Shown here: in pieces, positions 1-64,000 of the stretch
Numbering within the stretch: the stretch's first letter is position 1
How the letters are laid out: every line of letters starts with the position of its first letter
Source: Exiguobacterium sibiricum 7-3
GTDB lineage: Bacteria; Bacillota; Bacilli; Exiguobacteriales; Exiguobacteriaceae
DNA: 64,000 nucleotides
Direction of reading: 5' to 3'
Assembly (NCBI RefSeq): GCF_000620865.1
Contig: NZ_KK211190.1
Coordinates: 62,001 to 126,000, forward strand
Notes under the pieces: model-generated
Told to the model about the DNA's origin: nothing
The model's database searches: none
Seen by the model: the letters and a program-made list of their open reading frames with translations, nothing else
Position numbers and translations under genes: made by a program

Positions 1-711
1 GAGAATATCGGCTGTAATCTCGATCAGATAACTTTTCAGCTCGCCTTCATTCCAAGACGCGAAGACATCCGCGATTTCTTCAACGTCGAGTCCAAGACGG
101 ACCCGGAGGAAACTGTACGCTTCCGCGATCAGCTGCATGTCGGCGTATTCGATCCCGTTATGGACCATCTTGACGAAATGACCGGCACCTTTTGGTCCGA
201 TGTAGACGCAGCACGGCTCACCGTTCACTTTGGCGGCAATCTTCGTCAAAATCGGTGCGACTTGCTCGTACGCTTCTTTTGTTCCGCCCGGCATGATGGC
301 AGGGCCGGTCCGCGCACCGACTTCACCGCCGGAGACGCCGACACCGATGTATTCGATTCCGTGTTGTTGCAACTGATCAAAGCGGCGTTCCGTATCATGG
401 AAATGCGAATTTCCGCCGTCCATGATGATATCGCCTGCTTCAAGGTGTGGAATCAGCGACTCGATGACTGAATCAATTGCGCTTCCCGCCGTGACCATGA
501 CGAAAATTTTCCGTGGACGGGCAAGGGATTGAACAAAATCAGCCATCTCGTAATAAGGATGCACCGGCAATCCTTCGTTATGTGCCATTAAGTCATCCGT
601 CAAATCACGTGTGTAATTGTAGACGGCGACGTCTTCCTCATGGCTTGCCATGTTCAAGGCAATGTTGCGCCCCATGACGCCGAGCCCGATGACTCCGATT
701 GAATGTAGCAT
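1..711 (-). CDS. gntZ: 6-phosphogluconate dehydrogenase, decarboxylating (partial, 3' end outside window)
   Basis: Oxidative decarboxylation of 6-phosphogluconate to ribulose 5-phosphate with NAD(P). Only the first 237 codons are present; the frame stays open to base 1. Visible are the N-terminal Rossmann motif [11 protein letters not shown] (about residues 6-16), DGGNS (98-102), GVSGGE (124-129) and KMVHNGIEY (about 181-189), which carries the catalytic lysine and glutamate of the family. It starts 18 bp after gntP and is the last gene of a gntR-K-P-Z operon, the same order as in Bacillus subtilis. The position suggests the gluconate-induced copy (GntZ) rather than the housekeeping Gnd, but the assignment rests on context. 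Confidence 0.93.
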
Positions 712-729
712 AGTGTACCGACTCCTTTT

Positions 730-2076
730 TTAGACGACGAGACTGAGCAGAAGGACGAATCCAAGTCCGAAGACGGAAATGATTGTCTCAAGCAGGGTCC
801 ACGTCGCGAAAGTTTCTTTCATGGTTAATCCGAAATACTCTTTAAACATCCAGAATCCGGCGTCGTTGACGTGTGAAGCGATCAAGCTGCCGGCTCCTGT
901 TGCGAGGACGACAAGTGCGAGATTGACATCCGATTGACCGAGCAGCGGAATGACGAGGCCGGCTGTCGTCAGTGAAGCGACAGTCGCCGAACCGAGTGAA
1001 ATCCGTAAGATGGCCGCAATGATCCAGGCCAGTAAAATCGGTGATAATGTCGTATCTTCAAACATTTGAGCGACGAATTTACCAACACCGCCGTCAATCA
1101 GGACCTGCTTGAAGGCACCGCCGCCGCCGATGATCAGTAGCATCATCCCGATTTGTGTGATGGCTGTCGTACAAGAATCCATGACGGTTTTGATCGGAAT
1201 CTGACGTGCCAGTCCCATTGTGTAAATGGCGACGAGCAGGGAAATCAACATCGCTGTCGATGCATTTCCGATGAATTGAACAGCAGATAAAACAGAGTTA
1301 CTTTCCCAACCAAGCGTTTTTTGCAATAACGTTAAAATCGTTGCAATCGACATCAGGAGAACCGGCAGCATCGCTGTGAAAACACTGATCCCGAATCCTG
1401 GTGTCTCGTCTAGATTAAATTCTTTTTGTTCCCCGAGTGAAGCAATGTTGCCGGTTTTTTTAAATGATTCCGGAACAATTCGTTTCGCGATTTTCGTGAA
1501 GATCGGACCGGCGATGATGACGGTCGGCACGGCAACGATAAAGCCGTATAGAAGAACTTGTCCGAGATCGGCCCCGTACTCCCCGGCGATGACGGTCGGG
1601 CCCGGGTGTGGCGGAAGAAAACCGTGTGTGACGGAAAGAGCAGCGACCATCGGAATCCCGAGATACAGGATCGAGACACGCAACTGACGTGAGATCGCGA
1701 AGACGATTGGAATCAATAAAACCAGTCCGACTTCAAAGAATAACGCGATCCCGATGATAAACGAAGCGACAACGACAGCCCATTGGATGTTCTTTTCCCC
1801 AAACTTCGCGACAAGCGTCATCGCGATTCGTTGCGCACCACCTGCGTCGGCAATCAATTTTCCCAGCATGGCACCGAGTCCGAAGATCAAGGCGAGGTGA
1901 CCAAGCGTTCCGCCGAGTCCGGCTTCAATCGTCGTAACGATTTGATCAAGCGGCATTCCGAGCAGTAAAGCGACGACAAACGAGACGATGATTAATGAAA
2001 CAAACGTGTTTAATTTTAACCCCATAATTAAAACGAGTAACAGAACAATCCCGATGGCAACAATGACTAATGGCAT
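730..2076 (-). CDS. gntP: gluconate:H+ symporter, GntP family
   Basis: Membrane permease importing gluconate. The 448-residue length is normal for the family and the protein is almost entirely hydrophobic, with about 12-14 likely membrane segments. Family-like stretches include a conserved HPGP loop (within LPPHPGPTVIAGEYG) and the C-terminal region ASHVNDAGFW. It lies 24 bp downstream of gntK with a GGGGGAAG ribosome binding site before the ATG. The gene is third in the gntRKPZ operon and should be induced with it. Confidence 0.95.
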   Translation of the reverse strand: MPLVIVAIGIVLLLVLIMGLKLNTFVSLIIVSFVVALLLGMPLDQIVTTIEAGLGGTLGHLALIFGLGAMLGKLIADAGGAQRIAMTLVAKFGEKNIQWAVVVASFIIGIALFFEVGLVLLIPIVFAISRQLRVSILYLGIPMVAALSVTHGFLPPHPGPTVIAGEYGADLGQVLLYGFIVAVPTVIIAGPIFTKIAKRIVPESFKKTGNIASLGEQKEFNLDETPGFGISVFTAMLPVLLMSIATILTLLQKTLGWESNSVLSAVQFIGNASTAMLISLLVAIYTMGLARQIPIKTVMDSCTTAITQIGMMLLIIGGGGAFKQVLIDGGVGKFVAQMFEDTTLSPILLAWIIAAILRISLGSATVASLTTAGLVIPLLGQSDVNLALVVLATGAGSLIASHVNDAGFWMFKEYFGLTMKETFATWTLLETIISVFGLGFVLLLSLVV

Positions 2077-2100
2077 GTGACTTCCCCCAAAAACGTTAAA

Positions 2101-3642
2101 TTAAATTTCTTTTTGAATCAAACCCCGTTGATACGTAGCGATGCGTCGGTAATCGGTTTCGAGAACGCGCGCCAAACTGATGAAGATCGGCAGTAACTGA
2201 CGGTATTCGTGCATCGCTTCCTCATTCGGTACATGACGATGTGTATCGCCGATCATATCTGCTGCCACCTCGAACGAATCGACTTCCCCTGTCGCATACA
2301 ATCCGAGAATACAGGCTCCAAGACATGAACTTTCAAAACTTTCCGGAATGACGACTTCTGATTCGAAGATATCCGCCATCATCTGACGCCACACTTCAGA
2401 ACGGGCAAACCCCCCGGTTGCCTGAATCCGTGTGACCGGACCGTCCATACATTCGATTAATGCCAGGAAGACAGTGTACAAGTTGTAAATGACACCTTCC
2501 AGCGCTGCCCGAATCATATGTTCTTTTTTGTGCGACAGCGTCAATCCGAAGAAAGAACCGCTGACATCCGGATTCCAAAGCGGAGCCCGCTCGCCGGACA
2601 GATACGGATGGAACAGTAAACCGTCTGATCCCGGACGGACGCGTTCGGCGATCTTCGTCAAGACGGCATACGGATCAATCCCGAGTCGTTTCGCTGTCTC
2701 GACTTCCGCCGAGGCCAGTTCGTCGCGAATCCAGCGTAAGACCATGCCGCCGTTATTGACCGGTCCACCGATGACCCAATGGTTCTCGGTTAAGGCGTAA
2801 CAAAAGATCCGGCCTTTTTCATCGGTTTGCGGACGGTCGATGATCGTCCGGATGGCACCGCTCGTTCCGATCGTAATCGCGATTTCTCCTTTCCGGATGG
2901 CGTTAACCCCGAGATTCGACAGAACGCCGTCACTTGCCCCGATTAAAAATGGTGTCGAAGCGCTTAATCCGATTTGTTTGGCATATTCCGGTGCCAAATC
3001 GGTAAAGGACGTCGTCGTCGAAACGGGACGCGACAGTTTTGACGCATCGATGCCTGCGACCTGCAACGCTTCCGCATCCCAGTCGAGCTCGTGGATGTTG
3101 AACAGGCCGGTTGCTGAAGCGAGAGAATGGTCGATGACATATTGTCCGAACAGACGTTGGAAAACAAATTCCTTGATCCCGATATATTTTTTCGTCCGTG
3201 CCGCAATCTCCGGATGCTCTTCGACGAGCCAACAAATCTTGCTGAGCGGCGACATCGGGTGAACCGGAGTTCCGGTCCGGTGATAAATCGAGTACCCGTA
3301 CTGCTCCTTGATCCGGTTCGACCAGACTTCGCTCCGGCTGTCGGCCCACGTGATGCAGGCGGTCAACGGTTGATCGTGTTCATCCATCGCAATCAAGCTG
3401 TGCATCGCACTGCTGAAGGCGACGAACTTTGGTTGCTCCGTCGGATGTTGTTTCGTCATCAGCCGGATGCTTTCGAGCACGGCATGAAAAATTTCTTCCG
3501 GATCCTGTTCTGCCGTCGAGCGATTCGGCGTGTGGAGCGGATAACCGACATTCGTTTGTCCGATGACTTCCCCTTTTGTCGTAAAGAGCACTGCTTTTGT
3601 ACTTGTCGTTCCGATATCGATTCCTAACATGTATTCAGTCAT
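2101..3642 (-). CDS. gntK: gluconokinase, FGGY carbohydrate kinase family
   Basis: Phosphorylates gluconate to 6-phosphogluconate with ATP. The 513-residue protein has the two-domain FGGY architecture: N-terminal phosphate-binding motif DIGTTSTKAVLF (about residues 8-19), the actin-like ATPase core, and the C-terminal signature around GGFARSEVWRQM. The length equals that of Bacillus GntK. The start codon overlaps the end of gntR by 8 bp, so the two are probably translationally coupled. Xylulokinase-like relatives share the fold, but the gntR and gntP neighbours fix the substrate. Confidence 0.94.
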   Translation of the reverse strand: MTEYMLGIDIGTTSTKAVLFTTKGEVIGQTNVGYPLHTPNRSTAEQDPEEIFHAVLESIRLMTKQHPTEQPKFVAFSSAMHSLIAMDEHDQPLTACITWADSRSEVWSNRIKEQYGYSIYHRTGTPVHPMSPLSKICWLVEEHPEIAARTKKYIGIKEFVFQRLFGQYVIDHSLASATGLFNIHELDWDAEALQVAGIDASKLSRPVSTTTSFTDLAPEYAKQIGLSASTPFLIGASDGVLSNLGVNAIRKGEIAITIGTSGAIRTIIDRPQTDEKGRIFCYALTENHWVIGGPVNNGGMVLRWIRDELASAEVETAKRLGIDPYAVLTKIAERVRPGSDGLLFHPYLSGERAPLWNPDVSGSFFGLTLSHKKEHMIRAALEGVIYNLYTVFLALIECMDGPVTRIQATGGFARSEVWRQMMADIFESEVVIPESFESSCLGACILGLYATGEVDSFEVAADMIGDTHRHVPNEEAMHEYRQLLPIFISLARVLETDYRRIATYQRGLIQKEI

Positions 3643-4351
3643 GTGGTTCTACTCCCTTCGTCATCAGTTGTTGCGATTTCCATAAATCCTCAACTTCCTG
3701 TACATCATCAAAGTTCTGATGCAGGGAAGCGATCATCCGTTTACGATCGCCGGTCTCGATGGCTTCGATATAGAGTGCATGGTTCTCGAGAATCCGTTCG
3801 AAATCTTCGATATCATCGTCCAGACGCTGACGCATCGACAATAAGATGAAGCTTTCCATGACTGGTTTGAGATTCTGCCACATCATGCTGACATATCCGT
3901 GATCAATCGATCGGATGATCGTTTCATGGAACAAGACGTCTTGATAAGAAAATTCATCCGCATCCTTATACTTGATGGCAATTTTCATCATTTCGAGCAC
4001 CTTGCTCAGTTCACGAACCAGGTCCTTTCGATCCATCTTAACGATCCGCTCAAAAACGAATGTTTCGATTAACAGCCGGACGTCATAAATTTCCTGGATG
4101 TCTTGTTTGGATAGTCCGACGACGACGGCGCCCATCCGTTCCAGCCGGATGATGCGTTCTGACGCCAATACTTTCAGGGCATCCCGGACAGGAGATCGGC
4201 TGACGGAAAAATCAGCGGCTAATTTGTTTTCAGATAGGACGGTACCGCTCTCGATCTTGCCGGAAATGATCCGCATGCGCAGTTCATGGGCGACACGATC
4301 ACCGGCGGATGCTTTTGATAACCATTTAATCGGGTATAAAAGATCAGACAT
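3635..4351 (-). CDS. gntR: GntR-family transcriptional repressor of the gluconate operon
   Basis: DNA-binding repressor, expected to be released by gluconate. The 238 residues comprise an N-terminal winged helix-turn-helix (about residues 18-80, including ENKLAADFSVSRSPVRDALK) and a C-terminal helical FCD ligand domain. It is the first gene of the operon, so it should regulate itself. A perfect 16-bp palindrome, TACTTGTATACAAGTA, sits 30 bp upstream of its start codon and resembles the known B. subtilis GntR operator. The call rests on family, synteny and operator together. Confidence 0.94.
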   Translation of the reverse strand: MSDLLYPIKWLSKASAGDRVAHELRMRIISGKIESGTVLSENKLAADFSVSRSPVRDALKVLASERIIRLERMGAVVVGLSKQDIQEIYDVRLLIETFVFERIVKMDRKDLVRELSKVLEMMKIAIKYKDADEFSYQDVLFHETIIRSIDHGYVSMMWQNLKPVMESFILLSMRQRLDDDIEDFERILENHALYIEAIETGDRKRMIASLHQNFDDVQEVEDLWKSQQLMTKGVEPHD

Positions 4352-4380
4352 AAAAAAACACCCTCTTTGTTAGATAAGTA

Positions 4381-4396
4381 TACTTGTATACAAGTA
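4381..4396. promoter_or_regulatory. GntR operator palindrome
   Basis: TACTTGTATACAAGTA is its own reverse complement over 16 bp. It lies directly downstream of the predicted gnt -10 box (minus strand), so bound repressor would cover the transcription start. It closely resembles the characterised B. subtilis gnt operator. Confidence 0.85.
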
Positions 4397-4423
4397 GTAT
4401 AAACGACGGAAAACAAAATGCAA
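4396..4423 (-). promoter_or_regulatory. gnt operon sigma-A promoter
   Basis: Read on the minus strand: -35 TTGCAT (4418-4423), 16-bp spacer, -10 TATACT (4396-4401). The -35 is embedded in a cre-like element and the -10 abuts the GntR palindrome. The transcription start should fall near 4389. Confidence 0.7.
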
Positions 4424-4432
4424 GCGCTTTAA
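4418..4432. promoter_or_regulatory. cre-like CcpA site overlapping the gnt -35 box
   Basis: ATGCAAGCGCTTTAA matches the catabolite-responsive element core (AAGCGCTT palindrome, TG at the left), with a mismatch at the conserved C near the right end. Its overlap with the -35 would give carbon catabolite repression in addition to GntR control. This is inferred from the motif only. Confidence 0.55.
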
Positions 4433-4534
4433 TTAAATTGTCATCTTTCCTGAATCACAGCTTTCTGATGTGATAGGCTAAAGAACGAAAGCATGTAAAA
4501 GAGATGAATGAATCAGTCAGATGGAGGGGATGAA

Positions 4535-5446
4535 ATGAAGATTTTAGTGGTTGGTGCCGGTGCAGTTGGTGGATATTTTGGGGGACGCCTGGCAGAAAAA
4601 GGGGAAGACGTCACATTTTTAGTCCGGGAACGAAGATTGCGGGAGCTGAAAACATCCGGACTCGTAATTAACAGTCTGCATGGTGATATCGATCTTACGC
4701 CGCGCTTAATTGAAGCAGGGGCGGATGAAACGTTCGACGTCATCATCTTGTCGACGAAAGCCTATCACCTGGAACAGGTGTTGCAAGATATCGAACCTTT
4801 TGTTTCGGAACATACATATATCCTGCCGCTTTTAAATGGCATGTCACATCTGAAACAGTTAGTGGACCGGTTCGGAGAACAGCGTGTGCTGGGCGGACTC
4901 TGCTTTATTGAATCGACACTTGATGCACAAGGGCATATCCTTCAGACAAGTCCGTCACACCATCTGTTATTTGGTCCATTGCCGGGAACACGCACAGACC
5001 GCTTGGAAGAATTGAAACAGCATTTGACCGGAACAGCAGCTCCAATCAACTATTCAGATACAATCACCCGCGATATGTGGAATAAGTATCTATTCATCAC
5101 GACGTTTTCCGGTGTGACATCGCTCTTCCGCTCAGCAATTGGTCCAATTCGTTCGCGGGAGGAAGGGATGACGATGATTCGCCGCCTGGCAACGGAAGCC
5201 AAAGAAGCAATGGAACGGCAAGGCGCCGTATTCAGTGATGAGATTGAGCAGGTACAACAGCAACAGATCGCACAAATGGCTGAAACGATGAAATCCTCCT
5301 TACAACGTGACATGGAGAAAGGAAGCGAAGTCGAGTCGGCCCATCTATTCGGAACACTTCTTTCGAAAGACGGGCCGACGCAGGTGTTGTTACCGGCAAT
5401 TTATGCGAATCTCGAAATTTATCGTTTATCTAGAAAAGACGTTTAA
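4535..5446 (+). CDS. panE: 2-dehydropantoate 2-reductase (ketopantoate reductase)
   Basis: NADPH-dependent reduction of ketopantoate to pantoate in pantothenate/CoA synthesis. The N-terminal dinucleotide motif is GAGAVGGYFGG, and the second half has the ApbA C-terminal helical domain with the catalytic-type lysine in MWNKYLF. I chose the ATG at 4535 because GGAGGGG (4523-4529) lies 5 nt upstream; an in-frame ATG at 4508 lacks a Shine-Dalgarno. This gives 303 residues, normal for PanE. It is monocistronic and divergent from the gnt operon. PanE paralogues with other substrates exist, so the exact substrate is inferred. Confidence 0.85.
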   Translation: MKILVVGAGAVGGYFGGRLAEKGEDVTFLVRERRLRELKTSGLVINSLHGDIDLTPRLIEAGADETFDVIILSTKAYHLEQVLQDIEPFVSEHTYILPLLNGMSHLKQLVDRFGEQRVLGGLCFIESTLDAQGHILQTSPSHHLLFGPLPGTRTDRLEELKQHLTGTAAPINYSDTITRDMWNKYLFITTFSGVTSLFRSAIGPIRSREEGMTMIRRLATEAKEAMERQGAVFSDEIEQVQQQQIAQMAETMKSSLQRDMEKGSEVESAHLFGTLLSKDGPTQVLLPAIYANLEIYRLSRKDV

Positions 5447-5639
5447 CTAGTTTCTATATAGGGAATATTTATCAGGTTGTATTTAGTTTTTTATAATCCG
5501 CAATAATGTGTAATTTTCAGCTATTCGTTGACTTGCTGAATTGCATTCAACTATTCTTGAAAAGACAAGATGGTTAAAAACCAAAATATATTTTATATTT
5601 TTTAAAATGAAAACAGAAGCGAGAGGGGAATTATTTTAC

Positions 5640-7058
5640 ATGAAACGTATTATTATCCGTGCGGGTATGACACCGTTTGAACAGTTCGACGCAGAATATT
5701 TGATGAAGCATAACTCAATCGGAGGGAACGTCGGAAACCTGATTTATCAATACAGTATTTTCCGCACCTTGATGACAGAGGGCACGACGATTACACCAGA
5801 TTACTACTACTATGAAGAAGAGCGTGCAGATGAGATCAACGCGAACTTCGATTTATATGTCATCCCACTCGCTGACGCATTCCGTAAAGAATTCGTTCCG
5901 ACACTTCGTAAATATACAAAATTGATTAAAAAATTAAAGATTCCGGTCGTCGTCATCGGCGTCGGTTTACGCGCACCGTTTGAGGCGAATTTAAACGACG
6001 GTTTCTCATTCGATGAAGATGTTAAAGCGTTTGTCAGCGCAGTCCTAGAGCGCTCAAGCATGCTTGGACTTCGCGGCGAAATCACATCAAAATACTTGAC
6101 GCGTCTTGGTTTCCGCGAAGGAATCGATCACAAAGTCATCGGTTGCCCGTCGATGTATGCCTTTGGTCGTGACTTGAAAATTCGTGAAACGAACATCACA
6201 AAAGATTCGATGATCGGTGTCAACTCGTCACGTCTCGCACCACAAAACGTCCTTAACTTCATCACACGCGGAATGGAAGAGTACCCGAACCATTACTTCA
6301 TCCCGCAATGGATGAAAGAGTTACGTTTGACGTACACAGGCACACATCCGATTGCTGACTTATCTGTCACGAACTATCCGGTCAAAATGTCGGATCCGAC
6401 TTACATGAACGACCGTGTCCGCTTCTTCTTGAATGCACAGACATGGATCGACTTTTTAAAAGAAGCTGACTTCAGCTTCGGAGCACGTCTTCACGGTAAC
6501 ATTACGGCAACACTTGCCGGAACACCAAGTATCCTGATTCCGAAAGATGCACGGATGCGTGAATTAACGGATTATCACCAATTGACACACATCTGGGCAA
6601 ATGACATCACAGACAGCACACGTTTGTCAGATGTAATTGAGTCGGCTGACTTCCAGAGTCCAACACGTGTTCAAGCACGTAACTTCGATAACTTCGTTGA
6701 TTTCTTGAACACAAATGATTTAGAGCACATTTATAAAGAAACGAACTACCCTGAGAACGTTCCGTTTGACCGTGAAATGGCAAAAGCAGAGTTGCTCCCA
6801 GTCGTTAAACCAATCACAGGAATTAGTATCGAAGAAGCTGTTTCACGTTTTGAATCATACTTCCCAGCAGAAGAGCAAAAAATCGTGGCAGCTCAAAAAC
6901 GCGATAAAGCAAAAATGGCTGAAAAAGATAAAAAAATCAAATCGCTTCAAGGCAAGTTGAACAGTCAAACAAAAGAAATGAAGCATCAACAAGGCACATT
7001 GAACCGGAAAGCGGTTCGGATGGCATTGAAGACAGCTGATTTGTTTGCGAAGAAATAA
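5640..7058 (+). CDS. polysaccharide pyruvyl transferase family protein
   Basis: Probable transferase of pyruvate ketal groups from phosphoenolpyruvate to a cell-wall or exopolysaccharide sugar (CsaB/WcaK-like family). Family-like regions are IGGNVGNLIYQYSIFRTLM near the N-terminus, the GVGLRAPF loop, and GARLHGNITATLAGTPSILIPKD in the C-terminal half. The start at 5640 has GAGGGGAA 9 nt upstream and gives 472 residues; an in-frame upstream ATG at 5541 has no good site. The last 70 residues are Lys/Glu/Gln-rich and probably coiled coil. No other polysaccharide genes are nearby, which is odd for this family. Confidence 0.8.
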   Translation: MKRIIIRAGMTPFEQFDAEYLMKHNSIGGNVGNLIYQYSIFRTLMTEGTTITPDYYYYEEERADEINANFDLYVIPLADAFRKEFVPTLRKYTKLIKKLKIPVVVIGVGLRAPFEANLNDGFSFDEDVKAFVSAVLERSSMLGLRGEITSKYLTRLGFREGIDHKVIGCPSMYAFGRDLKIRETNITKDSMIGVNSSRLAPQNVLNFITRGMEEYPNHYFIPQWMKELRLTYTGTHPIADLSVTNYPVKMSDPTYMNDRVRFFLNAQTWIDFLKEADFSFGARLHGNITATLAGTPSILIPKDARMRELTDYHQLTHIWANDITDSTRLSDVIESADFQSPTRVQARNFDNFVDFLNTNDLEHIYKETNYPENVPFDREMAKAELLPVVKPITGISIEEAVSRFESYFPAEEQKIVAAQKRDKAKMAEKDKKIKSLQGKLNSQTKEMKHQQGTLNRKAVRMALKTADLFAKK

Positions 7059-7065
7059 ACCACGG

Positions 7066-7100
7066 ACGTCTTATACCATTTTGGTGTAAGGCGTTTTTTT
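7066..7100 (+). terminator. terminator after the pyruvyl transferase gene
   Basis: Stem ACGTCTTATACC / GGTGTAAGGCGT (two G-U pairs) with a short loop, followed by eight T residues. Confidence 0.85.
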
Positions 7101-7123
7101 TACATGATAAATTCTGAATTGTG

Positions 7124-7152
7124 TTGACAATTCAAAACAGGGTTGGTACTGT
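7124..7152 (+). promoter_or_regulatory. sigma-A promoter of the S-box-mmuPM transcript
   Basis: -35 TTGACA (7124-7129), 17-bp spacer, -10 TACTGT (7147-7152). The start of transcription would be near 7159, about 10 nt before the riboswitch P1 stem. Confidence 0.75.
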
Positions 7153-7168
7153 TATGAAAAATTACATT

Positions 7169-7266
7169 CTTATCCAGAGAGGTGGAGGGACTGGCCCTTT
7201 GAAGCCTCAGCAACAGGTCGAAAGATACTGTGCTAATTCCTGCGGGTGTCGTACCCGATCGATAAG
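7169..7266 (+). ncRNA. SAM-I riboswitch (S-box leader) of mmuP-mmuM
   Basis: Contains the S-box signatures in order: P1 strand CTTATC (7169-7174), CAGAGAGGTGGAGGGACTGG, AGCCTCAGCAAC, GTGCTAATTCC, and closing P1 strand GATAAG (7261-7266). SAM binding stabilises the aptamer and allows the downstream terminator to form, switching off the genes when methionine/SAM is plentiful. The aptamer is followed within 20 nt by an intrinsic terminator, as expected for transcriptional control. Confidence 0.96.
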
Positions 7267-7286
7267 CTTCTTTTGATTGTCGACCG

Positions 7287-7317
7287 ACGCACCCATGTAT
7301 GTGGGTGCGTTTTTTTA
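7287..7317 (+). terminator. riboswitch-controlled terminator
   Basis: Stem ACGCACCCAT / GTGGGTGCGT with tetraloop, then seven Ts, between the S-box aptamer and the mmuP start. This is the expression platform of the riboswitch. Confidence 0.9.
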
Positions 7318-7349
7318 TTTTATGAGAGAAAGAGGAGTGTGGAGGAGCA

Positions 7350-8750
7350 ATGAAAGAAGGAACGTTTCGTCGGAAAATGGAATCCCGGCATATCGTCATG
7401 CTGTCACTTGGCGGTGTCATCGGGACGGGATTATTTTTAAGTACAGGTTATACGCTGGAGCAGGCGGGGCGTGTCGGAACGATTTTATCGTACTTGGTCG
7501 GAGCACTGGCCGTTTATCTCGTCATGCTGTGTTTGGGAGAGTTAGCAGTACATATGCCGGAAACTGGCGCCTTTCATAGTTATGCGACGAAGTACATCGG
7601 ATCCGGAACCGGTTATACGGTGGCATGGCTCTATTGGTTGACGTGGACGGTCGCCCTCGGGTCGGAATTCACGGCAGCCGGCTTGTTGATGCAACGCTGG
7701 TTCCCGGACGTTCCGGTCTGGCTGTTCAGCGCGCTATTCGTCGTTATGATTTTAGGAATCAATGTCTTGACGGTTCGGTTGTTCGCAGAAGTCGAATTTT
7801 GGTTTTCCGCCGTCAAGGTGCTGACGATTTTAGTGTTCATCGTCCTGGGGACAGCGGCGATCGTCGGATTTTTACCACTTGTCGATGGATCGCAGGCTCC
7901 GATGCTTGCTCCTTTGACGGAGGGTGGACTGTTTCCAAACGGAGCATTCGCCATCCTGATGACCATGCTCGCCGTCAACTTTGCCTATTCCGGAACAGAG
8001 TTGATCGGGATTGCGGCAGGTGAAGCCGTTGATCCGAAACGAACGGTGCCGCTGGCCATTCGAACGACTGTCTTCCGGCTCGTGCTATTTTTTGTCGGAA
8101 CGATCATCGTTCTTGCGATTCTGTTACCGAATGATTCAAAAGGAGTGCTTGAAAGTCCGTTTGTTGCCGTGTTTGAACGGATCGGTCTTCCGTTTGCAGC
8201 CGACATCATGAACTTCGTCATCCTGACGGCGATTTTGTCGGCAGCGAACTCCGGTCTGTATGCCGCATCACGGATGCTCTGGTCTTTATCCGATCAACGG
8301 ATGATTACGCCGTTCTTTTCTAAATTAAATGCAAGCGGAGTCCCGACACGTGCCGTTCTCTTCAGTATGATCGGCGGTCTGCTTGCCCTGTTTTCCAGTG
8401 TCTATGCCCCGGGTTCCGTCTACATCGCGCTCGTCTCAATCTCGGGACTGGCAGTCGTCGTCGTCTGGATGAGCATCAGTGCCTCACAGTTCATGTTCCG
8501 CAAACGGTATCTGCAAGAGGGACATGATGTCAGCGATTTGGTCTACCGGACACCGTGGTATCCGTTTGTACCGATTTTATCCTTTTTGATGTGCCTGGCT
8601 TCTTTAATCGGCATCGCCTTTGATCCGACGCAACGGGTCGCCCTTTATTTTGGTGTTCCTTTTATCGCAGTCTGTTACATCATTCATCATCTAACGAAAA
8701 CATCATGGAAACGGAGTGTGGAAGATGTCAAAGAACAACAATCCAGTTGA
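7350..8750 (+). CDS. mmuP: amino acid permease, probable S-methylmethionine transporter
   Basis: APC-superfamily permease with about 12 membrane segments over 466 residues. The N-terminus has the amino-acid-permease pattern ([17 protein letters not shown]) and an [15 protein letters not shown] helix. The ATG at 7350 has a GGAGGAG-type site upstream. It is the first gene after an S-box riboswitch and overlaps mmuM by 26 bp, which points to import of S-methylmethionine (or another methionine precursor) rather than a general amino acid. The substrate is inferred from that context. Confidence 0.85.
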
Positions 8751-9657
8751 GGAATTATTAAAAAAACAGCCTTATATTTTATTGGACGGAGCATTAGCGA
8801 CGGAACTCGAGCGTCACGGGAGTAATCTCGACGACCCGCTGTGGTCGGCACGGGTTCTGCTTGAAGAACCGGAACAGATTCACCGGGTCCATGCGGATTA
8901 TTTTAAGATTGGAGCAGATTGTGCCATTACGTCGAGTTATCAAGCAAGTGTCACCGGATTCGGCAGTCGGGGAATTAAAGAAGGGGAAGCGGTTGAACTG
9001 ATCAAACAAACGGTGTACTTGGCACAACAGGCGCGTGCGGAAACCGGACAGGCAGCGGATCACGCTCTGATTGCAGGATCGATTGGTCCTTATGGTGCCT
9101 ACTTATCGGACGGATCTGAGTATGTCGGTCATTACGGAGTCGACGATGCGCAGCTCGAAGCATTTCACCGTCCACGGCTTGAAGCGTTGAGTGAAGCAGG
9201 GGCGGACGTGTTAGCATTTGAGACGATTCCGTCCTTGCAGGAAGCAAAAGTGCTGTTCCGACTGCTCGAAGAATTTCCGGAACAATCGGCCTGGCTCGCT
9301 TTTTCCCTGCGTGACGCAACACATATCAGTGAAGGAACGCCGTTAAGTGAGTGTATCGAGGCGTTAGGGGAGCATCCACAACTGGCAGCAATCGGCGCAA
9401 ACTGTTTTCCGGCATCGATTGCGACGGAGTTCATCATGACATTAAAACAACTGACCGATGTGCCGATCATCGTTTATCCGAATTCCGGTGAACAGTATGA
9501 TCCGGTCAGCAAGACCTGGTCCGGTGAAGCGGTCTGCACGGCGTTTGAAGACATTGCCCCGGAGTGGTATGCGGCAGGTGCCCGGTTGATTGGCGGATGT
9601 TGTCGCACGACACCGGAGCAGATTGAGCGGATTCAACAGAAGGTGACAATTGCTTAA
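8725..9657 (+). CDS. mmuM: homocysteine S-methyltransferase
   Basis: Transfers a methyl group from S-methylmethionine (or SAM) to homocysteine, giving methionine. Visible are the N-terminal [12 protein letters not shown] motif and the zinc-binding cysteines: GANC in the central strand and [11 protein letters not shown] near the C-terminus. The ATG at 8725 is preferred: GGAG lies 8 nt upstream, whereas the GTG at 8716 has no spacing for one. The result is 310 residues, normal for MmuM. Together with mmuP it forms a two-gene methionine salvage operon under SAM riboswitch control. Confidence 0.92.
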
Positions 9658-9698
9658 CGGGCAGTCATGTCTGATGAAGAACAAAAGGGATTGACTCA

Positions 9699-9847
9699 AA
9701 AAGGAACCACTCTTTCTTTCACGCACTTTCCTCAGGCGAGACACAAGCCAGCTTTCCTGCCCTATCCAGGCAGGGAAGCTGGTCTTGTTTCGCAAGCAGG
9801 CTTGCGCTTTTTCCTGTAGGAGTAGCATGAAACGGGTGGTTCCTTTT
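9699..9847. repeat. structured intergenic repeat, copy A
   Basis: A 149-nt imperfect palindrome. Terminal arms AAAAGGAACCAC (9699-9710) and GTGGTTCCTTTT (9836-9847) are perfectly complementary. An inner hairpin AGCTTTCCTGCC / GGCAGGGAAGCT (9750-9780) caps it. Blocks such as TTTCCTCAGGCGAGACACAA and GCGCTTTTTCCTGTAGGAGT recur in copy B at 44943-45099, while both stems differ in sequence but still pair. It may be an ncRNA, a terminator-like element or a miniature mobile repeat. Confidence 0.75.
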
Positions 9848-9853
9848 AAACGA

Positions 9854-9890
9854 GACGAGGGTGACAGAATTGTAATCTGCCACCCTCGTC
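9854..9890. terminator. hairpin between mmuM and marR, possible terminator
   Basis: Perfect 10-bp stem GACGAGGGTG / CACCCTCGTC, extended inside by ACAGA/TCTG pairing. Only a short TTT run follows, so termination is uncertain. It could serve either convergent gene. Confidence 0.45.
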
Positions 9891-9948
9891 TTTGTAGAGA
9901 CTAACTTTTGAATCAGCCGTTATACTGATCGTTCGTATTTGCAAGAAC

Positions 9949-10371
9949 TCACCGTTCCCGTAATGCTTGGTTAAATTGTTTCAGCAATCGGCCAAATGAT
10001 TCGGCATCTTCATCCGGCCAGTCGTTTACTAGTCGTTCGATACTCGTTAAACGGGCCGTCCGGTAAATCTCGAGCTCCTGTTGACCGTAATCTGTGATGT
10101 TGTAAAAGAAGGCCCGGCCGTCTGTCGGGTCTTTTATTTTTTCAACTAATTTTTTCTGATCGAGCGCAGCCGCTTGCCGGCTGACGGTCGAGACGTCAAG
10201 TTGTAACTCACGGGCAAGGGTTTTGACACCGACTTGACCAGAATCCGATAACTGGCGTAAGAGTAAATAGGAAGCACGGTCCAAGTTCCGATTATCCGCC
10301 GTCGCCGTCGTTAGACGACGAATAAGAATCGCCAGTTCCAGTTCGATTGTTTCCAGGGATTGATTCGACAT
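9949..10371 (-). CDS. MarR-family transcriptional regulator
   Basis: Winged-helix repressor of 140 residues. The region with LARELQLDVSTVSRQAAALDQKKLV is the recognition helix, and the wing contains DPTDGRAFFYNIT. I chose the ATG at 10371 because AGGTG lies just upstream; the longer open frame adds only unsupported residues. It is divergent from a CBS-domain protein and an MFS exporter, whose promoter overlaps the palindrome TTGTATTATACAA, a plausible site for this protein. The inducing ligand is unknown. Confidence 0.88.
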   Translation of the reverse strand: MSNQSLETIELELAILIRRLTTATADNRNLDRASYLLLRQLSDSGQVGVKTLARELQLDVSTVSRQAAALDQKKLVEKIKDPTDGRAFFYNITDYGQQELEIYRTARLTSIERLVNDWPDEDAESFGRLLKQFNQALRER

Positions 10372-10447
10372 ATTGTCACCTCTCATTAGCATTCATTGCC
10401 CTCATCATTACGCACAGGCTGTCCTCTGTCAATCAAAGGCAGGCTTC

Positions 10448-10476
10448 TTGACAGGGTTATAGTTGTATTATACAAT
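10448..10476 (+). promoter_or_regulatory. promoter of the CBS-MFS operon
   Basis: -35 TTGACA (10448-10453), 17-bp spacer, -10 TACAAT (10471-10476), with near-consensus hexamers. The 5' leader to the CBS gene is about 75 nt. Confidence 0.75.
10463..10475. promoter_or_regulatory. putative MarR operator
   Basis: TTGTAT-T-ATACAA is a perfect inverted repeat spanning the spacer and -10 of the CBS-MFS promoter. A half-site-like ATTGTAT recurs about 30 bp downstream. The divergent marR gene is the obvious candidate regulator; the link is inferred. Confidence 0.6.
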
Positions 10477-10557
10477 CATAAATGTTATTTAATTGTATCG
10501 TGAAACTTATTGTTATGAACTTATTTTAATTACAGCGTCTGATGAAGGAGAATTCCG

Positions 10558-11013
10558 ATGAAAGCTTATCAATCGATGAAAGAAACCGTCATTACAGTCA
10601 ATGAAGAGGATACGATCCGGACGGTAGTGGAACGTTTTATCACTTCCGGTATCAGTGGAGTCCCGGTCGTCAACGGCCAGCAGGAAGTCGTCGGCTATAT
10701 CAGTGACGGGGATATCATGCGGGCTATCGGCAAACATAAAGACATCATTGTCGATACGTTTTTATATGTCGATGTCATCAAAGGCGATGACGAAAACTAT
10801 GAAGAGCGTGTCCGTCAGATCCTGACACGTCCCGTCATGGACATGGCACGCCGAAAAGTCGTGACGGCGACGACAGAAACAGAAATGGAAGAAATTGCGG
10901 CTACGCTCGGTTCAAAACGAATTAAAAAATTACCGATTCTAAAAGACGGCAAGCTCGTCGGAATCATCAGTCGCGGTGACGTCATCCGTCACTCCTTTAA
11001 ACAGTTTATTTAA
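10558..11013 (+). CDS. CBS-domain pair protein
   Basis: A stand-alone Bateman module of 151 residues: two CBS repeats (about residues 5-60 and 90-148) and nothing else. CBS repeats usually bind adenine nucleotides or SAM and regulate a partner protein. Typical motifs GISGVPVVN and KKLPILKDGKLVGIISRGDVIR are visible. AAGGAG precedes the ATG. It is followed 15 bp later by an MFS exporter, so it may sense nucleotides for that transporter, but no mechanism can be read from the sequence. Confidence 0.85.
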   Translation: MKAYQSMKETVITVNEEDTIRTVVERFITSGISGVPVVNGQQEVVGYISDGDIMRAIGKHKDIIVDTFLYVDVIKGDDENYEERVRQILTRPVMDMARRKVVTATTETEMEEIAATLGSKRIKKLPILKDGKLVGIISRGDVIRHSFKQFI

Positions 11014-11028
11014 GAAAGAAGGATTTAT

Positions 11029-12267
11029 ATGGCTCTTGCTGAAAAAACAACGACACTTGCGCCTGAGACAGTTTTATCGGAAAGCAAACATGGTTTACTG
11101 CACCAACCGATCGCTGTTTGGGCGGTATTCTTTGCCAGTATCACGGCATTCATGGGAATGGGACTCGTCAATCCGGTCCTACCGACGATTGCCGAAAACC
11201 TTGAAGCATCAAAAAGTGAAGTTACGCTACTATTTACAAGCTATAACGCCGTCATGGCATTTGCGATGCTGATTACCGGCGCGATTTCTTCACGGATTGG
11301 TCAAAAGGGGACATTGATGCTCGGGATTGCGGTTATCGCAACCGTTGCCGGTTTTGCGTCACAGGCCGACAGTATTTGGACACTTGTCGCGTTACGCGGC
11401 GGTTGGGGACTCGGAAATGCACTGTTCGTCGCAACAGCGCTCGCAGCGATCGTTTCCCTGTCATCCGGCGGAACAGCGAAAGCAATCATCTTATATGAAG
11501 CAGCAGTCGGTCTCGGGATTTCAATCGGTCCACTGCTCGGTGGAACACTCGGTTCGATCACATGGCGCGCGCCTTTCATGGGTGTTGCGACGATCATGGT
11601 CATCGCGTTCCTCGTTTTATTATTCCTAATGCCAAAACCGGTCGCAACGGCGACGCCTGCAAAAAAGATTTCGTTGATTGCACCGTTCCAGGCCATGAAA
11701 CACCGGTCTTTACTGACACTTGGAATCGTTGCAGCCTTGTATAACGTCGGCTTCTTTACGATCATGGCCTATGCACCGTTCGTCATGAAATTACCGGCAA
11801 AAGGACTAGGCTTCGTCTTCCTCGGTTGGGGGATGTTGCTTGCTCTGACATCCGTTTTAACAGCGCCAAAATTAAAACAATGGCTCGGAACAATCAAAGC
11901 AATGGTACTGATGCTGCTCTTGTTCGCCGTCTTATTGTTATTAATGGGGATCTTTACCGAAACACCAGCTGTCGTCATCGTCTGTGTTATTCTTGCCGGG
12001 GCAGTGCTCGGGAATAACAATACGTTGATTACGACGGCAGTGATGGATGCAGCACCGGTCGAACGTTCGACGGCATCCGCTGCATACAGTTTCTTACGTT
12101 TTCTCGGGGCAGCCATCGCGCCATTCATGGCCGGTAAATTGGCTGAAATCTATAATGCTAACCTGCCGTTTTATGTCGGCAGTGCGTTCGTCTTACTGTC
12201 TGTCGTCATCATCGGGGTCAATCTCAAACACATTCGTCACATCGACACAGCAGATAGTGGACATTGA
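11029..12267 (+). CDS. MFS transporter, probable drug/solute exporter
   Basis: Major facilitator of 412 residues with about 12 membrane segments. The N-terminal domain has the MGLVNPVLPTIAENL pattern in helix 1 and an SSRIGQKG loop resembling motif A of the 12-helix drug/H+ antiporters. It is the second gene of the CBS-MFS unit and ends at a strong terminator. Control by the divergent MarR protein would be typical for efflux pumps. The substrate cannot be named. Confidence 0.85.
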   Translation: MALAEKTTTLAPETVLSESKHGLLHQPIAVWAVFFASITAFMGMGLVNPVLPTIAENLEASKSEVTLLFTSYNAVMAFAMLITGAISSRIGQKGTLMLGIAVIATVAGFASQADSIWTLVALRGGWGLGNALFVATALAAIVSLSSGGTAKAIILYEAAVGLGISIGPLLGGTLGSITWRAPFMGVATIMVIAFLVLLFLMPKPVATATPAKKISLIAPFQAMKHRSLLTLGIVAALYNVGFFTIMAYAPFVMKLPAKGLGFVFLGWGMLLALTSVLTAPKLKQWLGTIKAMVLMLLLFAVLLLLMGIFTETPAVVIVCVILAGAVLGNNNTLITTAVMDAAPVERSTASAAYSFLRFLGAAIAPFMAGKLAEIYNANLPFYVGSAFVLLSVVIIGVNLKHIRHIDTADSGH

Positions 12268-12278
12268 TTTAAACAGCA

Positions 12279-12326
12279 AACGTCCCTTCTTTCGCCAAAT
12301 CAGCGGAAGAAGGGACGTTTTTTTAG
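12279..12326. terminator. terminator after the MFS gene
   Basis: Long stem AACGTCCCTTCTT / GAAGAAGGGACGTT followed by seven Ts. It also lies ahead of the convergent DUF1801 gene. Confidence 0.88.
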
Positions 12327-12331
12327 TGGTC

Positions 12332-12754
12332 TCAGGGTTTTGGATACGTCGTTTCCAGAAAAGCGACGGAATGGACGATCAGTTCCCTTAAGACAAGCAG
12401 GTCGACATCTGCTAGTTTATTGATATAGACACAGCTTTTTCCGCTCTTGTGTTTACCGAGACGCACCAGGAACTGCTCGCGCTCCGGACCTGTTGCGAAG
12501 TATAGACTGATGTTCGCTTTGCGGGGCGAGAATCCGACAAGAAATGAATCGCCTTCATGTCCGGAAGAATACCGATAATGATAGTGACCAAATCCGATCA
12601 TCGTGTCCCCCCACATAACGGCCGGATACCCGGTCATCTCTTCAAAAATCTGTCGTAATTGCTCGCAGTCTGTCCGTTTTGACAATGGTGTGATCGTATT
12701 CAAAAAGCCATCGACGCTTTGATCCGTCGGTAACGTCTTTTGCTGATTAGTCAT
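12332..12754 (-). CDS. DUF1801 domain protein
   Basis: A 140-residue soluble protein of the DUF1801 (YdhG-like) fold. Family-like motifs are MWGDTMIGFGHYHYRY, SLYFATGPE, and a C-terminal half built around HKSGKSCVYINKLADVD. Biochemical function is not established for this group; some relatives act in iron handling. It is a single gene transcribed toward the MFS terminator with an AAGGGG ribosome binding site. Confidence 0.8.
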   Translation of the reverse strand: MTNQQKTLPTDQSVDGFLNTITPLSKRTDCEQLRQIFEEMTGYPAVMWGDTMIGFGHYHYRYSSGHEGDSFLVGFSPRKANISLYFATGPEREQFLVRLGKHKSGKSCVYINKLADVDLLVLRELIVHSVAFLETTYPKP

Positions 12755-12850
12755 AAGAAAACCCCTTTCGCGAGTGGGCGACAGTCATTTCGATTCGATA
12801 CAAACCCATTCCCTGTCTAACGGGGATTCATTCAAAAAGAGGTGATTCTA

Positions 12851-13207
12851 TTGAAACATATAATCTCGTTTGCAGGATATGATGAGACGATTGACTGGCA
12901 CATCGTCGAAGTGAATCAAGCTTTGGCTACATTGCAACTGGAAGTATGGCATCAAGAAATCAAGCTGCATCAAATGACGTTACCCTTTTCGGAGTATGAC
13001 CGATTTGCCCGTGAATTTCGGATCGTTCATGAACAGTTACCGGGAATCGTTTTTTTTGAAAAAGGTGATTTTACATTTGAGCTGATCTACGACCGACTCG
13101 GACACGTCCGGATTGAATGGCGTCTTGTCGGTGAACCGAAACACGTCCTGCCGTCTGATCAGAGTTATATTGGGCAAGCACTCGCTCTAATTGGTGTCTA
13201 CACTTAA
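12851..13207 (+). CDS. hypothetical protein, 118 residues
   Basis: I do not recognise this family. The frame starts best at the TTG at 12851 with AGAGGTG about 6 nt upstream; a GTG at 12842 lies inside that site. The protein is small and acidic, with alternating hydrophobic/charged stretches that look like beta strands (LQLEVWHQEIKLHQMTLPF, DFTFELIYDRLGHVRIEWRL) and no membrane segment. It ends at a bidirectional terminator. Confidence 0.7.
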   Translation: MKHIISFAGYDETIDWHIVEVNQALATLQLEVWHQEIKLHQMTLPFSEYDRFAREFRIVHEQLPGIVFFEKGDFTFELIYDRLGHVRIEWRLVGEPKHVLPSDQSYIGQALALIGVYT

Positions 13208-13247
13208 AAATCCTCCATCTGTCCCTGAAACAGATGGAGGATTTTTT
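13206..13247. terminator. bidirectional terminator
   Basis: Perfect stem AAAAATCCTCCATCTG / CAGATGGAGGATTTTT with A and T tracts on either side. It serves the hypothetical gene (+) and the M20 peptidase (-). Confidence 0.92.
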
Positions 13248-14404
13248 CAGTCATAGGAATGTAGTGCAAGGCGCATACACAACTCGATCGTTTCCGCATA
13301 TTCCGACAGGGGAATCGACTCATCGATTTGATGGGCCAGCCGGAAATCGTGGAACGAAGCCACCGCGATCGGGAAGCTTCGTGCCGCCTGGCTGAACATG
13401 GCACCGTCTGTCCCGCCAGGAATCGCGACGCGCTGTGTCGGCTGCTGTCGGATTGATTCCATCGTGTCCGCGACAATTTTTAAGAACGGATTGTTCCGGT
13501 CCGTCTCACAGGAGGGGATGTCCTTGATGACCGTGACTTCCATCGAGAAGCTGTCGTCCTGTTGACGCAGGCGTTGGTTGACTTCTTCGAGCGCCTGCAA
13601 GACCTGCTCCCGTCCGAATCCCGGAATCGTCCGGATGTCCATATAAAATGCAGCCCGGCTCGGAATGACGTTTGGTCCTTCACCGCCTGTGATTGATGTG
13701 ATGGAAGCGACGACCGGACCAAGGTCCGGGTGACTGTGATTGGTGATTGTAAATCGGTCGGATTTCACTTCGCGGATAACCCGATATAAATCATCGATGG
13801 CATTTTTACCAAGTTGGGGCGAAGAGCTGTGAGCACTTTTTCCCGTACACGATACCTCAACACCGACGACACCTTTTTGGGCATAGCCGAGATAACCGCT
13901 CGTTGGTTCCGTGATCAAGAGGGCGTCTAAATCATCGGCGTCACCACGTTCCGTTAAATGGCGGGCTCCGGTCATGCCGTTTTCTTCATCGGATGTAATC
14001 AACAATTTCAGATGGTTCGGCAAGTCATCGCGTTGATTTAATTCAATCATCATACTGACCATCGCCATGACGCCGGACTTCATGTCGGAAGCACCGCGTC
14101 CGTAAATCCGTCCCTCCTCGATTGCACCGCCGAACGGATCTTTTGTCCATTCACTAATTTTAACCGGCACCGTATCCAGGTGACCGGAGAAACCAATCGT
14201 TTTCGGATGAGTGGCGGAAGCACCGGCTTGAATCGTGGCGACGAGACAAATCCGTTTCGGTGATACTTCAATCCAGTCGGTTTTGATGCCGTGGGATGTC
14301 AATAACTCATAGACATAGGTTGCGACGTTCTCTTCCCCGTCGAGTGGATTGGTACTTGGGATTTGTAAACAGCGTTGCAAATAAGTAATCGGTTCTGTAA
14401 GCAT
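13247..14404 (-). CDS. M20-family metallopeptidase, succinyl-diaminopimelate desuccinylase-like
   Basis: Cytosolic zinc amidohydrolase of the ArgE/DapE/ACY1 group. Metal-ligand motifs are visible: GFSGHLDTVP, GRGASDMKSGV, the catalytic DEENGMTGA, and GGTDGAMF near the C-terminus. The ATG at 14404 has a perfect AAGGAGGAG, giving 385 residues; the longer open frame lacks one. It is a single gene. The exact amide substrate (N-succinyl-DAP, N-acetylornithine or another acylated amino acid) cannot be decided from sequence. Confidence 0.85.
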   Translation of the reverse strand: MLTEPITYLQRCLQIPSTNPLDGEENVATYVYELLTSHGIKTDWIEVSPKRICLVATIQAGASATHPKTIGFSGHLDTVPVKISEWTKDPFGGAIEEGRIYGRGASDMKSGVMAMVSMMIELNQRDDLPNHLKLLITSDEENGMTGARHLTERGDADDLDALLITEPTSGYLGYAQKGVVGVEVSCTGKSAHSSSPQLGKNAIDDLYRVIREVKSDRFTITNHSHPDLGPVVASITSITGGEGPNVIPSRAAFYMDIRTIPGFGREQVLQALEEVNQRLRQQDDSFSMEVTVIKDIPSCETDRNNPFLKIVADTMESIRQQPTQRVAIPGGTDGAMFSQAARSFPIAVASFHDFRLAHQIDESIPLSEYAETIELCMRLALHSYD

Positions 14405-14520
14405 ATTTTCTCCTCCTTTACTGTTCTGTTCCCGTTTCCAGGCAGTTGCGTGAGGTAAACGAATGCCCAAAATATTTAAAAGAACTGAATTTCTTAAACT
14501 TCAATCGTTTGAAAATGAAC

Positions 14521-14555
14521 AAAAAAAACACGATTCCTGATTCAGGAACCGTGCT
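14521..14555 (-). terminator. terminator of the SDR gene
   Basis: On the minus strand, stem CACGGTTCCTGA / TCAGGAATCGTG (one G-U) followed by eight Ts. Confidence 0.88.
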
Positions 14556-14575
14556 GAACAGAAAACCGAAGCCGT

Positions 14576-15397
14576 TTATTCCGCGTCTGTTTTCCATTTG
14601 TCGTCGATTAACATTTCACCCGGCCACGTATAGGCCATGATGCCGCCGTCAGCCGTGATGTCTTCACCCGTGACGTAAGAACTGTCATCTGACGCCAGGA
14701 ACAGGGCAACCGTCGCCATCTCACGCGGTTTACCGAGACGCCCGAGTGGTGTAATCCAAGCATTGGCGTCGCGGAACTGTTTTCCTTGTTCTTCTTCTTT
14801 TCCGCCAACAAGCGTATCGATGAGCGGTGTTTCGATCGTTCCCGGTGAAAGCGAGTTGACGCGGATGCCGTCGCGGGCATAATCAATCGCCATCGCGCGT
14901 GTGAAGTTGGCGATACCGCCTTTTGCCGCGTTGTAGCCTGAACGATTCAAATCGGCTGCACGTCCCGACATCGATGATGTATTGATGATCGATCCGCCGT
15001 TTTTCAGCATCAATGGAATGACGAATTTACTCGTTAAGAACGTCCCGCGTAAATCGACTGCAATGATTTGATCAAACAGTTCGATTGGATATTCATGGAC
15101 TTTCCCGCCTTGTTGGTCAATCCCGGCATTGTTGAACAGAACATCAACCGTTCCGTATGTAGATTGTAGGTGGTCTGCGAGTTGCTTCACGCTGTCGACT
15201 TGTGAGACATCGACATGAACTGCTTCTGCTTTTCCGCCTGCTTGCTCAATTTGTTCAACAGTTCCTTGTACTTTTTCAAGATTGACGTCCGCACAGACGA
15301 CGGTCGCTCCTTGTTCTGCAAAGACAAGTGCTGTCGCTTGACCGATTCCTGTGGCTGAGCCGGTAATGACGGCTACTTTGTTTTCAAGTCGTTTCAT
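14576..15397 (-). CDS. short-chain dehydrogenase/reductase (SDR), glucose-1-dehydrogenase-like
   Basis: Classical NAD(P)-dependent SDR of 273 residues. Cofactor motif TGSATGIG (about residues 12-19), NNAG (about 90-93), the catalytic serine in INTSSMSG, and YNAAKG with the active-site Tyr and Lys are all present. AGGAGGAG precedes the ATG. It is monocistronic with its own terminator. The substrate is unknown; family members reduce sugars, steroids or ketones. Confidence 0.88.
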   Translation of the reverse strand: MKRLENKVAVITGSATGIGQATALVFAEQGATVVCADVNLEKVQGTVEQIEQAGGKAEAVHVDVSQVDSVKQLADHLQSTYGTVDVLFNNAGIDQQGGKVHEYPIELFDQIIAVDLRGTFLTSKFVIPLMLKNGGSIINTSSMSGRAADLNRSGYNAAKGGIANFTRAMAIDYARDGIRVNSLSPGTIETPLIDTLVGGKEEEQGKQFRDANAWITPLGRLGKPREMATVALFLASDDSSYVTGEDITADGGIMAYTWPGEMLIDDKWKTDAE

Positions 15398-15542
15398 AAA
15401 AAATCTCCTCCTAAAAATAATATCCGATGTTGTGCTTCACCTTATGAAATATTCCCTACGTCAATCGGACTAAACCCATTAAACTGTCTAACGTTTTGGA
15501 GGAACGGGAACAACTCAAACAGGAAAGCGCAACACGAAAGGA

Positions 15543-16415
15543 ATGAGAACGCTGACATCAGAACAACTCAAACTAGCAAAAAAACTCTTAACAGAAGCCG
15601 TTCAGCATCAAATCGAGTTAGCAAATGGACCGATGAAAGAGGAATTAATTGAAGGAACGACACCCGTCTTATGGTTCGGTGATGCAACAAAAAAGAGTTG
15701 GTTGACGGTTGCGACGAATCCGTCAGCGGGACAGTTTTTAAAGAAGGATGGAACGCTGCGTTTTGATTCGACGGGTCCATTCTTTTTACTCGAGTCGGAT
15801 ATGTCTTTAGAGACCTATCTAACGGAGCAACACGTTGAACAAACAATCCACAAGTTTAAGCACTATTTTCAACAAAAGGATGTCTATAAGACATGGTTCG
15901 GAAAAGAACAGGGTGGAAAACTGGAAGGGTTCCTAAATGGATTCGGTGCGTCCTTTTATGATGACGCTCTCCTTCCGGTCATTCATACGGATTTTTTTCC
16001 GTTTCCGACCAGACGCTACATGGGGACAATTGCGATGCGACAGGATCTCGAACAGACGGACTTTGGACAAACTTTCTTGAAAAAGCTGCTGCCGTTGTTT
16101 TCCCTGCATGGCATCATTTTGCTCGGACGCGAGCACACGGACCGTTTTCGGAAACTGGATCCAAGCATCACGTGGCAAGACCCCGTCGCTTTGACCGATT
16201 ATCCGGATGCCTTCGTCGAAATTGGTTACTCCGCTGAATTCGGGATTCCGGTCATCGGACTTCACTTTAAACCAAGCGAACAGTTCCTTGGTCTCGGCAG
16301 TCGTCCTGACGAAAAGGGCAGGAGTCACGGGACATACGGTTCGACAAAAGGATTGCGTGATATCGGGCGGCAGGTGCGGCAAAAACTTGATGCACTATAT
16401 GAATTGGAGGATTGA
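15543..16415 (+). CDS. uncharacterised protein with weak uracil-DNA-glycosylase-like motifs
   Basis: A 290-residue soluble protein of no family I can name with certainty. The segment WLTVATNPSAGQF (about residues 53-65) resembles the GxNPS motif of the uracil-DNA glycosylase superfamily. HTDFFPFPT (about 148-156) and IPVIGLHFKPSEQ (about 237-249) sit where later superfamily motifs would be. These are by-eye resemblances. It lies directly upstream of htpG, whose -35 box overlaps its stop codon. The ribosome binding site is poor (AAAGG only 2 nt from the ATG), so the start is less certain. Confidence 0.6.
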   Translation: MRTLTSEQLKLAKKLLTEAVQHQIELANGPMKEELIEGTTPVLWFGDATKKSWLTVATNPSAGQFLKKDGTLRFDSTGPFFLLESDMSLETYLTEQHVEQTIHKFKHYFQQKDVYKTWFGKEQGGKLEGFLNGFGASFYDDALLPVIHTDFFPFPTRRYMGTIAMRQDLEQTDFGQTFLKKLLPLFSLHGIILLGREHTDRFRKLDPSITWQDPVALTDYPDAFVEIGYSAEFGIPVIGLHFKPSEQFLGLGSRPDEKGRSHGTYGSTKGLRDIGRQVRQKLDALYELED

Positions 16416-16439
16416 CAGCCGTTTTTGTATCCGTAATAA
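16412..16439 (+). promoter_or_regulatory. htpG sigma-A promoter
   Basis: -35 TTGACA (16412-16417) overlaps the stop codon of the upstream gene; -10 TAATAA (16434-16439) with 16-bp spacer, or AATAAT with 17. The CIRCE repeat begins 11 bp downstream, at the expected transcription start. Confidence 0.75.
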
Positions 16440-16449
16440 TGGAAATGAA

Positions 16450-16476
16450 TTAGCACTCTATCTTATAGAGTGCTAA
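16450..16476. promoter_or_regulatory. CIRCE element (HrcA operator) upstream of htpG
   Basis: TTAGCACTC (16450-16458), 9-nt spacer, GAGTGCTAA (16468-16476): a perfect match to the HrcA-binding CIRCE consensus. It lies at the transcription start and 20 nt before the htpG ATG, predicting HrcA repression relieved by heat shock. Confidence 0.97.
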
Positions 16477-16495
16477 AAAACAGGGGGTATCGAAA

Positions 16496-18361
16496 ATGGA
16501 AACGAAACAATTCAAAGCAGAATCAAAACGATTGCTCGAAATGATGATTCATTCCATCTACACACATAAGGAAATCTTTTTACGTGAGTTGATTTCGAAC
16601 GCCAGTGACGCCATGGATAAGATTTACTACAAAGCGTTGACGGACGAGACGATTACGTTCGACAAAGAAGCCTACAAAATTACGATTGAACCAAATAAAG
16701 AAACACGCCAGCTGATTCTACGGGATACGGGAATCGGGATGACAAAGGACGAGCTGGAAGAAAACCTTGGAACCATCGCGAAAAGCGGATCGCTCGCTTT
16801 TAAAGCAGAAAATGAATCAAAGGACGGTCATGACATCATCGGACAATTCGGTGTCGGTTTCTATTCCGCGTTTATGGTCGCCGACACCGTGACAGTCGTG
16901 ACGAAACCGTTCGGCAGTGACGTCGCCTACAAGTGGGAGTCGCGCGGAGTCGACGGCTATACGATTGAAGAGGTTGAAAAAGAGACGGTCGGAACAGACA
17001 TCACCCTTCACATCAAAGCAAACGAAGAGGACGAGAACTACGATGAGTACTTAGAACCGTCTCGTCTCCGGAGTATCGTCAAGAAATACTCGGACTTCAT
17101 CCGGTATCCGATTGAGATGGCGGAAACAGAACAGCGTCCGGTTGACGGATCAGACGAAACAGAGACGGTCACGGTCATGAAAACGGTCAATAGCATGGTG
17201 CCGATCTGGCGGAAAAATAAGCGGGAGCTGACGGATGAAGATTACCGTAACTTCTACCAGGAGAAACGTTACGGATTCGATGCACCGATCAAACACATTC
17301 ACATCAGTGCCGACGGAGCCGTCCGCTACCAGTCGATCCTGTTTATTCCGGAGCAACCGTCGTTTGATTATTATTCAAAAGAGTTCGAGAAAGGACTTGA
17401 ACTGTATGCGAACGGTGTATTGATCATGGAAAAATGCAGTGATCTGCTACCGGATCATTTCAGCTTCGTCAAAGGAATGGTTGATTCAGAAGACTTGTCG
17501 CTCAACATCTCGCGTGAAATGCTGCAACACGACCGCCAGTTGAAATTGATTGCGAAGAATATTCAAAGCAAAATCAAGACACAGCTGGAAGCATTACTGC
17601 GTGACGACCGGGAAAAATACGAGACGTTTTACCAAGCGTTTGGCCGTCAATTAAAGTTCGGCATCTACAACGATTACGGCATGCAAAAAGATACGGTAAA
17701 AGATCTTGTTCTGTTCCATTCGGCAAAAGAGAAAAAACTAGTGACACTCGAAGAGTACGTCGCTGCCATGCCGGAAGAGCAGAAATACATCTATTACGCG
17801 TCAGGTGAAAGCACAGACCGTTTGGATAAGTTACCGCAATCCGAGCTCGTCAAAGATAAAGGATTCGATATCCTCTATTTCACGGAAGAAATTGATGAGT
17901 TTGCGATTCAAATGCTTCTCAACTATGACGGAAAAGAGTTTAAGTCCGTCACGAGCAGTGACCTTGGCATCGAGCAGACGGAACAGGCGGAAACGACCGA
18001 GACACAAGTCGAGATGTTTAAAGCGATGCAGGAGGTACTCGCGGGAAAAGTCAAAGAAGTCAAAGCCTCGACCCGCTTAAAATCACATCCGGTCTGCTTT
18101 GCAACGGATGGTGCGGTCTCAATCGAAATGGAGAAAATCCTCAAAGCGATGCCAAATAACCAGGACATCGCAGCCGTCAAAATCCTGGAATTGAATACAT
18201 CGCATGATGTGTTCCAGGCAATTGAGACGGCTTATGCAGAAGACCGTCCGAAATTCGAACGGTACACGAAGTTGATGTATCAACAAGCCTTGTTGATGGA
18301 AGGTTTACCGATTGAAGACCCGGTTGCGTTTGCGAACGAAGTCTGCGCATTGATGGTCTGA
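16496..18361 (+). CDS. htpG: molecular chaperone HtpG (Hsp90)
   Basis: Cytosolic ATP-dependent chaperone. The 621-residue length is normal. The N-terminal GHKL ATPase motifs are clear: [18 protein letters not shown], and [13 protein letters not shown]. The middle domain and C-terminal dimerisation domain follow, with LNISREMLQ near residue 340. GGGGG precedes the ATG. Regulation is visible: a vegetative promoter with a perfect CIRCE repeat places it in the HrcA heat-shock regulon, unlike B. subtilis htpG, which is not controlled by HrcA. Confidence 0.98.
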
Positions 18362-18379
18362 TCTTTCATAAAATGAAGA

Positions 18380-18417
18380 AATCCCAGTGCATCAATTGTG
18401 CACTAGGATTTTTTTAG
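18380..18417. terminator. terminator after htpG
   Basis: Stem AAATCCCAGTGCA / TGTGCACTAGGATTT followed by a run of Ts. It also serves as the boundary to the convergent gene. Confidence 0.82.
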
Positions 18418-19154
18418 CTACCGAAATAGGAGGACAACTGCTTCATCAAATAATCTTTATTTTCTTCAAACTGTCGCTTCCGATGTCCATTTGCACCAGA
18501 AGGATGCGGGAAACCGAACAATACGGTATGTTTTTTGATCCGTCCCTGATGAAGCAATGTCCGGACAGTTGACTCGACGACACGTCCGAATGGGACAAGA
18601 ATGACAGGGGCGGTTAACTGATTCAATTCCGCTGCGAAATGCTCATAAGCGTAATGTTGCAACAGCGGTGTCCGGTCAATTTTTGGTTGATGTCCCGTAT
18701 AGTTTTTATCCCGGTAAAAAACAGGATGTCTCAGAATTGAAGTGGTGTGCAACAGTTCCTGATTTGTATGAAATAACGTGGCGGTTGAAGCAATATTCAG
18801 CAGACGATGTAGTTCAAGTTCATCTAACATCGCTGTCAAATTACGCCGCATGGGACCGGCGAAACTGGCACTGTATTTGACGAGTTTTGATGTTTCTTCG
18901 ATTGTGGCACCATGGTGGAAGGCATCAGCCGCTTCTTCATAAGCAAGCCGCATCTGTTCAAATCCTGGTGTGATACCAATGAAGACTATTTTGGCAGAGC
19001 GATTGATATATTCTCCGATCGGTGAATAGTAAACGGATAATTCCTGCTCCTGTTGTAATAGGAAACCGTCTATGAACAAGTCCTGGCGCGTCAAGGATCG
19101 ATCAATCGGTAAGGCCCGGATGGCCTGTTCAAAAATCGATAATGAATTCAGCAT
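18414..19154 (-). CDS. uracil-DNA glycosylase superfamily-like protein
   Basis: Soluble protein of 246 residues from the ATG at 19154, chosen because GAGAGAGG lies 7 nt upstream; the longer open frame adds 22 unsupported residues. KIVFIGITPGFEQ resembles motif 1 (GINPG-like) of the uracil-DNA glycosylase superfamily, and FGFPHPSGANGH resembles the HPS motif that binds the flipped base strand. A role in base-excision repair is suggested but the usual catalytic Asp/Asn is not obvious. It is convergent with htpG. Confidence 0.6.
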   Translation of the reverse strand: MLNSLSIFEQAIRALPIDRSLTRQDLFIDGFLLQQEQELSVYYSPIGEYINRSAKIVFIGITPGFEQMRLAYEEAADAFHHGATIEETSKLVKYSASFAGPMRRNLTAMLDELELHRLLNIASTATLFHTNQELLHTTSILRHPVFYRDKNYTGHQPKIDRTPLLQHYAYEHFAAELNQLTAPVILVPFGRVVESTVRTLLHQGRIKKHTVLFGFPHPSGANGHRKRQFEENKDYLMKQLSSYFGS

Positions 19155-19254
19155 GATAAGTCCTCTCTCTTTCTGTATTGGACCTATGATAACAAATAAT
19201 GGTATTATATACAATTTCAACCCATATCAATATAGTAAGGGGTCTCTTAAGGTT

Positions 19255-19287
19255 TAAAAAAACCTTGCGACCAAATTGGAGGCAAGG
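19255..19287 (-). terminator. terminator of the heme monooxygenase gene
   Basis: On the minus strand, CCTTGC / GCAAGG stem with 13-nt loop followed by seven Ts. Confidence 0.7.
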
Positions 19288-19302
19288 CTGTTCTAAAATG
19301 AG

Positions 19303-19635
19303 TTATGAAGAAGTGCGTTCTTTGACAGAAGCTACTTCATACGTGATGATTTCACTGCCGAGCATCGGTGATTCCTCTTGTTTACCGTCTTTTTGTTCCG
19401 GACGTTTGTGAGAAGCTTTAAAGTCATCGCTGTTGCGCCAAGCTTCAAAATGCTTCATGTCTTCCCAGTACATGTTGACGTTCATTTCATCATGTTCGTC
19501 GAGTCCTTGCGTCAAGAGAACCTCGACACGGACAAACCCCTCCATCGTATCAAGACCACTTGGACGAGTGAAACGTGGTGCGAGTGCTGCTGCCATTCCT
19601 TTTTTGACTTTAATCCGATTCGTAACGACGATCAT
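19303..19635 (-). CDS. heme-degrading monooxygenase, IsdG/HmoA-like (antibiotic biosynthesis monooxygenase fold)
   Basis: Small dimeric alpha-beta barrel protein of 110 residues that would open the heme ring to release iron. The IsdG-type triad is plausible: Asn near residue 6 (VVTNRIKV), a Trp in MYWEDMKHFEAW, and a His in KASHKRPE. AAGGGGG precedes the ATG. No Fur box was recognised in the short upstream region, so iron regulation is not demonstrated. Related ABM-fold proteins have other roles. Confidence 0.8.
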   Translation of the reverse strand: MIVVTNRIKVKKGMAAALAPRFTRPSGLDTMEGFVRVEVLLTQGLDEHDEMNVNMYWEDMKHFEAWRNSDDFKASHKRPEQKDGKQEESPMLGSEIITYEVASVKERTSS

Positions 19636-19719
19636 TGGATAGTCCCCCTTTAGAATGAAATGCGTACATCCATAGTATAGTACGATGAAACCAACAATGC
19701 TTGAAAGAAGGAATCAAAT

Positions 19720-20352
19720 ATGAATGAAAAAGAGTACGAAGAACGGTTACGCATCGAGACGATTGATATTCAGCACCTTTACAATGCGTTCAGCCATTAC
19801 AACCGGTATGAACCGACACCTTATGCGGCGCTAGAAGAATTGTGTGCTGTCTATCCATTCGATTATACGGATACGGTAATTGATTTTGGATGCGGAAAAG
19901 GGCGATTGAACTTTTATCTGCATGACCGGTTTGATTGTTCCGTCATCGGTGTTGAGATGAACGGACAATTTTATGAAGATGCCCTTATGAATCAAGTCAC
20001 CTACATGAAAAAGATGAAGAGACGGCGGGGAAGTATCCGTTTTGAACATACGTATGCGGAAGCCTATCCGATTCCGGATGATGTCACGAAATGTTACTTT
20101 TTTAATCCGTTTTCCGTCCAGATCTTTATGAAGGTCGTTGATCAAATCTTAGCATCCGTTGAACGGCATCCGCGTCCGGTGGATTTGATTCTCTATTACC
20201 CGGCAGACGAATACCGATATTATTTAGAGAATCAAACGATTTTTGAACAGGTGGAAGAAGTCCGTCTGAAAGAACTTTTTGAAAAAAATCATGACGAACG
20301 ATTCGTGATTTATCGGGTGGATCTGTCCCAAGAAGTACCAAAACGGGTATAA
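19720..20352 (+). CDS. class I SAM-dependent methyltransferase
   Basis: A 210-residue Rossmann methyltransferase. Motif I is VIDFGCGKGRLNFYL (about residues 48-62), with the acidic end of strand 2 in VIGVEMN, and NPF replaces the usual NPPY-type motif IV (CYFFNPFSVQIF). AGAAGGAA precedes the ATG. An ABC transporter begins 40 bp downstream on the same strand, so co-transcription is possible. The substrate is unknown; the NPF motif leaves open a small-molecule or protein target. Confidence 0.8.
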   Translation: MNEKEYEERLRIETIDIQHLYNAFSHYNRYEPTPYAALEELCAVYPFDYTDTVIDFGCGKGRLNFYLHDRFDCSVIGVEMNGQFYEDALMNQVTYMKKMKRRRGSIRFEHTYAEAYPIPDDVTKCYFFNPFSVQIFMKVVDQILASVERHPRPVDLILYYPADEYRYYLENQTIFEQVEEVRLKELFEKNHDERFVIYRVDLSQEVPKRV

Positions 20353-20392
20353 GGTACTAACGGCAAGCACCCCAAAAAGTGAGGCGATTCGG

Positions 20393-21274
20393 ATGATTCA
20401 TTTACAGCACGTGACGAAAGAATTTGCGCCGAAACGAGGTTTATTTGATGTCAGTTTCACGGTCGAACCGGGTATGGTGTTTGGTTTTATCGGACCGAAC
20501 GGAGCCGGGAAATCAACGGCAATCCGTCAATTGATGGGCCTGATTCAAGCAGATTCCGGTCATGCGACCATCGGTGGATATGACTGTTGGAACCAATCAC
20601 AGGATGTAAAACGAATTGTCGGCTATTTACCGGGGGAGATTAATTTGCCGGGTGATTTTACAGGCGAACAGGTCCTGCATTTGATGCAACAACTCCATCA
20701 AAGCAAACCGGAACGTCAATCGGCGTTGCTGGAACAGTTTCCCTTCGAGACGAAAACGAAAATTCGGAAGATGTCGAAAGGAATGAAACAAAAGTTGGCC
20801 TTAGTGGGCTGCTTCATGAAGGATGCTCCGGTCTATCTGCTTGATGAACCGACCAGTGGACTCGATCCCTTGATGCAGGAACATTTTTTAAGCTTGATTG
20901 ACAACGAACGGCAGCGCGGAAAAGCGATTTTGATGAGTTCACATCATTTTCCGGAGATGGAAAAATCGTGTGATCGGGCAGCATTGATTAAAGAAGGGCG
21001 AATCATCATCGAGTCAGACATCCATGAGTTGGTCCGTTCGAGCCGGAAACAGTACACGATTGAATTTGGTCTGGAAGCACATGCGGAACGGTTTGCACTT
21101 CAAATCGGAAGTCAACGCGTTCAAAATCATGTTTCTTTTTTCACGAGCAACGAACAGACGCTGAATCAAATCATCCGTCTTTTAACCGAATATGATGTAC
21201 GGGCGATTCAAACTTCAGCAGATGATTTAGAACATGTCTTCTTACATTATTATAGTGAGGAGGAACCATCATGA
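20393..21274 (+). CDS. ABC transporter ATP-binding protein
   Basis: Cytosolic ATPase of a two-component ABC-2 type exporter, 293 residues. Walker A GPNGAGKST (about residues 34-42), a signature degenerated to KMSKGMKQKLAL (SKG rather than SGG), Walker B VYLLDEPTSGLD, and a switch histidine in MSSHH are visible. The C-terminal 80 residues are the usual bacitracin/daunorubicin-type extension. Its stop overlaps the permease start by 4 bp (ATGA), indicating translational coupling. Confidence 0.93.
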   Translation: MIHLQHVTKEFAPKRGLFDVSFTVEPGMVFGFIGPNGAGKSTAIRQLMGLIQADSGHATIGGYDCWNQSQDVKRIVGYLPGEINLPGDFTGEQVLHLMQQLHQSKPERQSALLEQFPFETKTKIRKMSKGMKQKLALVGCFMKDAPVYLLDEPTSGLDPLMQEHFLSLIDNERQRGKAILMSSHHFPEMEKSCDRAALIKEGRIIIESDIHELVRSSRKQYTIEFGLEAHAERFALQIGSQRVQNHVSFFTSNEQTLNQIIRLLTEYDVRAIQTSADDLEHVFLHYYSEEEPS

Positions 21275-22077
21275 TGACGATCGTTTGGTCCTTACTCAAG
21301 CATAACGGGAAACCAATCACCGCATACGCGGTCGGGACGAGTCTGTATCTATTGATGCTTGCCGCACTTTATCCCTCGATGATGAAGACGGGATTGCTGG
21401 AAGCAAAGCTCCAAGCACTGCCACCGGAAGTTTTAAAAGCCTTCCAATACGATAAAGTGACAGGTTTTAATAACGTGCTCGATTTACTGGGCGGGAATTA
21501 TTACGGACTGATTTTTCAAATCATCGCGTCCCTGTTCTTATTATCGCTTGCTGCACGACTGCTCGCACGGCCGATTGATAACGGAGAATTGATTTTATAC
21601 CTCGCAGCTCCGATTACGCGTCACCAATATACAGCATCGGCGATGATTGTGATGCTCGTCGCGAGTACATGCCTAGTGTTATGCAATACGTTCGTTTTAC
21701 TGCTCGCTGACTGGTTTGTTTCCGGGGTTTCAATTGACGGTATGACGCTGGTCCGCTTTCAAGTAAACGCACTCTTCCTACTGTATGCCATCGGAGGGTT
21801 CACGTTGTGTATCGCCACGTTATTTGATGATGAACGACGTGCCTTTTCGATTGCCGGCAGTGTACTCGTGCTGTCGATTGTCCTGACGATCGGAGCCGGT
21901 CTCAGTGAAAAAACGGACTGGATGCGTTACGGCTCGATTTTCAGCCTGTTTAATACACAGCAATTATTAGAAGGAACCGAGCACTTCTTTTTACATCTCC
22001 TGCTGTTAGCGAGTATCAGTGTGTTGTTCCATCTCGGAGCCTTTGTCAGTTTTCGGAAACGAAGTTTGTCGATTTGA
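21271..22077 (+). CDS. ABC transporter permease, ABC-2 type
   Basis: Membrane partner of the ATPase encoded immediately upstream, 268 residues with about six hydrophobic segments and a large loop after the first helix. ABLIRITHQY-type motifs are lacking, but LIDNGE-like LARPIDNGELILYLAAPITR resembles the coupling region of exporters annotated as bacteriocin or antibiotic resistance permeases. Substrate not identifiable. No good terminator follows before rlmN. Confidence 0.85.
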   Translation: MMTIVWSLLKHNGKPITAYAVGTSLYLLMLAALYPSMMKTGLLEAKLQALPPEVLKAFQYDKVTGFNNVLDLLGGNYYGLIFQIIASLFLLSLAARLLARPIDNGELILYLAAPITRHQYTASAMIVMLVASTCLVLCNTFVLLLADWFVSGVSIDGMTLVRFQVNALFLLYAIGGFTLCIATLFDDERRAFSIAGSVLVLSIVLTIGAGLSEKTDWMRYGSIFSLFNTQQLLEGTEHFFLHLLLLASISVLFHLGAFVSFRKRSLSI

Positions 22078-22221
22078 CACGACTAGACCAAAAAATAAGC
22101 CAAAGTGGACAAGAAAATTTACAGAAAGTGAACATTTAGGATTTGAACGTTGCGTAAGCGGCTGATTTTTACTAAGATAAAGGAATGTTATAGTTCTGGA
22201 AAAAGAAATGAGGTCTCACTA

Positions 22222-23295
22222 ATGAATAAACCATCCATTTATGGATTAACACTTGAGCAGATGACTGAATGGTTATCGCATCAAGGTCACAAACCGTTCC
22301 GAGCAAAACAAGTCTGGGATTGGTTGTATCGTAAACGTGTCACTACTTTCGCAGAAATGACGAATGTCAACAAGGATTGCCTTGAGTTGTTAGATCAGAG
22401 TTTTGCGATTAATTCAATGACGGAAGCCGTCAAGCAAGAATCAGCAGATGGAACAATCAAGTTCCTCTTCAAATTATATGACGGCAGCTTGATCGAAACG
22501 GTCTTGATGCGTCATAAGTACGGTTTGTCTGTCTGTGTCACGACACAAGTCGGCTGTAACATCGGCTGTAGCTTCTGCGCAAGTGGCTTGATCAAGAAGA
22601 GCCGTGATCTCTCGGCTGGAGAAATCGTCGAGCAAATCATGAACGTTCAGCATCACCTCGATGCTGTCGGTAAAGAAGAGCGTGTCAGCCACGTCGTCGT
22701 CATGGGTATCGGTGAGCCGTTTGATAACTTCGACAACATGGTCGATTTCTTGAACGTCATCAAAGATCATAACGGTCTTGCGATCGGTGCGCGTCACATC
22801 ACGGTTTCGACAAGTGGACTCGCAGACAAAATCTACAAATTCGCAGATTTAAAACTTCAAGTCAACTTGGCGATTTCATTACATGCGCCAAACAACGAAC
22901 TTCGGACACAAATCATGAAAATCAACCGTGCAATTCCGCTCGAGAAATTGATGCCTGCCATCGATTACTACGTTAAGACGACGAACCGGAAAATCACGAT
23001 TGAGTACATCCTTTTACGTGGTGTCAACGACCAGAAAGCCCAAGCAATCGAGCTTGCGAAATTGTTCGAAGACAAACGTCATTTGACGTACGTCAACTTG
23101 ATTCCGTATAACCCGGTTGACGAGCACGGTCAATACCAACGCAGTACGTCAGAAGATATTTCAGCATTCTACGACACGTTGAAAAAGAACGGTCTCAACT
23201 GTGGTGTCCGTCTTGAACACGGTACGGATATCGATGCGGCATGTGGTCAGCTCCGCAGTAAACAAATCAAAAAAGATACAGTCGCAGCAAAATAA
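22222..23295 (+). CDS. rlmN: 23S rRNA (adenine(2503)-C(2))-methyltransferase / tRNA A37 methyltransferase
   Basis: Radical-SAM enzyme methylating C2 of A2503 in 23S rRNA and A37 of some tRNAs. The [4Fe-4S] motif is [11 protein letters not shown], and two further functional cysteines are expected near the start of the substrate domain and in the C-terminal [21 protein letters not shown]. The ATG at 22222 follows an AGG-type site; an upstream TTG frame would add 24 residues without one. The length of 357 matches RlmN. Cfr-type resistance enzymes are related but the sequence is RlmN-like. Confidence 0.95.
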
Positions 23296-23302
23296 GCAAG
23301 TG

Positions 23303-23336
23303 GAGCTTCCTGTCACTCTGACGGGAAGCTCTTTTG
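23303..23336 (+). terminator. terminator after rlmN
   Basis: Stem GAGCTTCCTGTC / GACGGGAAGCTC (G-U tolerated) followed by TTTT. Confidence 0.75.
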
Positions 23337-23427
23337 ACGTTCTGTCGAAAGTAGCGCATAATGAGAGGTCACGTCTGATTCATTCATCGAACCAACACAT
23401 AAACTATAAAATAAATGAGGTATTCTT

Positions 23428-24873
23428 ATGTCTAAAAAACCATTCACTGATTTTCAGCTCAGTACACCGATTCTAGAAGCAATCGAACAGCTCGGCTACC
23501 ATACACCGACCGATGTCCAACAAGCAGTCATTCCGGTCGCTTTGTCGGAAAAAGATATCATCGTCAAATCACGGACCGGCAGCGGGAAGACGGCATCGTT
23601 CGGGATTCCGCTCTGTGAGCTCGTCGAGTGGGAAGAAAACAAACCACAGGCGTTGATCTTGACACCGACGCGCGAACTGGCCCTGCAAGTCACGGAAGAT
23701 GTCATGAACATCGGTCGTTATAAACGAATTAAAGCGACAGCTGTGTTCGGGAAACAACCATTCCGCGGACAAGTCGCAGAATTAAAACAGAAGACACACA
23801 TCGTTGTCGGAACGCCGGGACGTGTGCTCGATCACTTGGAGCGGGGCACGTTGTCGCTTGAAAAAGTGAAATATCTGGTCCTTGACGAGGCGGACGAGAT
23901 GCTGAACATGGGCTTCCTCGATCAGGTCGATACGATTTTAAAACAATTGCCGAAACAGCGGACGACGATGCTGTTTTCGGCAACGTTCCCGCAGGACATC
24001 CATCAGTTGAGTGACCGTTACATGCAGTCACCGAAGGAAGTCGAAATCATGACAAAGGCAACGGAAATCGCAGAAATTGAACACAGTTACATTACGGTAA
24101 CCGATAAAACGAAGTTTGCGGTCCTCAAAGACGTTACGGTCGTCGAAAATCCAGACCGATGCATGATTTTCTGCCGGACGAAAGAACACGTCGATTTCGT
24201 CGCACAAGGGTTGGCCTCGATGGATTATCCGGTTGAAAAAATTCACGGTGGCATGGAACAGGATGAGCGTCTCGCCGTCATGAAAGCCTTCCGTGCCGGT
24301 GAGTTCCGTTACCTCGTCGCGACAGACGTCGCAGCACGGGGCATCGATATTGAAAACATCACACACGTCATCCAGTATGACATGCCGGTCGAAAAGGAAA
24401 GTTATGTCCACCGGACAGGCCGGACGGGACGTGCCGGAGCACTCGGAAAAGCAATCAGTTTAGTGACGGAGTCGGATATGCGTCGTCTGCGTGAAGTCGA
24501 ACAGTACCGCGGTGAGGCCATTGAAAGACGCCAAGCACCGACTGAAAAGGAACTGATTCGGACAGCGGATGCGTTTGAAGAGAAAATAACGACAGCTGAC
24601 GTCCGGGCTTCGAAAACGGAACAGCTCAATGCCGGCATCATGAAATTGTATTTTAACGGCGGGAAGAAAAAGAAACTGCGTGCCGTTGATTTCGTCGGAA
24701 CGATTGCGAAAATCGAAGGCATGACCGCGCAAGATATCGGAATCATCACGATTCAGGATACCGTCACGTACGTGGAAATCCTGAATGGAAAAGGTCCGCT
24801 TGTCTTACGCGCGATGAAGACGACAAAAGTCAAAGGCAAACAGTTGAAAGTGTACGAAGCGTTCAAAAAATAA
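23428..24873 (+). CDS. dbpA: DEAD-box RNA helicase, DbpA/YxiN-like
   Basis: ATP-dependent RNA helicase for 50S ribosomal subunit assembly. Motifs appear in order: Q motif near the N-terminus, [24 protein letters not shown] ([11 protein letters not shown]), SAT, and [10 protein letters not shown]. The C-terminal 75 residues ([19 protein letters not shown] onward) form the DbpA-type RRM that targets hairpin 92 of 23S rRNA. This domain separates it from CshA/CshB. The 481-residue length equals YxiN-type proteins. It is a single gene with a strong terminator. Confidence 0.93.
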
Positions 24874-24880
24874 ATGGCAG

Positions 24881-24923
24881 CAGCCGTCTAAAGAGATATC
24901 ACTCTCTTAAGACGGCTGTTTTT
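24881..24923. terminator. bidirectional terminator
   Basis: Stem CAGCCGTCTAAAGAGA / TCTCTTAAGACGGCTG (near-perfect) followed by TTTTTG on the plus strand; the convergent FAD-enzyme stop lies inside it. Confidence 0.88.
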
Positions 24924-26220
24924 GTGTCAGGTGCTGTCCGAGATGAAGTCCGCTCGCAGCTGCTTGCGACAGCGAGTGTGTCACACCGGAGCAATCACCG
25001 ATCGCATACAATCCTCGGATATCCGTTTCAAAGACAGGAGACGTCGACAACACCGGGGCATAAAATTTTCCATCCATACCGTACAGTAACGTATCCGGAG
25101 AGAGTGGCGTCTCGAGAAGGTGTTCAAGTCGGTCCAGAAATTCCAACAAGACCGTGATGTCGGTATCGGGCACTTCCTCGATCAGATTTCCGGGTGTCGC
25201 TTCCAGGGTCGGTCTGACTTTATTTTCAACGAGAGCATGTGGCTGTGTAGAGTGACCGGCACGCAAATCATCAAGCCGTTGCACGACAATCCGGTCCGTC
25301 CCTTGGTTGATGCGTCCGATGACGGAAGCGGCATAGTGATTCGCTTCTCCGAGTGTCGCAAAATAACGCGGTAAAAACAGCGTGAAGTTCAAGTTGGTCG
25401 TTCCGGACTCCTGTTCGCGAAAATTCTGACCGTCCGGCATGACGAGACCCTCCTGATGTTTGCGTATGATTCGTCCTTTCGGATTCATGCAGTACGTGAC
25501 CGCCGTTCCGGCTGCTGACGCATAGGCCAATTTTGTTTCGAATGTATCCTGTAACAGTGTCCGGAATGCCGTTTCCTCCATCTCGATCCGGATGCCGAGG
25601 TCGAGACGGGTTTTATTTTGAACTAATCCAAGCGTTTGCAGTTGTTGCTGCATCCAGGTCGTACCGGAACGTCCGGTCGCGAAGACGACGCGTTGACTCG
25701 AAAATGTTTCGTGTTCAGTCGTGAGCAGAAATCCGTCCGCTTGCTGTTCGATTGTCGCAACAGCCGTCTCAAAACGAAAGGTAACGTATTGGTGAAGTGC
25801 GGCTTCGAGCTGTCTTAAAATCCGTTCCGATAGTGATGTCCCTAAATGCCGGACCGTCGTTTCGATTGTCTCAAGACCGGCAACTTTTGCCCGATTAGCT
25901 AAAACGGGATTAGACGTGGAGTACGACTCGACTTCATCTGCTCCGTAGCGGCAAAGGAGCGCATCGACTTGTTGCATCAGGCGGAGCGTCGTCTCTGCTC
26001 CAAGTTTCTCGGCGAGTTCACCTCCGAATCCGGCAGAATAGTTGTATTTTCCTTCTGATTTACCGAGTCCGCCAAAACCGAGGTAGGCTTCCTGTTTCGT
26101 CCGTTGCGCAAGTGGTTTTCCGGCATCAATCAATAGAACCGTCTGTCCCTGTTCCATCAGTTCATGGGCTAAAAAGATTCCAGCGATACCGGCACCGATA
26201 ATCGTGACATCATACATCAT
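24907..26220 (-). CDS. FAD-dependent oxidoreductase (COG2509-like dehydrogenase)
   Basis: A 437-residue flavoprotein. The N-terminal FAD-binding motif is VTIIGAGIAGIFLAHEL, followed by an acidic strand end (VLLIDAG). A second nucleotide-binding signature, GLYAIGDCSGVTHSLSQAAASG, lies at the C-terminus, as in the uncharacterised COG2509 dehydrogenases. AAAAGGAG precedes the adjacent ATGs at 26220 and 26217. Substrate unknown. The gene's stop is inside the terminator shared with dbpA. Confidence 0.82.
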   Translation of the reverse strand: MMYDVTIIGAGIAGIFLAHELMEQGQTVLLIDAGKPLAQRTKQEAYLGFGGLGKSEGKYNYSAGFGGELAEKLGAETTLRLMQQVDALLCRYGADEVESYSTSNPVLANRAKVAGLETIETTVRHLGTSLSERILRQLEAALHQYVTFRFETAVATIEQQADGFLLTTEHETFSSQRVVFATGRSGTTWMQQQLQTLGLVQNKTRLDLGIRIEMEETAFRTLLQDTFETKLAYASAAGTAVTYCMNPKGRIIRKHQEGLVMPDGQNFREQESGTTNLNFTLFLPRYFATLGEANHYAASVIGRINQGTDRIVVQRLDDLRAGHSTQPHALVENKVRPTLEATPGNLIEEVPDTDITVLLEFLDRLEHLLETPLSPDTLLYGMDGKFYAPVLSTSPVFETDIRGLYAIGDCSGVTHSLSQAAASGLHLGQHLTQKQPS

Positions 26221-26247
26221 TTGACCAGCTCCTTTTGGTCAGTATAC

Positions 26248-26278
26248 AAAAAAACCGAATTCCTGTTGAGGAATCCGG
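26248..26278 (-). terminator. terminator of the nitroreductase operon
   Basis: On the minus strand CCGGATTCC / GGAATTCGG stem followed by seven Ts, 15 bp past the last nitroreductase. Confidence 0.82.
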
Positions 26279-26292
26279 TCGGTTGCTTGTGA

Positions 26293-26928
26293 TTATTTCC
26301 AGTCTGTGATGTCGTTGATTGGCAGACGAACCGATGGGTAACCAGCGTCAACTGCTTTCCCGATGGAAAGAAGCATGACAGGAAGGTAACGGTCTTTATC
26401 CATACCGAAGGCTTCGGCGATTTGATCTTTTTCATAGCCGCCGATTGGGTTTGTATCATAACCGTGCGCACGTGCCACAAGCATCAATTGCATTGAGACG
26501 AGACCTGAATCGATCAAGATGCTGTCACGAAGTGTATCTGTATCTTCCGGGCTGTAGAAACCTTTGATGGCAGGGACTTGGCGGTCACGGACTTCTTGCG
26601 GCATCAAGCCTTTTTCAACAGCCATATCATAGATTGTATCGATGCTGTCGACTGCATTCATATCACCGAAGACAGCGATGACAGCAGATGATGTCTCGAC
26701 TTGGACTTGGTTGAATTTAGCGAGTGGAGCAAGCGTCGCTTTTCCTTCTGCACTGTCGATGACAAGGAAACGCCATGGTTGCATGTTGACAGAAGACGGA
26801 GCAAGTGTTGCTTCTTCAAGGATTTGTGTCATTTCTTCTTTTGAAATCTTGACGTTTGTGTCGTAGTTGCGGATTGAGCGGCGTCCTTTAACGATTTCCA
26901 TAAAGTCTGTAGTTGTTTGAGTTGTCAT
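26293..26928 (-). CDS. nitroreductase family protein, copy 2 of tandem pair
   Basis: FMN-dependent NAD(P)H oxidoreductase of 211 residues. The N-terminal RRSIRNYD motif, SVNMQPWRFLVID, and GYDTNPIGGYEKDQIAEAFG are typical of the family. It is about 90 percent identical by eye to the upstream copy at 26983; the differences cluster in residues about 107-135 (between NAVDSIDT and ILIDSG). Third gene of a marR-nitroreductase-nitroreductase operon. Substrates could be quinones, nitroaromatics or azo compounds. Confidence 0.9.
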   Translation of the reverse strand: MTTQTTTDFMEIVKGRRSIRNYDTNVKISKEEMTQILEEATLAPSSVNMQPWRFLVIDSAEGKATLAPLAKFNQVQVETSSAVIAVFGDMNAVDSIDTIYDMAVEKGLMPQEVRDRQVPAIKGFYSPEDTDTLRDSILIDSGLVSMQLMLVARAHGYDTNPIGGYEKDQIAEAFGMDKDRYLPVMLLSIGKAVDAGYPSVRLPINDITDWK

Positions 26929-26982
26929 AGTAATAATCTCCCTTTTTGTTTGTTCTCTATTTTTGGTTAGTACGGGTACTGC

Positions 26983-27618
26983 TTATTTCCAGTCTGTGAT
27001 GTCGTTGATCGGCAGGCGAACCGACGGGTATCCTGTGTCGACTGCTTTTCCGATTGATAACAGCATAACTGGTACGTAACGGTCTTTTTCCATGCCGAAT
27101 GCTTCCGCGATTTGATCTTTTTCATAACCACCGATTGGGTTTGTATCATAACCGTGTGCACGGGCAACAAGCATCAATTGCATCGAGACAAGACCTGAAT
27201 CAATCAAGATACTGTCTTTGAGTGCGCTAGCTGGTACGCTTTCGTACATGCCTTGAATCGCCGGTACTTGACGATCACGGACTTCTTGCGGCATGAGCCC
27301 TTGTGCGACTGCTGTATCATAAATATTTTCGAGTTGATCAATCGCGTTCATGTCACCGAAGACCGCGATGACAGCAGATGATGTCTCGACTTGGACTTGG
27401 TTGAATTTAGCGAGTGGAGCAAGCGTCGCTTTTCCTTCTGCACTGTCGATGACGAGGAAACGCCATGGTTGCATGTTGACAGAAGACGGGGCAAGTGTTG
27501 CTTCTTTAAGGATCTGTGTCATTTCTTCTTTTGAAATCTTAACGTTTGTGTCATAGTTACGGATCGAGCGGCGTCCTTTAACGATTTCCATGAAATCAGT
27601 TGTAGTTTGTGTAGTCAT
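26983..27618 (-). CDS. nitroreductase family protein, copy 1 of tandem pair
   Basis: Same length and domain as its downstream neighbour. The first 100 residues of the two are virtually identical even at nucleotide level, and the divergent block is the middle helical segment (NAIDQLENIYDTAVAQGL here). That block contributes to the active-site lid in this family, so the copies may differ in substrate. It starts 15 bp after marR, consistent with co-transcription. Confidence 0.9.
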   Translation of the reverse strand: MTTQTTTDFMEIVKGRRSIRNYDTNVKISKEEMTQILKEATLAPSSVNMQPWRFLVIDSAEGKATLAPLAKFNQVQVETSSAVIAVFGDMNAIDQLENIYDTAVAQGLMPQEVRDRQVPAIQGMYESVPASALKDSILIDSGLVSMQLMLVARAHGYDTNPIGGYEKDQIAEAFGMEKDRYVPVMLLSIGKAVDTGYPSVRLPINDITDWK

Positions 27619-27633
27619 TTGAAAGTCTCCTTT

Positions 27634-28083
27634 TTAGTTAACGGTTGTTTTAGGTAAGGTGAGGGCATTCGTTTCAATTCGTTGCATCATCTGTGCCAAC
27701 TGGTGTTGTTCGTCTGTCGTGAATCCTTCAAGCAACTGCTCGAGGAATTCGTCTTTTTGTTCGCGTAACCGTGTAATCCGGGTTGCACCTTCTGGCGTCA
27801 GTGAAACGAGAATGACGCGGTTATCTGTTGCGGAACGGACACGTTCAATCATACCGTTCGTTTCAAGATGTTTTAAATGTCGTGTCACAGCTGCATTATC
27901 AACATTGACCCGTTGTTGCAACTCTTTTTGACTGATTGTCGTATCGACCTCGAGTTGGGCTAATAAGTCCATCCGGGTTTGACTGAAGCCGTCCGTACAA
28001 AGATCAAATTTTTGAGCAATCGTCTTATTGACGGAGACGAGTGCATAAATCAGTCGTCCCTTTTCAGTACAGGAAATACTCAA
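27634..28083 (-). CDS. MarR-family regulator of the nitroreductase operon
   Basis: Winged-helix regulator, 149 residues when started at the TTG at 28083 with GGGAAGGA 9 nt upstream. A longer open frame up to 28188 exists, but it runs through a good promoter and operator, so the TTG is preferred. The recognition region is SQKELQQRVNVDNAAVTRHLKHLE and the wing SATDNRVILVSLT. It is first in the operon and probably autoregulated. A quinone- or electrophile-sensing role, as in MhqR or YodB-type circuits, is inferred from the nitroreductase targets. Confidence 0.85.
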   Translation of the reverse strand: MSISCTEKGRLIYALVSVNKTIAQKFDLCTDGFSQTRMDLLAQLEVDTTISQKELQQRVNVDNAAVTRHLKHLETNGMIERVRSATDNRVILVSLTPEGATRITRLREQKDEFLEQLLEGFTTDEQHQLAQMMQRIETNALTLPKTTVN

Positions 28084-28119
28084 TTCATCACATCCTTCCC
28101 TTCGTTCGAAAAATCCTTG

Positions 28120-28140
28120 ACGTATCAAAGATTGATATGT
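28120..28140. promoter_or_regulatory. putative MarR operator of the nitroreductase operon
   Basis: Inverted repeat TATCAA-AGA-TTGATA, extended to 21 bp with a single mismatch (ACGTATCAA / TTGATATGT). It lies immediately downstream of the -10 box, a classical repression site. Confidence 0.65.
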
Positions 28141-28145
28141 AAACG

Positions 28146-28174
28146 AATATAACGTGTCTACTTTCATGCTGCAA
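28146..28174 (-). promoter_or_regulatory. promoter of marR-nitroreductase operon
   Basis: Minus strand: -35 TTGCAG (28169-28174), 17-bp spacer, -10 TATATT (28146-28151). Its position inside the extended marR frame argues for the downstream TTG start. Confidence 0.7.
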
Positions 28175-28194
28175 CTAATATGCTTCATCTGTAC

Positions 28195-28226
28195 AAAAAA
28201 GATACCATTTCGCGTGAAATGGTATC
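28195..28226 (-). terminator. terminator of the YczE-like gene
   Basis: Minus strand GATACCATTTC / GAAATGGTATC stem followed by six Ts. Confidence 0.85.
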
Positions 28227-28238
28227 GAGTCAGACGAC

Positions 28239-28907
28239 TTAACTGATTTTTTGTTGTTTGCGGGGAATCGTTCCGGCATCAATCGCAGCAATCATCCGAC
28301 GGAAATGACCCAGCCAAAACTGAAGGAACGGACCAATCAAGAAAATCGATAAAATCGTTCCGAAGAATACCGGTCCTCCGAGCAGCCAACCGATGCCGCA
28401 AGCGGTGATCTCCATAAATGTCCGCATCATCCGGATGGACGTACCGAACCGTTCAGCGAGCGTCAGGGTCAGTCCGTCCCTTGGTCCGGCTCCGTAGCCG
28501 ACAGCGACGTACAGTCCTGCGCCCATCCCGATGATGAAGATGCCGGCAATCAGCCAAAGCGTATTCTGCCACAGGGAAGAAAATGAGGGCAGGAGGCCTG
28601 AACCGAGAACGAGGTTCATGAAAACCCCGACAAAAATCGCGTTGACGAGTGTGCCGACCTGCGGTGTAATCCGGTCGATTAAATATTTGACAAACACCAA
28701 CAACAGACCGACGAGAAGGATAATCGTCCCGACGGAAAACGGCGTTTTATTTTGAAGACCAAGGTGAAGAACGTCCCAAGTCGAAACGCCGAGTTGTGCC
28801 GTGATCATCATCGATGAACCGACAGCGAGTAAAAAAAGACCGAATAAAAATAATGCCCATTTCAGGACAGAACGTAACAGCCAAGATGTGTGAATGGTCT
28901 GCTTCAT
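28239..28907 (-). CDS. YczE/YyaS/YitT-family membrane protein
   Basis: Integral membrane protein with about five helices, 222 residues from the ATG at 28907 (GAGGTG upstream). The family-like segments are MMITAQLGVSTWDVLHLGL near the N-terminus and AVGYGAGPRDGLTLTL in the middle. In B. subtilis YczE affects surfactin production, but the molecular function of the family is unknown. A longer frame to 28958 lacks a ribosome binding site. Confidence 0.8.
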   Translation of the reverse strand: MKQTIHTSWLLRSVLKWALFLFGLFLLAVGSSMMITAQLGVSTWDVLHLGLQNKTPFSVGTIILLVGLLLVFVKYLIDRITPQVGTLVNAIFVGVFMNLVLGSGLLPSFSSLWQNTLWLIAGIFIIGMGAGLYVAVGYGAGPRDGLTLTLAERFGTSIRMMRTFMEITACGIGWLLGGPVFFGTILSIFLIGPFLQFWLGHFRRMIAAIDAGTIPRKQQKIS

Positions 28908-29057
28908 GAATGGAAGACACCTCGTTTCAAAATCAAATTGATTCATTAACTGTACCATGTTTGATGGATGAAACTAAAGCGAATCCGCTATTTTCCATCC
29001 TGAGATGGAGGGAATCCGTCCTGCTTATTCGTATACTAATGAAAAGGAGGTCAGTCG

Positions 29058-29837
29058 ATGCGAAAAATCCGCCATTTGATCCGTTTTACATATCTTGAAG
29101 CCATCTGTTGCGTGTTCCCGGTCGCGATTTTCCTGGCACTTGCTGCATCCCGTTATTTACCGGCGGAACCGATTGCCCGCTATGATCTGCTTTTAATCTG
29201 GTGTCTCCTCGTGCAAATCGTCCTACTTGTCACGCATTATGAATCAAAGGAAGAGTTTAAATTGATTTTAATTTTTCATGCGATTGGACTCGGACTTGAG
29301 CTATTTAAAGTCCAGGTTGGGTCCTGGAGTTATCCGGAAGCTGCCTTCAGCAAAGTATTTGGTGTTCCGCTCTATGCCGGCTTCATGTATGCGAGTGTCG
29401 CTAGCTACATCTGTCAGGCATTCCGTCGGTTTGATCTCCGTATCACACAGTTTCCCCGGCCTCTGTTTGCTTTAGCGACCGGTCTGCTCGTGTACGCCAA
29501 CTTCTTTACCCATCATTGGTTGTTTGATTTCCGTTGGATTTTGATGGGACTTGTCGCTCTCGTCTTTTATAAGTCCTGGGTCTATTTCCGTCTGGATGAG
29601 ACTGTCTACCGAATGCCGCTCGTTCTTTCGTTTGGTTTAATTGCCTGGTTCATCTGGCTGGCGGAAAACATCGTGACCTTTTTTAAGGGATGGGTGTATC
29701 CGAATCAGCAGGATGGATGGGAGCTGGTCGACTTCGGGAAATTATCGTCCTGGTTTTTACTGGTCATCATCACGATTTTGATTGTCTCCGTCGAAAAGTA
29801 CCGGTTGGGTGACCGGTCAATCGAAATAAAATCCTAA
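29058..29837 (+). CDS. DUF817 family membrane protein (YoaT-like)
   Basis: 259 residues with about eight hydrophobic segments and conserved polar features typical of DUF817: LELFKVQVGSWSYPE, GVPLYAGFMYASVASYICQAFRRF, and NFFTHHW. The ATG follows AAAGGAGG. Function of the family is not known; the conserved His and Asp residues in membrane segments might suggest an enzyme or transporter, but this is not established. It stands alone between a divergent YczE-like gene and a DUF2325 gene. Confidence 0.85.
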   Translation: MRKIRHLIRFTYLEAICCVFPVAIFLALAASRYLPAEPIARYDLLLIWCLLVQIVLLVTHYESKEEFKLILIFHAIGLGLELFKVQVGSWSYPEAAFSKVFGVPLYAGFMYASVASYICQAFRRFDLRITQFPRPLFALATGLLVYANFFTHHWLFDFRWILMGLVALVFYKSWVYFRLDETVYRMPLVLSFGLIAWFIWLAENIVTFFKGWVYPNQQDGWELVDFGKLSSWFLLVIITILIVSVEKYRLGDRSIEIKS

Positions 29838-29927
29838 CCATATACAAAAAATAACCCGGTCTTTTTTTGAGCAACCTAACCGACAGCCCCTTGCTATAGT
29901 TGAAAAAAAGCAAAGGGGTTGTTGAAG

Positions 29928-31193
29928 ATGATGCAACAAATCGTGGAACGGGCGAAGACGCTAATCGCCGGTAAAATGCAAGTAGTCGAAACGGTGGAAG
30001 AATGGGACTTACTGCTCGAGGAAATCCGAGGAATCGATGAATGGGTGCAGTTATCGCGTTACTATACACATTCCGTAAAATCAGACATCGCGTGGAGCGA
30101 ACCAAAAGAAGACGTATCATTCGAGCAACCTGTCGTTCCGCCGGTGAAAATCACTCCTGTCATCGAACAACGTTACGCCTATACGTTTGTGCGTGAACTA
30201 AAAGGTGGTTCTTTACGGGAATGGCCGAACAGTCATATTTCGGAAACAGAAATCCGGCAATGGAACCTCGAACATGGAATGGAAATCCGTGTCCAAGTCG
30301 TACAGCAAGATGCACGCCGGACGACACTAGAAGTGATGGCCGTTGTCGCGACCGACCAGATGAAGCCACTGGCCGAACGAATCGTTTTTGAAAGATGTAT
30401 CGTTAAAAATCATGGCATCATTGAATCGACGGTCGAAGGACCATTAAAGGATGAGACGGGTAAACCCTTTTACTATGCGACACCGGTTGAAGACATGCGC
30501 TTCTTCCATTTAAAAGAAGGGCAGCTCGTCGATCTCGTCATGTGGAAAGGTCGTCCGGAAACACTGACGATTGCCTGGAAATATGCGTTCCAATATCAAG
30601 AGCCGACAGTACAGCTGTTAGAGACGTCAAACGATCCAACAGCACCAGTGCCTTCGTCAGTTGAATCGACTCAAGGATCAGCCGTCAAAAAATCTGGCCG
30701 TTACCTGAAGCAAATGAAACGAAAGTCGAAAGTAAAACAGGAACAGAAAACACGCCGAATTCGTGAAAAGAAATCTCAAGCGATGGCACCACTCGTCACG
30801 ACATCCGTACCGGGGCAGCCAATCGACTTCCTTGATATGAAGCCCCTCGATTTTGCGTCATTCGTCGGCATGCGACTCGTCATCGTCGGTAATGAACAGC
30901 AATCACCGGTCTATCGGACATTTTTCGCGGAAACGGGTATCGAACTGATTCATCTGTCGGGAGACGCCCAATCAGCGAAAAAGATTGCCGGTCTCGCGAA
31001 AAAGACCGATGCGATCGTCGTCATCACGAGCCGTGTGTCCCACGCTGCTTCAGCACACGTCATCGCGCAGGCGAAAAAACATGATATTCCGTTTGCGATG
31101 GAACGACTGGATGGACGACGTTCTTTGTATACGGCATGCCAGCGCCAACTTGAAAAAGCACGCTTAAATCAGTTGAAAACAGGAAAATCCTGA
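29928..31193 (+). CDS. DUF2325 domain protein
   Basis: 421 residues. The C-terminal 95 residues (MRLVIVGNEQQSPVYRTFF onward) form a DUF2325 domain, a Rossmann-like sensor fold found in stress-linked bacterial proteins. The central region is strand-rich; a basic linker near residue 260 (RYLKQMKRKSKVKQEQKTRR) may bind nucleic acid. The N-terminus is charged and helical. AAAGGGG supports the ATG at 29928 over upstream TTG codons. Function unknown. Confidence 0.72.
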   Translation: MMQQIVERAKTLIAGKMQVVETVEEWDLLLEEIRGIDEWVQLSRYYTHSVKSDIAWSEPKEDVSFEQPVVPPVKITPVIEQRYAYTFVRELKGGSLREWPNSHISETEIRQWNLEHGMEIRVQVVQQDARRTTLEVMAVVATDQMKPLAERIVFERCIVKNHGIIESTVEGPLKDETGKPFYYATPVEDMRFFHLKEGQLVDLVMWKGRPETLTIAWKYAFQYQEPTVQLLETSNDPTAPVPSSVESTQGSAVKKSGRYLKQMKRKSKVKQEQKTRRIREKKSQAMAPLVTTSVPGQPIDFLDMKPLDFASFVGMRLVIVGNEQQSPVYRTFFAETGIELIHLSGDAQSAKKIAGLAKKTDAIVVITSRVSHAASAHVIAQAKKHDIPFAMERLDGRRSLYTACQRQLEKARLNQLKTGKS

Positions 31194-31260
31194 AAAAAGA
31201 TGAAACTCCTCTCTTAATTAGCCGTAAATAGAGATAGAACTTATTTTGAGGAGGATCTCC

Positions 31261-31899
31261 ATGATTAAAGAATTAAAATTATCCGCCCGTGAAGCGCTCA
31301 GTGGTCGCTGGGTCTTCATGGCACTTATGTTTTTACTGTTTCTCATCATTCAAAGTATTCCAACGATGTTTTCTTCTGATGCGAATGAAGATATTCAAGC
31401 GATTGATTTCATCGGTTTCTTACTGAACATTCTCTTGCTTCCACTTGCGATTGGTTGGACATGGCTTGCGATGTCTGTCGCTCGGAAAGAACAGGCAAAA
31501 ATCGTTGATTTATTTGAGCCATACAAAATTTTCTTAAAGGCAGTCGGTCTTTCGATTGTCCAAAGTATTTTCCTTGGTTTATGGTTCTTACTATTTATCA
31601 TCCCGGGTATCATCAAGTCATTTTCGTATCTAATGACGTTTTATATTTTACGAGATGAACCTTCAATCGGCATTTTGGATGCGATTACACGTTCGCGCCA
31701 AATGATGGACGGACATAAGATGGAAGCGTTCATGCTCGTCCTCTCATTCATTGGTTGGTTCCTGCTCGGTTTGATTACCATCGGAATCGCCTTCTTGTGG
31801 GTTGGCCCATATTTCAGCGTCACGCTTGCAAAATTCTATGACCGCATCCGCGGTGAAGAAGCACCTGTCGAAGAGTCGACGTTTGTTGCCCCATATTAA
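31261..31899 (+). CDS. DUF975 family membrane protein
   Basis: 212 residues, with about five or six membrane segments. The N-terminal KELKLSAREALSGRW is the typical DUF975 opening, and the loop FEPYKIFLKAVGLSIVQSIF follows the second helix pair. GAGGAGG lies 6 nt upstream of the ATG at 31261. The family is widespread in Firmicutes without assigned function. Single gene with its own terminator. Confidence 0.85.
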   Translation: MIKELKLSAREALSGRWVFMALMFLLFLIIQSIPTMFSSDANEDIQAIDFIGFLLNILLLPLAIGWTWLAMSVARKEQAKIVDLFEPYKIFLKAVGLSIVQSIFLGLWFLLFIIPGIIKSFSYLMTFYILRDEPSIGILDAITRSRQMMDGHKMEAFMLVLSFIGWFLLGLITIGIAFLWVGPYFSVTLAKFYDRIRGEEAPVEESTFVAPY

Positions 31900-31907
31900 G
31901 ACAACGA

Positions 31908-31937
31908 GGATGAGAGCCCAGCTCTCATCCTTTTTTT
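31908..31937 (+). terminator. terminator after the DUF975 gene
   Basis: Stem GGATGAGAGC / GCTCTCATCC with a short loop, then seven Ts. Confidence 0.92.
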
Positions 31938-31978
31938 ATTGCTGTTTTTAATTCCGATTGGAAAACAAGGTTTAATGG

Positions 31979-32007
31979 TTGCTTTACTCTGCTAAAAAGT
32001 GTACGAT
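31979..32007 (+). promoter_or_regulatory. promoter of the second S-box transcript
   Basis: -35 TTGCTT (31979-31984), 17-bp spacer, -10 TACGAT (32002-32007); transcription would begin just before the riboswitch. Confidence 0.6.
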
Positions 32008-32020
32008 AATTCCAATAATT

Positions 32021-32122
32021 CTTATCAAGAGAAGTCGAGGGAATGGCCCGAAGACACTTCAGCAACCCCGCGCGCAGCGGAAGGTGCTACTTCCTAAAGG
32101 GGGCAATCCCTTTACAGATAAG
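32021..32122 (+). ncRNA. SAM-I riboswitch (S-box leader) of the monooxygenase/ATP-grasp operon
   Basis: P1 strands CTTATC (32021) and GATAAG (32117-32122), with the conserved AAGAGAAGTCGAGGGAATGG, CTTCAGCAACC, and GGTGCTACTTCC blocks between them. The aptamer is followed by a terminator. The operon should therefore be expressed when SAM/methionine is low, i.e. under sulfur limitation. Confidence 0.95.
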
Positions 32123-32141
32123 AGCAGACATGATTAATCCG

Positions 32142-32178
32142 TCGCTCTTTTCGATTTTCGAGAAGAGCGATTTTTTTT
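32142..32178 (+). terminator. riboswitch-controlled terminator
   Basis: Stem TCGCTCTT / GAGAAGAGCGA followed by eight Ts, between aptamer and coding sequence. Confidence 0.88.
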
Positions 32179-32196
32179 ATAAGGGGGACATAACGG

Positions 32197-33255
32197 ATGG
32201 AGTATGGATTTTGGTTACCGATTTTTGGCGGGTGGTTACGAAATGTCGAGGACGAACAGATGCCGGCGACGTTCGACTATGCGAAACAGGTCGCGCAAAC
32301 GGCAGAACGAATCGGTTTTTCGACGACACTGATTGCGGAGTTGAATTTAAATGACATCAAAGGACTCGAAGCACCAAGTCTTGAAGCCTGGACGACGGCA
32401 GCGGCGATTGCCGCGACGACGGAGCGTCTCGAAATCATGACAGCTGTCCGTCCGGGGTTCCATAATCCTGCGACGACCGCGAAGATGGCAGCAAACATTG
32501 ATCAACTCAGCAACGGGCGCTTTACACTGAACGTCGTCTCTGCCTGGTGGGAAGAAGAAGCGCGGCAATACAATGGCATCTTCACGGCCCACGACGAACG
32601 CTACGCGCGGACGGAAGAGTTTGTCACGATCATGAAAGGATTATGGGCAGATGCTTCGCCGTACAGCTTCGACGGGAACTATTATACGCTCGAGCAGACA
32701 CAACTGCATCCGAAACCGGTTCAACGACCGGGCATCAAGTTGTACGCAGGCGGGGAAAGTGAAGCCGGGAAACAGACCATCGTCAATCATTGTGACGCCT
32801 ATGTCATGCACGGGGGAACGGTGGAAGAAGTGTCCGTCAAGATTGAGGATATGAAGGCACGTCGACAAGCAACTGGGCAACCGCCGCTTGAAAGCTTTGG
32901 ACTGGCTGCCTATATCATCTGCCGCGATACGGAAGAAGAGGCCATTCAAGAATGGCAACGAATTACGGACGTCAAGGAAGACAGTGCCGGATACGCCGGG
33001 TACGACGACTTCGTCAGCAAATCACAACTCGAACAGCAGGTAAAACGGAACGATTATTCGGTCTCGAACCGCGGACTCCGTCCTGATTTGATTGGAACAC
33101 CGGAACAGATTGCCGAACGGATTCTTGCGTTTGAGCAGGTGGGTGTCTCCTTATTATTACTTCAATTTTCACCACAACTGGAAGAGATGGAACGCTTCGC
33201 GCGCGACGTCATGCCGCTTGTCGAAGAAAAACGAAAGGTAGGTCAAACCAAATGA
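32197..33255 (+). CDS. LLM-class flavin-dependent monooxygenase, SfnG/SsuD-like
   Basis: FMNH2-dependent monooxygenase of 352 residues with the luciferase-like TIM-barrel fold. The N-terminus EYGFWLPIFGGWLRNV is very like SfnG (dimethylsulfone monooxygenase) and SsuD (alkanesulfonate monooxygenase), which cleave C-S bonds to release sulfite or sulfinate. TAVRPGFHNPATTAKM and GRFTLNVVSAWW are family stretches. S-box control supports sulfur scavenging. The flavin reductase partner is not adjacent. The actual substrate may be novel. Confidence 0.88.
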   Translation: MEYGFWLPIFGGWLRNVEDEQMPATFDYAKQVAQTAERIGFSTTLIAELNLNDIKGLEAPSLEAWTTAAAIAATTERLEIMTAVRPGFHNPATTAKMAANIDQLSNGRFTLNVVSAWWEEEARQYNGIFTAHDERYARTEEFVTIMKGLWADASPYSFDGNYYTLEQTQLHPKPVQRPGIKLYAGGESEAGKQTIVNHCDAYVMHGGTVEEVSVKIEDMKARRQATGQPPLESFGLAAYIICRDTEEEAIQEWQRITDVKEDSAGYAGYDDFVSKSQLEQQVKRNDYSVSNRGLRPDLIGTPEQIAERILAFEQVGVSLLLLQFSPQLEEMERFARDVMPLVEEKRKVGQTK

Positions 33256-34199
33256 CAAAAATTCATATCTTACACGAAAACCAAGAATGGACGGACCATT
33301 TAATTAAACGACTCGAAGAACTGGAGTTGCCATATGAACAGTGGCATCTCGACGAAGGGCAAGTTCCGCTTGATGAACTTCCACCGGAAGGCGTCTTTTA
33401 CAGCCGGATGAGTGCATCTTCGCATACGCGCGGTCACCGTTACGCACCGGAACTGACAGAAGGTGTACTTGCTTGGCTTGAAGAACATGATCGGACCGTC
33501 TTTAACGGGACCCGTGCCTTACGTCTTGAAGTGAGTAAAATCAATCAGTATACGGCTCTTCGAAAAGCCGGGATCCGGGTTCCGAAGACGACGGCTGCCG
33601 TCGGACGTGATCAGATTGTCGAAGCGGCGAAAAATATTGGCGTATCTTCGTTCATCACAAAACACAACCGTGCCGGAAAAGGACTCGGCGTTCAGTTGTT
33701 CCACTCGATTGAAGCACTCGAGACGTATCTCGACGGTCCGACGTTTGATGAACCGGTCGACGGGATCACGTTGATTCAAGAATATATCCAAGCACCGGAA
33801 CCGTATATCACACGCTGTGAATTCGTCGGCGGAAAGTTCGTTTATGCTGTTCAGGTCGACACGTCAGAAGGATTTGAACTGTGCCCGGCAGATGCGTGTG
33901 TCATTGACGATTTGTTCTGCCCGGTCGGTGAAGAGGCCCCGCAAACACCGATGAAGTTTAAAATCGTCGATGGATTTGATGATCCAATCATTCAAAAATA
34001 TGAAGCATTCCTGCAGGCGAACCAGATCGCGGTCGCCGGAATCGAATTCATCAAGGATGCGAACGGAACCATTTATACGTATGACGTCAATACGAATACG
34101 AACTACAATTCAGATGCGGAAGCGGCTGCCGGTAAGTTCGGGATGCTCGAACTGGCGAAGTTCCTCGGTGCCGCACTGGAACTTCAAACTGTGAAATAA
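33252..34199 (+). CDS. RimK-like ATP-grasp ligase
   Basis: 315-residue ATP-grasp protein. The ATP-binding region runs from about residue 100 to 290, with GTRALRLEVSK, FITKHNRAGKGLGVQ (glycine-rich loop), LIQEYI, and metal-binding GIEFIKDANGTIYTYDVNTNTNYN. The fold joins a carboxylate to an amine or thiol using ATP. The ATG overlaps the stop of the monooxygenase by 4 bp, so the two are translationally coupled under the same S-box. Substrate unknown; a link to sulfur metabolism is inferred from operon structure. Confidence 0.88.
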   Translation: MTKIHILHENQEWTDHLIKRLEELELPYEQWHLDEGQVPLDELPPEGVFYSRMSASSHTRGHRYAPELTEGVLAWLEEHDRTVFNGTRALRLEVSKINQYTALRKAGIRVPKTTAAVGRDQIVEAAKNIGVSSFITKHNRAGKGLGVQLFHSIEALETYLDGPTFDEPVDGITLIQEYIQAPEPYITRCEFVGGKFVYAVQVDTSEGFELCPADACVIDDLFCPVGEEAPQTPMKFKIVDGFDDPIIQKYEAFLQANQIAVAGIEFIKDANGTIYTYDVNTNTNYNSDAEAAAGKFGMLELAKFLGAALELQTVK

Positions 34200-34225
34200 C
34201 CATCACTAACCAATCCAAGCAAGCC

Positions 34226-34282
34226 GAATACCCTGTATGTGTGTAGTTTGAAGTTAGAACTGCACACATCAGGGTATTTTTC
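34226..34282 (+). terminator. terminator of the S-box operon
   Basis: Long stem ATACCCTGTATGTGTG / CACACATCAGGGTAT with internal bulge, followed by TTTTT. Confidence 0.8.
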
Positions 34283-34301
34283 AGTAAAGGGAGGGGTTCG
34301 G

Positions 34302-34760
34302 ATGGTAACGTGGCACGAAGAAAAGAGATTGGATGTTCCGATCGAGAAAGCCTGGCATATCTTTGATCATGATCGGTTACAACGTCTGATTCCGGGTGTC
34401 GTCCAGCACGAGGTGATTGAACGGAAACCGGGTGTCGTCGGCTCGACGTACCGGCAAACGTATATGCAGGGGAATCGATTAGAGACGTATATCGTGACGG
34501 ATCTTGCCTATACGAATCAACCGGATTTTAAGCAAAATACGATTGGTTTTACGCTTGCTAAAATCTTTAAGCTCGAGATGACATTTACCTTAAAGCGGCT
34601 TGACGAAACAAGCTGTCAGCTGATTTATACCGGGAAAAACGAAGGCGCTAATTTCGTCGGACGAAGCCTGTTGTCACTTGGCGGCGAACGGGAAACAGAA
34701 AAAATCGTGCAGGAATTGCTCCGACGTGTGGAGCAGGAAGCCGGTCAGCTGCGCACATAA
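34302..34760 (+). CDS. SRPBCC-family protein
   Basis: 152 residues with the START-like SRPBCC helix-grip fold: N-terminal strand TWHEEKRLDVPIEKAWHIFDHDRL and long C-terminal helix. Such proteins bind hydrophobic ligands. GGGAGG lies before the ATG at 34302; an in-frame ATG at 34239 lies inside the upstream terminator and is rejected. Ligand unknown. Confidence 0.8.
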   Translation: MVTWHEEKRLDVPIEKAWHIFDHDRLQRLIPGVVQHEVIERKPGVVGSTYRQTYMQGNRLETYIVTDLAYTNQPDFKQNTIGFTLAKIFKLEMTFTLKRLDETSCQLIYTGKNEGANFVGRSLLSLGGERETEKIVQELLRRVEQEAGQLRT

Positions 34761-34788
34761 TCGAAAAACCGTCTTGAATCGCAAGACT

Positions 34789-34832
34789 AAAAAAGCAGGG
34801 AGCGGATTAAAACATCCACTGCCTGCTTTTTG
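34789..34832. terminator. bidirectional terminator
   Basis: AAAAAAGCAGG / CCTGCTTTTT outer stem with an inner GGA/TCC pairing. It separates the convergent SRPBCC and phoX genes. Confidence 0.8.
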
Positions 34833-34849
34833 CTAAGCTCTTATGCGAT

Positions 34850-36727
34850 TTAACGGTGAGAATACGATTTCTGACCTGTCGGGAGACCGGACAAGTAACC
34901 GACACCGCCTGTTTTTTGAATGCCGATGCCGTCTTGCATCGCTTGCTCCAGTTTCTTCGGATCAACGGCTGTAATCTGCTTGCCGTTGAGTCCTTCACCC
35001 GGATGCTGGTAGTTGCTGAGCAGATAGCTGTATCCGCCGACACGATCGAGTGACCGGAGTCCTGTCGCTTCCGCACCAACCGGAACAGAGAGAATTCGTG
35101 ACAGTTTTTTCGTCTTTAAGTTGTATGCCCAGACGAAGTTGTTTGTATGCAACGAGCTGTCTTCACCGATGAAGAGTGTGTTTGATGTTGCAGAATAGGC
35201 CAGGTTATCCGGATTTGAAACAAGATTCGGATTCGCTGTGTTGCCGTAGGCATCCGGCTTCGCTAAATCCTCACCGATGACGAGGGCCTGCATATTCGTC
35301 GGGACATAACGGCTGTCGATACCTTTTGCACGACCGAGGTCGATTTCAAACGTCGCACCGGATTCGCGTTTTTCCAGCTGAATATCGTCCTGAACGGCAC
35401 CGTCTTGTTTTTCCGTACTACCGGAAACATACGAAAGCGCGATATAAGCTTTTTTGTCCTCCGCATTGACGGTAATCCCTTCCATCTTGTTGAACTCTGA
35501 CGTTGCCCCGAGTAACGCGCCGTAACGACGGGATTCGAGGAAGGCCGCTTCTTTTTCCTTGCCTGGTTTTAACTTCAGATATTCGACCTTTTTGCTGGCG
35601 GCCGTCTTGACTGCTTTAAAGCCGGGCGTTGGAACGTCAGCGGTCTCAAAGATGTCACTAAACTTGGTTCCTTTGTCGATTAAGCGCTTCACTTCTTTAT
35701 CGGATGCATGGCCGAGTTTGATCCATTCGAGATCCCCGGCGCCGCCTTCTGTTGCTTTCGTTTGATTGAACTTGGCAGCATACAGCGTTCCTTGTGAGAA
35801 GTCTTTCTTTTTATCGGCGACGTACATGAACATCATCGTATTATTGCCGTCATCTCCGAAGATGGCCGTTTTTTGGTCAGGAAGAATCTGCATCATCTCG
35901 TGTGAGAAACGACCGGTGCTGTAGTGCTTGACGACCGATGATTTTCCTTTGCGGTCGACAGAGATTTCCGGTGTGAAACCGTAGAAATAAGGATTTGCTT
36001 TTTCTTTTGTTCCAAAGTATCGTTCGGCGAAAGCGTTGACTTCTTTATAAGCGGAAGAGGCTGGATCTGATTCAAATGCCCGTGCATCCGGCTCATATTC
36101 TTCCGAACCGAGATGCGTCCCCCATGGTGTCGTCGAACCGTTACATGGTGTCCAGAGACCGTTGACGTTCTTGAAGTCGATTTTGCTTGCTTTCTTGACC
36201 GCCAGTTTCCCCGTCTTTTTATCCTGCACGACTTCGGTCAATGTCATCGAAGCGGGCAGTCCTTTGACCTCATTCCCGGCATTATCGATTGAATCGTACT
36301 CGAAGTGGGAGACCATATACTTTTTCCCGTGGACTTCAAGCAGACTGTTTGAGTCCGGTGCATCCGAGACGAAGGCTTCCGGCTTGTCCGGGACGCTGCG
36401 GTCGATGATCGGATCTCCATTGACGTCAATCGGTGTTCCGGCAGCAATCATCGCGCCTTTATTCTCGACGATTTTATCTTGTGATAAGAACAATTGGTTG
36501 TAATCGAGCGGTTTGATTTCGGTTTTGCCGTTTTGATACGTGACTTTGACCTTGGCTTCCGTATACGTTTTGACCATTTGATTGACGGTGCTTGGTGCAT
36601 CCATCGATAGAAACTCGACTTTCTTGATATCGCGTGCTGCACGTGATGTATGGGCATCAGCGAATGTTGGAATCAGACTCGATGACAGGACAGCTGCGGA
36701 TAGACCGACGATAAGTGTTCGTTTCAT
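34850..36727 (-). CDS. phoX: alkaline phosphatase PhoX family protein
   Basis: Secreted phosphatase of 625 residues from the ATG at 36727 (GGGGGAA upstream). The N-terminal signal peptide MKRTLIVGLSAAVLSSSL ends in an ADAH-type cleavage region; no twin-arginine motif is seen, unlike many PhoX proteins. DUF839/PhoX regions include TPWGTHLGSEEYEPD, FSHEMMQI, and GEDSSLHTNNFVWAY. It should release phosphate from organic esters at the surface. Pho-box-like repeats upstream fit phosphate starvation control. Confidence 0.86.
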   Translation of the reverse strand: MKRTLIVGLSAAVLSSSLIPTFADAHTSRAARDIKKVEFLSMDAPSTVNQMVKTYTEAKVKVTYQNGKTEIKPLDYNQLFLSQDKIVENKGAMIAAGTPIDVNGDPIIDRSVPDKPEAFVSDAPDSNSLLEVHGKKYMVSHFEYDSIDNAGNEVKGLPASMTLTEVVQDKKTGKLAVKKASKIDFKNVNGLWTPCNGSTTPWGTHLGSEEYEPDARAFESDPASSAYKEVNAFAERYFGTKEKANPYFYGFTPEISVDRKGKSSVVKHYSTGRFSHEMMQILPDQKTAIFGDDGNNTMMFMYVADKKKDFSQGTLYAAKFNQTKATEGGAGDLEWIKLGHASDKEVKRLIDKGTKFSDIFETADVPTPGFKAVKTAASKKVEYLKLKPGKEKEAAFLESRRYGALLGATSEFNKMEGITVNAEDKKAYIALSYVSGSTEKQDGAVQDDIQLEKRESGATFEIDLGRAKGIDSRYVPTNMQALVIGEDLAKPDAYGNTANPNLVSNPDNLAYSATSNTLFIGEDSSLHTNNFVWAYNLKTKKLSRILSVPVGAEATGLRSLDRVGGYSYLLSNYQHPGEGLNGKQITAVDPKKLEQAMQDGIGIQKTGGVGYLSGLPTGQKSYSHR

Positions 36728-36772
36728 GATAAATTCCCCCAAGTTGTTTGTTATCTTGCTACTTCCTCATTT

Positions 36773-36800
36773 AATCAATTGATTGTGAAGGATGTGTAAA
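36773..36800 (-). promoter_or_regulatory. Pho-box-like PhoP repeats upstream of phoX
   Basis: Minus strand: TTTACA (36795-36800), 5 nt, TTCACA (36784-36789), 5 nt, TTGATT (36773-36778). Spacing and first two hexamers match TT(A/C/T)ACA PhoP half-sites; the third is degenerate. It lies 46 bp upstream of the phoX start. Confidence 0.55.
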
Positions 36801-36840
36801 CATAACAGGACAGTTTCATTTCACTTGGTTAATTTTTCAT

Positions 36841-37242
36841 TTACAAAAGGAGAGACGGTGTCTTGTTCAAAGCAGTCAATACTTCGGAAACTTGTATATC
36901 CTCTTTCATCTCAGCAAGAGGATGCCAGTCAATCCCGGATAGGACTTGTTGATCAAGTGGTCGTTCCGGATCGTGGCCGAGTAAAGGAATCGTTGCATCG
37001 ACACGTTTGACGAGGAAGCAGACTTCTTTTCCGGACGAATCGGTTTTCGTATACAACGGTCGGATGACACGGACTGTCAGACGAACTTCTTCCGCGACTT
37101 CCCGAACGACCGCCTGTTCGAACGTTTCATCGGTGTTGAGACCACCGCCGGGTAAGGTCCAAAAACTTTGGTTTTCCGTTATGATCCGGACCATTAAAAT
37201 CCGACCGTTCTCAATCAAAGCTGCACAGGCACGATGACGCAA
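36841..37242 (-). CDS. Nudix hydrolase
   Basis: 133 residues from the TTG at 37242, preferred because GAGGAGG lies 7 nt upstream; the longer frame adds 14 residues without a site. The Nudix box GGGLNTDETFEQAVVREVAEEV binds magnesium and pyrophosphate and is intact apart from the last glycine. Hydrolyses a nucleoside diphosphate derivative; which one cannot be read. Single gene, convergent to none. Confidence 0.85.
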   Translation of the reverse strand: MRHRACAALIENGRILMVRIITENQSFWTLPGGGLNTDETFEQAVVREVAEEVRLTVRVIRPLYTKTDSSGKEVCFLVKRVDATIPLLGHDPERPLDQQVLSGIDWHPLAEMKEDIQVSEVLTALNKTPSLLL

Positions 37243-37282
37243 ATGATTTCCTCCTCTGTTCGGACTGATACATCTAGTGTAC

Positions 37283-37317
37283 AAAAAAAGAGACCCGATC
37301 CGCTAGGACAGGTCTCT
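37283..37317 (-). terminator. terminator of the ABC-F gene
   Basis: GAGACC / GGTCTC stem, followed on the minus strand by seven Ts. Confidence 0.75.
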
Positions 37318-37328
37318 CGTTTCATTGC

Positions 37329-38954
37329 TTAGTTCGTCGCATACAACGTTGATAATTGTTGTTGAACAGACTCGTTGTTGAGGTATTCATCGTATGTCGT
37401 TTCTTTATCGACGATACCGTTTGGTGTCAATTCGATGATCCGGTTTGCAATCGTTTCGACGAACTGATGGTCATGCGAGCTGAACAGCATCGCACCTTTG
37501 TAAGCAATCAAACCATCGTTGAGTGCCGTGATTGATTCGAGATCCAAGTGGTTCGTCGGATCATCGAGGACAAGAACGTTCGAGCCGCTGAGCATCGCTT
37601 TTGATAACATACAACGGACTTTCTCTCCCCCTGATAAGACAGACGCTTTTTTCATGACTTCTTCACCGGAGAAGAGCATCCGACCGAGGAACCCACGAAG
37701 GAACGTGTCGCTCTCATCAGCTGGCGAATACTGGCGCAACCAATCGAGAATCGTTTTCTCCGAGCCTTCGAAGAAAGCAGAGTTGTCTTTTGGCAGATAT
37801 GATTGTGACGTCGTGACACCCCATTTGAATGTTCCGCTGTCTGCTTCCATCTCACCCATCAGAATTTTAAAGAGTGTCGTGATTGCAATATCATTTTGAC
37901 TGATGAAGACGGCTTTATCCGTTTTATTTAATGAGAAACGGACATTATCAAGGACTTTGACACCATCGATTGTTTTCGAAATTCCATCAACGATCAACAG
38001 ATCATTTCCGATTTCACGTTCCGGTGTGAAGCCGACGAACGGATAACGGCGTGAAGACGGACGGATGTCGTCGAGTGTGATTTTATCAAGCAGCTTTTTC
38101 CGTGACGTCGCTTGCTTCGCTTTGGAAGCGTTTGAGCTGAAACGGGCGATGAAGGCTTGAAGTTCTTTAATTTTTTCTTCTTTTTTCTTGTTTTGGTCGC
38201 CTGCCATACGTGAAGCAAGCTGACTTGATTCGTACCAGAAATCATAGTTTCCGATATACAGTTGGATTTTCCCGTAGTCGAGATCGGCCATATGCGTACA
38301 AACGTTGTTGAGGAAGTGACGGTCGTGGGAAATGACGATGACCGTATTTTCAAACCCGATCAAGAATTCTTCAAGCCATTTGACGGCTTTCAAGTCAAGA
38401 CCGTTGGTAGGCTCATCGAGTAACAGAATGTCTGGCTTACCAAACAATGCTTGAGCAAGCAGGACTTTGACTTTCTCTCCGCCCGTCAGTTCAGCCATTG
38501 TTTTCGTATGCAGATTTTCTTTGATACCAAGACCTTGTAAGAGCATCGCCGCTTCCGACTCTGCTTCCCATCCGTTCATTTCTGCGAACTCACCTTCGAG
38601 CTCAGCAGCACGCATGCCGTCTTCATCCGAGAAGTTTTCTTTCATATAGATAGCATCTTTTTCTTTCATGACTTCATAAAGACGTTTATGGCCCATCATG
38701 ACCGTTTCGATGACTTGGAACTCTTCATATTCATAATGGTTCTGGCGAAGGACACCAAGACGTTCGCCCGGCGTGATGATGACGTCTCCTTGTTGCGCTT
38801 CGATATCACCGGCAAGAATTTTAAGGAATGTGGATTTACCGGCACCGTTTGCACCGATGAGACCGTAGCAGTTGCCCGGTGTGAACTTGATGTTGACGTC
38901 TTCGAATAATTTACGGTCCGCAAAGCGGAGACCGACGTTTTGTACTGTAATCAT
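37329..38954 (-). CDS. ABC-F family ATPase, YkpA/YbiT-like
   Basis: Soluble protein of 541 residues with two ABC domains and no membrane segment: Walker A GANGAGKST and signature LTGGEK in the first, signature LSGGEK in the second, where Walker A is degenerate (SQNDIAIT). The linker (about residues 235-310) has the charged P-site tRNA interaction motif. ABC-F proteins act on stalled ribosomes in translation or antibiotic protection. The start at 38954 (MITVQNVGLRF) matches the family; an upstream ATG at 39035 adds 27 unlikely residues. Confidence 0.92.
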   Translation of the reverse strand: MITVQNVGLRFADRKLFEDVNIKFTPGNCYGLIGANGAGKSTFLKILAGDIEAQQGDVIITPGERLGVLRQNHYEYEEFQVIETVMMGHKRLYEVMKEKDAIYMKENFSDEDGMRAAELEGEFAEMNGWEAESEAAMLLQGLGIKENLHTKTMAELTGGEKVKVLLAQALFGKPDILLLDEPTNGLDLKAVKWLEEFLIGFENTVIVISHDRHFLNNVCTHMADLDYGKIQLYIGNYDFWYESSQLASRMAGDQNKKKEEKIKELQAFIARFSSNASKAKQATSRKKLLDKITLDDIRPSSRRYPFVGFTPEREIGNDLLIVDGISKTIDGVKVLDNVRFSLNKTDKAVFISQNDIAITTLFKILMGEMEADSGTFKWGVTTSQSYLPKDNSAFFEGSEKTILDWLRQYSPADESDTFLRGFLGRMLFSGEEVMKKASVLSGGEKVRCMLSKAMLSGSNVLVLDDPTNHLDLESITALNDGLIAYKGAMLFSSHDHQFVETIANRIIELTPNGIVDKETTYDEYLNNESVQQQLSTLYATN

Positions 38955-39154
38955 ATAGAGATGAACCCTCGTTTCTAGTGTGTGATGTGCTGTTACGAGT
39001 GTACCACAAAATGATACGTCTCGTTTCAAGGACAAAGTTCTTTACATCTTAGACCGGATTGCACAATTTAGCAACCGTGGTTTTAAACAGAATGAAACAT
39101 TTTCCAGTCTGAAGCGTAAGAGTAGTTAGAACATTCATGAAGGAGGAGGACGGC

Positions 39155-39259
39155 GTGGCAACACTTTTTACGTTATTATTTTTTGCACTGATCGTCTTGC
39201 TGGCCATTGAACTGTATAAGTATATCCAAGATAAAATTGATAAAGGAGACTCAAAATGA
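39155..39259 (+). CDS. 34-residue single-span membrane peptide upstream of the SPFH gene
   Basis: A GTG-started frame, too short for ordinary gene finding, with a perfect AGGAGGAGG 6 nt upstream. It encodes a hydrophobic helix (residues about 3-19, LFTLLFFALIVLLAI) followed by a charged tail ELYKYIQDKIDKGDSK. Its TGA overlaps the ATG of the SPFH gene (ATGA at 39256), so the pair is translationally coupled. The strong site, typical membrane helix and stop-start overlap are good evidence that it is real. Function unknown; it may assemble with the SPFH protein. Confidence 0.8.
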   Translation: MATLFTLLFFALIVLLAIELYKYIQDKIDKGDSK

Positions 39260-40128
39260 GAGAAATCAAACCGAAAAAACGTATCAGGCCGTCGATGATC
39301 ATCGCCGGTGTGATTGTCGTAGCACTTCTTGCGATGACGCCATTCATCGTCGAACAAATCGAACCCGGACAGGTCGGGGTCGTCTATAAACCGTCAAGCG
39401 GTGTCCAGGACGAGACCCTGTCGCAAGGCTGGCATATCGTTTCGCCGATCACACGCGTCACCGAATATCCGATCCGGACACAGACGAAATCGCTCGACAA
39501 TATGACACTGGCAACAAAAGACGGGAAAAACATCGTCGTCGACTTTACGTACAGTTTTTCGGTATCACCCGATCAGGTGACGGAAGTCTTTAATAAGTTT
39601 GGTCCGATTGAAATTGATGAGATTGCAGCGGGTTACTTAAAACAACGTCTCTATGACGCATCACGCGAACAGATTTCAAAAGTCACCGTCCTTGAGTTAT
39701 TCGGGGAGCAGTCCGGAAACGTCTCAACGAGCATTCAGACGCAGTTTGCTGAAGATGTCAAAAAGATTGGATTTATCATCGAGGACGTCGCACTCGGTGC
39801 ACCGAAACCGGATGCTAAAACACAGGAAGCGATTGATGCGCGGGTGAAAGCTTCACAAGAACTCGATAAAAAGAAGACGGATCTTGCGATTGCGAAAGCG
39901 GAAGCAGAACGGCTACGGGTAGAAGCGAAAGGTGCAGCAGATGCCCGATTGATTGAAGCACAAGGACTTGCGAAGGCCCAAAAAGAACTACAAAAAACAT
40001 TGACGGAAGAGATGATTCAGTACGAAGCCGTTAAGAAGTGGGACGGGAAATCACCACTCGTCAGCGGATCTGGTAGCATGGTCCAATTGCCGATTCCAGA
40101 TCAACAAACCACAACAGAAGAAAAGTAA
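39256..40128 (+). CDS. SPFH/prohibitin-like membrane protein
   Basis: 290 residues. One N-terminal membrane helix (about residues 13-33), the SPFH (band 7) domain to about residue 200 beginning EPGQVGVVYKP, then an Ala/Glu/Lys-rich coiled coil (about 200-250) and a short tail. This is the prohibitin/HflC-type organisation, forming ring or cage scaffolds in membranes, often with proteases or lipids. GGAG lies 5-6 nt before the ATG. Translationally coupled to the preceding small membrane peptide. Confidence 0.9.
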   Translation: MREIKPKKRIRPSMIIAGVIVVALLAMTPFIVEQIEPGQVGVVYKPSSGVQDETLSQGWHIVSPITRVTEYPIRTQTKSLDNMTLATKDGKNIVVDFTYSFSVSPDQVTEVFNKFGPIEIDEIAAGYLKQRLYDASREQISKVTVLELFGEQSGNVSTSIQTQFAEDVKKIGFIIEDVALGAPKPDAKTQEAIDARVKASQELDKKKTDLAIAKAEAERLRVEAKGAADARLIEAQGLAKAQKELQKTLTEEMIQYEAVKKWDGKSPLVSGSGSMVQLPIPDQQTTTEEK

Positions 40129-40136
40129 TAAGTGGG

Positions 40137-40167
40137 TACGTCTTTCAATCGAAAGGCGTATTTTTTT
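40137..40167 (+). terminator. terminator after the SPFH gene
   Basis: TACGTCTTTC / GAAAGGCGTA stem (G-U) with 4-nt loop, then seven Ts. Confidence 0.88.
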
Positions 40168-40303
40168 GCAGGAAATTTATTTAGGGAACTGTAATTCTAA
40201 AAAAGTAAAATAAAGTAAAAAGTTAAGTGAAGACGCGTAAAATCATATTTCAAGAAAAAAAAATCTGTAAAGCACCTTTTTAAAATGCCCATTAATTGGT
40301 TTA

Positions 40304-40377
40304 TTTACTTTTTCAAAGGATATTATTGATAATATGAGTAGGTCTAATGAAATAGGTCAATGGGAGGGAAAAAGATG
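40304..40377 (+). promoter_or_regulatory. orphaned promoter, ribosome binding site and start codon of the broken surface-protein gene
   Basis: -35-like TTTACT (40304-40309), 18-bp spacer, -10 GATAAT (40328-40333), then GGGAGGG (40362-40368) and ATG at 40375. The frame ends after three codons (stop at 40384-40386) where the hairpin-rich element begins. The rest of 40168-40370 is AT-rich with no gene seen. Confidence 0.5.
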
Positions 40378-40384
40378 CATGTTT

Positions 40385-40785
40385 GAACTACCTCCACCTA
40401 CGCTTCGCTAAGAGGTGGAGGATTCCTGAGTTATTCAACCTAGCGGTCAAAAATTTATCAGGCTAACCCCGTCGTCCCGACGGTTGAACGTTGATATGGT
40501 CCGTTTCTTTTATGCGGATGCCTACTCTGCTTGGTTTTCGCTACTTCGGTCATCCGCAAGGTGAACGTTGAAGATTTTACGTGACAGACGAACTTCCTGT
40601 CACAACCCTATATCTTCAGTTTTCAAAGAACATGACTCTTTTTTTATTCCTGATTTTAATTGTTTTCAAACCAAGAGTGTCGGACAATTGACGTGTCGCA
40701 AGACACGCCTTGCCCGAAGACGATTCATCTCCTACTTGCACTAGGGCTTCGCCCTGAACGTTTAGAAGTGGGAGTATTCTCGTCT
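40385..40785 (+). mobile_element. hairpin-rich non-coding insertion, probable non-autonomous IS200/IS605-type element
   Basis: About 400 bp with no coding frame of its own but many perfect hairpins: CCTCCACCT/AGGTGGAGG (40391-40421), CCGTCG/CGACGG (40469-40483), TGCGGATG/CATCCGCA (40513-40558), GTGACAG/CTGTCAC (40581-40603), CGTGTC-GCAA-GACACG (near 40692-40707) and AGGGC/GCCCT (40743-40755) enclosed by CTCCTACTT/AAGTGGGAG. The two ends share GTGGAGGATTC and GTGGGAGTATTC. Terminal hairpins without inverted repeats recall IS200/IS605 ends or HEARO/omega-like RNA; tnpA and tnpB are absent. Confidence 0.55.
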
Positions 40786-41124
40786 AATTTTGATGAAAAA
40801 ATGATCATTCGAAAAAAGATGAACGCTCAATTCGCCCCGACGATCTATATGACGATTCCGCTCGCGTCAACGGGAATCCTGACACCGGGAACGTATCAAC
40901 TGGATGTCAAACTGACCGGCGACACACAGGAATGGTCGTTTGAGGATGATTTTACAATCAGTGAAAATCAGGTAAAGGAAATGAAGAAAACCGTTCCAGA
41001 CGTTGAAGAACATCCGAACTCCTTTTTGGGAGAAAACTCCAAAGCATTGATGATTGGTTCTTTTCTGATTATCATTCTTTTGCTTGGCTATATTTATCGT
41101 TTAAAACGAAGCGTATCTTCATGA
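40786..41124 (+). pseudogene. C-terminal remnant of a DUF916/DUF3324 WxL-associated surface protein
   Basis: About 110 residues remain. LTPGTYQLDVKLTGDTQEWSFEDDFTI is like the DUF3324 domain, and the end is a membrane helix (residues ALMIGSFLIIILLLGYIY) with a basic tail RLKR, as in cell-surface partners of WxL proteins. The N-terminal DUF916 half is missing and replaced by the hairpin-rich element, although an orphaned promoter and start codon lie upstream at 40304-40377. The open frame from 40660 runs through the element and is not a natural start. Likely non-functional. Confidence 0.7.
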
Positions 41125-41125
41125 C

Positions 41126-41165
41126 AAACAAACTGTCCTACTGAATCAGCAGGACAGTTTGTTTA
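41126..41165. terminator. bidirectional terminator
   Basis: AAACAAACTGTCCT / AGGACAGTTTGTTT stem with 11-nt loop between the truncated surface gene and pepT. Confidence 0.85.
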
Positions 41166-41168
41166 TGT

Positions 41169-42407
41169 TCAGATTTCTTTTTCTTTCGCAAAGCGTTCCG
41201 CAATTGCCACAACAACTTCCGTTGCTTTCACCATATTGTCGACGGAAATGAATTCAAACTTTCCGTGGTAATTTTCGCCACCTGTAAAGATGTTTGGTGT
41301 CGGAAGTCCCATGTACGACAGTTGCGAACCGTCCGTCCCGCCACGAATCGGTTTGATAATAGGGGTGATACCACGTGACTCCATCGCCGCATGCGCGATA
41401 TCAACGATTTCCATATGTGGCTCGATTTTCTCACGCATGTTGTAATATTGATCATTTAGTTTGATTTCGACACTGCCTGCCCCGTATTTCTTGTTCCATT
41501 CTTCGACCAAAGCCGTCAGGAAGTGTTTCCGGGCTTCGAACTTAGTCCGGTCAAAATCACGGATGATGTACTGGACCGTCGTTTTTTCGACCGAACCTTC
41601 AAACGAAATCAAATGGTAGAATCCTTCGAAACCGTCTGTAAATTCAGGTGCTTCATCACCCGGTAACCGGTTCTGGAAAGCCATCGCATGTTTTTGCGAG
41701 TTGACCATCTTGTCTTTCGCCGTCCCTGGGTGGACGTTTGTTCCGTGGAAGACGATTTCTGCAGCAGCTGCGTTGAAACTTTCATATTCAAGTTCACCGA
41801 GCGGACCGCCGTCAACCGTATAAGCGAATTTCGCATCAAAAGCAGCGACGTCAAAATGATGCGGACCACGTCCGATTTCTTCATCAGGTGTGAAGGCGAC
41901 ACGAATCCGGCCATGTTTGATTTCAGGGTGCGTGAGGAGATGATGCATCGCGGTCATGATTTCGGCGATTCCGGCCTTATTGTCTGCGCCGAGCAATGTC
42001 GTGCCATCTGTTGTCATCAACGTATGCCCGACGTAGTTTTTAAGTGCAGGAAAATCCTTTGGTGACAGGATGACAGGAATCGTTGGGTTAAGCACCAGGT
42101 CTTCTCCATCATATCCTTCGACGATTTGCGGATTGACGTTTGTCCCTGTAAAATCAGTCGCCGTATCCAAGTGTGCTAAAAATCCGATTGTCGGAATGTC
42201 CGCATCGGTATTAGCAGGAAGAGTCGCCATGACATATCCGTTTGCATCGACGGTCACATCACTCATGCCAATTTCCTTCAGTTCGTCAACAAGGAGACGG
42301 GCGAGCGTCCATTGTCCGTCTGTTGTCGGAACGGTCGTACTTGCGTAGTCAGACTGTGTATCGATCTTCGCATATGTAGTCAAACGACGAATCAAATCAT
42401 GTTTCAA
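41169..42407 (-). CDS. pepT: peptidase T (tripeptide aminopeptidase)
   Basis: Zinc M20B aminopeptidase of 412 residues removing the N-terminal residue from tripeptides in the cytosol. Metal ligand motifs [30 protein letters not shown], and [12 protein letters not shown] are all present, with [12 protein letters not shown] near the C-terminus. The start is TTG at 42407 (AAAGGA about 10 nt upstream); no ATG is in the right place. Single gene facing a shared terminator. Confidence 0.95.
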
Positions 42408-42514
42408 AGAAAAAACGTCCTTTCTGAGTTAAGGTAGCTTCATCATAGCATGAAGTAGGAATGTTAGAGTATTCTGAAACAAGATAAGCTGATTTGAAAA
42501 AAGGGGGATTTTTT

Positions 42515-43498
42515 ATGAAAGCATATGTCGTGGAACAGTACGGAAAAGACGCTACGTTAACAGAAAAAGACGTCACACTCGAACAAACAGGAAATTATGA
42601 TTTAAAAATTAAAGTGGAAGGGACGAGCTTGAATCCACTGGACACCAAAATGTTTTTTGGTCATGTGGCGGCAGCTCCTGCAACTGGAATTCTCCAGGGA
42701 GATGTTACGGGGAAAATCATTGAAATCGGAGAGAGTGTGACGTCTTTTTCTATCGGCGATCACGTCATCGCATTTGGCGGCGGACTCGGTAACCGGTCCG
42801 GGGCACTGGCGGAGCAGATGTTGGTTCCTGAAAAGATGGCCGTACTCAGACCGGAGAATTTGGATATTGCAACAGCAGGTTGTCTGCCGGTCATCAGTCT
42901 GACAGCGATGGAAGTGTTGAAGGAACGGGCAGCTGTTCATCCGGGGATGCGCTTATATGTAGCAGGTGGAACGGGTGGAGTCGGACACCTTGTCGGACAA
43001 CTGGCTAAACATTATGGATGTGATGTGACAGCGAGTGCTTCAAATGATCATAAAGCAATGTGGTTAGAACAACACGGTATTCGTCCGCACCGGTACCAGG
43101 ATGAATCAGCCGAACAGTTATTAGCGCGTCTCGGTCATGATGGATTCGATGTCATCGTTGATACCGTCGGCGGAGATCATTTGCAAGAGTCTTTCATCCT
43201 TGCGAAGGAGCGCGGAAAAATCATTTCCATCGCCACCCGAACGACACAGGATTTGACGATGATGCACAGTAAGGCATTGACGCTCGAAGCCGTCTTCGTT
43301 GCCCTTCCATTGTTGAAAGGGAAAGAGCAGGAGATGTTACGTCAACAAGCGCATTTGGCAGAAGTGGCACGACTCGTCGCGGATGGAGTCGTCGATCTCG
43401 TCATCGAAGAGCAGGTGCCGCGTCAGCTTGATGCATTGAATGCAGCCTACCAAATCTTTGATCAGCAATCACATTTTGGAAAAGTAAGCATCATTTGA
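42515..43498 (+). CDS. zinc-type alcohol dehydrogenase-like / quinone oxidoreductase
   Basis: MDR superfamily protein of 327 residues. The GroES-like N-terminal half has TSLNPLDTKMFFG, and the Rossmann half has VAGGTGGVGHLVGQLAKHYG and IVDTVGG. The zinc-binding cysteines of alcohol dehydrogenases are absent, pointing to NADPH:quinone reductase activity. AAGGGGG precedes the ATG at 42515, better than an upstream TTG at 42494. Substrate unknown. Confidence 0.86.
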   Translation: MKAYVVEQYGKDATLTEKDVTLEQTGNYDLKIKVEGTSLNPLDTKMFFGHVAAAPATGILQGDVTGKIIEIGESVTSFSIGDHVIAFGGGLGNRSGALAEQMLVPEKMAVLRPENLDIATAGCLPVISLTAMEVLKERAAVHPGMRLYVAGGTGGVGHLVGQLAKHYGCDVTASASNDHKAMWLEQHGIRPHRYQDESAEQLLARLGHDGFDVIVDTVGGDHLQESFILAKERGKIISIATRTTQDLTMMHSKALTLEAVFVALPLLKGKEQEMLRQQAHLAEVARLVADGVVDLVIEEQVPRQLDALNAAYQIFDQQSHFGKVSII

Positions 43499-43561
43499 GG
43501 TGAAAGCTCATTTTCCTAAGAATAATGATTCGCTATTCATTTTACTTTTCCTTTTAATCCC

Positions 43562-43596
43562 AAAAAAATTCTGCTGATGAAAAAATCATCAGCAGA
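43562..43596 (-). terminator. terminator of the RlmI-like gene
   Basis: CTGCTGATGA / TCATCAGCAG perfect stem, followed on the minus strand by seven Ts. Confidence 0.88.
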
Positions 43597-43612
43597 TTCG
43601 TGAATTATTTGT

Positions 43613-44800
43613 TTATTTACGACGGATTAATACGGATTTTGAAGCCGTTTCTTTTAAAGAAGCATGTTCCGGGAAGTCTTCTAAAGGAGTACTTTCCCAA
43701 ACGATTTCGTACGTTTGACGTAATTTTTTAAATGCTTGATCGACCATCTTCATAAAGCGGACCTGGTCAAACAAAGGACAGTCTGTCGTAATCAGCAATA
43801 AACCGCCACGATGCGTCATGTGGATGGTTTGTTGAATCAAAGCGGGTAAGTCGACTTCCGCCCGGAAATGGCGTGCCTGTGTTTTGACAAGAGTCGGCGG
43901 ATGAACGATGACGAAATCAAAGCGTGTTTTTTTGTCGGCTTGATCGATATAGTCAAACGCGTCCTGGACAAGAATCGTCTGTGTCGTTGAATCGAATTGA
44001 TGCAGTTCCAACTGCTCAATTGTTTTATTACGGCTTCGTGTCGAGAAATCGACGCTTGTCGTCTCGACTGCACCACCAAGTAAGGCAGCTGCCGTTAACG
44101 TGCCTGTGTCAGAAAACAGATTCAAGACACGTCGATCTGAAGCATGTTGTTTGACGACGGAACGGAGTTCACGCTGATGGATATCAAGCCCGGTGCGCAT
44201 ACCGGCATCGAGATGGTACAACAGGGGGATGCCGTTTTCTTGCAAGACTTCTGGGAAATCACCGCGTTCACCAGCTAAGAAATCGTCACCTTTGACCGGT
44301 TGTCCATCGATCTGGAAAGTCCGTTTTTCATAAATGCTCTTAAAGTGGATAAGTGATTCGAGCGCTGATACGATATCGGCTTTAAAAGAGTAGATGCCTT
44401 CGTTTTCAAACGTAATCAGATAATGGTGATCAAAACAATCGATGGTCAATCCGCCGATGCCGTCTCCTGAACCGTTAAAGACCCGGAACGTATCAATCAA
44501 ATCATTCTCAAAAAAATCATTTCGACGATCGAGGGCAACCTCGATTTTTTCTTTGAAGAAAGTTTCGTCGATGTCTTGCAGTTCATCAGTCGACAGTAAC
44601 CAACCAATCCCTTTTTCCTGCTTGCCAAAATAACCCGTTGCAAGGTATTCTTTATCTTCTGTCATCAGCCGGAGTAAGGCACCAGCTTCTTTGAGATGAC
44701 TGGTTTTTTGAAACAATTCTTTGTACAAAAACGGTTGTCCGTCTTTGATTTGTTCGATGGCTGTCGTTTTGACGACAACCGGATAAATTTCACGTGGCAC
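43613..44800 (-). CDS. class I SAM-dependent rRNA methyltransferase, RlmI-like
   Basis: 395 residues: N-terminal PUA-type RNA-binding domain (about 1-70), an EEHEH-like linker domain, and a C-terminal Rossmann methyltransferase with VLNLFSDTGTLTAAALLGGA (motif I) and VIVHPPTLVKT, where HPP stands for the usual DPP of motif IV. By family it modifies a cytosine of 23S rRNA (m5C1962 in E. coli). GTG start with GAGGA upstream. Its promoter region contains four perfect DnaA boxes (44821-44920). Confidence 0.85.
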   Translation of the reverse strand: MPREIYPVVVKTTAIEQIKDGQPFLYKELFQKTSHLKEAGALLRLMTEDKEYLATGYFGKQEKGIGWLLSTDELQDIDETFFKEKIEVALDRRNDFFENDLIDTFRVFNGSGDGIGGLTIDCFDHHYLITFENEGIYSFKADIVSALESLIHFKSIYEKRTFQIDGQPVKGDDFLAGERGDFPEVLQENGIPLLYHLDAGMRTGLDIHQRELRSVVKQHASDRRVLNLFSDTGTLTAAALLGGAVETTSVDFSTRSRNKTIEQLELHQFDSTTQTILVQDAFDYIDQADKKTRFDFVIVHPPTLVKTQARHFRAEVDLPALIQQTIHMTHRGGLLLITTDCPLFDQVRFMKMVDQAFKKLRQTYEIVWESTPLEDFPEHASLKETASKSVLIRRK

Positions 44801-44820
44801 ACGAGTTCCTCATTTCTGGT

Positions 44821-44920
44821 TGTGGATAAGTAGTAAAAGTATAGCATATGGAAAGTTATCCACATGTGGATAATTTTAATTAAATCAGATTAAGCAAAAT
44901 AGTTGTTCGTGTGTGGATAA
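44821..44920. promoter_or_regulatory. cluster of four consensus DnaA boxes
   Basis: TGTGGATAA at 44821-44829, TTATCCACA at 44856-44864, TGTGGATAA at 44865-44873, and TGTGGATAA at 44912-44920. All four are perfect 9-mers; the middle two abut head to head, forming an 18-bp palindrome. No oriC genes (dnaA, dnaN) are nearby, so this looks like a non-origin DnaA-box cluster or a DnaA-controlled promoter. Confidence 0.85.
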
Positions 44921-44942
44921 CTTTTGATAAATGAAAGACACG

Positions 44943-45099
44943 AAAAAGAATCACATCTTCTTCCTGCGCTTTCCTCAGGCGAGACACAAGCCAGAACTCT
45001 CTATTCAATGGAATCGAGAGTCGGGTCTTGTCTGTCTCTGACATCGCAGAATCCTGCGCTTTTTCCTGTAGGAGTCGCATGAGAGAAGTGATTCTTTTT
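44943..45099. repeat. structured intergenic repeat, copy B
   Basis: 157-nt imperfect palindrome. Terminal arms AAAAAGAATCAC (44943-44954) and GTGATTCTTTTT (45088-45099) are perfectly complementary; the inner hairpin near 44994-45023 pairs AACTCTCTATTC with GAATCGAGAGT. Shares TTTCCTCAGGCGAGACACAA and TGCGCTTTTTCCTGTAGGAG with copy A at 9699-9847. The gene-free interval 44801-45155 otherwise holds the DnaA boxes. Confidence 0.75.
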
Positions 45100-45155
45100 C
45101 ATGAGTCATCGTGCATAGTAGCAATATGTGATTGATTAAAGAGAGGATGAATATA

Positions 45156-45563
45156 ATGTCCAAGAAGACAGTTCAGGTTGTAGGTGCAGTTATAACTAAC
45201 TCAAGTCATGAAGTGCTGTGTGCTCTTCGAAGTCCTGTCATGTCATTACCGAACTTATGGGAGTTTCCGGGCGGGAAAATCGAACCGGGTGAACGTCCGG
45301 AAGAGTCTCTCCTCCGCGAAATTCAGGAAGAATTAAATTGTACGATTCAAGTGGACGATCATATCGAAACAACACGATATGAATACGACAAAGTATTTGT
45401 TGAGTTATCGACTTTTCAATCAACGATTGTATCAGGTGAACCTCAAGCATTGGAACATGCGGAATTACGATGGGTACCCGTCAAACAGTTGGATTCTTTA
45501 GATTGGGCTCCGGCAGATATTCCGTCTGTAAAAAAAATCATGAAAGCTTTTTCCACGAAATAA
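45156..45563 (+). CDS. MutT-like Nudix hydrolase, (deoxy)nucleoside triphosphate pyrophosphohydrolase
   Basis: 135 residues from the ATG at 45156 (GAGAGGA 8 nt upstream). MutT pattern: GAVITNSSHEVLCALRS, LWEFPGGKIEPGE, and Nudix residues R54, E55, E58, E59 in REIQEE; the final glycine of the box is Asn. Members hydrolyse oxidised or non-canonical dNTPs. The 3' end overlaps the convergent helicase gene by 26 bp. Its placement beside a PLD-helicase-DUF3427 gene suggests a functional pair. Confidence 0.85.
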   Translation: MSKKTVQVVGAVITNSSHEVLCALRSPVMSLPNLWEFPGGKIEPGERPEESLLREIQEELNCTIQVDDHIETTRYEYDKVFVELSTFQSTIVSGEPQALEHAELRWVPVKQLDSLDWAPADIPSVKKIMKAFSTK

Positions 45564-48500
45564 ATTCTTCACTTGTTAAGGGCTCTTTTAAAATCCACTC
45601 CACATTAATCGGTTTTGATCCATGACTGCTTTTGTGAATCAATTCACCGAAGTACGTAAAGGGCAGAGAGCGACCTTGTTCCTTTTCAGCTTTTCGAATA
45701 AAGAGATGAATTTTGATTCCCTGTGCTTCATGATGGCGGTAAAGTTCACCGATTTTGCTTAAGTCAGTAGTCCGATTTTGTGATTGCCAGTGGAAATGGT
45801 GTTTATCGATAAAGTAGTCTTGATAATTCAATTGATCTTCAATCGATTCATTTTTGTGTAAATTAACGAATAATACATAATCATTTCCGGCTTGAGCAAC
45901 CCCTTCGCGCCACGATCCTTCCTGGCTTGAAGATTGTAACAATCGTTGGATGACAGAGCGACTGTATGTCATTCTTGAAATCAATGATTGAGGACTAGTC
46001 AACCAATTTTCTCCACCTGAAAGTTGTTCAAATGAGTGGAGGCCTGCCTGGATTAGCTCATGCAAATAGTCGACTAATGCTGGCGACGAAGCTAAAATCC
46101 GTGTCATTTCTTCCGAGAAGGTATATTCACCAGCAGCAGATTCAACAAGCAACACAATCCGATCATGTTTTAAAGAAGTAGACCAGCGATTAAATAGATG
46201 CTGAATCAAAGACAAACGATGAGTTAAGGCTTCCGGTGAAACGGCAAAGCGGGTTGCGGTTGATTGAATGACATCATCAGCGGAAATCGTCCGTTGATTG
46301 AACAGCGATTGCACCATCAATAAGCTGAATGGTTCGCGGATCGGGAACCAACTTTCGATATGTTGGAGCACGCGTCGTGTATCCGGATTAAGCAACAAAG
46401 CCACTTCTTCATCGGTTGCTACTTTTTCCAGTTGTTTTAGCTTTAGAACACTTTTCCACTGTTGAATAATCGTTTCGATTGCGGGGGCGTCCGGATGTGT
46501 CACCAAATCATTTAATGATGGTGTGTCGCCGATCATAGTCATCAGACGCTGGTAGCTTTCACGTAATTGTTTACTGGCCGAAAACTCGATTTTTTTCATT
46601 TGTTCAATGATAAATGTCTCTGTCACACGATCCAAAATTGCCAAGGAACCTTCAGGCAAAATTGGAAAATGATTTTGAACCGCATTGGCGATATGATAGC
46701 GATCGATCGAATGAAAAGATTGCTGACCAGATAAGACAAGCGGTGCCACAAAAGCGCGTTGACTGTTGCCGATAAAGTCTAAAATCGTGACGTACTCTTT
46801 TGACTCATGTTTCCGTAAACCGCGACCAAGTTGTTGAATAAAAATCGTTGGTGACTCCGTAGGACGTAAAAACAGCATGACGTTAATTTTAGGAATGTCG
46901 ACACCTTCATTAAAGAGATCGACTGTAAAGATAAACGATAGCGGATCCTGATCATCTTCCAGCCGTTGAATGGCGTGTTCCCGTTCTGCTTCCGTTTGTT
47001 TACTCGTGATGGCCAGTGACTCGATCTGGTGCTTGTTAAACTCAGCAGCCATGTATTCGGCATGATCAATATTGACACAAAAACCGAGTCCGACCCGAGC
47101 CGTACCGCTGTGACCAAATTTAGTCATCATCTCGAGGATATAGTCCGTCCGGGAAGAACGTTCGAGTGCTTCCACTAAATCTTTTTCAATGTACAATCCA
47201 TTTTTTTGCGGAATGACTTCGTAATCAATGGCTTCATCATCTTGAATACCAAAGTAATGGAACGGTGTTAACAAGTCTTGGGCCAGAGCATCATATAATC
47301 GAATTTCGTATGCAATATTGTGGTCCACTAACTTAAAGATATTTAATCCGTCCATTCGTTCCGGTGTTGCCGTAATTCCGAGTAAAAATTGCGGTGTAAA
47401 GTAGTTGAGGATTTTTTGGTAAGACTCGGAAGCAGCATGGTGAAACTCATCGATGATGATGTAATCAAAAGTGTTTGGATCGAATTGTTCCAAATGAACT
47501 TCTTTTGAGAACGTTTGAATGGTCGCAAAAGTAAATTGCTTATCAAGATCTTTTTGATTTGCCTGGTACCGTCCGAATGTGGCATGGATATCTGTGAAAA
47601 TTTTCTTAAATGTTTCTTCCGCTTGAGATAAAAGTTTTCCGCGGTGAGCGACAAACAGAACACGTTTAGCTGCAAATTGTTTGACGTCGAAAGCCGCCAA
47701 ATAGGTTTTTCCTGTTCCCGTTGCTGCAATGACCATTGCTTTTGTTTGTTGTTTTAACCGTAAACGGTGTAATTGTTCCAAAGCCGGAAGCTGCATTTCA
47801 TTTGGTTGAATCACTTCGTATTCAACAGAGGGTTCTGCGACTCGATCATTCACAACAAACTGTTTGATCTTCGGAGAGTCTAAATGATGTTGTTCATATT
47901 GATCTAAAATAGCTGATGTGCAGGAAATCGCTTCTTCACTGTTCCAGAGATTATTAAATAATGTTTGTGCTTGAGAAACTAAAGAGGTGAGAGGAGAATG
48001 GGGAATTCGAACATTCCATTCTAATCCATTTGTTAAAGCAGACTTTGATAAATTAGATGAACCGATAATCGTACTGTGTAAATCAGTTTCCCGTGTAAAT
48101 AAATACGCTTTTGGATGGAAGGCTTGATTTTTTTTGATCGGTTCGTAAATTTTAATCTCGATATTTTTAAATTGCATCAGAGTCCGTAATGCTTTGGCTT
48201 CTGTAATGTTCATATAAAATGAAGTTAAAATACGAATCGGTTTATTGATTCGTTCCGCTTCTTGAAATGAAGGGACGAGTGCTTGGATTCCGGAATGGCG
48301 TGTAAAGCTGACCATCCAGTCGGCGGATTGGGCTGTTGATAATTCATTGATCAAGTGATGCAACAGTTTTTCCTGATTTTCTTGACCCGGTGCAATTAAG
48401 TCCCATGCTCTTAATGATTTTTCATATTGTACGGGTGTCGTAGTAGAGGATGTTAGTTCACGATGCAAGGGTGCAACCAAAAGCGGCTCATCTAATGCAG

Positions 48501-48696
48501 AGAGCCAACGGTTTGTGGTTTCAATCATTTCCCCGGTCAGTTGATTTTGTTGAAGTTCAACAATCGATTTATAGAAGAGCTCGTTTAAGTGTGTCAGTAA
48601 TTCGGCGGTATAATCTGCTGGTTGAATCGGAGAGCTTTTTTCAAAAGGATGAGATTCAGTATTTTGACTGCGTAATTTTTCTTGAAACGATGACAT
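45538..48696 (-). CDS. PLD-domain / superfamily 2 helicase / DUF3427 protein
   Basis: 1052-residue multidomain protein. N-terminal phospholipase-D-like nuclease domain with HPKAYLF (about residues 194-200) and GSSNLSKSA (212-220); a single HKD half-site. Then an SF2 helicase: Walker A AATGTGKT (about 324-331), DEFH (416-419), TATPERMD, and motif VI QQLGRGLRK (about 621-629). The C-terminal 400 residues match DUF3427-type proteins. Start at 48696 chosen for GGAGGT 7 nt upstream. The gene looks AT-richer than its neighbours. Role in DNA repair or phage defence is inferred. Confidence 0.85.
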   Translation of the reverse strand: MSSFQEKLRSQNTESHPFEKSSPIQPADYTAELLTHLNELFYKSIVELQQNQLTGEMIETTNRWLSALDEPLLVAPLHRELTSSTTTPVQYEKSLRAWDLIAPGQENQEKLLHHLINELSTAQSADWMVSFTRHSGIQALVPSFQEAERINKPIRILTSFYMNITEAKALRTLMQFKNIEIKIYEPIKKNQAFHPKAYLFTRETDLHSTIIGSSNLSKSALTNGLEWNVRIPHSPLTSLVSQAQTLFNNLWNSEEAISCTSAILDQYEQHHLDSPKIKQFVVNDRVAEPSVEYEVIQPNEMQLPALEQLHRLRLKQQTKAMVIAATGTGKTYLAAFDVKQFAAKRVLFVAHRGKLLSQAEETFKKIFTDIHATFGRYQANQKDLDKQFTFATIQTFSKEVHLEQFDPNTFDYIIIDEFHHAASESYQKILNYFTPQFLLGITATPERMDGLNIFKLVDHNIAYEIRLYDALAQDLLTPFHYFGIQDDEAIDYEVIPQKNGLYIEKDLVEALERSSRTDYILEMMTKFGHSGTARVGLGFCVNIDHAEYMAAEFNKHQIESLAITSKQTEAEREHAIQRLEDDQDPLSFIFTVDLFNEGVDIPKINVMLFLRPTESPTIFIQQLGRGLRKHESKEYVTILDFIGNSQRAFVAPLVLSGQQSFHSIDRYHIANAVQNHFPILPEGSLAILDRVTETFIIEQMKKIEFSASKQLRESYQRLMTMIGDTPSLNDLVTHPDAPAIETIIQQWKSVLKLKQLEKVATDEEVALLLNPDTRRVLQHIESWFPIREPFSLLMVQSLFNQRTISADDVIQSTATRFAVSPEALTHRLSLIQHLFNRWSTSLKHDRIVLLVESAAGEYTFSEEMTRILASSPALVDYLHELIQAGLHSFEQLSGGENWLTSPQSLISRMTYSRSVIQRLLQSSSQEGSWREGVAQAGNDYVLFVNLHKNESIEDQLNYQDYFIDKHHFHWQSQNRTTDLSKIGELYRHHEAQGIKIHLFIRKAEKEQGRSLPFTYFGELIHKSSHGSKPINVEWILKEPLTSEEFISWKKLS

Positions 48697-48771
48697 CTGA
48701 TGACCTCCAATAAATTCCAAACTAAGTTCAGTATACGAAGGAACTGAAAATTGTGCAGCAAGAATCTAATC

Positions 48772-48809
48772 AAAAATAAAAGACCTCATTTCAATAAAGA
48801 AATGAAGTC
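48772..48809 (-). terminator. terminator of the OsmC-like gene
   Basis: GACTTCATTTC / GAAATGAGGTC stem on the minus strand followed by TTTTATTTTT. Confidence 0.75.
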
Positions 48810-48840
48810 GTACTGTATCAGCATACATCGAAAAGAATCC

Positions 48841-49287
48841 TCAGCCTTCCAACTCCACAACCGCCTCTAACGAAACCTTCACATTACCAGCCAGTGCCCG
48901 CGTAATCATACACGATCCTTCTGCTTTTTCAGCCAGGCGGCGTGCTTTCGTCAGGTTCGCTTCTGTCGTCTCTACCGGTAGAATCAAGGTCGGTCGGTGA
49001 ATGATCGCGTCATAGGTGAAGACGCCGTTCGTGACATCGACGATTCCTTCCGATTCCATCGTGAGGGACACTTTCGGGATGTTGTTTCGTTCGAGCATCG
49101 CGGCCAGCGTGATGATGTAACATGTCGCGGCTGCACCGAGCAACATCTCGTCCGGATTGGTACCGACACCGGGGCCGTCCATTGCGTCCGGAATCGAAAT
49201 CTTTGTTTTCAATTCGCCGGTCTCGATTTGACCGACATCATTGCGGTTGCCGGGCCAGTCTGCTGTCAGGTGAAAATGATGTTTCAT
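48841..49287 (-). CDS. OsmC-family peroxiredoxin-like protein
   Basis: 148 residues of the OsmC/Ohr fold from the ATG at 49287 (AGGAGG upstream). The two catalytic cysteines are in LLGAAATCYIITLAAM and GSCMITRAL, matching the SACOL1771-type subgroup. Such proteins reduce organic hydroperoxides. No adjacent OhrR regulator is present. The longer frame to 49323 is unsupported. Confidence 0.88.
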   Translation of the reverse strand: MKHHFHLTADWPGNRNDVGQIETGELKTKISIPDAMDGPGVGTNPDEMLLGAAATCYIITLAAMLERNNIPKVSLTMESEGIVDVTNGVFTYDAIIHRPTLILPVETTEANLTKARRLAEKAEGSCMITRALAGNVKVSLEAVVELEG

Positions 49288-49354
49288 AGTAATCGCCTCC
49301 TGTTTCTTCATCATACGAGCCATTCTTCAATTTTTCGCCTAATCTGCTCAAAGC

Positions 49355-49390
49355 AAAACCACGCCAAGTCGAACTGGCGTGGTTTTGTTG
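49355..49390 (-). terminator. terminator after aldo/keto reductase
   Basis: Perfect stem AAAACCACGCCA / TGGCGTGGTTTT with 8-nt loop, immediately past the reductase stop. Confidence 0.88.
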
Positions 49391-49392
49391 TG

Positions 49393-50325
49393 TCAGCTGA
49401 AGATGTGATCGATTTGACGAATCTCGTCTTCCGTTAATTCGACATCAAGTGTCCGGATGGTATCCGTGACTTGATCAGCCCGTTTCGCACCCGGGATGAT
49501 GGCGTCGATGCCGTCCTGTGCTAAATACCAGGCGAGAACGATGTGCGCGACTTCGGCATCTTTCGCTTCCGCAATCGGACGCAACAAGTCGACTTTTGCC
49601 AGATTGTCTTTGAATACATCCTCCTGGAACAACGGATCGTTTTTCCGAAGATCATCAAACTTCGTATCTGCATCATATTTTCCGGCAAGCAGACCGGCAG
49701 CAAGCGGGAAGTACGGTACGAATGAAATGCCGTGTTCCCGAATATACGGTAAAATCTCTTTTTCGGCATCACGTTTAAAGAGATTGTACTCACCTTGGTA
49801 GACGTCGACATGACCGTCCTTATTGGCTTTTTTTAACTGCTCGAGCGAGAAGTTCGAGACACCGATCGCCCGAATTTTTCCTGCGGCTTTTAGCTCAGCA
49901 AGAGCTGCGACGGCTTCGTCTTTTGGTGTCGTCTCGTCCGGGAAGTGAATGTAATACAAATCAATGTAATCTGTCCGCAGACGCTTCAGACTATCTTCGA
50001 CCGCTTGTTTCAAAAATTCAGGTGAGTTGTTCATGACGGCCTTACCGTCGATGAGTTGGTGTGCCCCTTTTGTCGCAAGAATAACTTCATCACGTTCCAC
50101 TGTTTCACTCCACACTTCTCCGACCAGTTCTTCCGAACGTTCCGGACCATAAATGTAGGCGGTATCCAAGAAGTTAATACCGTTCATCAAAGCGACGCGG
50201 ACAAGATCCCGACCTGCCTGTTCATCGAGATTTGGATAAAGGTTGTGTCCTCCGACCGCATTCGTTCCAAGACCGATTGGATTGACGGTAAGATTAGATT
50301 TTCCAAGAGTGACTGATTTGTTCAT
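49393..50325 (-). CDS. aldo/keto reductase, YhdN/IolS-like
   Basis: NAD(P)H-dependent TIM-barrel reductase, 310 residues from the ATG at 50325 (AAGGAGG upstream). The catalytic set is visible: D and Y in [10 protein letters not shown] in LATKGAH, and H in [10 protein letters not shown]. The cofactor loop is near GAKRADQ. It lies 13 bp after a second aldo/keto reductase on the same strand, forming a two-gene operon; their substrates (general carbonyl compounds) are not known. Confidence 0.9.
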
Positions 50326-50338
50326 GACTTTTTCCTCC

Positions 50339-51229
50339 TTAAACGATATCGAGTGGTTCTTTTTTAGTTGGTGCCGGGAATGCTTCATCGAGTGCTGTAT
50401 ATTCTTCGTCGGTTAACTCGACGAGCGCCGCTTTCCCGTTTTCTTCCACGTGTTGTGCCTGTCCGGCTTTCGGGATTGCGATGACGTCACCGCTGCGAAT
50501 CGCCCAGGCAAGTAGAATTTGTGCCGGTTTGACGCCATGCTCTTCCGCAAGACGTTCGACAGTCGGATGATCAAGCAATTGGTCCCGTAAGCTGCCGCCT
50601 TCTGCGAGTGGGCAATAGGCCATGACCGGAATCCCGTGTTGTTTTAAGAGCGGCATCAACTCATACTCGATACCACGCGAACCAAGATGATACAGCACTT
50701 GGTTGACAGCACATTGATCGCCGTTACGAAGTGATAAAAGTTCGTTCATGTCAGAGACATCAAAGTTAGAGACACCCCAACGGCGGATTTTACCTTCTGC
50801 CTTTAATTGCTCGAGACCGTCGACCGTTTCCTGAAGCGGAATGCTGCCGCGCCAGTGCAACAAGTAGAGATCTAAATAATCAGTACCGAGATTTTCAAGT
50901 GTCTGCTCACAGGCTGCGCGCAGTTTTTCGCCGCCAGCATTATGGGGATAGACTTTTGAGACGAGGAACACGTCGTCACGTCGTTTTTTCAGTACCTCGC
51001 GAATCAGTTGTTCGGAGGCTCCTTCCCCGTACATTTCCGCGGTATCGATCAGTTCCATCCCGCTGTCGAGTCCGACGTGCAAGGCTTCGATTTCAGCCTG
51101 ATGCTTACTTTGGTCTTCTCCCATACGCCATGTCCCTTGGCCAAGTGCACGAACATGCGTCTGATCCGGAAGTGTAACGGTCTTTTGTTTCAGTGCCGCC
51201 AGTATGACGGTCCGTTCTGTCTCATTCAT
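50339..51229 (-). CDS. aldo/keto reductase
   Basis: 296 residues from the ATG at 51229 with AAGGAGG upstream. Catalytic Asp and Tyr in [11 protein letters not shown], Lys in LVSKVYPHN, and His in YLLHWRG are present, with cofactor binding near [10 protein letters not shown]. Its sequence is clearly different from the next gene, so this is not a recent duplication. Probably a stress-type carbonyl reductase; substrate not determinable. Confidence 0.9.
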
Positions 51230-51282
51230 CTCAGTTCCTCCTTTAAAAAGCACAATAGTAGGGTTTACCACGGATAGAGCAG

Positions 51283-51321
51283 AAAAAAACGTCCGCCTTC
51301 CGGGCAAACGGAAGACGGACG
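51283..51321 (-). terminator. terminator of the cupin gene
   Basis: CGTCCGTCTTCCG / CGGAAGGCGGACG stem, followed on the minus strand by seven Ts. Confidence 0.88.
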
Positions 51322-51324
51322 AGA

Positions 51325-51810
51325 TTACCAGTGCTCAAGTAACGGTCCTTGTTGTCCATAAACGGGATCTGTTTGCGGCCGTTCCACTTGGGCAATCCGC
51401 TTCAGGTTATCCGGGCGTTCACACGGATCACCGGTCAATGTATCGTAGTCTTGCCCTTTCGGATAGGCGCCGACGACCTGAAACCGTCGACTCGTGTGTA
51501 AAGCCTTGTGACCCGTGCCAGCAGGAAGGATGACAACATCACCAGCCGTCAACGTGAAGGTCTTCCCAAGTGGTCCACCGAGTTGGATACTGGCATGCCC
51601 CTCAAGAATACCGATGACCTCATGGGCGACGCTGTGATAATGATGGAAATCAAAAATCCCATCCACCCAACTGTTTCGCCAATTGTGCGTATTGAAGGTC
51701 TGTTCGATGGAAGAGGGATCTTCAAAGGCGTGCCGATAAATAAGTACAGGCAAATCAGGATTGTTGGGAATCTCGCCATCATCATCGAAATAAAAAGTCT
51801 CGACGTTCAT
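51325..51810 (-). CDS. cupin-domain protein, YjlB-like
   Basis: 161-residue single-domain cupin. Metal-site motifs HHYHSVAHEVIGILEG and AGDVVILPAGTGHKAL carry the His/Glu residues of a double-stranded beta helix. Relative B. subtilis YjlB is uncharacterised. GAGGAG-type site before the ATG; separated from the aldo/keto reductases by a terminator. Confidence 0.85.
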   Translation of the reverse strand: MNVETFYFDDDGEIPNNPDLPVLIYRHAFEDPSSIEQTFNTHNWRNSWVDGIFDFHHYHSVAHEVIGILEGHASIQLGGPLGKTFTLTAGDVVILPAGTGHKALHTSRRFQVVGAYPKGQDYDTLTGDPCERPDNLKRIAQVERPQTDPVYGQQGPLLEHW

Positions 51811-51954
51811 AAGGTGAACTCCTCTCTGATGTCAAAATGATACATTTTTTTACCCGAAATATAACTTCCCTAATCGTCTAAGCATCTTAATGGAGAATGG
51901 AGAAGGAAGGTGCTACGATACTTGAGTTAATGAAATTTTAGAGGAGGCTTTCCA

Positions 51955-52236
51955 ATGATCGCCATTGAAGCAAAATTAGAAGTACAACCAGCAAAACGTC
52001 AAGAGTTTTTAGAAGCTACTAAAACGTTGATCGAAGGATCACGCTTGGAAGCGGGCAACATCAGCTATGACCTGTTCCAAAGCACGGAAGATGAAAATGT
52101 CTTCATGATGATTGAGAAATGGGAAGATCAAGCTGCCATTGAAACGCACAACACGAGTGCGCATTTCGGTCAGTTCGTGGCGTTTGCGCAAACAGCGCTT
52201 GCGAAACCACTTGATGTTCAATCATTTAACGCGTAA
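51955..52236 (+). CDS. antibiotic biosynthesis monooxygenase-fold protein (putative quinol monooxygenase)
   Basis: 93 residues; dimeric ferredoxin-like barrel of the YgiN type. IEAKLEVQPAKRQEFLEATKTLI and ENVFMMIEKWEDQAAIETHNTSAHF are characteristic. AGAGGAGG precedes the ATG. It may oxidise quinols or act in electrophile protection, but many members are uncharacterised. Confidence 0.88.
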   Translation: MIAIEAKLEVQPAKRQEFLEATKTLIEGSRLEAGNISYDLFQSTEDENVFMMIEKWEDQAAIETHNTSAHFGQFVAFAQTALAKPLDVQSFNA

Positions 52237-52244
52237 ATCACACC

Positions 52245-52276
52245 CGAAAAACCTGACTGCGGTCGGGTTTTTTTGT
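52245..52276 (+). terminator. terminator after the ABM gene
   Basis: AAACCTGAC / GTCGGGTTT stem with short loop, then Ts. Confidence 0.8.
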
Positions 52277-52400
52277 TTTTCTTACAGATTTAATATATTA
52301 CAAAAAAATTAAATGACGAAATAGACTGTTATTTTTTCCATAAATAGGGCATTATCTCTTGAGAGAGTCAAAATTTAAAGGTAGGTCAGGAGGCAAATGA

Positions 52401-53807
52401 ATGAATGAACGGAAACCACAGGCAAATGCTTCGGAGCGCTCTTTCTTCAAGATGCCTCACACGTACGCGATTATCATGGGGATTTTACTGATTGCTGTCA
52501 TCTTGACGTATACATTACGGGCAGGTCAGTTTGACCGGGAAAAGCAGGACGGACAAACGGTTGTCATCGATGGTACGTATCGTGCCGTTGAATCCGCACC
52601 CGTTAACTTATTTGGTTTGTTTGAAGCCATTCCAAAAGGGATGGAGGCAGGTGCTGCCATTATCTTTTATATCTTTTTGGTCGGTGGTGTATTTGGAATC
52701 ATCCGGCAAACGGGTGCCATCGAGTCAGGCATCAATCAACTGATTAATCGGTTTGGCCAAAAAGGACACATCATGATCCCGATGACGATGTTTGTCTTTT
52801 CCGTGGCTGGAGCGACAATCGGAATGGCGGAAGAAACGATCATCTTCGTTCCGATCGGCATCATGTTAGCACGTGCCCTTGGTTACGATGCGATGACGGG
52901 TGCAGCGATCGTCAGTCTCGGAGCAGCCGTCGGTTTTGCCGGAGGTATGCTGAACCCATTTACGGTCGGCGTCGCGCAGTCAATTGCTGAAGTGCCGCTG
53001 TTCAGTGGACTCGGTTACCGGACTGCAGTCTATCTCGTCTTTTTAATTGTTACGATTCTTTATGTCATGAACTATGCACAGAAGGTCAAAAAAAATCCGG
53101 AACAGAGTCTTGTACATGATCTGGAGAAACACCGAAAACAGGAAACAGCAACAACTTTTTCTCAATTTTCGAAAAAACATCTTTTTGTTCTAGTTGTGCT
53201 TGTCGGCGGAATCACGCTGAACGTCATCGGTATTTTTGAGTGGGGTTGGTATTTGACGGAACTGACAGCTTCGTTCCTGATTATCGGCTTACTCGCTGGT
53301 ATCGTGACAATGGGCGTCAACCGGACATTCGAAAGTTTAATTGATGGAGCCAAGGCGGTTACGTTTGGTGCCTTGATTGTTGGTTTTGCCCGGGCAATTG
53401 TCGTCATCTTAGAAGACGGACGGGTCATCGATACCGTGATTTACGGTTTGTCGAATGCCGTCGGACAGTTACCGACGTCTCTTGCTGTCATCGGGATGTA
53501 TATCGTCCAATTGATTACGAACTTCTTTATTCCCTCCGGAAGTGGACAAGCGGCGACGACGATGCCGATCATGGCGCCGCTTGCCGATTTGCTCGGAATT
53601 GAGCGGCAAGTCGCAGTCCTTGCCTTTCAGTACGGTGACGGTTTGACGAATATGATTTTCCCGACGAGTGCGCACTTGATGGCGTTCCTGGCGATTGCCG
53701 GTATTCCGTACGAAAAATGGCTACGATTTGTTTGGAAACTGTTTGCGATTTGGATTGTCCTTGCGTGTGGTGCCTTGCTGCTCGCGGTAGTCCTCGGAAT
53801 TCAATAA
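52401..53807 (+). CDS. YfcC/DcuC-family membrane transporter
   Basis: 468 residues, about 12 membrane segments. An N-terminal soluble stretch leads into FFKMPHTYAIIMGILLIAVILT, and paired re-entrant regions AGATIGMAEETIIFVPIG and PSGSGQAATTMPIMAPL are typical of the C4-dicarboxylate/basic amino acid (ArcD/YfcC) superfamily. CAGGAGG precedes the ATG. The next gene is a DUF1028 Ntn-hydrolase-like protein on the same strand; this pairing suggests import of peptides or amino acid derivatives. The substrate is inferred. Confidence 0.85.
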   Translation: MNERKPQANASERSFFKMPHTYAIIMGILLIAVILTYTLRAGQFDREKQDGQTVVIDGTYRAVESAPVNLFGLFEAIPKGMEAGAAIIFYIFLVGGVFGIIRQTGAIESGINQLINRFGQKGHIMIPMTMFVFSVAGATIGMAEETIIFVPIGIMLARALGYDAMTGAAIVSLGAAVGFAGGMLNPFTVGVAQSIAEVPLFSGLGYRTAVYLVFLIVTILYVMNYAQKVKKNPEQSLVHDLEKHRKQETATTFSQFSKKHLFVLVVLVGGITLNVIGIFEWGWYLTELTASFLIIGLLAGIVTMGVNRTFESLIDGAKAVTFGALIVGFARAIVVILEDGRVIDTVIYGLSNAVGQLPTSLAVIGMYIVQLITNFFIPSGSGQAATTMPIMAPLADLLGIERQVAVLAFQYGDGLTNMIFPTSAHLMAFLAIAGIPYEKWLRFVWKLFAIWIVLACGALLLAVVLGIQ

Positions 53808-53813
53808 TCACAC

Positions 53814-53848
53814 CAAACCTTTCGTTCGAAGTGAACGGAAGGTTTTTC
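53814..53848 (+). terminator. terminator after the YfcC gene
   Basis: AAACCTTTCGTTC / GAACGGAAGGTTTT stem with a short T run. Confidence 0.75.
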
Positions 53849-53916
53849 ATATGCAGGAAACGGGAAATCTTACGACGAACAGAATATGTATGATAATCGA
53901 GGGGGATTTTAGACAG

Positions 53917-54738
53917 ATGACTTATTCAATCGTTGGGTATTGTGAAAAAGAACAGGCTTGGGGTGTAGCGGTTCAGTCAAAATTTTTAGCAGTCGGCAGT
54001 GCCGTACCTTTTGCGAAAGCCGGTGTCGGAGCGATTGCGACCCAGTCGTTTGCAAACACGTCATACGGTCCGGAAGGGTTGCGGATGATTGAAGAAGGCA
54101 AGTCGGCCGACGAAGTCTTGAAACGGCTGACGGAAGCCGATGAAGGACGGGCGGATCGTCAAGTTGGAATCATCGATGCTTCAGGTAAAAGTGCGACGTT
54201 TACGGGAGAAGGCTGTAATGACTGGGCAGGCGGAATTGCCGGAAAACACTTCGCGGCACAAGGAAACATTCTTGTCGACGGCAATACGGTCAAGGAGATG
54301 GCCCGTGTGTTCGAGACGACGGAAGGTCCGCTGGCTGAACGGTTATTACGGGCACTTGCCGCCGGTCAAGCAGCGGGCGGAGATTCACGGGGCATGCAGT
54401 CGGCAGCGTTGTTAGTCGTCAAAGAAGGCGGCGGGTACGGTGGTTTTAATGATCGTTATATTGATTTACGGGTCGATGATCATGCGAGTCCGATTCAGGA
54501 ACTGGAGCGGATTTATCAGTTGCATACGCTGTATTTGCAACCAAGCAAGCCGGAAGAAATCAAGCCGATTGATGATGCACTCGAATCGGAATTGATGGAC
54601 AAGCTGCTTGAACTCGGATACCGCGGTTCGTTTGCGGAAGCTTTCCGGACGTACCTGCATACGGAAAACTTCGAGATGCGGGAACAGACGGATCGGTCGA
54701 TTGACACGCGGGTCCTCGCCTATCTTCGGGCACAATGA
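53917..54738 (+). CDS. DUF1028 family Ntn-hydrolase-like protein
   Basis: 273 residues, start chosen at 53917 because MTYSIVGYCE matches the family and GAGGGGG lies upstream; the longer frame adds 22 residues. The first 200 residues form the DUF1028 Ntn-hydrolase-like fold, with AVQSKFLAVGSAVPFAKAGVGAIATQSFAN near the N-terminus and the highly conserved GNILVDG, and AGGDSRGMQSAALLVV. The remainder (about 70 residues) is helical and may be a peptidoglycan-binding-like segment. Enzymatic role is not proven in this family. Confidence 0.85.
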   Translation: MTYSIVGYCEKEQAWGVAVQSKFLAVGSAVPFAKAGVGAIATQSFANTSYGPEGLRMIEEGKSADEVLKRLTEADEGRADRQVGIIDASGKSATFTGEGCNDWAGGIAGKHFAAQGNILVDGNTVKEMARVFETTEGPLAERLLRALAAGQAAGGDSRGMQSAALLVVKEGGGYGGFNDRYIDLRVDDHASPIQELERIYQLHTLYLQPSKPEEIKPIDDALESELMDKLLELGYRGSFAEAFRTYLHTENFEMREQTDRSIDTRVLAYLRAQ

Positions 54739-54781
54739 AAATAAGGCTGTTTCGACATGAGTCGGAGCAGCCTTATTTTAG
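54738..54781. terminator. bidirectional terminator
   Basis: AAAATAAGGCTG / CAGCCTTATTTT stem between the convergent DUF1028 and beta-helix genes. Confidence 0.85.
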
Positions 54782-54785
54782 TGGA

Positions 54786-56423
54786 TTAGCCTGATGTAGC
54801 ATGCGTCCGGACCGGTACTTTGTAGCCGGTCGCAATAAACCGTTCCAGTTCCGGTTCAGACTTGGCATTCAGGCCGACTGTCCCGTCCCCTTTGATGGCG
54901 ACGTTCGTCAAGCGGACGTGTTCGATGTTTGGACCAATCGTGATGCCGTGTTTGGCCGAATCTTCAATCCGGACGTCAATCAATCGGACGTCTTCGGCCC
55001 GGTTGTCTCCGCCGAATACCTGGATATCCGTTTTAGCCTGGTGGAATCCGCTCATTTTGACCTGGCTCAGCGTGACGTTCCGGGCTTTATATTGAATTCC
55101 GATCATTGGTTGTTCCTGATAGTCATAATACGGGTCCCCGAGCACCGTGAAATCATGAATGACGACATTACGGTAAGCCGAGACGATGAGAGCCCGCGGT
55201 TTCGAATTTTGATACAGTGACGTATATTGCGGTGTCTGGGCAATCAGCCGGGTTGCGATGATATTGTACGCTGTTTGTGACGTCGGGTCTGTTGCTTGAT
55301 GATGTCCAATATGACGGAAGTTGAACGACCGGTGATCATCGATAGACAAGTGACCGACGATTTTAACGGTTGATGCGGCGGATGATGTCGCATGGGCCTT
55401 GATTTCAAGTCCTCCGAAGCAGCGTGTCGTCGCATTATTAAATAACCAGACATCGCGGGAACCGTCATCAATCTCGATCCCGTTTGAGTTCGAGAAGCCG
55501 GCCGCGTGGGCACGGCCGCTCGGATCACGCATAAAACAGTTTGAGATGAACAGATGATCACTGTGATGGGTCGTGATCCCATCATCGCCAAAACCGGATC
55601 CTGTCAGACCGTCAAACCAGATGAACGAACTGCTGAGATTGGCCCGTGCACCGTCGCCGTTATAGTTGTAGTACGGAGTTGAAATATCAAAGCAGTGTAA
55701 TCCCGGATTGACCGCATCGACATCAAAGACCCAACCGTACGTCACGTGTGCATAGGTCAAGCAACTCGAATGATTACCCCACGTGCTACTTTTTTTAGCA
55801 TTTCCGATTCGCTCGATATTCCAATCCAGCGTCATCCGTTCAACGAGCAGATGATGGTTACCAAGTAAGTAATTTTGATTCGTAATCAAACGGCGTCCTT
55901 TCGGTGCCGCGTCATGCAGTTTTAAAATCGTCTGTCCTTTTCCGTCCCCGGTCAAAATCGTATAACTCGGCAGGCGGATGCCGCGGACAAGATACGTGCC
56001 GGCCGGAACGTGGACTTGCCGGTGCCCGTCCGCGAGTGCTTCCTTAAAAGCGAGCGTATCGTCGGTCACGCCGTCACCAATCGCCCCATAGTCCTTGACA
56101 TCGACTTTTTCGACGTTGCTGATCAATTGCTCGAATTCATACGCCAGCCGTCCGAACCAGCTGGGCCGGATTTCATCCTGTTCACTGACGAAGGCTTTCG
56201 TCAACGGAAGGATATGTTTATCCCGATCTGTCAAAAAGAGTGGTGAAATCAAGGACCGGAGGTAACGGCTCGGATGAGTCGCCCGACGCGGTGCGACGAA
56301 CGGACTGTCTTTCATCAATTGTTCCGCCCGAAGCACAGCCTCACCGTTTGATTTTGTTTCGGTATATTCTGCAATCAGTTGTCCGTTTTGATATGGATCA
56401 TGTGTTTCGTCTAATCTCAACAT
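54786..56423 (-). CDS. right-handed beta-helix / pectate lyase superfamily protein
   Basis: 545 residues with no signal peptide. After a 120-residue helical N-terminus comes VDVKDYGAIGDGVTDDTLAFKEAL, the opening of the pectate_lyase_3/GH28-like beta-helix, followed by repeated short strands (GIEIDDGSRDVWLFNN, HGITIGPNIEHVRLTNVAIKG) to the end. Proteins of this type are polysaccharide lyases/hydrolases or phage tail spikes and spore-coat relatives. Absence of a secretion signal makes the role unclear. Single gene. Confidence 0.8.
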   Translation of the reverse strand: MLRLDETHDPYQNGQLIAEYTETKSNGEAVLRAEQLMKDSPFVAPRRATHPSRYLRSLISPLFLTDRDKHILPLTKAFVSEQDEIRPSWFGRLAYEFEQLISNVEKVDVKDYGAIGDGVTDDTLAFKEALADGHRQVHVPAGTYLVRGIRLPSYTILTGDGKGQTILKLHDAAPKGRRLITNQNYLLGNHHLLVERMTLDWNIERIGNAKKSSTWGNHSSCLTYAHVTYGWVFDVDAVNPGLHCFDISTPYYNYNGDGARANLSSSFIWFDGLTGSGFGDDGITTHHSDHLFISNCFMRDPSGRAHAAGFSNSNGIEIDDGSRDVWLFNNATTRCFGGLEIKAHATSSAASTVKIVGHLSIDDHRSFNFRHIGHHQATDPTSQTAYNIIATRLIAQTPQYTSLYQNSKPRALIVSAYRNVVIHDFTVLGDPYYDYQEQPMIGIQYKARNVTLSQVKMSGFHQAKTDIQVFGGDNRAEDVRLIDVRIEDSAKHGITIGPNIEHVRLTNVAIKGDGTVGLNAKSEPELERFIATGYKVPVRTHATSG

Positions 56424-56568
56424 GTAGAAGCCCCTCTCTAAAAATCACTCTTTTCCTTTTCCCATCCCTTTTAGGATTGAAGCCCTTTTCTCTAAAAAAC
56501 AAAAAATTCCGATAATTAGGTCGCGTTTCGGATATAATGGATAAAAATGACATTAGAGAGGTGAGGAT

Positions 56569-57327
56569 ATGCAATTTCGAAGTCGGCTGTTGATGTTGAT
56601 TGGTGTGGTCATATTGGCGCTCGGTATCATTAAGCCGTTGACCCAGGCAGGGTACGAAGCATTGCAACAAGTCGAAGTGTTTCCGGGAGGCGGTCAGCAG
56701 AAATGTGTAAGAGGCTGTGAATCCGAACCGTTGACGTTTTGGTGGTCATACTTGTTTAAGAAAAAAGAACTACCGCCCGGACAAGTTAAATATGGATATG
56801 AGACGGATGAAAAAGGTGATGGTGGGGGGGAACCACGAAAAGAAAAATTCATTTCACTTGGATTTCATTCGTTCTCAAAAAGCGAAGGCGAAGAAGCAGA
56901 GAGCGGATTTCCCTATCTGTTGGTTGCGATTAGTCTCGCAGGTTTGACCGGACTGTTTCTAATTGTTCGGCATCTCCGAAAACGAAAGAAATGGGACAAT
57001 ACTGAAGACGAGTTAGTTCCACGTCCAGTTCGAATAAAAAAACGCCTGGAAGAAACGAATCCAGAAGACGAACTGCCACCATTACCGGTCGAACAGGTCC
57101 GGCAACAGGTCGTCTTATTTAACCGTCATCTTCCCCAAAAACTGAAACGCCGGGAAACGGAGTCGTTCCGGGAATGGTTTGCCCGAATCGGTTTTCAGCC
57201 GTCACCTGAATTGCAACAGCTGTACGAGACGGTCCGCTATGATCCGAACCAATCAACCGATGTGACGGCAACCGTATTGGTGGATATTGAAAATGATTTT
57301 TCCAATTTTCTCGGGCAACTCAAATGA
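56569..57327 (+). CDS. membrane protein, DUF4129-like C-terminus
   Basis: 252 residues: an N-terminal membrane helix (about 7-25), an extracytoplasmic loop with a CVRGC motif, a second helix (about 118-138), then a cytosolic domain. RRETESFREWFARIGFQPSPELQQLYETVRYDP near the C-terminus resembles the DUF4129 end found with transglutaminase-like membrane proteins. No catalytic motif is present. Alternatively a lone uncharacterised protein. Confidence 0.65.
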   Translation: MQFRSRLLMLIGVVILALGIIKPLTQAGYEALQQVEVFPGGGQQKCVRGCESEPLTFWWSYLFKKKELPPGQVKYGYETDEKGDGGGEPRKEKFISLGFHSFSKSEGEEAESGFPYLLVAISLAGLTGLFLIVRHLRKRKKWDNTEDELVPRPVRIKKRLEETNPEDELPPLPVEQVRQQVVLFNRHLPQKLKRRETESFREWFARIGFQPSPELQQLYETVRYDPNQSTDVTATVLVDIENDFSNFLGQLK

Positions 57328-57392
57328 AACTTTTCATAATGTCAGGACGTAATAGACACTAGAGCAAAATCAGGAAACGGGGGGACTGAACA

Positions 57393-57899
57393 ATGTACTT
57401 AGCAGACGCTGTGAAACTCAAAAGTATCTTACGGAAACAGCTTGAACAGCTGGTCGAAGAAGTGGACCGGATTGCGTTTGTTGATCTTGAAAAAGGTGAG
57501 GCGATACCGACCGGACAAGACCGGACATTACTGGACGTCGAGTCAGCGATGGATGAAGTCCGGCGGGATATGCGGACACTCGACCGGTTAGTGTACGCAG
57601 CGAACTTGTCGACGATGATCGAGACGACGGAAGGTGAAATGCCTCTCGTCGAAGCGATTGAATTGGCGACGCAACTCCGCGCGAAAGCAACTCAGTTCCA
57701 AGAACTTGCGGCCCGTCCCAAACGCGAATTCCAATACGGATTTGAAGGAACGACGGTCATTCGGCATGCCCTGTACGATCCGGATGCGTACCGGATTAAA
57801 GCGCAGGAAATCGAGCGCTCGGCGCACCGGATTTCCAATGCGATCAATGCCGCCAATTACCGGACGGAGATTGATTTTGACGGTACACGTTATATGTGA
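57393..57899 (+). CDS. DIP1984/septicolysin-like family protein
   Basis: 168 residues, predicted all-helical and highly charged, with a likely coiled coil in the N-terminal 50 residues and NAANYRTEIDFDG near the C-terminus. It resembles the DIP1984 family of unknown function. ATG with GGGGG upstream. It follows the DUF4129-like gene by 65 bp and may be co-transcribed with it. Confidence 0.6.
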   Translation: MYLADAVKLKSILRKQLEQLVEEVDRIAFVDLEKGEAIPTGQDRTLLDVESAMDEVRRDMRTLDRLVYAANLSTMIETTEGEMPLVEAIELATQLRAKATQFQELAARPKREFQYGFEGTTVIRHALYDPDAYRIKAQEIERSAHRISNAINAANYRTEIDFDGTRYM

Positions 57900-57900
57900 T

Positions 57901-57931
57901 CCTTGATCAGGTGAGACTCCTGATCAAGGAC
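57901..57931. other. perfect hairpin in the gap after the DIP1984-like gene
   Basis: TCCTTGATCAG / CTGATCAAGGA forms an 11-bp stem directly after the stop codon. No T run follows, so it is not a standard terminator. The remaining 57932-58060 shows no gene. Confidence 0.6.
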
Positions 57932-58062
57932 GGCGCTTTGACACAAACCTCTTCCAATCGGGAATCTCGACGGCCACGGCACACCCATGACCACGGACCG
58001 ATGACATGTTTACCTGTCACTCGTGACTACCTGCGGAAAACAGTTTCTTTTCGTCAGACGCC

Positions 58063-58098
58063 AAAAACCGTGAGTGCTTCGGCATTCACGGTTTTTTG
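58063..58098. terminator. terminator upstream of the YhdH-like gene
   Basis: AAAAACCGTGAGTGC / GCATTCACGGTTTTTT stem with TTCG tetraloop. Confidence 0.88.
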
Positions 58099-58184
58099 TA
58101 TGAACAAAACGTACATAAAAGGTATGCCGATGACTGTGTTCGGGTATAGCTTACTGGAGTCATTCATGGAAAGGGGTCTTGGAG

Positions 58185-59168
58185 ATGAAAGATACGTTCA
58201 AAGCATTTGTTGTCCGGGAACAGGAGGATGAGTTTACAGGAGCACTCGAACAAAAGCAAGTCGTGGAGTTGCCAGAAGGAGACGTCTTGATTCGCGTCGA
58301 CTATTCCTGCGTCAATTACAAAGATGCCTTATCGGTCACGGGAAACCGCGGAGTGACGAAACAATATCCGCATACACCGGGTGTCGATGCAGCGGGTCAT
58401 ATCGTCACGTCAACTGATCCGCGGTTTCAAGAAGGAGAAGCGGTTGTCGTCAACGGTTTTGATTTTGGGATGAATACGTCCGGCGGCTTTCAAGAGTACA
58501 TACGTGTTCCAGGAGACTGGATCACACCGTTGCCGACGGGATTCACGACATTTGAAGCGATGGCTTACGGGACAGCAGGATTAACGGCCGCCCAGTCGGT
58601 TGACGAACTGATGGAGCGGGTCAAGCCGGAAGCCGGACCGGTTCTCGTGACCGGTGCAACGGGTGGAGTCGGCAGTATTGCGATAGCACTTCTTCTTAAA
58701 CTGGGATTTACGGTTCATGCGGTCACCGGAAAAGAAGCGGAAGCCGACCGGTTAAAACAGGAAGGCGTGACAGAAGTGTTAACCCGGCAATCGTTTTTGG
58801 ATGAGACGACCCGTCCGCTGAAAAAAGGCACGTATGCCGGAATTATCGATACGGTCGGGGGACCGTTACTTGCGTCCGTCATTCGCTATGTTCAATACGG
58901 TGGACTGGTTACGACATGCGGCAATGTCGGTGGGGCTGAAATGACGTTGACGGTATATCCGTTTATCTTACGGGGCGTTCGTTTGATCGGGATTGATGCT
59001 GTTCAACTTCCAATCGCTGAACGGGTTCGGCTGTGGTACAAACTGGTGGATGAATGGAAACTGCCGATTGGGGAGTGGGTTACTACAAAAAGCCTGCGCG
59101 AGATTCCGGACGTCGTAGCGTCTCTGCTCGACGGAACCCATCAAGGCAGAACTGTCATCGAAATTTAA
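58185..59168 (+). CDS. YhdH/YhfP-family quinone oxidoreductase (AcuI-like)
   Basis: MDR-family NADPH-dependent reductase of 327 residues from the ATG at 58185; AAAGGGG lies 8 nt upstream, too close for the TTG at 58179. Motifs VNYKDALSVTG, TPGVDAAGHI, VTGATGGVGSIAI, and IIDTVGGPLL match the acrylyl-CoA reductase/YhdH subgroup. It probably detoxifies acrylyl-CoA or related enones. Single gene. Confidence 0.9.
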   Translation: MKDTFKAFVVREQEDEFTGALEQKQVVELPEGDVLIRVDYSCVNYKDALSVTGNRGVTKQYPHTPGVDAAGHIVTSTDPRFQEGEAVVVNGFDFGMNTSGGFQEYIRVPGDWITPLPTGFTTFEAMAYGTAGLTAAQSVDELMERVKPEAGPVLVTGATGGVGSIAIALLLKLGFTVHAVTGKEAEADRLKQEGVTEVLTRQSFLDETTRPLKKGTYAGIIDTVGGPLLASVIRYVQYGGLVTTCGNVGGAEMTLTVYPFILRGVRLIGIDAVQLPIAERVRLWYKLVDEWKLPIGEWVTTKSLREIPDVVASLLDGTHQGRTVIEI

Positions 59169-59239
59169 CCACTGCCGGCACAGTGTTCGGTGGTATAGTG
59201 ATTAAAAAAGTGTCTCGATCAATTCAGGAGGAACAATAG

Positions 59240-60115
59240 ATGAGTCAAAATGAACAACAGAAAGAGCAAGACCGGTTATCCCGAAAAGAACGCCGGAAGC
59301 AGAAACGGAATCGCCGGAGCGTGGCACTGGGTGGTATTTTAGCGACCGTCTTGATTGTCGGCGGATGGGGTTATATGGTGTCGACGAATGATGCCAGCCA
59401 AGCGACGTCGACCGTCGAGTCACCGAAAACGGTTGGAAGCGAACAAGAGAAAGACAAGAAAGATACGAAAGATACGAAAAAATCAGCATCGACGGATCAA
59501 AAGAAAAAAGACAAAAAGGCCAAGAAAAAGGCGGATAAACCAGAAATTAGCCAAGCTGCATGGGTCACACGTCCTTTTGCGGATGTCTATCAGGATGCCA
59601 ACCGGAGCAGCGTCATTTATAAGGCGGATTTAGGGGATGTCTATGAAATTTTAGATGCGGAGAACGGGATGGTTCACTTGAAATTGAGTGATGCTGTCGA
59701 AGGCTATATTCCTGAAACAGATGTCCGGATGGATGTTCCGTCGTCAGTCAAAGACAAGACATTGCTTGATACATTATCACAAGTCGTTGCCAATCAACCA
59801 ATCGAGAAGCCGGAACAATACCTCGGACAACCGCTCGAAAAATTTGAAGCGAAGTACGGTAAGCTCGGGAATACGCAAAAAGATGCAGTCAATACGTATC
59901 ACTTCTCAAACGCGGGTTATCTGCTTGTCGTATCCGACGGAATCGTCGAAGCGATTGACTGGACGAATGCATCGGCCTCCGGTCTATCGGCTTTAGGAGA
60001 ACCTGTCGTTGAAACGAGTTACGGTACGTGGTACCAAGGTGAAAAACTACAATTAAAAGCTTTCCCGGACAACGGATCAACGCGACTTCGTCTTGCACGT
60101 GACCCAGGGAAATAA
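59240..60115 (+). CDS. membrane-anchored SH3-like domain protein
   Basis: 291 residues. Very basic N-terminus (SRKERRKQKRNRR), one membrane helix (about 28-46), a Ser/Lys-rich linker (about 50-100) then an SH3-like barrel (about 104-155: TRPFADVYQDANRSSVIYKADLGDVYEIL) and a C-terminal domain (about 175-290) resembling DUF4309-type modules. It is a type II membrane protein exposing the SH3 domain outside, probably to bind cell wall. GGAGG before the ATG. Confidence 0.78.
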   Translation: MSQNEQQKEQDRLSRKERRKQKRNRRSVALGGILATVLIVGGWGYMVSTNDASQATSTVESPKTVGSEQEKDKKDTKDTKKSASTDQKKKDKKAKKKADKPEISQAAWVTRPFADVYQDANRSSVIYKADLGDVYEILDAENGMVHLKLSDAVEGYIPETDVRMDVPSSVKDKTLLDTLSQVVANQPIEKPEQYLGQPLEKFEAKYGKLGNTQKDAVNTYHFSNAGYLLVVSDGIVEAIDWTNASASGLSALGEPVVETSYGTWYQGEKLQLKAFPDNGSTRLRLARDPGK

Positions 60116-60122
60116 GCCGGAG

Positions 60123-60153
60123 CGGTCTGTCGTTGACAGATCGTTTTTTTTTT
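60123..60153 (+). terminator. terminator after the SH3-like gene
   Basis: CGGTCTGTC / GACAGATCG stem with 3-nt loop and ten Ts. Confidence 0.9.
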
Positions 60154-60156
60154 GCC

Positions 60157-60187
60157 AAAAAAACTCCCGAGCCATAGACTCGGGAGG
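60157..60187 (-). terminator. terminator of the neutral protease gene
   Basis: CTCCCGAG / CTCGGGAG perfect stem, followed on the minus strand by seven Ts. Confidence 0.9.
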
Positions 60188-60213
60188 TCGAAAATCCTTG
60201 GGAGGAAGTTTTC

Positions 60214-61782
<1,569 letters not shown>

Positions 61783-61902
61783 CTATGCCAAAGAAAAGGA
61801 AAAGCGAGAATAAGGCGTTCGTATTAATTAGAATTTTCTGAATATAGTACTTAATACCCGGACTGAATAGTTAAGTCACCTAAGGGAATTGAAAAAAACA
61901 GC

Positions 61903-61929
61903 AAAAAAACCGCTCTATAAAGCGGTTTT
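61903..61929 (-). terminator. terminator of the HD-GYP/GyrI-like operon
   Basis: AAAACCGCT / AGCGGTTTT stem with short loop, followed on the minus strand by Ts. Confidence 0.85.
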
Positions 61930-62359
61930 AAAGAATACGTTGATAGAGATGATGTGTATTGTCACGTGTCTCGTCAATTTTAAAATTCAGTGGATCCAGT
62001 GTGACTCCTTGCTTCTGCGCAAAGCGTTGCATCTTTTCAAACGATTTCCAAATCTCAATATCGGGACCTTCATGTTTCCAAAAAATATAACTGGCCGGAG
62101 GAATATGATGTCCTTTCATCCCTTTAGGAATCTGGTCAAGTGACGCGACAGGAAGACCGATACACTGCATATGTTTGGTTCCGCGTTGTCCAAGTGACAA
62201 ATCGAGTGGATAACTTCCGGGTTCAGCAGGAATCTCATGCGAACGGCGTGAAAATTCACGCCACAGTTCCGGCATGAGTGTATGCAATTCATTTTCTTCG
62301 CATGTCAAACCAAGTCCGACAACATACAATTCGTGGCGATCGACAATTTTAGGATGCAT
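61928..62359 (-). CDS. GyrI-like effector-binding domain protein
   Basis: 143 residues forming a GyrI-like (AraC effector-binding) fold without a DNA-binding domain. Typical features are PKIVDRHELYVVGLGL at the start, the GLPVASLDQIPKGMKGHHIPPASYIFWKHEGP central strand set, and Trp/Glu in the C-terminal half. Such proteins bind hydrophobic small molecules or, in some cases, gyrase. It starts 21 bp after the HD-GYP gene, forming a two-gene unit. Confidence 0.82.
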   Translation of the reverse strand: MHPKIVDRHELYVVGLGLTCEENELHTLMPELWREFSRRSHEIPAEPGSYPLDLSLGQRGTKHMQCIGLPVASLDQIPKGMKGHHIPPASYIFWKHEGPDIEIWKSFEKMQRFAQKQGVTLDPLNFKIDETRDNTHHLYQRIL

Positions 62360-62380
62360 AAGAAACTCCTTTCATGAGAG

Positions 62381-63874
62381 TCAAGAGGCAGTGATGACAG
62401 AAGGTCTCTTTAAATCAAGGAACAATTGTGTGAAAGAAGCATCCCATTGTGTCCCGCGGCCTTCTTCCAAAATGGCGAGTGCTTTTGCAACGGGCATTCC
62501 TTTCCGGTAAGGTCGATCGGATGTCATCGCGTCATAGGCATCAGCAATCGCCATAATTCGTCCGAAAACAGGAATCGCTTCCCCTGCCAAACCTTCTGGA
62601 TAGCCTTTTCCATCATAACGCTCGTGGTGGTACTTTACCCCGGGAAGAATCGGTTGTAACTTCTCCGGTAGATGAACTTGCGATAAGATATGTACACCAA
62701 TGACAGGATGTTGCTTGATTTTATCGAATTCTTCATCCGTCAAGCGTCCTTCCTTCAATAGAACATCATCACGGATTCCGATTTTTCCGATGTCATGTAA
62801 AAGGGCAGACTTACGTAACAACTCAACTTGATCATCGGGCAATCCGGCGGCACGGGCAATCTCAACCGAATATTCCGCAACACGTAAGGAGTGTCCGGCG
62901 GTATAGGGATCCCGGGCATCAAGTGTCGCAGCAAACAAGGTAAACAAACTGTCGAGCAACTGCTCGTTTTCCTGATCCCGTCCTTGGATCCCTTCGACCA
63001 TTAAGTTGAAGCCGCCAACTAATTGAGAGAATTCATCGGAAAAAGGATTATTGATCGTGTTCAATTGACCCGATTCAATCTGGGCAACCCCTTCTTGCAA
63101 AGCCAAAATCGGTTTTTGGATATTTTCATATAGAAGCAAACTGCAAAATGTCGCAAGACAAAGGATGACGACTAAGATTAAAGTCGACCAACTCCAGTAG
63201 GAGCGCAGACTTTCGTTCTCCGTCAATTGAACGGCAGAAGCGAGAACGAATAACAGGATCGGAAAGACACCGATGATCAGCGTACTGATCAACATTTTTT
63301 GACGCAGACTGATAAAATCCTTTTTTGTTAAGACGAGCTCACCATCACCGTATGTTTGAGAGTGAATGGTTAATTCCGCTAACATGGATTCCGTGACACG
63401 ATACGTCAAGAAAAATTCGATCAAAGCGTGCAGGATGGCGACGAGAACGGCACCGAAACAAGCGAGACCAATGAGATAATACGGCATTTCGAGCCAGTTG
63501 AAGTGAATGGCGAGTGCCGTTAAGGAAGAAGACGGAATCGATAATCCAAGGAAATGGGGTCCGAGGATACGTTTGATGGTCAGTAACGGAAAACGGTGAG
63601 TCGTCCGAAACGCAGCAGCAAGCTGCTCCTGACTTGGTACAGGTGTTTGAAAGAATTGATAGAGCGGACGCATGTGCTTTCGATAGACCGTATATTCAAA
63701 GCTGAACATCAGAAAAACAGAGAGAAACATGATTGTCAGTAAAATTGCACGTTCCTGGGCATCGAATGTCAATGTTTCGAAAATAAACAAACAGCCGACA
63801 CCGAAAACAGCGACAAAGGATCCGATTAAGTAATTTTTCAAAAGTTGCCGTTCGAATTTTTGGAGAGGTGTCAT
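62381..63874 (-). CDS. HD-GYP domain phosphodiesterase with membrane-associated N-terminal half
   Basis: 497 residues. Two membrane modules occupy the N-terminus (about six helices to residue 245), then a HAMP-like linker (about 265-300), and an HD-GYP domain: LLHDIGKIGI, HHERYDGKGYPEGL (the GYP motif, intact), and IADAYDAMTSDRPYR. It is expected to hydrolyse cyclic di-GMP or a related cyclic dinucleotide. AAGGAGG precedes the ATG. First in the unit with the GyrI-like gene, whose binding domain might tune signalling. Confidence 0.9.
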   Translation of the reverse strand: MTPLQKFERQLLKNYLIGSFVAVFGVGCLFIFETLTFDAQERAILLTIMFLSVFLMFSFEYTVYRKHMRPLYQFFQTPVPSQEQLAAAFRTTHRFPLLTIKRILGPHFLGLSIPSSSLTALAIHFNWLEMPYYLIGLACFGAVLVAILHALIEFFLTYRVTESMLAELTIHSQTYGDGELVLTKKDFISLRQKMLISTLIIGVFPILLFVLASAVQLTENESLRSYWSWSTLILVVILCLATFCSLLLYENIQKPILALQEGVAQIESGQLNTINNPFSDEFSQLVGGFNLMVEGIQGRDQENEQLLDSLFTLFAATLDARDPYTAGHSLRVAEYSVEIARAAGLPDDQVELLRKSALLHDIGKIGIRDDVLLKEGRLTDEEFDKIKQHPVIGVHILSQVHLPEKLQPILPGVKYHHERYDGKGYPEGLAGEAIPVFGRIMAIADAYDAMTSDRPYRKGMPVAKALAILEEGRGTQWDASFTQLFLDLKRPSVITAS

Positions 63875-64000
63875 AAGGTGCCTCCTTTAGAATTGGATCA
63901 TGTATGTAGCGTATCGCGAGAAGGAACCGACAATCTTCTCACTTTTAAAAAATGAGGGTAAGGATTAATGAACGTTTATTATTAATATCGGTCGATTTCC

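Follow-up and report, generated by a model that had tools for sequence, protein, structure and literature searches.

The window, a stretch of 64,000 nucleotides from Exiguobacterium sibiricum 7-3, carries a Nudix hydrolase gene convergent with the gene of a large nuclease-helicase. Judged by its sequence, the larger protein falls among the modification-dependent (type IV) restriction enzymes of the SauUSI type, and in Bacilli genomes with this enzyme a Nudix gene nearly always lies close to it. We propose, with a probability of roughly 45%, that the two genes form a type IV restriction module in which the Nudix protein guards the nucleotide pool against modified dCTP for the sake of the host DNA. 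The features of the locus are as follows.

45156 to 45563, forward strand: MutT/NudG-type Nudix hydrolase of 135 residues, PADLOC PDC-S07, with an intact Nudix box and Asp121.
45538 to 48696, reverse strand: SauUSI-type type IV restriction enzyme of 1052 residues, with a PLD nuclease, SF2 helicase, coupler and DUF3427/SRA-like recognition domain.
47944 to 48354, reverse strand: PLD nuclease domain of the enzyme, residues 115-251 (PLDc_2), HxK at 194/196.
45568 to 46344, reverse strand: DUF3427 match in the enzyme, residues 785-1043, with pocket residues F943, D960 and W970.
45538 to 45563, no strand: convergent overlap of the enzyme and Nudix 3' ends, 26 bp, kept in 15/15 same-genus pairs.

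A domain search bore out the preliminary description, which had read a PLD-helicase-DUF3427 protein of 1052 residues here. The PLD nuclease, SF2 helicase and DUF3427 parts lie on a single chain, with ResIII at residues 296-447 and Helicase_C at 537-629. SauUSI of Staphylococcus aureus (PDB 7clg) has the same PLD-helicase-DUF3427/SRA architecture and HxK nuclease site. Its residues 36-912 matched window residues 107-1017 (E 3.9e-124), and the PADLOC mREase_IV model matched the window enzyme as well (E 5.2e-127). Because of these two matches the protein belongs to a known kind of enzyme, and its earlier reading as an undescribed nuclease-helicase system was rejected; the defence role suggested with it stood, and is the likely role of the pair. 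Across 118 aligned enzyme sequences there was no variation (118/118) at the PLD-site residues HxK, N and E or at those residues of helicase motifs I, II and VI that were tested. In the recognition pocket of SauUSI (Y831/F841/I842/D858/W868), F841, D858 and W868 correspond to F943, D960 and W970 of the window enzyme, while Ile is changed to Val; the alignment has F in 116, D in 109 and W in 105 sequences. The window enzyme differs from SauUSI in some 70 extra N-terminal residues and in a Val at the Tyr831 position, which is Tyr in 77/118 and Val in 27/118 sequences.

In a survey of 398 Bacilli genomes the enzyme occurred in 97, and in 91 of these a Nudix gene lay within 3 kb of it, in three gene orders. 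The recurrent Nudix partner suggested earlier for the DUF3427 helicase was thus found. Among named loci spread over many groups of bacteria and archaea, the Nudix lay within 1 kb of the enzyme in 68/80, and near it in 64/69 of those with both flanks of at least 800 bp. Parsimony placed 15 gene-order changes on the enzyme tree, with adjacency retained, and the distances of the two proteins correlated (r 0.52; 0/999 permutations as high). At the thresholds used, the Nudix was present in 95/97 enzyme-bearing Bacilli genomes and the enzyme in only 95/145 Nudix-bearing ones; Nudix genes without the enzyme occurred in 50/301 genomes. At the locus of the closest SauUSI relative found (L113, 1616 bits to 7clg) this Nudix partner is co-directional and lies immediately upstream, whereas in the window it is downstream and convergent. 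What is little known about SauUSI-type enzymes is the tightness of this pairing.

A Nudix gene was nearby in 0/30 McrBC loci (from 29/200 genomes, threshold E 1e-3) and in 0/23 loci of a nuclease-helicase paralogue (L002, L017-L029 and L082-L090, hand-sorted, threshold E 1e-20). The Nudix was therefore rejected as a generic partner of type IV enzymes and of PLD-helicases alike. A DUF3427 subfamily more distant from the SauUSI type was also without a Nudix partner. A pooled figure of 85/110 was set aside, since 22 of its loci had been fetched by their Nudix gene and 23 were the paralogues.

Exceptions to the pairing were also seen. Four genomes (G229, G292 and those of loci L257 and L256, the latter two from metagenomes and possibly incomplete) gave only weak Nudix matches (family model, best 1.2e-13). 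Among the neighbours tested there, nothing dCTPase-like was recognised directly next to the enzyme, and a substitute of this kind was rejected, although at L257 a MazG-like gene lies some 2 kb off. The available flanks of five of seven plasmid loci (L378-L381 and L384; seven taken of 21 matching records) held no Nudix. Plasmids and phages were rejected as main carriers of the enzyme, which matched 21/72,556 plasmid and 8/50,697 phage records. A possible counter-example is L198, a locus fetched by its Nudix gene, where a gene of 806 aa at a distance of about 0.4 kb matches the profile in the nuclease-helicase part alone. Neighbours were clustered for 57/58 unlinked Nudix loci, those with a recovered Nudix ORF. 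The most widespread cluster was the nuclease-helicase one (SauUSI-type plus L198, 5 genera), and further clusters reached up to 4 genera each. When 99 neighbours were tallied by family, taking one locus per genus (28 loci), no defence family recurred among the matches listed (25 of 43 and of 146). Another recurrent partner for the unlinked Nudix was rejected on these two results.

The two genes that border the pair enclose a slot whose content was compared in seven same-genus genomes. Three carry the enzyme-Nudix pair; one carries the Nudix with a restriction-gene remnant, the enzyme having been lost there; and the remaining three carry other restriction-modification genes, namely cytosine-C5 methyltransferase systems. 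The pair, in 3/7 slots, is thus not conserved at this place in all relatives, and restriction-modification genes in another 3/7 argue against a position with no link to islands, the outcome that would have spoken against the preliminary description. Cytosine-C5 methyltransferases were rarer with the enzyme (31/97 vs 160/301 Bacilli genomes, raw counts that ignore kinship). This depletion is partial, and within the window's genus label it was not significant (6/15 vs 3/4, p 0.30).

The DNA of the pair (45156-48696) has a GC content of 0.408 against 0.469 for the whole window, lower than every other 3541-bp stretch taken in 500-bp steps. Both this AT-richness and the 26-bp overlap agreed with the earlier account, which had also placed a DnaA-box cluster and a structured repeat copy B beyond the Nudix gene. 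The cluster is real, consisting of four perfect TTATNCACA matches at 44821-44920, all TTATCCACA, the sole ones in the window. In 7/7 same-genus genomes 3 or 4 DnaA boxes adjoin the rRNA methyltransferase gene, including the three whose slot carries other genes; since the boxes persist there, they are chromosome backbone and were rejected as a component of the pair. The repeat was not recovered, as no direct or inverted repeats of at least 25 bp were found between positions 40 and 50 kb in the window.

The Nudix box residues were invariant in the enzyme-linked Nudix proteins, implying that catalysis has probably been kept. Overall identity leaves NudG against MutT undecided, with values of 31% and 32% for the window protein, which also fell below both NCBIfam cut-offs (89.0 bits against 156 for the NudG equivalog NF007834; 88.4 against 97.9 for mutt, TIGR00586). 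The position that is Asn in MutT is Asp in each of the 166 aligned Nudix proteins and in E. coli NudG (Orf135, a 5-methyl-dCTP/CTP diphosphatase), which shares with the window protein the Nudix box and a C-terminal PADIP motif containing this residue. In the window it is Asp121, in the C-terminal PAD motif. We take the Asp of this motif to have a role in cytosine recognition, and the MutT Asn presumably contacts the purine. The same Asp is equally fixed in 46 Nudix proteins unlinked to the enzyme. The PDC-S07 model, which comes without a curated cut-off, matched the window Nudix (E 6e-52, positions 4-131 of 135) and also proteins in 5/14 control genomes, E. coli included. Neither the Asp nor PDC-S07 therefore marks an enzyme-linked Nudix. 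From the Nudix family and this one diagnostic residue, the window protein is most likely a CTP-type pyrophosphohydrolase that would convert C5-modified dCTP to the monophosphate. The kcat/Km of NudG is 1,300 for 5-methyl-dCTP vs 47 for CTP, in the units of the source table (PMC5158307). In K-12, the 15 kb surrounding nudG carry no annotated restriction gene.

The fold of human dCTP pyrophosphatase 1 (DCTPP1 / RS21-C6, MazG-like) is unrelated to Nudix. MazG-like relatives of this protein stand in the enzyme operon at five loci: L383, the one compared with the PDB, and, among the 80 named loci, L312, L310, L280 and L294. The window locus (L001) yielded no MazG-like gene, and none was seen within the 1.5-kb flanks of the class-sample enzyme loci. 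5-Methyl-dCTP is a substrate of DCTPP1, and when this protein was knocked down in a human cell line, the level of 5-methyl-dCTP rose and so did DNA methylation (PMC4491611).

By homology to SauUSI, the enzyme would recognise C5-modified cytosine through its SRA-like DUF3427 domain, the helicase would translocate and the PLD nuclease would cut the DNA. Modified dCTP could come from an infecting phage or from the recycling of shredded foreign DNA. The Nudix is predicted to convert 5-methyl-dCTP and 5-hydroxymethyl-dCTP to the monophosphates; without it, modified dCTP would enter the host chromosome, which might then become the target of the adjacent enzyme. In favour of such guarding we count the homology to SauUSI along almost the entire enzyme with its invariant catalytic residues; the adjacency in both surveys, retained through the order changes, and the distance correlation; the near-constant presence of the Nudix with the enzyme but not the reverse, including the same-genus genome that kept the Nudix alone; and the McrBC and paralogue controls. 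The NudG-type Asp together with the preference of NudG for 5-methyl-dCTP, the second, dCTP pyrophosphatase-like enzyme of some operons, and the C5 methyltransferase systems that replace the pair in its slot and are rarer in enzyme-bearing genomes count on the same side. Against it we count the Nudix scores below both cut-offs and the lack of specificity of the Asp and PDC-S07, the four genomes and five plasmid loci lacking a clear Nudix, the Val in place of the proposed methyl-contacting Tyr831 of SauUSI, the partial methyltransferase depletion, and the missing MazG-like genes in the class sample. The logic of guarding is also not general, because McrBC, a type IV system reading modified cytosine according to PMC3874153, had no Nudix at any of its loci. 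A wider version, which we hold only tentatively, is that SauUSI-type restriction has two and sometimes three components, with an 'antitoxin' that acts on the nucleotide pool and also destroys phage-made modified dCTP. Nudix or MazG-type pyrophosphohydrolases would then ensure that the host never makes DNA its type IV enzyme cuts.

An identical substrate prediction would hold if the Nudix were a second weapon, destroying the phage's own modified dCTP so that the phage uses plain cytosine or starves, with the enzyme cutting modified DNA still produced. The 50 Bacilli genomes with Nudix genes alone fit this role, and 5hmdCTP pool monitoring is raised as a possible phage-detection route in an excerpt of a 2025 review (PMC12707154). 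On its own, however, it would leave unexplained why the enzyme without the Nudix is rare (2/97 genomes) and the reverse common, and we consider it unlikely.

The two genes are packed very closely, with a median gap of 9 bp over 117 pairs and 34/117 overlapping if the genes are taken to begin at their most upstream start codon. This might be attributed to a Nudix that regulates or assists the enzyme, through protein contact or a change in the nucleotide of its ATPase, with hydrolysis of modified dCTP incidental. SauUSI uses ATP or dATP, but one SauUSI polypeptide suffices in vitro and when cloned in E. coli (both from a portion of PMC3874153). The opposite-strand pairs (43/117) would be unexpected if fixed co-translation mattered, and the invariant Nudix box again points to retained catalysis, which makes a regulatory Nudix quite improbable. 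Least probable of all is an ordinary 8-oxo-dGTP sanitiser with MutT function, a linked passenger or a means of lowering mutation under stress: many relatives are named MutT, the mutt score is 88.4 against its cut-off of 97.9 and the nearest chain in the PDB bears the name 'Mutator mutT protein', but the E. coli MutT Asn is Asp throughout, linkage alone would not readily keep adjacency through many order changes, and in some lineages the operon also includes a dCTP-pyrophosphatase-like gene.

PADLOC treats PDC-S07, a phage defence candidate, as a single gene, whereas we read the matching window Nudix as part of a type IV module, its second gene. The adjacency itself is already in print. An extract of PMC12813430 reports for S. 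suis that PDC-S07 co-localised with type IV systems, within 20 genes, in 23/23 cases, and a figure legend in PMC7641849 has MutT-homologue genes adjoining SauUSI homologues in Streptococcus, with no count, control or function in the text around it. Among the matches listed, with preprints and most subscription papers aside, none proposed a function for the pair, and the words 'nudix' and 'mutt' were absent from the SauUSI papers searched, the original 2011 report aside.

SauUSI, which the title of PMC7913695 calls a major gene-transfer barrier in S. aureus, has so far been studied as a one-protein enzyme. If pool guarding is true, a near-constant pool-cleaning partner would be a self-protection step for type IV restriction. 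Restriction would be linked to nucleotide metabolism, PDC-S07 would gain a testable function, and the heterologous use of SauUSI-type enzymes may depend on the Nudix partner.

The two genes converge within a stretch bounded as follows:

43613-44800, rRNA methyltransferase gene, one flank of the pair
45156-45563, plus strand, Nudix gene, 135 aa
45538-48696, minus strand, SauUSI-type enzyme gene (PLD nuclease, SF2 helicase and DUF3427 parts), 1052 aa
48841-49323, OsmC-family gene, the other flank

The domain make-up and 26-bp overlap of the 3' ends claimed in the preliminary description were both reproduced in the window sequence. The suspected AT-richness was also borne out, with a GC of 0.408 in the pair stretch against 0.469 in the window, below every same-size window scanned. 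The proposal of an undescribed system did not hold for the large protein. The solved structure of SauUSI (7clg) matched its residues 107-1017 (E 3.9e-124) and the PADLOC mREase_IV model matched it with E 5.2e-127, which by sequence places it in a known kind, the SauUSI-type type IV restriction enzymes. Elsewhere, the window holds two SAM (S-box) riboswitches (7167-7268 and 32019-32124), a short protein with a WxL-interacting host-binding domain (40660-41124) and a DUF1028 protein with a putative peptidoglycan-binding domain (53851-54738).

Across 118 homologues there was no variation at H194, K196, N215 and E226 of the PLD nuclease or at the helicase motif positions tested. SauUSI cleaves S-m5C-N-G-S sites whose modified base can be 5-methyl- or 5-hydroxymethylcytosine. 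Its C-terminal domain adopts an SRA fold, in which Y831, F841, I842 and W868 line a modelled pocket and D858 is positioned for base contact (PMC7913695). In our alignment, Y831, F841, I842, D858 and W868 correspond to V933, F943, V944, D960 and W970 of the window protein (numbering counted by hand). The Phe, Asp and Trp were kept in 116, 109 and 105 of the 118 homologues, so the window enzyme likely carries a modified-cytosine reader. The Tyr position was Tyr in 77 and Val in 27, with Val in the window protein, whose branch may share the exact base preference of SauUSI or differ in it.

The small protein matched the PADLOC PDC-S07 model (E 6e-52). It fell under the NCBIfam cut-offs for both MutT (88.4 vs 97.9) and the NudG-type model (89 vs 156), and shared 31% identity with E. 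coli NudG and 32% with MutT. We aligned 120 Nudix proteins linked to a nearby enzyme and 46 unlinked ones, after dropping 12 of 58 unlinked loci, in which an enzyme or remnant was nearby, the genome carried an enzyme at another place, or no Nudix ORF could be recovered. The Nudix box residues G39, K41, E46, R54, E55, E58 and E59 were invariant across the linked proteins. Position 121, where an Asp is expected to read cytosine, was Asp in 166/166 proteins, as in NudG; MutT has Asn. Being common to both groups, Asp121 does not discriminate between them, and W117 differs more (117/120 linked vs 24/46 unlinked). A published table lists NudG with kcat/Km values, in its own units, of 1,300 on 5-methyl-dCTP and 47 on CTP (PMC5158307). 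The crystal structure 5x1x, named 'Mutator mutT protein', very closely matches (E 6.9e-70) the Nudix protein adjoining the enzyme in L113, the closest SauUSI relative found.

The recurrent Nudix partner guessed at in the preliminary description was found in 91/97 enzyme-bearing genomes among 398 Bacilli genomes, which include the 38 of the order sample (enzyme E<=1e-100, Nudix E<=1e-30, distance <=3 kb). These pairs spread over 24 family and 41 genus labels, with the Nudix gene convergent downstream in 44, co-directional upstream in 43 and co-directional downstream in 4. Among the other six, the Nudix lay elsewhere in three, the genes of G158 were at contig ends, and G229 and G292 had weak Nudix matches only. 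A Nudix was present in 95/97 genomes with the enzyme vs 50/301 without (Fisher p 2e-51, ignoring phylogeny). Within the order sample, 21/38 genomes had a full-length enzyme, with an adjacent Nudix in 21/21. In the genus, the full enzyme occurred in 15/19 genomes and its 3' end was overlapped by the Nudix in 15/15; 3/19 lacked both genes, and G017 kept the Nudix beside a C-terminal enzyme remnant. Scanning named genomes turned up 80 loci, which belong to Bacillota, Bacteroidota, spirochaetes, fusobacteria, actinobacteria, proteobacteria and archaea and lean to the window subfamily because they were kept as best matches to the window protein. The Nudix lay within 1 kb in 68/80, and in 64/69 where both flanks were at least 800 bp. 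Seven of the 12 misses had a short flank (one showing a truncated Nudix frame), and in L271 the Nudix was 5.3 kb away. For five of the 58 Nudix genes away from such an enzyme, the 12-kb stretch did contain a more distant SauUSI-type gene, which in one case was split over two frames; in a sixth, L198, a gene matched only the nuclease-helicase part of the profile. This 806-aa gene, about 0.4 kb from the Nudix, stops short of the DUF3427 part. In L244 and L292, one enzyme is flanked by NudG-type genes on both sides. At L239, which lacks the Nudix, the position that the Nudix normally takes, downstream and convergent, is occupied by a 164-aa HD-domain protein (8931-9422), possibly another nucleotide hydrolase.

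The pairing probably exceeds mere linkage, because gene order changed with adjacency kept, the distances of the two proteins were correlated, and control loci had no Nudix. A FastTree phylogeny of the 117 distinct enzymes with linked Nudix required 15 changes of gene order (shuffled mean 49), and well-supported branches alone forced 4 to 8 per arrangement. Enzyme and Nudix distances correlated with r 0.52, with 0/999 permutations as high. The median intergenic gap was 9 bp, and 110/117 pairs lay within 100 bp; 34/117 overlapped, an overcount caused by using the most upstream start codon. With flanks of about 1.5 kb, a Nudix adjoined 0/30 McrBC loci and 0/23 PLD-helicase paralogues without DUF3427, compared with 87/97 SauUSI-type enzymes at the same distance (counted from gaps). 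One such paralogue, L002 (G000:C7:2718430-2720358), is a 777-aa frame, 37% identical, matching without the DUF3427 part; paralogues of this type, lacking a Nudix within 1.5 kb, were found in many genomes of the window's family.

Among seven same-genus genomes, the chromosomal slot held the pair in G000, G004 and G011, the Nudix and remnant in G017, and a cytosine-C5 methyltransferase with restriction-type genes in G018, G010 and G006. Genome-wide, C5 methyltransferases occurred in 31/97 genomes with the enzyme vs 160/301 without (p 2.9e-4, ignoring phylogeny). In the window's family the counts were 7/21 vs 14/17 (p 0.0035), a signal coming from a second genus (p 0.0095), the window's own genus not being significant (p 0.30). 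This depletion fits an m5C-hostile enzyme, and its partial nature is expected if only some sequence contexts are cut. The window's only perfect DnaA boxes (TTATCCACA), four in 100 bp (44821-44920), are possibly a replication-control cluster; 3-4 boxes stood beside the same gene in 7/7 same-genus genomes, with near-identical spacing in six.

That the two genes are neighbours is not new. A 2020 figure legend named the small 'DNA repair' proteins adjoining Streptococcus SauUSI homologues as MutT homologues (PMC7641849), and a 2026 S. suis paper reported PDC-S07 no more than 20 genes from RM type IV in 23/23 (PMC12813430). An S. thermophilus study tabulates PDC-S07 among systems, and the text of its section 19 gives no test of it (PMC11514479). 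The literature searched, with preprints and most subscription papers outside its scope, yielded no functional proposal for the pair. The breadth of the pairing, the controls, the MazG-like link described below and a testable idea are new.

SauUSI requires ATP or dATP (PMC3874153), its efficient cleavage requires two modified sites according to the printed literature, and a section heading describes shredding of DNA having sites at both ends (PMC7913695). The window enzyme would likewise shred modified DNA in an ATP/dATP-dependent, two-site manner, and the Nudix would hydrolyse C5-modified dCTP, keeping host DNA without the C5 mark. The danger of such marking is plausible, since phage kinases for 5-methyl-dCMP and 5-hydroxymethyl-dCMP are reported and Q5 polymerase accepts both triphosphates in vitro (PMC10742078). 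Alternatively, the Nudix might merely be a second weapon destroying phage-made modified dCTP. Counting against a guard of host DNA are the McrBC loci without a Nudix neighbour, four enzyme genomes with weak Nudix matches only (G229, G292 and the metagenome-derived genomes of L257 and L256), and L384 and the DUF3427 loci L378-L381 on Pseudomonadota plasmids, in whose available flanks no Nudix was found. The enzyme is rarely without the Nudix while the Nudix is often alone, and this asymmetry favours the guard over a second weapon. Seven of 21 matching plasmid records were examined, and two (L382 and L383) had the Nudix. The L378-L381 enzymes match the enzyme profile in two pieces only; they form a separate subfamily whose base preference may differ. 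The Nudix partner is thus the mark of a subfamily rather than of DUF3427 enzymes in general.

A second pool enzyme accompanies some pairs. On the Lactiplantibacillus plasmid L383, the Nudix is followed by the enzyme and then by a MazG-like protein (PF12643), which matches RS21-C6 and human dCTP pyrophosphatase 1 (DCTPP1; E 4.5e-7) among other PDB entries. A MazG-like gene occurred in 9/80 named loci, and in L312, L310, L294 and L280 it lay on the same strand, either overlapping the Nudix or no more than 60 bp from the enzyme. The McrBC loci, the 58 loci with an unlinked Nudix and the enzyme loci of the class sample (1.5 kb flanks) gave no match; one match lay about 600 bp from the paralogue in L002. 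5-methyl-dCTP is a substrate of DCTPP1, and a human cell line with DCTPP1 knocked down showed an increase of about 2.8-fold in cellular 5-methyl-dCTP and of nearly threefold in DNA methylation (PMC4491611). With NudG-type and DCTPP1-related proteins both beside the enzyme, two unrelated enzyme types, each with members acting on 5-methyl-dCTP, therefore appear to adjoin an enzyme whose kind cuts DNA containing 5-methylcytosine.
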